IMG/VR virus record: IMGVR_UViG_3300027974_000186
Coordinates: 1-21,414 of that record
Length of the DNA stretch: 21,414 nt
Source: a virus
Strand: one strand, 5' to 3'
Shown: one piece after another, positions 1 through 21,414 of the stretch
Layout: the number at the start of each line of letters is the position of its first letter
How positions within the stretch are numbered: the stretch's first letter is position 1
Made by a program: the position numbers and the translations under genes
Notes under the pieces: model-generated
Seen by the model: the letters and a program-made list of their open reading frames with translations, nothing else
Databases searched by the model: none
Told to the model about the DNA's origin: nothing

Positions 1-263
1 AGACCATATACTTTGTACAAGTAGCGTTGTAAGAACAACACACCACCTGATTGATAAGTAACAGCCATACCATCAGGTAATTCAGGCGCAGCACCGAATC
101 CGTATAAAACGGGTTCTTCGTGATAGTTACGCGCAATACCTTTTTGCTCGGTGAAAACCTGTTTCCATTCATCAGCACGTTGATCGTAAACACCATCAAA
201 TACTTCATTAAGGATTGGTTCTACTACGGATCTAAAGTCCGTACTTCTCATAGGAGTAGCCAT
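1..263 (-). CDS. Probable major capsid protein, N-terminal part (cut by window edge)
   Basis: This is an open reading frame of 87 codons that runs off the left edge. It begins MATPMRSTDFRSVVEPILNE and continues with sequence about a 'DQRADEWKQVFTEQKG' stretch. The start is well supported by AAGGAG about 8 nt upstream. It is the last gene visible in the leftward head operon, directly after a decoration-like protein and a scaffold-like protein, which is where a major capsid protein normally lies. The N-terminal wording (an 'R..DF..VVEPILNEVFD' opening) resembles capsid proteins annotated in environmental phages, but this is recalled similarity, not a search result. The fold cannot be judged from 87 residues. 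An alternative is another abundant virion protein. Confidence 0.6.
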   Translation of the reverse strand, partial: MATPMRSTDFRSVVEPILNEVFDGVYDQRADEWKQVFTEQKGIARNYHEEPVLYGFGAAPELPDGMAVTYQSGGVLFLQRYLYKVYG

Positions 264-275
264 TTATATTCTCCT

Positions 276-875
276 TTAAATGGTATTAACAGGTGCTTTG
301 TATTGTGATTCGTTCAATCGAACGCTCATGTTTACAAATGCATCAGTTGGTGAATCGGTAACAAGATAAGCGTAACCAGTGATCTGGAATTGACCAGAGT
401 TTGCAACTTCTGCTGTTAAGTATGTTGAGCTGATACCTGTTGCAGTAGATCCGCCTGGTGATGCAACGCGCCAATCGCATTCGCCACCAACAGCAACTTG
501 AACTGAATCGGTACCTGCGGTTCCGGCATTTGCAAATTGAACGTCATACAAAGTTTCTGGATCATCATAAACCCAAGCAACAATATTTGTACCAGTAGTG
601 CCACCAGTCCAAAATGGCGCAATGGTTGGTTTACCGGTTGAGTCTAAATATTCAACACCGGCAAAAATACCAAGTAATGAAATACCATCAGTTGTACCAG
701 AACGTGTACCGTCTGACGTACCAAGTTGAACTGTACCAGCGGTGACTAATTTAACTGGATCACCAGAGTAAATAGACGCAGCGTAAGTGCTTGCGATTGT
801 ATAGGCTTTTGGACGCATCTGACCACTGTTGTGGAAAGCAGGTCTAAAGCCGTAAGGTGCGCTTGTTGTAGACAT
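276..875 (-). CDS. Putative head decoration or capsid-associated structural protein
   Basis: This encodes a 199-aa protein starting MSTTSAPYGFRPAFHNSGQM, with AGGAG 5 nt before the ATG. It is rich in Gly, Thr, Ser and Ala, has almost no Cys, and has short alternating beta-like segments ('AYTIASTYAASIYSGDPVKLVTAGTVQLGT'-type composition), as expected for a beta-rich virion protein. The opening 'APYG(F/L)RP...G..RP.AYTIAS.YA..IYSGDPVKL' is a pattern I recognise from conserved structural proteins encoded next to capsid genes in many phages. It lies 12 nt upstream of the probable capsid gene in the same operon. Its exact role (decoration, minor capsid) is inferred from position. Confidence 0.6.
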   Translation of the reverse strand: MSTTSAPYGFRPAFHNSGQMRPKAYTIASTYAASIYSGDPVKLVTAGTVQLGTSDGTRSGTTDGISLLGIFAGVEYLDSTGKPTIAPFWTGGTTGTNIVAWVYDDPETLYDVQFANAGTAGTDSVQVAVGGECDWRVASPGGSTATGISSTYLTAEVANSGQFQITGYAYLVTDSPTDAFVNMSVRLNESQYKAPVNTI

Positions 876-899
876 AATAGCTCCTAAAAATTAGATGGT

Positions 900-1442
900 T
901 TAGAGGTCAAAAAGAGCCTCTCTATCATCGCCTAGTTCCATGTTACCTTCACCAATAGACAAACGTGATTTCGATGCTTTTGCGCTTTGCTCTAAAAAGT
1001 CAGCGGTATCCGTAAGTTTTTCTTCTTCACGGAGTGGCGCATCGTGATGAGCTTCTTTCATGTACTTAAAGTACAATGAATTTGGCAATTTGAATGCAAG
1101 CATCTCATTCACACCAATAAATCCTGTCCAATCGCCTGTTTTAAGTGTGGCATATTCCCAGCCTGGAATGTCTTCAGGCTTTACTGCTTCATAACCTAAA
1201 CGCATGCGCGTGTGAATTGAATCTCTTGGGTTCGTCGTTGTAAGCCAGCAAGTGTGCCAGCCATCGATACTGGGTAAATCCGGTAAAGACGAATTAAAAA
1301 ATTGTTGACGGAACATTTCAACTCGCTCATCGTCTGTGACTTCTCGATTTTCTTCTATGGCTCGATCTTTCATCGTGCGACTTGTCCGAATATCGTTTCC
1401 AGCGGGTTTGTTTGATCTAATGCGTTCGTCTGTTGTTGTCAT
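900..1442 (-). CDS. Conserved phage protein of the head module, unknown function
   Basis: This is a 180-aa soluble, acidic protein. AAAGGAG sits 8 nt before the ATG. The central part contains 'IDGWHTCWLTTTNPRDSIHTRMRLGYEAVKPEDIPGW', followed by a Lys/Glu-rich helical tail ('LREEEKLTDTADFLEQSAKA'). I do not recognise a catalytic motif, signal peptide or membrane segment. The gene lies between the scaffold-like and decoration-like genes, so a structural or assembly role is likely. A candidate internal promoter lies immediately upstream (1472-1501). The 'W.T...PR.S...R...GY..V...D' pattern seems to recur in phage head operons, but I cannot name a family. Confidence 0.6.
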   Translation of the reverse strand: MTTTDERIRSNKPAGNDIRTSRTMKDRAIEENREVTDDERVEMFRQQFFNSSLPDLPSIDGWHTCWLTTTNPRDSIHTRMRLGYEAVKPEDIPGWEYATLKTGDWTGFIGVNEMLAFKLPNSLYFKYMKEAHHDAPLREEEKLTDTADFLEQSAKASKSRLSIGEGNMELGDDREALFDL

Positions 1443-1471
1443 ATGACTCGCTCCTTTCAGCGGTTGTGTAA

Positions 1472-1501
1472 ATTATATAGTAAAAAATTTTTAAAAATCA
1501 A
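1472..1501 (-). promoter_or_regulatory. Candidate internal promoter in the head operon
   Basis: On the minus strand a perfect TATAAT (plus-strand 1472-1477) lies 18 nt downstream of TTGATT (1496-1501), which matches the sigma70 -35 consensus at 4 of 6 positions. The -35 box overlaps the stop codon of the scaffold-like gene. This is the only gap longer than 50 nt between genes in this part of the operon. It could raise expression of the 180-aa protein, the decoration-like protein and the capsid protein. The region is very AT-rich, so a chance match is possible. Confidence 0.35.
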
Positions 1502-2406
1502 TTTTTATTCTTTCTATCGTACTCAGCGTAACGCTTGACATATTTATTTCTTAATGTCGCGTCGTCCCAAACTCCAGCTTCCATTAACGCCTGCTTTCTT
1601 TCTGGACTGATGTAAATCTCTTTGCGCGTTGATGTTGGTGCATGCTCACGACCAGATCCAACGCTAGGACCGCCACGCGGTGTACGTCCTGCTTGTCTGC
1701 CAAATTTATGTGGCAATCTTTTTTCAATACGATTGCGCAATTCGTCCCAGTATTCTTCAGTGCGCGAATCAAGACCTTCTTTTGCCAATCGTTTATCAAT
1801 AGCCAAAACTACCGCAGAATCTTCGTCATCACCTGTTGCATCGTACCATTTATGGTCATCCATAAACTCACGAGCATGGAACATAGTCAGCTCATCAATC
1901 GATGGTTGTTGCGGTGCATTTTGACGCTCTGCTTGTTGTTTAATCTCATGGATCTCTTTGGCACGCGAAATAGCTTGATCACGCAGTCGAATAGCTTGTG
2001 CAACATCTGCACCATTTCCAGCATCAACTGCTTTCTCAATTACGCGCTCTGCCATGTGAACTTCATTCACAGCGTGCTGTAAATGTGAGTCAATATTATT
2101 GATGTCAGACTTTTGCGAGCGTGTTTCTTGTGCGGTTAATCTGCGCTCTAAATCGTCATTACGCTTACGAAGGAAATCAAGCTCCATCTTGTCGCGTTTG
2201 ATTGCTGTGTCTTTTCTATCTTTTCGCTCTACTTTCTCTTTTCGTCTACGTTCACGAATAGCGGCACGTTCATCATCATTTGCATCGTTGCCAAGAATTC
2301 GCTCGTCTTGATCCTCATCATCTGAATCATCCGTAACAATAACAATGTCGCTGTCATTGTCTTCGTTATCAAATTCGTCGTCTTCATTTAATATTTCGTT
2401 TGCCAT
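1498..2406 (-). CDS. Putative scaffolding protein (acidic, coiled-coil)
   Basis: This encodes 302 aa, started by ATG with TAGGAG 8 nt upstream. The first ~50 residues are almost entirely Asp/Glu/Asn. Residues ~48-160 are a charged helix-forming segment (RRRKEKVERKDRKD..., DFLRKRNDDLERRL) with heptad-like spacing, followed by more helix and a basic C-terminal tail ending 'KYVKRYAEYDRKNKN'. A long charged helical protein with no Cys, encoded between portal and capsid, fits an internal scaffolding protein that binds capsid subunits through a basic C-terminal tail. No protease motif is visible. Function is inferred from composition and position. Confidence 0.6.
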   Translation of the reverse strand: MANEILNEDDEFDNEDNDSDIVIVTDDSDDEDQDERILGNDANDDERAAIRERRRKEKVERKDRKDTAIKRDKMELDFLRKRNDDLERRLTAQETRSQKSDINNIDSHLQHAVNEVHMAERVIEKAVDAGNGADVAQAIRLRDQAISRAKEIHEIKQQAERQNAPQQPSIDELTMFHAREFMDDHKWYDATGDDEDSAVVLAIDKRLAKEGLDSRTEEYWDELRNRIEKRLPHKFGRQAGRTPRGGPSVGSGREHAPTSTRKEIYISPERKQALMEAGVWDDATLRNKYVKRYAEYDRKNKN

Positions 2407-2420
2407 CGTCCCATCTCCTA

Positions 2421-2828
2421 TCAGATGAATGCTTTAATTTTTAGTGGATCTGTTAAAACCTTGCCGATAATGTCAAGGTCATTAAATATTACAAACATTG
2501 CAGATTCGTTGTTGTTTACTGGTACCTCGTATCGATCACCACCATACTTAGCTACACGCACAAAGTCACCTACTTGACACCAATCGCCTTCAGGCCATGA
2601 CTCTAAGGTTGTTCGATTCTTAAAAGCCACCGGACCTATCGACACAACTCTTGCCACCTGTGTGTTCCACTTCTCTGTGTCTTTTGTGTCGGTACTTAAA
2701 ATAATGCCGCCAGCCGATGTACTTTTTGGAGTACGAATCTGCACCAGAACGCGGCTCCCAAAAGGCTGGATGCCTGCTTCTACAGCAGGGAAAGCCTCAG
2801 CTAAAGCATTCTCATAAATCGTTGTCAC
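2421..2828 (-). CDS. GroES-like co-chaperonin (Cpn10 family)
   Basis: I chose the GTG start at 2828 because GAGGA lies 8 nt upstream. An upstream in-frame TTG (2846) would give 141 aa instead of 135. From the GTG, 'PFGSRVLVQIRTP' is followed by 'STSAGGIILSTDTKDTEKW' and 'NTQVARVVSIGP'. This matches the GroES order: a first beta strand with a conserved 'R.LV', a mobile loop of the 'SAGGI(V/I)L' type, then a 'G.V..VG.G' strand. A later 'VGDFVRVAKYGGDRYEV' fits 'VGD.V.F...G....'. GroES proteins cap GroEL, and phage versions such as T4 gp31 replace GroES to help capsid protein fold. The gene lies in the head cassette, just upstream of the scaffold-like and capsid genes. A GroES-like fold is likely; productive binding to the host GroEL is inferred. 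Confidence 0.75.
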   Translation of the reverse strand: MTTIYENALAEAFPAVEAGIQPFGSRVLVQIRTPKSTSAGGIILSTDTKDTEKWNTQVARVVSIGPVAFKNRTTLESWPEGDWCQVGDFVRVAKYGGDRYEVPVNNNESAMFVIFNDLDIIGKVLTDPLKIKAFI

Positions 2829-3009
2829 GATATTTTTCCTCGTCAATTAAAGTTAAGAGTACGTTGATGGCAGCTTCGTAACCTGCTACCACACCAGTGC
2901 GATGCCCATACTCAAAAGCATCGCGCTGTACTGGTTGCTTTAAAGAGTCAACGCTGTATCTAAGCTGTGACTCTTTAAGGCGATTGAGTAATTTTGACTC
3001 AATGTTCAT
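2812..3009 (-). CDS. Small phage protein, unknown function
   Basis: This is a 65-aa protein starting MNIESKLLNRLKESQLRYSV. It contains 'FEYGHRTGVVAGYEAAINVLLTLIDEEKYRDNDL'. The ATG overlaps the stop of the 44-aa gene upstream (ATGA), and the 3' end overlaps the co-chaperonin gene by 17 nt. No good SD is seen, so translational coupling is likely. The 'EYG.R.G...GY..A...L' helix pattern is common in small helical proteins of phage head operons, but I cannot assign a function. Confidence 0.6.
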   Translation of the reverse strand: MNIESKLLNRLKESQLRYSVDSLKQPVQRDAFEYGHRTGVVAGYEAAINVLLTLIDEEKYRDNDL

Positions 3010-3140
3010 GCAGGAGTCTTAGACTCTTTTGGCGCACTTGGCATTTTTTGTCCGTCTAGCTTTTCACCGGCTGCCATGCGTTTGTGTTGTTTAACACATG
3101 CGCCAGTCATGGGTACTTCTTTGCCTTTTGTATCACTCAT
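3006..3140 (-). CDS. Very small protein after portal, unknown function
   Basis: This is a 44-aa reading frame (MSDTKGKEVPMTGACVKQHK...KESKTPA). It has GGAG 7 nt before the ATG, and its TGA overlaps the ATG of the 65-aa gene. It fills the gap after the portal gene exactly, which supports it as a real gene despite its length. It is basic, with Lys spread along its length and one Cys. There is no membrane segment. It could be a small head-cassette accessory protein; the function is unknown. Confidence 0.6.
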   Translation of the reverse strand: MSDTKGKEVPMTGACVKQHKRMAAGEKLDGQKMPSAPKESKTPA

Positions 3141-3152
3141 GTCATATCTCCA

Positions 3153-5732
3153 TTAAGGATTAGGATTGATTCCAGTGCCAGTGCTGACACCAAACTTTTC
3201 ACCGCTTATGATCTCAGCTTGCGCAAGTTGCATTGCTGTTTGATTATCTGCGGCATTCATACGCTCTCTTGCCTGCATTTCAGCAGCAGAGCGTTGATTT
3301 TCTACTTGCGCTTCAAATGCAGCTTGTTTTGCATTTGCCATTTCACGTTGTGCATCACGTTGCATCTCCATCATGTTTTCTTGAGCAGCTAATTGAAGTT
3401 TTGCTTTTTCAAGTTCTTGTGATTGTTGCATTCTGGCTTGATCAGTTTGTTGCGACTGTTGTAATTTAGCTTGTTCAATTTGCAATTTATCCTGATCAGA
3501 TTGCGCACGTTGTTGCATCGCAGCCTGTTGTGTTTGCGCGTTGAGCTGTGCAACCTGCATGGTGTTATCGGGTGGCAATTGTGGTTGTGGTTTGTACTGC
3601 TGTGCTTCTTGCGTAATCGTTGCAAGCTCTTGACCAAAACCATCTAATTGTTGCTCGATAAATTGTTGCACTTTCATCATCAAGCTAACTTGCTCAGATA
3701 CATCATTGCCAATCACATCATCTTTTTCTGCCTTAGATGCTGCTTTGTGTGATTCGGTTAAATAATAATTCAATAGATGATCACGCAAGTGAAGTGAAAT
3801 AGGATAAAGGTAGTTTGTAATGATAGCAGGATTTCTGCCAAACAAGGGTGACTGCAAAAATGCCATGTGCGTCATCAAGTGACCTAGATGATCTTGTTTG
3901 GGTAGCACATAGATTGGTCTTCCCATTGACGCTGCAACATTTTCGGAAATAGGATCCATATCCTCTTTTCCGGGTTCGGGTTGCAAGTAATCATCAGCCG
4001 ATAACTTCATGACCGTTAAGAACGCTTCCTCAACTTTGCGTTGATTGTACATCTGCGGGAACAATTGCGAGCGTTGCAAAATCGCTTGGTTTTGTGCAAA
4101 GCGTTGCGTTTCACTAAAGATAGCAGGATCACTGACTGGGATGATGTCCATCGGACCATCAAAGTCTGACGGATCAATTTCAAGTCCAGCTTCGTATGCT
4201 TTCAAGTCTTCAACGGTTAGGTACGCAGAGTTGATGCGATGCAATACTTTCAGAACGCGATCCATCGAGTTGTGCAAACGCGCATGAATTGAGCTAAATA
4301 CCACCATACCTTGTTCAATCAATGCCATCGTCGTGCCAACGGGTTGATTAGGATTTTGATCAGATAGCTTCTCAAACGATGTTTGAATCACGCCTTTGCC
4401 AGCATCCACTAAAAATCCAAGCAAACTAAACAGCACAGGTGATGGGCCGTTAAATGGCAGTGGCATGGCAATTTTGCGCACGTCATCCACCATTGCGCCA
4501 CCATCAAGCTCAACAACTTCTGTTGGTTGCACGTTGATAGTCTGACCGTTAGGACCGCCTTTGAGCTTTAGTAGCGTTGGCACGTTTTGAATGTGCGCTG
4601 AATCAAGCAATGCACGCAATGCACCAGTAGCCGCACCTGACAAGCCACCAATCATTTGTGTCAAACTAATTGGATAAGCACCACGCCAAGGAACGAATGG
4701 GAACTCAATAATCCAGTCTAGCTCTTTTCTGTTTTCATCGTCCGGCTCCCAGTTTCTGTAGAGTGCAACGCCTTCGCTGGTTGTTTTGTCGATGCTTAAG
4801 ATATATGGCTCCATGCCATCGCCAAAGTCTAAATATGTGTAGACTTCAAAAATGGTGCGAAGTCCATCCTCGTTGTAGCTGCTTTCCTTTCTGCCTTCAA
4901 TCTTGTCGTTGGCTTGTGATGCTTTACTAAACTCAGGATCACTTGCGTAACCCAAGTCAACATCGATATACATACCCGCTTTAACGCGACGCGCATATTC
5001 CATCTTAGTGATGTATTGCACATGCGTTTTGCGCTCTGCCGTATAAAAGTTGGTTGCAGCGAACGGCAGGTAAACGTCTTCAATAGCGATAAACTCCGCT
5101 TGTGGTCGCTTGTACTGATTGTTCCACATCAACTTGAGGTATTGACCACCGCCAAGTGGTAACTGCGTGCTAAGTTGCTCTAACTCACCTCTGAACTCAG
5201 GCATCTGCTCAGTTAGCTGCCAGTTCATAAAGTCAGCTTTACGCTGTGCCTTTGCAAGTTTTTCTTTTTCTTGCTCGCCTAGTATCTTTGTTTTGACAGG
5301 ACCGTTAGCTGGGAAGATCTCTTTCATCACACGCGCAGAGAAATCCACGCACGCTTCGACAAGCATTGGATGTACTACTTTGTTTGCACCGGTGAACTGT
5401 GCGCCACCTGGTGCATCATCACCAAGACCTGTTCTGCGCAATCCTTCTTCATATTGCTTGTCGCGTTTCTCGCGTGCTTCTTTATCACGATCAATCTTTT
5501 CAAGTAGATCCTCAATCATGTCAGACAAGTCTGACTGATCTACCTCATCGATGATATTAGCAAAGTGCGCTGATTGTTCTTTTTCGTCTTTATCGTTTTT
5601 TAACTTAAGAATAGCACCGCCATCCTCTGTGTCTTCAATGTCAGATTCTTCGTCTGGATCAAACTCTACGTCTTCACCTTCCAACTCGTCTTCATCATCA
5701 TCAATGTAATCGTCTTCAATTTTCTTAGCCAT
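3153..5732 (-). CDS. Portal protein
   Basis: This encodes 859 aa with AGAGG 6 nt before the ATG. The portal forms the dodecameric ring at one head vertex through which DNA is packaged and ejected. The first ~65 residues are strongly acidic. The core includes 'VDFSARVMKEIFPANGPVKTKI' (~129-150) and 'IEFPFVPWRGAYPISLTQMIGGLSGAATGALRALLDSAHIQN', typical of large portals of podovirus-like phages. Residues ~690-835 are an unusually Gln-rich helical segment ('TQQAAMQQRAQSDQDKLQIE', 'LQQSQQTDQARMQQSQELEK'), which could be the long C-terminal barrel helix reaching into the head. The gene overlaps the upstream 1283-aa gene by 8 nt and lies in the terminase-portal-scaffold-capsid order. Identification rests on the core sequence and position. 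Confidence 0.85.
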   Translation of the reverse strand: MAKKIEDDYIDDDEDELEGEDVEFDPDEESDIEDTEDGGAILKLKNDKDEKEQSAHFANIIDEVDQSDLSDMIEDLLEKIDRDKEAREKRDKQYEEGLRRTGLGDDAPGGAQFTGANKVVHPMLVEACVDFSARVMKEIFPANGPVKTKILGEQEKEKLAKAQRKADFMNWQLTEQMPEFRGELEQLSTQLPLGGGQYLKLMWNNQYKRPQAEFIAIEDVYLPFAATNFYTAERKTHVQYITKMEYARRVKAGMYIDVDLGYASDPEFSKASQANDKIEGRKESSYNEDGLRTIFEVYTYLDFGDGMEPYILSIDKTTSEGVALYRNWEPDDENRKELDWIIEFPFVPWRGAYPISLTQMIGGLSGAATGALRALLDSAHIQNVPTLLKLKGGPNGQTINVQPTEVVELDGGAMVDDVRKIAMPLPFNGPSPVLFSLLGFLVDAGKGVIQTSFEKLSDQNPNQPVGTTMALIEQGMVVFSSIHARLHNSMDRVLKVLHRINSAYLTVEDLKAYEAGLEIDPSDFDGPMDIIPVSDPAIFSETQRFAQNQAILQRSQLFPQMYNQRKVEEAFLTVMKLSADDYLQPEPGKEDMDPISENVAASMGRPIYVLPKQDHLGHLMTHMAFLQSPLFGRNPAIITNYLYPISLHLRDHLLNYYLTESHKAASKAEKDDVIGNDVSEQVSLMMKVQQFIEQQLDGFGQELATITQEAQQYKPQPQLPPDNTMQVAQLNAQTQQAAMQQRAQSDQDKLQIEQAKLQQSQQTDQARMQQSQELEKAKLQLAAQENMMEMQRDAQREMANAKQAAFEAQVENQRSAAEMQARERMNAADNQTAMQLAQAEIISGEKFGVSTGTGINPNP

Positions 5733-8700
5733 GCTTTGCCTCTCTTATTGATGTGGGTATCTTACCACTTTTTAGTGGTTGCGATTGCGTTGTGATTTGA
5801 ATTGATACGGCAGCCGGCTCGTCTTCTTTTGGCTCATCCTCCATGCTGTCCATAAATGCTTTCATGATTTGCTCAATCGCGTCATTGTGAAGCACGTCAA
5901 CAATACCACCGTGTGCGTATAAGTCTTCTTCTGTTGCAAAGATGGGTTTGCCTTCTGATAAGCGTTGATGTGCATGGTCAATGGCTTTATGCACAATACT
6001 GCGTGGCATGTCTTCACCGTCTTGCATGTGCAGAATAAGACGGATCTCGTCAGGTGTTAGTGTAGGAATTAGCGTTGGCACATCCATTTCTTCACCATTG
6101 ATAGGCACACCAATTGAATATTCAGTCATCACGCCTGTGCCGTCTGGACGTTCAAGCTCTCCGAAGTAGCCTAGTCCTTTCTTGGTTTTGTCTGGTCTGT
6201 TGCCATAACCATAGTCACTTTCTTCGTACTTTTCGTGTAGTGCTTGCACGCTGCCGCCTTTGGCAAAACCTTTAAGAGGTATGTCTTTATTTCTTTCATA
6301 AAATTCATTTTGCAATGCGTTTATTTCATCATCAGTTGCAAATTTACCATGCTTTTGTTTTACCATTTCTTGTAATTCTGGATTTAAAAACGGTTGGCTT
6401 AAATCATAAAGGTAAGTATTGTCTAAATCCCCAACACTTGACCAATCTTTTGAACGCACAAAGTCGTGAACAGCAGGCATATACTTAGCGGTAGGCGCAG
6501 CGTTTTGTTTGCCTTTTATTTGAACGATTTTTTCTTTAGGAGGACCATAAATCTCTCTCATCACTTTATTGCGAGATTCATCAAAACTAAGATGAGGGTT
6601 AGCTTCATTATAATCAGAAGCCTTTAAAAATACATTGTTGAAATCATCTGTTGAGTTGTTACGCATTGAATTATGTAAATCATAATAATAATCTGATTCT
6701 TTTTCTGGTTTTGTTTCAATCGTCACATGCGGTTCACCACGTCTATCACGCAATGAATAGATGTTGGACTTGCCACCACCAACCTCATCACAATACTGAC
6801 CAACACAATGCCCCATCGTATCGCCTTCAAACTTCAGTGCGGCTTGTAGTGCATCACGATCTTGGTTTTCTGGCATACGCATTTGCATCCAAGATAACCC
6901 TTGATCGGGATATTCTTTGTGCATTACGGTTGCAGCGTTGCGACCTTCCTTAAGTCGTTCAGCGTCACGCCATGCGTTGATATTGGCAACATGCTCAACA
7001 GCCTGCGGCATGGAAACACGACTGAGCTTTGCTGGATCTATGCGCAGAAAGTCTGGGAGATCTGAGTTTGGATGTGTTGCGTTTCGAAGTTCATAAGCAA
7101 GATCTCTGAATCCTAATCCGGTCATAGTGTCTGTAAGATAAACTTGATCTTCATCATTAAGTTTTTTTAACCAAGGATTCTTTTCCTTAATCATTTCTTT
7201 ATTCCATTCGTTAACGTTATAGACTTTTATAGGCTTAATATTTTCATCAGCATAATGCTCCCACAATTTACCTAAACCAGTTTTTGCAATCCCTTCTGCT
7301 GGATAATCGGCTTCCTCTCGTTTAGCCATCACATCATCAATGTCAAATTCATCAGGATATCTTGGTTTGTAATGCAAAGGATTGTAGATTTCAAGCTCTG
7401 AGATTTTTTCTTGAATTCCACCAATATCTCGGTTTGTATTAGCGATTCTGTTTGCCAGCACTTCTGGTGGTAGCTCAACATCTTGCTCATACTTTGCCAA
7501 TAAATCTTGTAGCTTTGGTATCTTTGACTGTTGTTGACTGATAAGCACGTCACGTTTGTCAGGCCATCCCTCGGCAATCCGTCGAACTGGATCCTCTGGT
7601 GTTGCCATTTCGTTTTGAATGTATTTACCGAGCTTTTGTTGTAACCAATCTCTCATTTCAGCAGAATCATCATGACGAATAAATTCACTAGCAGATTTTT
7701 CTGGTGTTCGCCCATAAGCATCTAGCCAATTACCACCCTTTGGTTTGATAATTCCACCAAAACCAGCATTGTCTATAATGAAATTAGGATCACGCATTTG
7801 CTCGGTAGTGGGTACCGATCTGTAAGCAGCATCTTTTAGCCCAGTAAAAAACTTTTCTGCATTTGGGTATCCAGACAACAATTGTTTATAGTCTTCTATT
7901 GCTGAGTCTACCTCACCGCCTTCATCATCTTTAATATCCACTTCGCCACCTTCTGCGTACTTATAAATCAAACCCTCTAATGGGATGTCAGACAACTTAC
8001 CACCAGCAAGTGGATAGTTTTCACGACGTTGCGCCATGTCCATATCAAGACGATCTTGTGTTGCGCGTGCTTGTGCTTCGCCTGCTGATCTTTGATAAAG
8101 TTTCATTTTTTCTTCATTTGGCAAATCTTTAAATCTTGGATCAGTTCGTTGCATTTCTTGTGATGTTTTATATGCGTCAGAATATTTGTCATATCCAATT
8201 CTATTTTGCTTGCCCTCAATACTGCGTATCATTTTCTTTGCAAAATCTCTATCATTGCCTATTGATTCAAGCAAATCTTTGCCATTCCAAGTAAGCTCAT
8301 CTTTTATCTTGTTAGCTATTATATTTCCAGCATCTTGCGCCCAAGGAAGTTTGCTACCATATTTTGGTGGCGCACCAAGCAAATCTTTTAATTCTCTTGA
8401 ATACTTATAATAATCTGATGAATTAAAAAGCTGACGAGGTTGCGATATATTTTGCAAATCTTGTATTTGCTTTATTCTGTAATATGGTTCAGATTTTCCC
8501 GAAAGCTCATTAAATTTACTAAGAATATTGGATCCATCAATATCTTTGAATTTTTTTCCTAAAAAATTATAGTAGTCACTTTGGCTAGTCAAAGGATTTG
8601 ATCCTTTCCCCCATCCTTCGTGATTTTGAATAGCGTGTTGAAATTCATGCAAAGCAGTTGACGCTGCTTCATCTGGATAATCTAATAAGTTATTAGATAA

Positions 8701-9576
8701 ATCTATATTTGTACCGCTAAGTTGCCCTCTAACCCCAGACCCCAGCATTCTGTTTTGTTTAATAATAGAATCATTAGTAAGCTCTGGATAAGCATTAATC
8801 AGATCTGAATGTTGAAAAGCATTTCTAACACGTTGTCCTTCAAATGATCCCAATCCATGCTCTAATCCTAAATCACCAGACAATTCATCGCGTATATAAT
8901 TACGATCATTTCTTAAATTATTTATTTTTTCATTGATAGCTTTTTTAAATTCTTTAGGATACAAATCTAATTGAGGACTTTCCGCATTTTTTAATGATTC
9001 AAATTCTTTTTGTTGAGCAATATTTTCAGCCATAGCTTTGCGCTTATCAGCAATCATTGCATTATAATCATTACTATTGTTTAATCTAAATTTACTATCA
9101 CTAATCTCACTAAACAAAGTCTTATCTGGCATACGACCAATCAAATGCTCGCGCCACACTTCTGCTGGATCTGCGCCAGCGTTTAACTTTTCTTCTGCTA
9201 ACTTAGCGGCTTGTGCATCCCAGTTTCTAGCGTTTTTGCCAATAAAGGTACCAAGCGTACCACCAGCCGATGCAGGTGCAAATGGCATTGCGCCTGTCTG
9301 CATAAGTCCTGCTAAATCAAGTCCTGCCTGTGCTTGCTCATTCATTGACGGAACTATACCTGTTTGGTACCAAGAGCCTTCATCTTCTAATGCTTGATTA
9401 GGAATACCTGCGGCTATACGCATTTGTTTTTGCAACCAATCGCCAGCACGTTCAGCCGCTTCTTGTGGGTGCATCAAACTAGATGCAATGATTGAATCGT
9501 TTGGTCCAAAATCTTGTGCATTTAATTTGTCTTTTAATACACCATATCTGCTTGCTAAATCTTTTAAGTCTGCCAT
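5725..9576 (-). CDS. Large polyvalent protein: zincin-type peptidase plus PcfJ-like domain
   Basis: This is a 1283-aa multidomain protein starting 2 nt after the terminase stop. Residues ~270-525 contain HEFQH (310-314), an HExxH-type zinc site, followed by 'SAGEAQARATQDRLDMDMAQRR' (~497-518). That downstream 'GE.EAR..Q.R' segment accompanies HExxH in peptidase domains of phage polyvalent proteins. Residues ~915-955 read 'MGHCVGQYCDEV...IYSLRD...PHVTIE', the core of PcfJ-like domains known from conjugative-element and phage proteins. Residues ~1135-1220 ('TEYSIGVPINGEEMDVPTLIPTLTPDEI') match a module often seen near the C-terminus of large phage proteins. The domains are separated by glycine linkers of the form [YF]AxGGxV at 540-546, 1104-1110 and 1220-1226, with a shorter DEGGEV at 551-556. 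Likely a virion protein delivered into the host or used during head assembly; this is inferred. Codon composition changes sharply inside the gene (see findings). Confidence 0.75.
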   Translation of the reverse strand: MADLKDLASRYGVLKDKLNAQDFGPNDSIIASSLMHPQEAAERAGDWLQKQMRIAAGIPNQALEDEGSWYQTGIVPSMNEQAQAGLDLAGLMQTGAMPFAPASAGGTLGTFIGKNARNWDAQAAKLAEEKLNAGADPAEVWREHLIGRMPDKTLFSEISDSKFRLNNSNDYNAMIADKRKAMAENIAQQKEFESLKNAESPQLDLYPKEFKKAINEKINNLRNDRNYIRDELSGDLGLEHGLGSFEGQRVRNAFQHSDLINAYPELTNDSIIKQNRMLGSGVRGQLSGTNIDLSNNLLDYPDEAASTALHEFQHAIQNHEGWGKGSNPLTSQSDYYNFLGKKFKDIDGSNILSKFNELSGKSEPYYRIKQIQDLQNISQPRQLFNSSDYYKYSRELKDLLGAPPKYGSKLPWAQDAGNIIANKIKDELTWNGKDLLESIGNDRDFAKKMIRSIEGKQNRIGYDKYSDAYKTSQEMQRTDPRFKDLPNEEKMKLYQRSAGEAQARATQDRLDMDMAQRRENYPLAGGKLSDIPLEGLIYKYAEGGEVDIKDDEGGEVDSAIEDYKQLLSGYPNAEKFFTGLKDAAYRSVPTTEQMRDPNFIIDNAGFGGIIKPKGGNWLDAYGRTPEKSASEFIRHDDSAEMRDWLQQKLGKYIQNEMATPEDPVRRIAEGWPDKRDVLISQQQSKIPKLQDLLAKYEQDVELPPEVLANRIANTNRDIGGIQEKISELEIYNPLHYKPRYPDEFDIDDVMAKREEADYPAEGIAKTGLGKLWEHYADENIKPIKVYNVNEWNKEMIKEKNPWLKKLNDEDQVYLTDTMTGLGFRDLAYELRNATHPNSDLPDFLRIDPAKLSRVSMPQAVEHVANINAWRDAERLKEGRNAATVMHKEYPDQGLSWMQMRMPENQDRDALQAALKFEGDTMGHCVGQYCDEVGGGKSNIYSLRDRRGEPHVTIETKPEKESDYYYDLHNSMRNNSTDDFNNVFLKASDYNEANPHLSFDESRNKVMREIYGPPKEKIVQIKGKQNAAPTAKYMPAVHDFVRSKDWSSVGDLDNTYLYDLSQPFLNPELQEMVKQKHGKFATDDEINALQNEFYERNKDIPLKGFAKGGSVQALHEKYEESDYGYGNRPDKTKKGLGYFGELERPDGTGVMTEYSIGVPINGEEMDVPTLIPTLTPDEIRLILHMQDGEDMPRSIVHKAIDHAHQRLSEGKPIFATEEDLYAHGGIVDVLHNDAIEQIMKAFMDSMEDEPKEDEPAAVSIQITTQSQPLKSGKIPTSIREAKHG

Positions 9577-9578
9577 GT

Positions 9579-11129
9579 CTACACCGCGTAAGGATTGATT
9601 CTCGGTTTCGCTTTGCTTGGCACATCGTCATAGTCTTTGGCTTCAGGTAGCTCAAACCATCTATCGTTCTTGAAATAGATGATGGCTTGCGTGAAGGTAT
9701 CAACATAGTCGTCATGCTCGGCAACGGGAAACTTAGCGAGTTGTTTTAAAAATGCAGCCGCCCAACTAACGGGTTGACCACGATTCTTCTTCGACTCTGG
9801 AATCCACAACAGTCCTAGCTCAAGTGTAGGTGCAGCTTGGTGTGCGCGTGAAATCTTGTCTGCTCTGTCAGGATTATAACCCACAGCAGGAACTTTCGCC
9901 AATCGCAGATCCTGCAAGAGTGACTGACCACTTGCCTTCGCTTCGACCAAGATACGATCTGGACGACGTGCGCGTGAATGCGGTGACTCCTTTGACATCC
10001 CACCGTACTCTGTACCCCAATCTTTGATGGCTTTAGCACGCAAATCTGGGTAGCTGAGATGTTCATCCCATGCATCAATGAGCATTGCGTTATGCAACCC
10101 TTCATGTGTGAATATCGCCCAAACTGTGCAAGCCGTTGGATCACCTGTGGTCTTCTCGGTAAACGCGCAGTCATAAGATTGAAGTATATATTCAAACGGA
10201 GGCAAGCCATCATCGGCTGACCATAAGCCAAAGTGTTTTGTCTTAAGAATCCCACCAGACACTGGCGCAGGATCCTGTTGAAGTTGTCCCGCTGTACCAT
10301 AAGTGCCGAGCAATTGCTTAAGCATGGTGATTTCTTTTACGCCAAACCGATCTGGGCAGATCAGCTCGCCTTTTACTTTACGAGGATCATACGCACCAAG
10401 GATAGTTTTACGATGCTTACCATCCCACTCAGCAGGAATACAGATATGCTCCCAGCCTTTGATGTCGTTTAAGATATGACCGCTGATGTCACGCTCGTGC
10501 AGACGTTGCATGACGACAATCATTGCATCGGTCTTCGGATTGTTCAGCCGTGTTGACCACACCATGTCAAACCATTCAAGATCTGATTCACGCATTGCTT
10601 CCGACTGAGCAGCTTGCGCTCCGTGAGGATCGTCGCAAACAAGCCGCGAACCTCCGTCGCCTGTAACACTGCCTCCAACAGACGTTGCGATACGATAACC
10701 CGTTTTGTCATTCTCAAAGCGTTGCTTGGCGTTCTGATCCCCCGTAAATTTAAACATGTGACCCCAGCGTTCTTGATACCAGCTTGACTGCAATAGTCGT
10801 CGTGTTTTCAAGTTATCGCGAGTGGATAATGTCGAAGAATAAGATGCACAAAGATATTTCTGAGCAGGATCCGTGATCCACTCCCATGCTGGCCACATCA
10901 CTGACACAATCGTTGACTTGGAATGACGAGGTGGAATGTTGATTAGCAGTCGATGTATCTCGCCAGCACTGACAGCTTCGAGATGCTCGCAGATCTCCTC
11001 GATGTGCCATGACTCCATGAATTGAATGCCCGGCTCCACCACATGCCATGACTGCTTAACGAACTCGTACAAAGAAGCAGACGCTGCGCGTCGAGCCTTC
11101 TCAGCCTTAACTTTTTCAAGCAGTGTCAC
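9579..11129 (-). CDS. terL: Terminase large subunit
   Basis: This encodes 516 aa from a GTG that overlaps the TerS stop (GTGA), with AAAAGG 7 nt upstream. It is the DNA-packaging motor ATPase and nuclease. The ATPase domain has Walker A 'PPRHSKS' (66-72), Walker B 'LVCDDPH' (163-169) and 'VVMQRLHERD' (~205-214). The RNase H-like nuclease domain has the expected metal-binding acids at D320 ('SYDCAF'), E396 ('LVEAKASG') and D473/D477 ('EHDDYVD'). The length is normal for the family. It partners with TerS upstream and the portal two genes downstream; the insertion of a 1283-aa gene between terL and portal is unusual. Confidence 0.93.
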   Translation of the reverse strand: MTLLEKVKAEKARRAASASLYEFVKQSWHVVEPGIQFMESWHIEEICEHLEAVSAGEIHRLLINIPPRHSKSTIVSVMWPAWEWITDPAQKYLCASYSSTLSTRDNLKTRRLLQSSWYQERWGHMFKFTGDQNAKQRFENDKTGYRIATSVGGSVTGDGGSRLVCDDPHGAQAAQSEAMRESDLEWFDMVWSTRLNNPKTDAMIVVMQRLHERDISGHILNDIKGWEHICIPAEWDGKHRKTILGAYDPRKVKGELICPDRFGVKEITMLKQLLGTYGTAGQLQQDPAPVSGGILKTKHFGLWSADDGLPPFEYILQSYDCAFTEKTTGDPTACTVWAIFTHEGLHNAMLIDAWDEHLSYPDLRAKAIKDWGTEYGGMSKESPHSRARRPDRILVEAKASGQSLLQDLRLAKVPAVGYNPDRADKISRAHQAAPTLELGLLWIPESKKNRGQPVSWAAAFLKQLAKFPVAEHDDYVDTFTQAIIYFKNDRWFELPEAKDYDDVPSKAKPRINPYAV

Positions 11130-11632
11130 GCACTCGCCTTTTGAAGCAATGAGTGCATGGTATCCAGCTCATCATCGCTCAACCCTTTAAAATCACCAGC
11201 CGTTTGTTGCGTGTTATTGATCTGAATAGCGGTATCAATGTCTTTGCCTAGGATTGTTTCCTTCCCTTTTTGCAGTGCATTCTGTGCTTGCGTATGCTCT
11301 TGAATGGTGATCGTTTCATCCACCTTGCGCATCATCGTGGACAAATTCTTCATCGTTGAACGTTTAAAAAACTCCACATGTTTTAGTCTTTCAATTACCG
11401 CATCCTCGACAACACGCTGTTGGTGCGGTAAAAGTGCGGTAAATTCTTCACGAACTCGTGCAGTATCTTCGATCAGCTTAGGTAAAACCCCCCTTTGCCA
11501 TTCTTCTTTTTTTGCTCTTTTAGCTATATTAGAGTTATCAATTCTTGTTTCGTCGGAGATCTGCCGTAAAGACTTATCGGCTTCATATAACGCCTTTGCC
11601 TTATCCCAATCTCCCTTCGTTGGTCTTGCCAT
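11126..11632 (-). CDS. terS: Terminase small subunit (putative)
   Basis: This encodes 168 aa with a strong SD (AAGGAGGT, 6 nt spacing). Residues ~8-45 ('WDKAKALYEADKSLRQISDETRIDNSNIAKRAKKEEW') form a helix-turn-helix of the type found at the N-terminus of many small terminase subunits, which recognise the packaging site. The remainder is predicted helical and oligomer-forming ('LLPHQQRVVEDAVIERLKHV', 'STMMRKVDETITIQEH'). The 4-nt stop/start overlap with terL strongly supports the assignment. Confidence 0.8.
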   Translation of the reverse strand: MARPTKGDWDKAKALYEADKSLRQISDETRIDNSNIAKRAKKEEWQRGVLPKLIEDTARVREEFTALLPHQQRVVEDAVIERLKHVEFFKRSTMKNLSTMMRKVDETITIQEHTQAQNALQKGKETILGKDIDTAIQINNTQQTAGDFKGLSDDELDTMHSLLQKASA

Positions 11633-11644
11633 GCTGCTACCTCC

Positions 11645-12343
11645 TTAACGGTAACGGAGAATAATTTCTTTACACATTGCGGATCTAACAATATCGTCAA
11701 TACCAAACTCGACGATACCAATCTTATCCACATCATAAAGCCGATCAACTGCATCAGCAAGACCAGACAAACCTCGAATGTCGGTCTGCGCAATGTCACC
11801 ATCAATGATTACTTTGCAGTCATCACCAATCCGTGACAAAAACAAAGCCATTTGTGACACGGTACAATTTTGCGCTTCATCTAAAATACACAGACTGTTC
11901 TGGAACGTACTACCACGCATGAACTCCAGAGGCTTCATTTGGATCTGTCCGCGCTTAAGCAGTAGGTCAGTATAAGATTTCCCCAAACGCTCCTCTAACA
12001 CGCTAATAAGCGGCTCCATGTACGGCAAATACTTCTCAGCCAGCGTGCCTGGAAGAAATCCAAAACCTTTGCTTGATGCTTCAACGTTCGGACGCGTCAG
12101 TATCACACTGTCGATTAGCTTTTCTTCGAGTAGCTCGGCTGCGTAAGACGCGGCTATGTACGTCTTTCCCGTTCCTGCCGGACCGACAGCAAAAGTAATA
12201 ACGTTTGCACGAATAGCATTGATGTATTGTTGCTGTGCTTTGTTTAATGCACGCAACTGGGATTTCTTTGGTGTTGTTGTTACTTCTTGTACAAACTTTT
12301 GTGCGCGTCGATCTTTGCGCTTAAGTTTCTTTTCAAAATCCAT
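11645..12343 (-). CDS. phoH: PhoH-like ATPase
   Basis: This encodes 232 aa with AAGGA 6 nt before the ATG. PhoH proteins are P-loop ATPases, found in bacteria and in many phages, whose phage role is not settled (RNA-related and phosphate-starvation roles have been proposed). The Walker A is 'GPAGTGKT' (54-61). 'ILTRPNVEASSKGFGFLPGTLAEKYLPYMEPL' and Walker B 'ILDEAQNC' (153-160) followed by 'VIIDGDIAQTDI' are hallmark PhoH segments. It is the first head-direction gene after the non-coding structured region and lies directly upstream of terS. Confidence 0.92.
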   Translation of the reverse strand: MDFEKKLKRKDRRAQKFVQEVTTTPKKSQLRALNKAQQQYINAIRANVITFAVGPAGTGKTYIAASYAAELLEEKLIDSVILTRPNVEASSKGFGFLPGTLAEKYLPYMEPLISVLEERLGKSYTDLLLKRGQIQMKPLEFMRGSTFQNSLCILDEAQNCTVSQMALFLSRIGDDCKVIIDGDIAQTDIRGLSGLADAVDRLYDVDKIGIVEFGIDDIVRSAMCKEIILRYR

Positions 12344-12445
12344 GTAAGATCCTTGATATGGTAAGACATCACGCTAGGTAATTGACTGCTTTCCGCCTAG
12401 CGCAATTAAAATGAAAACCGAAAAATGAACACGATAGCTTATCAG

Positions 12446-12631
12446 ACTATCACTAAAAGCACTGTTTACTACCCCATGACAATCAGTTACATTCTGCCCT
12501 ATGTCATTAGTAAACTACCGTTACCGGTAATCTTAACCCGTGTGGATCGTGTAGCTAGTACGATTTATCCACTTTAAAGGCTGCAAGGTTGCGAATTGCG
12601 GTACGCGACAAGCAATGCTTTTAGTGATAGT
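12446..12631. repeat. 16-bp inverted repeat closing a 154-nt domain
   Basis: ACTATCACTAAAAGCA (12446-12461) is the exact reverse complement of 12616-12631. The intervening 154 nt hold at least two further hairpins (12464-12515 and 12542-12572). In an RNA this would be a closing helix of a multibranch domain. GTTACCGGT occurs at 12520-12528 and again at 12630-12638. Confidence 0.8.
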
Positions 12632-12742
12632 TACCGGTGCTGATCTCCGGCTTAGTGTTATTTGGTGGTGTACTTTCAACCACTCCCAAGTTTCCTATTT
12701 GCACCGACGTGCCATTACCGCTGCGTATCAGCCTACGCATTA

Positions 12743-12845
12743 ACTATCAAGTCATAACAGGTGAGGACTTACACCATAGAGCGTCAGTTGTCATTGTACC
12801 AATGACCGCGACCACCTTAGAGCCAGTCTGTTATGACTTGATAGT
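12743..12845. repeat. 18-bp perfect inverted repeat with internal hairpin
   Basis: ACTATCAAGTCATAACAG (12743-12760) is the exact reverse complement of 12828-12845. The 67-nt interior includes the 7-bp hairpin GTCATTG-TAC-CAATGAC (12790-12806), flanked by GCG (12781-12783) and CGC (12807-12809), which can extend it across a 6-nt bulge. There is no poly-T after either arm, so this is not a simple terminator. Confidence 0.85.
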
Positions 12846-12930
12846 GCTTGTCTTTCCAAGCTGTCACCACCCAAGCCAGCTATTGATAAATCGCCAAAAA
12901 TAAAAATACTGGTTTGTGGTGGACATAAAC

Positions 12931-13089
12931 TTATTCATCGTCTTCGGGATGCTCTGGTGCTACTTTTTGAGCAATCATACTATCTGCAATAATATATGCA
13001 AGATTTGAAACGCTTTCATACGCCACACCAGATCCTCTTGCCAAAAGTCCTTCCATCGCGTGTGCCGCAAAAATATCTCTTAGATCCAT
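12931..13089 (-). CDS. Small 'LRDIFAAHAM' phage protein
   Basis: This encodes 52 aa (MDLRDIFAAHAMEGLLARGS...NLAYIIADSMIAQKVAPEHPEDDE). A GGGGA motif lies 9 nt before the ATG. The pattern 'M.LRD.FAA.AM.GL(L/I)A ... AY.IAD.M(L/I)' is one I recognise from small helical proteins in many tailed phages, function unknown. It is two short amphipathic helices plus an acidic tail, without a membrane segment. It is the first gene after the promoter, leader and terminator at 13103-13218, and it precedes the structured RNA region. Its leader position makes it a possible regulated leader gene. Confidence 0.7.
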   Translation of the reverse strand: MDLRDIFAAHAMEGLLARGSGVAYESVSNLAYIIADSMIAQKVAPEHPEDDE

Positions 13090-13102
13090 TATCTTTCCCC
13101 AT

Positions 13103-13172
13103 AAAAAAAAGCCTTATAAAATTTCCATCGAAAGAGAGCGAGAATTGGCTCATGGAAATAAAAAAGGCTTTT
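13103..13172 (-). terminator. Candidate Rho-independent terminator (stem B)
   Basis: AAAAGCCTT (13172-13164) pairs with AAGGCTTTT (13115-13107), and an inner 8-bp stem ATTTCCAT/ATGGAAAT (13159-13152 with 13128-13121) continues it. The minus-strand 3' arm ends in a run of eight Ts (13110-13103). The stem is low in GC, so it may terminate only partly. The plus-strand reading also ends in a short T-rich run (13169-13176), so it could act in both directions. Confidence 0.5.
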
Positions 13173-13199
13173 GTTTAAATTCTCGTTCATCGGCTTTCG
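13103..13199 (-). promoter_or_regulatory. Candidate attenuator leader with two competing stems
   Basis: In minus-strand order the leader reads CGAAAG (13199-13194), CGAGAATT (13185-13178), AAAAGCCTT (13172-13164), ATTTCCAT (13159-13152), AATTCTCG (13146-13139), CTTTCG (13134-13129), ATGGAAAT (13128-13121), AAGGCTTTT (13115-13107), TTTT (13106-13103). Stem A pairs the first two with AATTCTCG and CTTTCG. Stem B pairs AAAAGCCTT and ATTTCCAT with ATGGAAAT and AAGGCTTTT and is followed by a U-run. The stems interleave with only 5-nt, 5-nt and 0-nt connectors, too short to form both fully at once, so they should compete. A would be an antiterminator and B a terminator. This sits between an extended -10 promoter and the 52-aa gene. 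Confidence 0.55.
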
Positions 13200-13209
13200 A
13201 CCTGCACAT

Positions 13210-13218
13210 ATTATATCA
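13210..13218 (-). promoter_or_regulatory. Extended -10 promoter, leftward
   Basis: The minus strand reads TGATATAAT, a perfect extended -10 (TGn + TATAAT). No good -35 is seen at the normal distance, as is common for extended -10 promoters. The predicted start is near 13203, so the transcript would begin almost exactly at the first pairing segment of the leader (CGAAAG at 13199). It would feed the 52-aa gene, the structured region, phoH and the packaging genes. Confidence 0.5.
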
Positions 13219-13247
13219 CAACTAAAAACATACGAGCCACTATACAT

Positions 13248-13277
13248 ATATACACTGTTATAAATAACAGTGTATAT
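13248..13277. repeat. 14-bp-arm palindrome, operator candidate
   Basis: ATATACACTGTTAT (13248-13261) and ATAACAGTGTATAT (13264-13277) are perfect reverse complements separated by AA. It lies 30 bp upstream of the extended -10 of the leftward promoter, so it is well placed for a dimeric activator or repressor. A stem-loop is less likely because the loop is only 2 nt and no T-run follows. Confidence 0.7.
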
Positions 13278-13344
13278 GTATGTATACTATTAGGCTGACC
13301 ATATACAGTATACAAATGTATATGTATGTATATGTATGTATACT
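13272..13344. repeat. AT-rich short repeats (iteron-like)
   Basis: GTATATGTATGTATACT occurs at 13272-13288 and again at 13328-13344. A shorter copy (GTATATGTATGTATA) at 13318-13332 overlaps the second. TATG/TATAC units continue between them. The repeats lie directly after the primase/helicase gene and next to the palindrome at 13248-13277. They could be binding sites for a regulator or part of a replication origin, or simply low-complexity slippage sequence. Confidence 0.6.
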
Positions 13345-15202
13345 ATACTTTTTCCCAGTACCACTGCCCGTTATTCTCTACAAGTCCTTGTTTTATAAGC
13401 ATATCTACACCATCTCTAAACCACCCGGCGTGCCGTCCTGTATTTTTTGTGGCGTATACATCGTAGGCATGTGACTTCCATTGATCAAGCGTCACAACAT
13501 AGTGTTCTTTTTCTTCCAGTGTATACTTTCTGCCATCGACTTTTGTTTCATCAGCAGCCTTCTGTAAGCCTTCAAACGTCTGCTTTGTCTTGGTGTTTAG
13601 ATCCTCTTTTTTGTCTTCTTCTGCTACACCGATGTATTCAAGGTATACACCCTCAATTTGCTCCTCTGTATACTCATCATAAAAGCATTCTCCGTCAAGT
13701 GGCACAACCTTCAAGCCAAACTCCATATTGCTACCTGCTGCAAAATCCTTTGATTTGGTGCATGAGAAAGTAACCTCTCCCTTGGATTTCTTTGTCATAC
13801 AAAACTCTGCATCCATGCCTGCTTTAATTGCACTACTACCACGCGCACGACCCTTATCGCCATGACCACTGTGGTGAACCGTCACAATTGCGCTGGTGTA
13901 CTTCTTTGTGAGCATTTCAACATTTGATAGGTACATTGCCATGTCTTCAGAAGAATTCTCATCACCATGCATATTTCTGTGCAATGTATCAATAACAATG
14001 GCGTAAGGCTCTTGATCTGTTAGATCAGTAACGATTTGCATAATTTGCTGTACTGCATCAGCACTAATCATATTGACACTTTTTGTGCTAAAATAAATGT
14101 TATCTGGATCACGATTGTATTTCTGTTTTAGAGCTTGCATACGCATAGCCAAACCACGATGACCCTCACCCGCGATGTAGATGACTAGACCCTTCTTCGT
14201 CATTCGTCCGTGCCAGTTTATGCCATTCCCAATGCAAAATGCCCAGTCTAAAGCAACCAATGATTTGCACGCGCCAGATTCTCCAAAAAGTAATGTGCTG
14301 GATCCTCTTTCCAGCACATCTTTTATCACCCAATCCGCTGGCTTAATGTTTGCCATCAACTCTTTTACATGGATAAACAACTCTTGTTTTCTGCCACATA
14401 TGAGCTTTTGAACAGCGTCAATACCGTAATTAGCGGCCATGTCGTTAAAGTCTTCACCAACTGTTGGTGGATAAAGAACGTCAACACCACATTTCTTAGC
14501 TTTCTCAACGCCAATGCCTGACACGTCGTTATCAGCGCAAATGATAACTCGGCCCTTAAACTTATTGCGCACCATATCGCACACTGGCTTGAGATTGCCA
14601 GCGTTGAACGCGACGACCACGCAGTGTCCTGTTGCGGCATGTAGCGTCATACCTGTGGCAAAACCTTCTGCAATCAAAACAGTGTCGTCTGGTCGTCCAA
14701 TCATAAAGAAACCACCTTGCATCTTGCCGCCAGTGTAAAATCTTTTTTCACCATCTGACGCAATAAACTGCAATGATTGTATGTCTTCATCATCACCATA
14801 CACCGGCACAACAATTCGATCAGCGTACAGCTTCAAACCTTTGCAATTATCAATGCTTTTGCGCTTTAAATAATCATGTTCTTCAAGATCCGGTAGCTTT
14901 TCGTAAAGCTCCTGCGCGTTAAATGCGGCAGACGCATACGCAAAATCACGATCCTCTTTGGCTTTTTTTAATGCTTCTTCTCTGTCGTAATTATTAGATG
15001 ACGACTGACCATTAGCAAACCAATAATGTATCTCACCCGATTTCCAGTCACCATATGCGGCACCTAATCCATCTGCAAACATTGACACCCAACCAGACTT
15101 GTCTTTGCCGGTAGTTTGGAATCTTGTGATGGCTGAGTTCTTTATATATGGCGGAGGATTAAATCCAGCCGCACGGATTGCATCGAGTAATTCTTGACTC
15201 AT
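13343..15202 (-). CDS. Primase/helicase: TOPRIM plus RepA-like (AAA_25) ATPase
   Basis: This encodes 619 aa. The N-terminal ~100 residues ('GWVSMFADGLGAAYGDWKSGEIHYWF') resemble the entry domain of phage primases. A TOPRIM domain follows, with the EG pair at 179-180 ('LIAEGFATGMTLHAATG'), DND at 224-226 and a further Asp near 251. The helicase half has P-loop GESGACKS (307-314), Walker B 'AIVIDT' (401-406) and 'TVHHSGHGDKGRARGSSA' (441-458), as in RepA-like hexameric helicases. Cys replaces the usual Gly before the P-loop Lys; this position is known to vary in the subfamily. It would synthesise primers and unwind DNA at the replication fork. The ATG overlaps the stop of the 56-aa regulator (ATGA), so the two are co-transcribed. 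Confidence 0.88.
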   Translation of the reverse strand: MSQELLDAIRAAGFNPPPYIKNSAITRFQTTGKDKSGWVSMFADGLGAAYGDWKSGEIHYWFANGQSSSNNYDREEALKKAKEDRDFAYASAAFNAQELYEKLPDLEEHDYLKRKSIDNCKGLKLYADRIVVPVYGDDEDIQSLQFIASDGEKRFYTGGKMQGGFFMIGRPDDTVLIAEGFATGMTLHAATGHCVVVAFNAGNLKPVCDMVRNKFKGRVIICADNDVSGIGVEKAKKCGVDVLYPPTVGEDFNDMAANYGIDAVQKLICGRKQELFIHVKELMANIKPADWVIKDVLERGSSTLLFGESGACKSLVALDWAFCIGNGINWHGRMTKKGLVIYIAGEGHRGLAMRMQALKQKYNRDPDNIYFSTKSVNMISADAVQQIMQIVTDLTDQEPYAIVIDTLHRNMHGDENSSEDMAMYLSNVEMLTKKYTSAIVTVHHSGHGDKGRARGSSAIKAGMDAEFCMTKKSKGEVTFSCTKSKDFAAGSNMEFGLKVVPLDGECFYDEYTEEQIEGVYLEYIGVAEEDKKEDLNTKTKQTFEGLQKAADETKVDGRKYTLEEKEHYVVTLDQWKSHAYDVYATKNTGRHAGWFRDGVDMLIKQGLVENNGQWYWEKV

Positions 15203-15369
15203 AACGATTCCAAGTAGTCTGAAAGTTTTTTGATCATGTCATAGCTGGTGCGCTTTTCAATATCATGAATGAAACGATGTAGCGTCAGACGTGAAATGTC
15301 TGTTGATCGTGATACTTCACTCACATTCATCGGCTTTAGTTTGGTTTTAATTTCGTCTGGCGTAAGCAT
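15199..15369 (-). CDS. Small helix-turn-helix DNA-binding protein
   Basis: This encodes 56 aa. I chose the ATG at 15369 because AAGGA lies 7 nt upstream; an ATG two codons earlier (15375) is too close to the SD. The sequence 'KPMNVSEVSRSTDISRLTLHRFIHDIEKRTSYDMIKKLSDYL' is a compact Xre/Cro-like HTH ('VSEVSR.T.ISR.TLHR' is the turn and recognition helix). It is the first leftward gene from the divergent control region 15376-15484 and is coupled to the primase gene. Likely a repressor or autoregulator of that region; targets are inferred. Confidence 0.75.
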   Translation of the reverse strand: MLTPDEIKTKLKPMNVSEVSRSTDISRLTLHRFIHDIEKRTSYDMIKKLSDYLESL

Positions 15370-15405
15370 TGTCATTTCCTTTTGTTCAAGTTATAAAAAA
15401 ATATG

Positions 15406-15433
15406 TTGACATTATAAACAGCGTGCGGATAAT
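15406..15433 (+). promoter_or_regulatory. Rightward promoter for recombination operon
   Basis: TTGACA (15406-15411, perfect -35) and GATAAT (15428-15433, 5/6 to TATAAT) are 16 nt apart. The first gene starts at 15485 with GGAG 8 nt before its ATG. This is the best rightward promoter in the window, and it overlaps the leftward promoter. Confidence 0.6.
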
Positions 15434-15438
15434 AGCAA
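15411..15438 (-). promoter_or_regulatory. Leftward promoter for regulator and primase
   Basis: On the minus strand TATAAT (15411-15416, perfect -10) lies 16 nt from TTGCTA (15433-15438, 4/6 -35). It reads into the 56-aa HTH gene. Its -10 overlaps the -35 of the rightward promoter and its -35 overlaps the rightward -10, so the two polymerases cannot bind together. Confidence 0.5.
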
Positions 15439-15484
15439 CCTCGGTAAAGATATTTTTTTTAATTCCCAATGTGGAGATACAACA

Positions 15485-16243
15485 ATGAGCTTACTTAATA
15501 GCATTACAAAACCCGTAAACAAATATCGTTTGTTTACCATTTATGGCGGTGCTGGCACAGGCAAAACGTCTTTAGCTAATACGTTTCCTGCACCAATTTT
15601 TATAAGAGCTGAAGATGGCTTGTCTTCAATTCCTGCTGATGCAATGCCAGACGCCTTTCCAATCTTAGAAAATGGGATAGACATTTACAATCAACTTTTA
15701 GCGTTGATTAAAGAAGACCATCAATACAAAACATTGGTAATTGACTCAGTAAGCAAACTGGATCGTTTGTTTATTGATGACATTACAAAAGGCGACAACA
15801 ATGCCAAAGCACTTGCCACAGCATTAGGTGGTTATGGTGCTGGCTATCAAGCTCTTGGCTCTATGCACGGACGTGTGCGTAAAGCCTGCCAAGTTTTAAC
15901 CGACAAAAAAGATATGAACATTGTGTTTTTGTCACACGCAGAACTTAACACAATAAGTCTACCAGATGCTGATCAATATCAGCAATTTGGTATGAAAATG
16001 GAAAAAAAATCGCAAAGTCATTACATCGATGATGTGGACTTTGTTGGCTATCTGCGTCTTGAAACTTTTGTTTTAACTGATGAAAAGAAAAAAACAAAAG
16101 CAACAAGTAGCGGTGAACGCATTATCCAATGCACAAGCCAAGCGTCATCTGTTAGCAAAAACCGTATGGGTTTAGTTGATGACATTTTTGTAAAATATGG
16201 CGTTAATCCTTTAGCGCAATTTATTAATCAAGCAGGAGTATAA
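15485..16243 (+). CDS. Sak4-like RecA-fold ATPase (AAA_24), recombination
   Basis: This encodes 252 aa with GGAG 8 nt before the ATG. The Walker A is GGAGTGKT (21-28) and the Walker B is LVIDSVS (84-90). The 'YRLFTIYGGAGTGKTSLANTF...FIRAEDGLSSIP' opening matches the AAA_24 family, whose phage members include Sak4-type single-strand annealing or pairing proteins. 'YGAGYQALGSMHGRVRKACQ' and 'MNIVFLSHAEL' are also typical. It lies 2 nt before the SSB-like gene and near a YqaJ nuclease, the usual recombination arrangement. Function in homologous recombination is inferred from family and neighbours. Confidence 0.8.
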   Translation: MSLLNSITKPVNKYRLFTIYGGAGTGKTSLANTFPAPIFIRAEDGLSSIPADAMPDAFPILENGIDIYNQLLALIKEDHQYKTLVIDSVSKLDRLFIDDITKGDNNAKALATALGGYGAGYQALGSMHGRVRKACQVLTDKKDMNIVFLSHAELNTISLPDADQYQQFGMKMEKKSQSHYIDDVDFVGYLRLETFVLTDEKKKTKATSSGERIIQCTSQASSVSKNRMGLVDDIFVKYGVNPLAQFINQAGV

Positions 16244-16245
16244 CA

Positions 16246-16758
16246 ATGAGTTTTTGGACAACAAGCGAAGGTAAAAGCGCAACAACAGAAGCGACAGGAA
16301 AGTTTGAAGCGTCAGCATCGTATGAATTAATTCCAGACGGCACGACTGCGCTGGCGATTATTACTAAGCCATCAATTGAACAATACAATGGCGATGAGTA
16401 CATCAATGTCGAATGGACAGTTGCAAAACCCGAAGCGTACAAAAATCGCAAGGTCTTTCAGAAAGTGCGCGTGTGGGATAGCAATCCCAAAAAAGCAGAC
16501 AAAGCTAAAGCTATGCTTGCAAACATTGACAAGAACGCTGGTGGAAAATTGGCAAAACTTGATAAAGATCCAACCAATGAGTCACTTGCCGTGCTAACTG
16601 GTAAAACCATGCTAATCAAAATTCTTATCTGGAGCATTGATGATAAGACGGGAAATTACATTGGCGCAGTGTCACCAAGAACGACGGAAGAAGCAACACC
16701 TGCACCGACTCCTAAATCAGTTGAAATTGATGATGATAATTTCGATGTCCCTTTTTGA
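16246..16758 (+). CDS. SSB-like single-stranded DNA-binding protein
   Basis: This encodes 170 aa with AGGAG 7 nt before the ATG. It has a beta-rich central part ('YELIPDGTTALAIITKPSIE', 'EYINVEWTVAKPEAYKNRKV') and a Pro/Thr/Ala spacer. It ends 'EIDDDNFDVPF', an acidic tip finishing in '-VPF' like the protein-docking C-terminal tail of SSB. The combination of a likely OB fold, spacer and acidic tip, next to Sak4-like and YqaJ genes, fits a phage SSB or DUF669-type recombination partner. The fold is inferred, not demonstrated. Confidence 0.65.
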   Translation: MSFWTTSEGKSATTEATGKFEASASYELIPDGTTALAIITKPSIEQYNGDEYINVEWTVAKPEAYKNRKVFQKVRVWDSNPKKADKAKAMLANIDKNAGGKLAKLDKDPTNESLAVLTGKTMLIKILIWSIDDKTGNYIGAVSPRTTEEATPAPTPKSVEIDDDNFDVPF

Positions 16759-16808
16759 TAATTAACCAATAACCGCACAAGGATGTGCATCTTTACGAGG
16801 AAAAGAAA

Positions 16809-17669
16809 ATGATTGAGCAAAGAACAGACGAATGGTTCGCGTTAAGACGCGGACGTGTAACTGCATCAGCAGTGGGTGCCATACTTGGATTATCACCACA
16901 CCAAAAACCAAAAGATGTCATGCGTGCGATGGTACGCGAATGGCACAATGCAGAAAAAGAATTTAAAGGTAACGCTGCGACTGAGTACGGAACTTTTCAT
17001 GAGGACATGGCAAAACTAGATTTCCAAATGGAAACAGGAAGTAGTATTGAGAAAACCGGCTTTCATCCGTTTGACGTGTGGCTTGGTGCATCACCAGATG
17101 GTTTTGTTGGTGATCATTTGATTGAAATCAAATGTCCATTTAGTTTGCGTAATGCAGAAAACCCAATGTTTAAAACGATTGCAGATCAACCACATTACTA
17201 TGCTCAGATTCAAATTCAGTTGTTTGTGACACGCAGAAAAACGTGCATTTTTTATCAATGGAGTCCGCTTGGATCATCCACTGAAATGGTTGATTATGAC
17301 GATGCGTGGATTACTGAGAATTTGCCAAAACTGCTGGCGTTTTATGAAGAATACCTGTTGGAGCGTCATCACAACGCGGCTGTGCATTTAGCACCTAAAC
17401 ACACTGCTGTTGATGGCTTGGACGACAAGGTGAAATATTACTTTGAACTTAAAGCGCAGATCGCGTCACTTGAAGAATTAGCCAAAATCACACTGCAAGA
17501 AATCGTGAATGGCTGTGACAATAAAGACAGTGAAATTGCCGGTCACAAGTTAACCAAGGTGGTTAAGAAAGGATCCGTAAGTTATGCCAAAGCAGTCAAA
17601 AAATTATTACCAAATGCAGATCTTTCTGCTTTTACCGGTGAACCTACAGAGTATTGGTTATTGTCATGA
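16809..17669 (+). CDS. YqaJ-family exonuclease (lambda exonuclease-like)
   Basis: This encodes 286 aa. I chose the ATG at 16809 (MIEQRTDEWFALRRGRVTAS), because GAGGA lies 7 nt upstream; an upstream in-frame ATG at 16785 has no SD. The 'Q.T.EW...R.GR.TAS..G.ILG' opening and the catalytic residues E65 ('GTFHED'), D97 ('LGASPDGF'), E106 and K108 ('LIEIKCP') and Q133 are those of the PD-(D/E)XK YqaJ/lambda-exo family, which degrades one strand of DNA ends to start recombination. Normal length. It follows the Sak4-like and SSB-like genes in the same operon. Confidence 0.88.
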   Translation: MIEQRTDEWFALRRGRVTASAVGAILGLSPHQKPKDVMRAMVREWHNAEKEFKGNAATEYGTFHEDMAKLDFQMETGSSIEKTGFHPFDVWLGASPDGFVGDHLIEIKCPFSLRNAENPMFKTIADQPHYYAQIQIQLFVTRRKTCIFYQWSPLGSSTEMVDYDDAWITENLPKLLAFYEEYLLERHHNAAVHLAPKHTAVDGLDDKVKYYFELKAQIASLEELAKITLQEIVNGCDNKDSEIAGHKLTKVVKKGSVSYAKAVKKLLPNADLSAFTGEPTEYWLLS

Positions 17670-17719
17670 GTAAAAAACAAAATTTATCAAAAGGAACAAA
17701 AATGGAGTATTTACTATGA
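17666..17719 (+). CDS. Possible 17-aa leader or coupling peptide
   Basis: The reading frame MSKKQNLSKGTKMEYLL overlaps the YqaJ stop (ATGA) and the helicase start (ATGA) at its two ends, exactly bridging the gap. It has no SD of its own, so coupled reinitiation would be needed. The helicase start does have a separate SD (GGAG, 8 nt). It may simply be chance in a 46-nt spacer. Confidence 0.25.
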   Translation: MSKKQNLSKGTKMEYLL

Positions 17720-19485
17720 GTGTAAAATTAAGGCACTATCAAGCAGACTCAGTTGATTTGACTATTGAATGGGTAAAAAAAACAACACAATCTTGCGTAT
17801 TAGAACTTCCTACAGGAGCTGGAAAATCTTTAATATGTGCGGAAATAGCTGTAAAAATAAATAAATTAAGCAAAGGCAAGCATGTTTTATTGATAGTTCC
17901 TTCGATTGAGTTATTACAACAAAATGCTGAAAAAATAAAAAATACTGGCAATGAAGTTTCTTTATTTAGTGCTAGTGCTGGGGAAACGTGCTTAAAACAT
18001 TCTTTGGTTGTTGGAACTCCAATGAGTATAAAAAACCAATTAGATCGTTTTGGAAATCAATTTGCAGCCGTTATTATTGATGAGTGCCATAAAATAACAA
18101 ATACTGTTATTGCTATTATTCAACAATTACAAGTTTTTAATGAAAATTTACGAGTAATCGGTTTATCCGCTACGCCTTACCGCATGAATACCGGATACAT
18201 TTACAAGTACGATCAACGTGACGTGGCTTTAAATGAAAACAAATCGCGAGATCCCTACTTTCACAAGTTGATATACAAAGTGACAGCACGCGACTTGATA
18301 AGCCAAGGTTATTTGTGTTCGCCTGTTGTCGGAGAGATTCACAGCGAGCATTATGAAACGATGGGCATGCAACTAAATAGCATGGGTAAGTTTTCAAAGG
18401 AAGACGTTGATCGTGCATATCACGGAAAAGGTAGATTGACTTCCAAAATTGTTGCGGACGTGATTGCACAATCACAACACCGACATGGCGTAATCTTGTT
18501 TGCTGCAACAGTTCAGCACGCTGGTGAAATTATGGAGTCACTACCACCAGAGCTGTCTGAAATTGTCACTGGATCCACACCTGCTGGATTGCGTGAAATC
18601 ATTTTAATGAAGTTTAAAGCAAAAATTATTAAATACCTGGTGAATGTTGCAGTGCTTACCACAGGATTTGACGCACCGCACTGCTCGGTTATTGCACTTT
18701 TACGCGCCACCGAGTCTGCATCACTTTTACAGCAGATGATTGGACGAGGTTTGCGTCTAAGCGACGGAAAAGAAGATTGCTTAGTTCTGGACTATGCAGA
18801 GAATATTGACAGGCATTGCCCAGATGGTGACGTTTTTAATCCAGATATTAAGACGATCAACAGCGTAGATTTTGACGGTGAATATATCATTGCACGTTGC
18901 GAAAAATGCTCAACGCTAAATGAGTTTAAACCACGCGACAACGATGCTGGTTGTGGAATTGACGACAACGGCTATTTTGTCGATTTGCAAGGCAATCGAA
19001 TTGTAACTGAGTATGGATTTTTTCCTGCGCATTACGGCAGAGCTTGCCAGTCAGATTATTGCGAATACAAATGGAGTTGTAAACCATGTCATGAATGTGG
19101 TGAAGGTAACGACATCACGGCACGGTATTGCGGATCTTGTAAAAATGAATTAATAGATCCCAATGAAAAATTGGTGCGTGAACATCGTAAACGCAAGAGT
19201 GATCCGTACTTGATGCAGACAGACGATGTGCTAGACATGAAAGTAAAACCAACAATCAGCAAAGCAGGAAACGAGTGTTTGCGCGTTGAATTCACCACAC
19301 CTTGGCGTACTTTTACAGTTTTCTTTATGCCCAAATTGGTACGCGATTACAACAGCTTTATGGCTGTTACAAAGAGTGGAACAAAAATGCCCGAAACCAT
19401 CACTTATCAAAAAGTGAGTGATTTTTATAAAATTTACAATTACAACGCGAGGCTTTTAAACGATGAAATTCCCCTCTTGGCTTAA
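17716..19485 (+). CDS. SF2 DEAD/DEAH-type helicase with zinc-binding tail
   Basis: This encodes 589 aa with GGAG 8 nt before the ATG. Motif I is LPTGAGKS (31-38), motif II DECH (122-125), motif III SAT (151-153), motif V TTGFDAP (315-321) and motif VI QMIGRGLR (340-347), all intact. After the helicase core, C395/C398 and a cluster C444, C449, C455, C458, C461, C472, C475 suggest one or more zinc ribbons. A C-terminal module of ~100 residues follows. It likely unwinds DNA or branched intermediates in replication or recombination. Base composition changes abruptly near residue 151 (see findings). Confidence 0.88.
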   Translation: MSVKLRHYQADSVDLTIEWVKKTTQSCVLELPTGAGKSLICAEIAVKINKLSKGKHVLLIVPSIELLQQNAEKIKNTGNEVSLFSASAGETCLKHSLVVGTPMSIKNQLDRFGNQFAAVIIDECHKITNTVIAIIQQLQVFNENLRVIGLSATPYRMNTGYIYKYDQRDVALNENKSRDPYFHKLIYKVTARDLISQGYLCSPVVGEIHSEHYETMGMQLNSMGKFSKEDVDRAYHGKGRLTSKIVADVIAQSQHRHGVILFAATVQHAGEIMESLPPELSEIVTGSTPAGLREIILMKFKAKIIKYLVNVAVLTTGFDAPHCSVIALLRATESASLLQQMIGRGLRLSDGKEDCLVLDYAENIDRHCPDGDVFNPDIKTINSVDFDGEYIIARCEKCSTLNEFKPRDNDAGCGIDDNGYFVDLQGNRIVTEYGFFPAHYGRACQSDYCEYKWSCKPCHECGEGNDITARYCGSCKNELIDPNEKLVREHRKRKSDPYLMQTDDVLDMKVKPTISKAGNECLRVEFTTPWRTFTVFFMPKLVRDYNSFMAVTKSGTKMPETITYQKVSDFYKIYNYNARLLNDEIPLLA

Positions 19486-19861
19486 AGTTTACGGTGACAC
19501 TTTGTATCGTGGTGAATGCCCAAGCGAAACGCTTGAAACAATTACGTTCTTTGCGCAACTGCGACGTGAATATCCAGATACCTATGGATTAATTGCCACG
19601 CACATTAGAAACGAAGGCAAACGATCATGGGAGCAGGTAGCACGGCAGAAAGCAGAAGGGATGACCAAAGGCGCACCAGACATTATTATTCCAATGTCAC
19701 GCACGTTTGTGTGCGAGATGAAACGACTCGATCACACCAAGTCAAAATGGCAACCAATGCAGCTCGAATATCTCAAAACCGCACACGATGCCGGAGCTTT
19801 TGTTTGCGTCGCACTGGGATATGACGCGGCTTACAGCGCATTTCAAGATTCTATTGTTTAA
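19463..19861 (+). CDS. VRR-NUC nuclease
   Basis: This encodes 132 aa overlapping the helicase end by 23 nt. 'HIRNEGKR' (47-54), 'GAPDIIIP' (70-77) and 'FVCEMKR' (82-88, the E85xK87 pair) are the VRR-NUC family core, with D73 as metal ligand, and 'Q.EYL' (~100) matches a further conserved segment. These are small PD-(D/E)XK nucleases, often Holliday-junction or structure-specific, commonly encoded beside phage SF2 helicases. The length is typical for a stand-alone domain. SD GAGG is 10 nt before the ATG, so coupling with the helicase is likely. Confidence 0.85.
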   Translation: MKFPSWLKVYGDTLYRGECPSETLETITFFAQLRREYPDTYGLIATHIRNEGKRSWEQVARQKAEGMTKGAPDIIIPMSRTFVCEMKRLDHTKSKWQPMQLEYLKTAHDAGAFVCVALGYDAAYSAFQDSIV

Positions 19862-19896
19862 AATATAAAAAAATATTTTTATTTTGTGAACAGGTA

Positions 19897-19905
19897 TGAT
19901 ATTAT
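19897..19905 (+). promoter_or_regulatory. Candidate extended -10 promoter
   Basis: TGATATTAT is an extended -10 (TGn + TATTAT, 5/6). No clear -35 is seen in the AT-rich stretch upstream. It lies in the 102-nt gap before the 84-aa gene and may add transcription of the small-gene block. Confidence 0.35.
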
Positions 19906-19912
19906 TTAACCA

Positions 19913-19928
19913 CGCTTTCAAGAAGGCG
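19913..19928 (+). other. Small hairpin in 5' leader
   Basis: CGCTTT (19913-19918) pairs with AAGGCG (19923-19928) around a CAAG loop, including one G-U pair. No T-run follows, so it is not a terminator. It would sit near the 5' end of a transcript from the extended -10 just upstream and could protect that end. Confidence 0.3.
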
Positions 19929-19963
19929 AAACAATAATAAATAACTAAACCGGAGTAAAAATT

Positions 19964-20218
19964 ATGAAAAAATTTAAAGTAGCTGTATCAAACATGGGTG
20001 GTTGGAATCACATAGGTTCAATTGCCGTTAGAGGGGAATTTATCTCTAACGGTTTAATCGGTGGAAGTGATTTCATTGCTTCTAAACGCGCTGATGCAAA
20101 CCAAAAAGCACAGGATTGTGCTGACTGGGCATCGCAGTTTGATGATCAAATCGGTACAGCATTCTTAGTGTGCCGCAAAACACCTCGTAAGGGGTGGGTT
20201 GTTGTGGCTCAATTTTAG
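19964..20218 (+). CDS. Hypothetical protein (84 aa)
   Basis: GGAG lies 8 nt before the ATG. The sequence MKKFKVAVSNMGGWNHIGSI continues with 'FISNGLIGGSDFIASKRADANQKAQDCADWASQFDDQ' and ends 'TPRKGWVVVAQF'. Alternating beta strands and one helix suggest a small soluble alpha/beta domain. Two Cys (C52, C70) are present. There is no signal peptide or membrane segment. I do not recognise the family. It starts the block of small genes after the recombination operon. Confidence 0.6.
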   Translation: MKKFKVAVSNMGGWNHIGSIAVRGEFISNGLIGGSDFIASKRADANQKAQDCADWASQFDDQIGTAFLVCRKTPRKGWVVVAQF

Positions 20219-20228
20219 GAGGTGTGTT

Positions 20229-20534
20229 ATGTACGAAACAGTAACATTCCAAATTAAAACCGACGACGGTTATGAGTTAACCGCTGAGGTTGAAGTGTTA
20301 ATTACTGGCACATTGATACCAGCATCTTTTTACGAAGATGTTGATGACAACCGTGAAGTTTTGGTTGAAAACGTTAACATTTTTGATGAAGATGGTGATC
20401 CAGTAGCAAAGCCATCAAAAAGATTGCTTGAAATCGTCGAAGAACATATAGACGACAATTTTTTAAACATTTATCGTGGTGCTACCACAATTAATGATTT
20501 CAAGTCAGATTACAAATTGCGTGATCTGATTTAA
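20229..20534 (+). CDS. Hypothetical acidic protein (101 aa)
   Basis: I chose the ATG at 20229 because a strong SD (AGGAGG, 20217-20222) lies 6 nt upstream and overlaps the preceding stop. The product MYETVTFQIKTDDGYELTAE is acidic, with beta-hairpin-like N-terminal strands ('VTFQIKTDDGYELTAEVEVLITGTL') and a helical C-terminus. A Rho-independent terminator follows 18 nt after the stop. No family recognised. Confidence 0.65.
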   Translation: MYETVTFQIKTDDGYELTAEVEVLITGTLIPASFYEDVDDNREVLVENVNIFDEDGDPVAKPSKRLLEIVEEHIDDNFLNIYRGATTINDFKSDYKLRDLI

Positions 20535-20552
20535 CAAACAACTCCTACCTCT

Positions 20553-20577
20553 GCCGCTAAGACGAGTGGCTTTTTTT
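20553..20577 (+). terminator. Rho-independent terminator
   Basis: GCCGCT (20553-20558) pairs with AGTGGC (20565-20570), including one G-U pair, with a 6-nt loop and followed by seven Ts (20571-20577). It ends the transcript carrying the 84-aa and 101-aa genes. Confidence 0.75.
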
Positions 20578-20588
20578 GAGATACTAAG

Positions 20589-20735
20589 ATGATAGACTTT
20601 ATAAAATTCCTAGACGACTCGGATGTCGCCTATTTGGTTATGCTTGCGCTTTTTTTAGCGATGGCAAAACTGCATTCCAAAGCAATGGAAGAAAACACAA
20701 GACTCCGTAAAATACTTAAAAAGGCAATGCGATGA
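20589..20735 (+). CDS. Small membrane protein (48 aa)
   Basis: MIDFIKFLDDSDVAYLVMLA continues with LFLAMAKLHSKAMEENTRLRKILKKAMR. One membrane segment (~residues 13-28, 'VAYLVMLALFLAMAKL') is followed by a basic cytoplasmic-type tail. Its TGA overlaps the ATG of the next gene. The SD is weak. The layout (a single membrane helix plus a charged helix) could suit a small holin-like or membrane-anchored regulator, but no lysis genes are adjacent here, so I do not assign one. Confidence 0.55.
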   Translation: MIDFIKFLDDSDVAYLVMLALFLAMAKLHSKAMEENTRLRKILKKAMR

Positions 20736-20950
20736 TTAATCCAGTTCAACAAATGATTGCTGAGGCAATCAACTCAAAAGATCCAGCACACAATGTTGCG
20801 TTGGTTTGTACAGAAATCGTGCGTGGTTTGAGCTTTATTGCTAACGCAATTCCAGACAAGGAAGAACAGGATGCTTTCATTGAAACAGTCAGCAAACAGA
20901 TCCGTGCGGAGCTGGAAATCCTACAACAAACAATACAATTCGAGGCATAA
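20732..20950 (+). CDS. Hypothetical helical protein (72 aa)
   Basis: AAGG lies 7 nt before the ATG. MINPVQQMIAEAINSKDPAH continues with 'CTEIVRGLSFIANAIPDKEEQDAFIETVSKQIRAELEILQQTI'. It appears entirely helical and acidic. It is coupled to the small membrane protein upstream (ATGA). No function recognised. Confidence 0.6.
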   Translation: MINPVQQMIAEAINSKDPAHNVALVCTEIVRGLSFIANAIPDKEEQDAFIETVSKQIRAELEILQQTIQFEA

Positions 20951-20954
20951 GACG

Positions 20955-21203
20955 ATGAGCGCAACTCTTTTACTAACTTTATCATTTTTAACAGTCGATA
21001 CCACAATCGACAAGAAAGGACGTACAACTACACATGAACGTATTGAATACACTACGAGTGTAATCCCCTACGACAGCATGACGGCTTGCACAAACGCTAG
21101 GGAGGAGTGGAATCTTGCAGTTGGTGCTTATCAACTAAGCAAAAGACCGACTCGTATTATCACAGCAGTGTGTAACGACTCAGCTATGGGAACAGTAGAA
21201 TGA
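20955..21203 (+). CDS. Hypothetical protein with hydrophobic N-terminus (82 aa)
   Basis: I chose the ATG at 20955, with GAGG 9 nt upstream; longer upstream in-frame starts would overlap the 72-aa gene. MSATLLLTLSFLTVDTTIDK has a short hydrophobic start but no N-terminal basic residue, so a signal peptide is doubtful. Two Cys (~residues 45 and 73) could form a disulfide if exported. The middle has 'RIEYTTSVIPYDSMTACTNAREEWNLAVGA'. Its stop overlaps the next ATG. Confidence 0.6.
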   Translation: MSATLLLTLSFLTVDTTIDKKGRTTTHERIEYTTSVIPYDSMTACTNAREEWNLAVGAYQLSKRPTRIITAVCNDSAMGTVE

Positions 21204-21414
21204 ATAAAGAAAGAGAGCTGTTAGAAAGAGTATTAACGTCAGAACTGTGGTCAGTGCAAGAAGAATTGCAGTCTGAAATTAAAGAACTACTCGCCCAACC
21301 AGAGCAAAAACCAGCGGCTTGGATGTATGAATTTACCGGAGAATTAGACGTTAGATTGGAGAGAACAGCTAGGGTGATTTTGCTGCTAGAAAAACAAGAT
21401 TGGGTAGAAAGCCG
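21200..21414 (+). CDS. Hypothetical protein with 'PEQ.PAAWMY' motif, cut by window edge
   Basis: Its ATG overlaps the preceding stop (ATGA). The visible 71 codons read MNKERELLERVLTSELWSVQ, then 'KELLAQPEQKPAAWMYEFTG', then a helix 'ELDVRLERTARVILLLEKQDWVES'. 'LAQPEQ(K/E)P(A/V)AWMY' is a short pattern I recall from small proteins of many phages of Burkholderiales and related hosts, where it introduces an unknown C-terminal domain. The C-terminus is outside the window. Confidence 0.6.
   Translation, partial: MNKERELLERVLTSELWSVQEELQSEIKELLAQPEQKPAAWMYEFTGELDVRLERTARVILLLEKQDWVES

Follow-up and report, generated by a model that had tools for sequence, protein, structure and literature searches.

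A gene-free gap in a virus contig holds a string of structured RNA modules, one of them from a widespread phage RNA family with a tRNA-like layout

The gene-free gap at positions 12344–12930 of a virus contig is well supported as a structured noncoding RNA of the minus strand, built of modules in the order H-A-B-C(-D). Module B belongs to a tRNA-shaped RNA family whose reality and wide spread in phages are also well supported. This strongly conserved RNA occurs across hundreds of phages, well-studied ones such as P1 and HK620 among them, and a close copy is present in 852 of 5,426 complete Escherichia coli genomes (about one in six), yet Rfam 15 does not list it and the records examined carry no annotation for it. 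Searches of the open-access literature, subscription papers lying outside their scope, found no published description of it. The covariance model presented here, R1, provides a means of finding the family, STnc100 and PasD are placed in a wider superfamily with a tRNA-like layout, and the function of B is directly testable in laboratory phages.

The record analysed, referred to as the window, is a virus contig of 21,414 bases. The gap is bordered by phoH (11645–12343, minus strand) and by an open reading frame of 52 amino acids (12931–13089, minus strand), beyond which, further upstream, lies a primase-helicase gene. Between the small reading frame and the primase are found a long, terminator-like inverted repeat, AAGCCTTATAAAATTTCCAT...ATGGAAATAAAAAAGGCTT (13101–13180), and an AT-rich near-perfect palindrome, ATACACTGTTATAAATAACAGTGTAT (13245–13280). 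A promoter scan around the gap gave nothing above chance.

The stretch 12372–12861 folds with −147.9 kcal/mol on the plus and −163.6 kcal/mol on the minus strand (z of −5.9 and −5.7), and no shuffle equals the native sequence on either strand: the original prediction that these ∼490 nucleotides are unusually structured is thus borne out. The gap is almost certainly a real structured RNA. A coding role was rejected on the pairing evidence: plus-strand reading frames of 50 and 88 amino acids overlap the gap, but homologues preserve base pairs through double substitutions. Rfam searches of the gap returned no family at the gathering threshold and nothing convincing up to E 10, and on this ground every Rfam family, GOLLD and ROOL included, was rejected as its identity. 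At least eight complementary pairs, including arms of 16 and 18 bp, had been listed in the gap. The long arms proved genuine: on the minus strand, ACTATCAAGTCATAACAG (12845–12828) pairs with CTGTTATGACTTGATAGT (12760–12743) over 18 bp, and a second long arm closes 12631–12446. The listed helices cannot all coexist, because the closing stem of module B shares positions with both of the longest arms. The idea of one large structured noncoding RNA is supported, by homologues and by covariation, in so far as it concerns structure; the monolith gives way to a string of exchangeable modules. These are as follows, with the evidence in brackets where it is specific to the feature.

12846–12861, minus strand: module H, hairpin GCUUG-GAAAGA-CAAGC with a conserved loop (first of the array in relatives)
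12743–12845, minus strand: module A, an 18-bp outer arm (12845–12828 with 12760–12743) around further hairpins
12626–12748, minus strand: module B, the tRNA-shaped core (covariance model R1, 67.5 bits, E 5.7e-17)
12742–12748, minus strand: 5' arm of the B closing stem P1, GAUAGUU, acceptor-like (comparison of copies, R1)
12723–12738, minus strand: B hairpin P2, GCGU-AGGCUGAU-ACGC, D-arm-like (comparison of copies, R1)
12652–12722, minus strand: B variable domain, 71 nt (comparison of copies)
12633–12651, minus strand: B hairpin P3, GCCGG-AGAUCAGCA-CCGGU, T-arm-like, directly abutting P1
12626–12632, minus strand: 3' arm of the B closing stem P1, AACUAUC (comparison of copies, R1)
12446–12631, minus strand: module C, ∼186 nt, a long closing arm and inner hairpins including CGU-ACUAGCUAC-ACG
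12372–12402, minus strand: module D, hairpin CGCUAGG-CGGAAAGCAGUCAAUUA-CCUAGCG, before phoH

The B family emerged from a sensitive blastn search of phage records, which gave short, independent matches in P1, mEp460, AH02, IME207, SA002 and CASP1; the majority fall near minus 12663–12630. At least 119 viral contigs contain one 19-mer, GCCGGAGATCAGCACCGGT, without mismatch, against a chance estimate of less than one, and in the aligned flanks of its matches the layout is constant while the sequence changes. Three relaxed pattern scans raised the collection to at least 254 distinct copies, 195 of which carry unrelated inserts. These scans fixed both loops, required the P2 and P3 stems and left P1 free; the constancy of the loops and of P2 and P3 is therefore imposed by the search patterns and is not evidence. 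Copies reside in a range of phages that includes P1, HK620, Bas80 and Magnus; a single enterobacterial copy alone has matches in 113 phage records. Phage P1 harbours two B copies and one intermediate copy, and Magnus two B copies. The copies in E. coli genomes coincide with no annotated feature among the matches listed. The pattern is rare in bacteria, occurring in 18 of 84,980 species genomes and, within one class, in 3 of 274 genomes: this rarity led to the rejection of a host gene family and identifies B as phage-borne.

The secondary structure shown by the copies consists of a closing stem of 7 bp (P1), the linker AAU, a 4-bp P2 hairpin with an 8-nt loop (GNNN-AGGCUGAU-NNNC), a hypervariable insert of 6–154 nt, a 5-bp P3 hairpin (GCCGG-AGAUCAGCA-CCGGY) and, with no gap, the 3' arm of P1. 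Across the 195 copies with unrelated inserts, P1 pairs 1–7 are formed in 98, 98, 98, 99, 99, 96 and 89%, and pairs 8–10 in only 66, 46 and 29%. R1, built from 70 B copies with the window and its nearest relatives left out, matches the window with 67.5 bits (E 5.7e-17). Compensating base changes in homologues, which the original prediction had proposed as a check, are seen in both B and C. In a B set required to have at least six of the seven P1 pairs, 99.0% of cells are paired, 13 of 16 pairs show double changes, all seven closing-stem pairs covary, and the covariation score is 0.454, compared with 0.141 ± 0.008 for shuffled and at most 0.097 for slid alignments. Independently of B, module C shows changes on both sides at 18 of 57 pairs with 97.9% of cells paired, in 14 sequences fetched by C's own motif, and its covariation score was reached by none of 500 shuffles.

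The RNA strand is well supported as the minus. Several G-U pairs had been taken to favour the plus strand, and this did not hold up: in homologues, read on the minus strand, P1 displays 31 G.U cells versus 12 A.C, and C displays 105 versus 6. The P1 count is the fairer figure, since the minus strand was also the one used to work out the structure of C, and P1 pairs were not selected for when copies were gathered. The genes flanking the gap also lie on the minus strand. The excess of G.U over A.C on one strand is a mark of RNA and, together with the transcription of the related STnc100, makes it scarcely plausible that the gap is a DNA-level element serving cassette recombination or single-stranded DNA folding, with transcription irrelevant, even though phages do exchange the modules as cassettes.

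This shuffling is shown by relatives of the window. The phoH-gap-primase synteny is preserved in contigs that include L502, L503, L512, L513, L522, L524, L527 and L528, and the H-A-B-C order is found both in syntenic contigs and in the unrelated L497, L511, L521 and L529. Across these contigs A is exchanged, B is present, altered or absent, and terminators lie between modules; the syntenic L513 is devoid of A and B. Module H retains one loop upon compensating stems (GCTT/AAGC, GCC/GGC, GCT/AGC, GCTC/GAGC, GATT/AATC), and D likewise has a conserved loop with stems CTAGG/CCTAG or CTGGG/CCCAG. The A slot is filled by unrelated modules, some of which bear a tRNA T-arm. In 56 of 192 copies a hairpin of at least 8 bp reaches up to P1 or stops just short of it, compared with 6 of 192 shuffled and 5 of 142 control stretches; in the same comparison no comparable hairpin was found downstream of B. 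In L193, L263, L294 and L308 a recurrent motif, GATGCGGAYGAGTAC...CCGCGAAAGCGGCCCCCTGCATC, lies near B and is probably a further structured module.

In the window lineage all modules end in ACUAUCA or UGAUAGU. Owing to these common arms, B cannot close when the outer arms of A and C are paired, and vice versa. The minimum-free-energy fold of the window prefers the A and C arms and opens the B closing stem, whereas the family-wide evidence requires the B stem. The RNA of this lineage may switch between A/C-closed and B-closed states. Such alternative pairings, the terminators between modules and the presence of B in late and early operon leaders, upstream of holin and N genes, would suit a cis-acting leader RNA that alters RNA polymerase or the processing of its own transcript, by antitermination of the HK022 put kind, by attenuation through the exclusive arms or as a processing signal between cassettes. 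This role is improbable: the put layout is different (∼70 nt, two stem-loops; PMC9378689), the next gene is opposite in 65 of 227 copies, and a hypervariable insert would be odd in a polymerase-binding element.

The P2-loop GCUGAU and the P3-loop AUCAGC are complementary over 6 nt, and the two loops probably pair with each other. In variant scans, P3-loop variants at A99 are G in eight of nine copies, preserving a U.G pair, and in L484 the A99G change is accompanied by a partner changed to C, the single true loop-loop compensation. Variants at U97 are mostly C with the partner unchanged, and in at least 20 copies U97C disrupts the pair with no compensating change. It is the G.U-compatible variants and the one compensation, set against the uncompensated U97C, that leave the contact at probable; something else besides pairing may also hold the loops constant. 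The complementary, invariant loops could equally pair in trans, between molecules of a self-assembling cage or oligomer of the GOLLD/ROOL type, whose tRNA-adjacent habit B shares. With no Rfam match, no common secondary structure found and a core of only ∼60 nt without the insert, this reading is very unlikely.

The likeliest working explanation, advanced tentatively and at somewhat less than even confidence, is that B acts in trans, as a tRNA-shaped scaffold that displays a variable insert specific to its target. The gap RNA would be made on the minus strand as part of a phage operon transcript, and the contact between the P2 and P3 loops, which is partly supported, would lock B into a compact, L-like, tRNA-shaped scaffold. 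The scaffold would stabilize the RNA and allow its excision from the long transcript, and the insert would confer specificity, most likely by base pairing with phage or host RNAs, in the manner proposed for STnc100 and PasD. Counted for the scaffold are the match of the window to the independent R1 model, the pairing of stem P1, the covariation of B and C, the 254 distinct copies collected and their 195 unrelated inserts, the layout in common with STnc100, the intermediate of phage P1 matched weakly by both models, the transcription of the STnc100/PasD relatives, the position of B copies in leaders (holin, N, and between pR' and tR' in HK620) and the co-directional downstream gene in 162 of 227 copies. 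Against it are counted the uncompensated U97C, the opening of the B stem in the minimum-free-energy fold and the absence of A and B from L513; moreover, the inserts have no evident common seed. Only 28 of 250 copies are followed within 150 nt by a simple terminator, making B unlike a classic Hfq-dependent small RNA.

The genomic surroundings of B also bear on a second choice, possible although unlikely: a tRNA mimic or decoy, the scaffold of which would bind tRNA-handling proteins (tRNA-cutting defence nucleases, RNase P, processing or modifying enzymes), titrating or protecting them during infection, with the insert standing in for the anticodon arm. B has the connectivity of a tRNA: its 7-bp P1 and short linker lead to a 4-bp arm capped by 8 nt, and its 5-bp arm runs directly into the closing stem; the acceptor, D stem and contiguous T stem are thus matched at 7, 4 and 5 bp. 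CCA follows P1 after 1–2 nt in 57 of 252 copies (∼7 per position elsewhere), a real T-arm motif lies just upstream of B in 22 of 254 copies versus 2 of 188 controls, and a tRNA gene, nearly always co-directional, is located within 600 nt in 29 of 254. Phage tRNAs counter tRNA-targeting defence (PMC10264068, PMC11555353). Among 147 downstream genes are up to 18 holin matches, 4 N peptides, 3 N4 gp49/Sf6 gp66 and 2 Tad2-like genes, the last adding an anti-defence neighbour. On the other side, B has no canonical T-loop, D-loop or anticodon arm, is called neither by the Rfam tRNA model (RF00005) nor by ARAGORN, carries an insert of a length unlike an anticodon arm, and in the majority of copies is not beside a tRNA. 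As separate observations, Tad2-like (anti-Thoeris) and N4 gp49/Sf6 gp66 genes follow B RNAs as cassettes at several loci, for instance in L077 (7809–8075), and in the window lineage a common terminator, CCACC...GGTGGTTTTTT, ends these cassettes.

A broader and speculative proposal, of low probability, is that in Proteobacteria phages the tRNA-shaped modules (H, A, B, C) form a combinatorial system, linked through common complementary arms. Each array would be a switchable multi-domain RNA, and its variable domains would be traded as the phages compete with host defences that target tRNAs. If true, phage counter-defence RNAs would gain a new class.

Among known RNAs, the nearest family to B is STnc100 (RF02076), together with its relative PasD, both of them prophage small RNAs of Gammaproteobacteria. 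STnc100 is located on Stx phages and is transcribed in EHEC, as shown by northern blot (PMC5331693), and mRNA pairing has been proposed for it without proof; PasD, which came to light through Hfq RIL-seq, is abundant and was validated by northern blot (PMC13192938). Side-by-side comparison and a structural scan revealed in B the STnc100 layout of a 7-bp closing stem with ..GGUG-AAU, P2, a variable middle and a P3 abutting the stem. Both families occur in prophage late regions and in phages P1 (weakly) and Magnus. The loops are different: UGUGCGGA in P2 and AGGCA in P3 of STnc100, with a 4-nt complement GUGC/GCAC, as opposed to AGGCUGAU and AGAUCAGCA in B. The window has no RF02076 match at the gathering cut-off of 47 bits; RF02076 misses the B copies tested and R1 misses the STnc100 copies tested, so B is a sister family and not a member. 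The copy at 1598–1718 of phage P1 (L004) is an intermediate between the two, detected weakly by both models (RF02076 33.9 bits, below the cut-off; R1 16.6 bits). This unannotated STnc100-like RNA makes a row of three with two B RNAs, beside tRNA-Asn and tRNA-Thr.

With tRNA itself B shares the order and lengths of the stems and a P3 abutting the closing stem, but differs in its 9-nt P3 loop, its 3-nt linker and the lack of a fixed anticodon arm. The T4 species 1 and 2 RNAs (rnaC, rnaD) are stable phage RNAs within a tRNA cluster. In T4 (L394, 1409–1547, minus strand) rnaC terminates in a canonical T-arm, ACCGGGTTCGAATCCCGG, and species 1 RNA accordingly looks partly tRNA-like; these RNAs have a canonical T-loop in place of AGAUCAGCA, and membership in B was rejected, as the whole T4 genome has no R1 match. 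The putRNA of HK022 is likewise a structured RNA of phage operon leaders, but its tandem stem-loops lack a closing stem that encloses both, and identity with B was rejected on layout. HK022 (L387) also contains at 33583–33690 a weak R1 match (19.7 bits, E 0.004), which may be a B copy in decay. Finally, GOLLD and ROOL, which the original prediction had cited as known phage-associated RNAs of similar size, were not found by the Rfam search, and the RNA of the window, modular and smaller, matches neither in sequence or structure; the comparison survives in their habitat, as B copies too are borne by phages and often lie near phage tRNAs.

Follow-up and report, generated by a model that had tools for sequence, protein, structure and literature searches.

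A hypervariable phage leader RNA with covarying helices, probably a cis-acting transcription attenuator

On the minus strand between primase and terminase genes, the phage DNA analysed here (the window: all 21,414 nt of positions 1 to 21,414 of IMG/VR record IMGVR_UViG_3300027974_000186) carries a short leader with its own predicted promoter, two 5′ segments of which are complementary to what lies inside the terminator hairpin that follows. Is this complementarity more than chance, and if so, what would it do? The earlier note had read the arrangement as a riboswitch or attenuator in which one stem excludes the other, and possibly as a late-gene timing switch for the packaging operon. The parts of the leader are as follows, its starts, stops and folds being predictions throughout.

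13218–13210, minus: extended −10 box TGATATAAT; predicted start at A13203, seven bases on
13203–13191, minus: P0, 5′ hairpin (AGG/CCG), weak in the window; its loop contains the P1 5′ strand
13201–13194, minus: P1 5′ strand, GTCGAAAG
13185–13178, minus: P2 5′ strand, CGAGAATT
13176–13169, minus: A-rich linker AAACAAAA, joining P2 to the terminator and able to pair with the U tract through its last four A
13172–13164 and 13115–13107, minus: outer stem of the terminator including the A4:U4 extension, AAAAGCCTT with AAGGCTTTT
13168–13164 and 13115–13111, minus: P3, core of the terminator, GCCTT with AAGGC
13159–13152 and 13128–13121, minus: P4, ATTTCCAT with ATGGAAAT
13151–13148 and 13139–13136, minus: P5, apical hairpin, GAGC with GCTC; its loop displays the P2 3′ strand
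13146–13139, minus: P2 3′ strand, AATTCTCG, in the loop of P5
13134–13127, minus: P1 3′ strand, CTTTCGAT, within the terminator between P5 and P4
13110–13103, minus: U8 tract of the intrinsic terminator (T8 in nearly all family members)
12931–13089, minus: first downstream gene, 52 amino acids, starting 13 nt past U8

The promoter and a start near 13203 are thus read much as first proposed, as is the second of the two 5′ segments, while the first comes out longer (13201–13194 rather than 13199–13194). The whole intrinsic terminator spans 13172–13103 on the minus strand, and the partners of P1 and P2 within it are the P5 loop and the interior between P5 and P4, not the arms of P3 or P4. The 52-amino-acid protein matches phrog_2201 weakly, with no Pfam match and no relative among named phages, and comparison of the window with named phages found no DNA similarity. 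Complementarity in the window alone is not decisive, chance being only modestly unlikely: against dinucleotide-shuffled terminator interiors we obtain p = 0.02 for P1 and p = 0.09 for P2, and the leader fold has a z of −2.4.

A search with the neighbouring PhoH protein led to 16 related loci, many of which carry a leader at the equivalent position with other letters and the same pairing. Pattern scans of IMG/VR raised the number of phage contigs carrying the leader to about 66, from which a structure filter left about 38 distinct leader RNAs, with one more contig coming from a Methylomonas MAG. The TTTTTTATGRGTAAAAWTTATG pattern alone picks up mostly ordinary terminators, and the invariance of the linker is partly a matter of ascertainment, because most scans required AAACAAAA; members without the exact linker include L208, which has nine A, and the second copy in L153, which has AAACAAAT and a matching A before its U tract. 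The contigs that carry the leader are metagenomic, and from their sample identifiers we take the leader-bearing phages to be largely freshwater. The Methylomonas member (L116, G007:C53) comes from a phage-like contig of 54.6 kb assigned to that MAG, which hints at a host; it is the one real match in a scan of bacterial genomes, the other 29 stretches lacking the full motif, and among 200 related Methylomonadaceae genomes no second member of the family was recognised. The nearest relatives of TerL are in Roseobacter phages (47%). At the gathering score, Rfam (release 15) gave no matches in the window or in 13 relatives, and at E ≤ 10 the only match over the window leader was a weak one to the trpB motif (E 4.7); the leader RNA is an element absent from Rfam and common to many phages.

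The relatives also allowed both stems to be examined for covariation. A MAFFT alignment (A1) misaligned the helices and was replaced by a structure-anchored alignment of 20 members (A2), scored over six helices with pseudoknots allowed. Because A2 follows structure (it leans towards it, and is padded without true gaps), weight falls on the controls, shuffled and slid, and on a scan blind to sequence. In A2, 99.4% of pair cells are paired against a shuffled mean of 65.8%, and 237 cells are changed on both sides against 75.7, shuffle counts that are not probabilities because related sequences are not independent; the covariation score is 0.735, against 0.187 when shuffled and at most 0.083 with partners slid by 1–3 columns. 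The two interleaved helices are fully paired (P1: 8 of 8 pairs at 100%, six with changes on both sides; P2: 100% of cells, nine pairs changed on both sides), as are P3, with an exchange of GCC/GGC for CCG/CGG, and P4, with double changes in seven pairs. P5 is paired in 98.8% of cells, with double changes in all four pairs, and P0, which has 4–5 bp in most relatives, in 95.5%, also with covariation. Similarly, among the 30 distinct RNAs of the first set, 222/222 cells of P1 and 237/237 of P2 are paired across 13 haplotypes of the P1 5′ strand and 22 of the P2 5′ strand. The sequence-blind descriptor, which requires a terminator with two colinear interior helices and nothing else, matches 24 distinct places in 2.07 Mb of sequence, whereas two controls gave one apiece. 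The family-wide pairing is beyond chance and the observation is real; the earlier note had held that conservation of only one stem would count against it, and both are conserved. Outside the helices, only two things are conserved, the A-rich linker and, in the loop of P0, a GU: the P1 5′ strand starts with GU in 13/13 haplotypes and has a purine at position 4 in 11/13.

The promoter and spacing of the leader are conserved, and the genes that follow it are varied. A TATAAT −10 box is present in 28 of 30 members, with one mismatch in the other two, and lies 6–8 nt upstream of P0 in 30/30, while the extended-TG motif seen in the window is not general in the family. The first gene usually starts 13–14 nt beyond U8, so that there is no room for a second promoter. 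These first genes include the 52-amino-acid unknown of the window, a 105-amino-acid unknown, HNH and GIY-YIG nucleases, Ant/Rha antirepressors and a methyltransferase. Beside the position between primase and terminase, the leader occurs in replication operons ahead of a helicase (L058, L146), antisense between portal and head genes (L062, L067, L043, L166) and, in L003, continuing directly into a noncoding region with no intervening gene. Because downstream genes and positions vary in this way, the element is better described as a portable promoter–attenuator cassette than as a packaging-operon timer, and the timing role first suggested for it is not general.

Nested fold energies, which ignore pseudoknots, show how the two sets of helices could alternate. 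In a transcript ending at the P1 3′ strand, the fold with P1 and P2 lies 0 to about 4 kcal/mol above the minimum; at full length, 29/30 RNAs have the terminator as their minimum-energy fold or near it. The two folds thus exchange rank in energy as the RNA lengthens. The competition is topological, because P1/P2 and the arms of P3/P4 share almost no nucleotides. With A4:U4 zipped, 4–7 nt are left, with a reach of 25–44 Å for a distance of 45–64 Å; with the GC core alone, 8–11 nt reach 50–69 Å, against 34–53 Å plus internal loops. On these modelled distances P2 is sterically incompatible with the fully zipped terminator, and P2 and the GC core might partially coexist as a pseudoknot. The original argument from short linkers, by which the stems exclude each other, therefore applies to the zipped terminator and not to the GC core alone.

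We consider it probable that the leader, with a promoter of its own, acts in cis to attenuate transcription. RNA synthesis would begin at about 13203, and the 5′ strands of P1 and P2, made first, would pair with the interior of the terminator hairpin while it emerges, a stage at which P1 + P2 is predicted to be the best fold or near it. As the 3′ arms emerge, the P3–P4–P5 hairpin would become the more stable and polymerase would be released at U8, 13 nt ahead of the start codon of the first gene. The outcome of this race would set the output: if P1/P2 hold, polymerase would read through into the gene, and if they are displaced or blocked, a leader RNA of ~95 nt would be released. We infer that P1 and P2 would counteract termination in the cell. 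The conserved promoter, terminator, spacing and fold energies, together with covariation in both alternative pairings, back the attenuator; a promoter, leader and terminator precede the first gene, and a conserved structure competes with that terminator, and the attenuator logic of the earlier note is supported. Against it, P1/P2 share almost no nucleotides with P3/P4, unlike textbook antiterminators, and 5′ strands that pair with a hairpin interior are a topology unlike that of textbook attenuators. P0 and P5 are, moreover, kept though they oppose P1/P2, and a simple race in cis needs neither. Because P0 and P5 present the P1/P2 strands in loops, the race is most likely tipped by a second RNA or an RNA-binding factor rather than by a metabolite. 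Two facts, the retention of these loop-presenting hairpins and a P1 loop strand that always begins with GU, suggest RNA recognition.

Such recognition could be of the leader by itself. It is conceivable, and we put it forward tentatively, that the leader, once terminated, works as a small RNA in trans, binding nascent leaders of its own allele and causing them to terminate, with contacts at the loops of P0 and P5 and at the free strand of P2, giving a copy-number-like negative feedback or an incompatibility between related phages; it may itself be the trigger of the attenuator in cis. The conserved stems P0 and P5 hold both recognition strands in loops, the GU start and the purine at position 4 of the P1 5′ strand resemble a U-turn-like loop, and there are precedents in IsrK acting on its own read-through mRNA and in the P4 CI RNA (PMC4825925), as well as in pT181 attenuation (PMC4878617). 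The alleles of the leader also bear on this reading. Phages in which the sequence immediately flanking the leader mostly differs by 0–9% have leaders that are 18–35% divergent: in L042 and L064, which are 94% identical over 5 kb, the flanks differ at 0/113 and 0/150 positions and the leader at 32/101, and in L004/L038, L008/L116, L019/L026 and L019/L036 the leader is 22–29% different with flanks mostly below 9%, the downstream flank of L019/L036 (12.8%) being the exception. In most pairs the leader ranks with the most divergent windows: for six pairs, other windows as divergent as the leader number 0/250, 1/298, 2/727, 0/194, 16/246 and 18/467. The case of L003/L011, whose downstream genes are unlike, is weaker, as 62/565 windows match the divergence of the leader. 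The stem changes between alleles are compensated sets, and in 3/3 contigs with two copies (L043, G012, L153) P1/P2 differ between the copies. Drift with slow compensation is not expected to produce such a pattern, and either allele exchange or selection on pairing specificity would; exchange by recombination could come about with no selection on specificity. Covariation cannot tell cis from trans, because both use the same complementarity, and a search elsewhere in the window for antisense 10-mers or a second, antisense-like copy of the leader returned short chance matches only. The fuller version, in which the terminated leader forces identical nascent leaders to stop through its two displayed loops and the alleles diversify as incompatibility groups do, is slightly more speculative again.

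It is rather unlikely that the leader is instead a single stable pseudoknotted small RNA in which all helices form together, with the terminator as its 3′-end, no switching and a fixed fraction of read-through. The fact that nucleotides have nearly one partner each would suit such a fold, as would the almost constant length (8–9 nt) of the linker from P2 to P3, as expected for a crossing loop. The distances given above forbid P2 alongside the fully zipped terminator, however, and P2 would be strained, as it pairs 7–10 nt within a P5 loop of about equal size; nor would a free small RNA need a fixed spacing of 13–14 nt to a start codon.

The order of promoter, short leader, terminator and packaging genes in the window type also recalls phage lambda, where the pR′ promoter, the 6S RNA leader and the tR′ terminator precede genes that need read-through. 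Control there is exerted by protein Q at DNA sites and does not require covarying RNA stems. A late switch of this type, in which a phage antiterminator protein loads at the leader promoter and overrides the terminator, seems improbable: the covarying stems would be superfluous to Q-type action, many copies of the leader do not precede late genes, the late position being found in some phages only, and no Q-like gene was seen among the ORFs checked.

A ligand-binding riboswitch, as the earlier note had entertained, fares worse, and we think it very improbable. Terminator-embedded switching with a possible pseudoknot is known from the HMP-PP riboswitch (PMC6478431), but a metabolite riboswitch is disfavoured here because almost nothing unpaired is conserved, so that no pocket is visible outside the helices; downstream genes of the relatives showed no metabolic association, and the 14 sources searched gave no Rfam match. 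An ordinary terminator with chance complementarity, for which the p of P2 in the window alone would speak, is scarcely credible and is refuted by the family-wide covariation and by the 24 places to one of the sequence-blind scan. A leader-peptide attenuator of the trp type was ruled out separately, as 25/30 leaders have no open frame running through them.

Several neighbouring features are of interest in their own right. Between the 52-amino-acid gene and PhoH lie ~590 nt of noncoding DNA (12344–12930, minus strand), a neighbour outside the attenuator, with a minimum free energy of −187.4 against −156.9 when shuffled (z −4.2) and no Rfam match. This region is modular in relatives, with two segments swapped in order in L005, L006, L007, L009, L011 and L015, and may, on its modelled fold, represent a new structured RNA of large size. 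Immediately upstream of the promoter (13233–13350, minus strand) are AT-rich ATAC/TATG repeats and an inverted repeat, replaced in relatives by a long G+C-rich hairpin. At about 3780–4170 (minus strand) of L043, a leader with a small ORF (phrog_1273) lies antisense between portal and head gene in the manner of a moron, and another leader allele on that contig drives the terminase side. On the contig of L070, a look-alike (L241, about 380–500) has, after a TATAAT, an 11-nt strand GTCAAGTTATA that pairs with a terminator loop just before an ORF; its sequence is unrelated and without AAACAAAA, it may be due to chance, and it is unproven because a broader descriptor (one long helix of 5′ strand and loop) did no better than controls (four matches against three). 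The TerL ORF of L079 (897 amino acids) has a long insertion that is intein-like (Hint-type sequence) in translation.

Support from covariation is unusually strong for this widely shared phage RNA, and hypervariable, compensated pairing beside almost unchanged promoters and genes predicts selection on the specificity of RNA–RNA pairing. If action in trans is true, the leader would amount to a system of incompatibility between phages based on RNA, and its alleles could readily supply orthogonal transcription switches. Specifically, if the leader is its own antisense, expression would depend on the number of identical cassettes under transcription, and co-infecting phages of the same allele would silence each other's cassette.

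Known systems share parts of this anatomy. In homing endonuclease genes of the T4 family, RNA structure before the first codon likewise restrains cargo such as HNH and GIY-YIG nucleases, but those hairpins hide the ribosome site and act on translation (PMC2988022), whereas the phage leader places a terminator upstream of an exposed ribosome site. IsrK of the Gifsy-1 prophage has a phage promoter, a short RNA ended by a terminator, partial read-through and an antirepressor downstream, and its short form is reported to act in trans on its own long form; it regulates translation of orf45/anrP, however, and its anatomy differs from that of the phage leader (PMC4825925). In P4 immunity, RNA–RNA pairing in a phage leader also decides premature termination, but there the transcript is processed to give the CI RNA, whose partners are seqA/seqC (PMC4825925), whereas here a single unit of 95 nt contains the complementary parts along with an intrinsic terminator of its own. 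The repC attenuator of pT181 similarly sets a leader terminator against an antiterminator, with recognition opening by kissing of hairpin loops (PMC4878617). In pT181 the agent is a separate antisense RNA with complementarity to the leader (PMC4878617), no antisense gene having been seen for the phage leader among 10-mer matches elsewhere in the window, and the antiterminator takes the 5′ arm of the terminator as its partner, whereas P1/P2 pair with the terminator interior. Finally, the HMP-PP (thiS) riboswitch is a terminator-embedded aptamer (PMC6478431) with a strictly conserved pocket and thiamin genes, whereas the phage leader is hypervariable with only its pairing kept, and neither a conserved pocket nor thiamin gene neighbours were seen among the phage leaders. 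Both are nonetheless compact switches, or in the phage case a probable one, set within an intrinsic terminator directly ahead of a gene, and in both the alternative fold, possibly pseudoknotted, is incompatible with the complete terminator (PMC6478431); it is this riboswitch that the leader most resembles in architecture.
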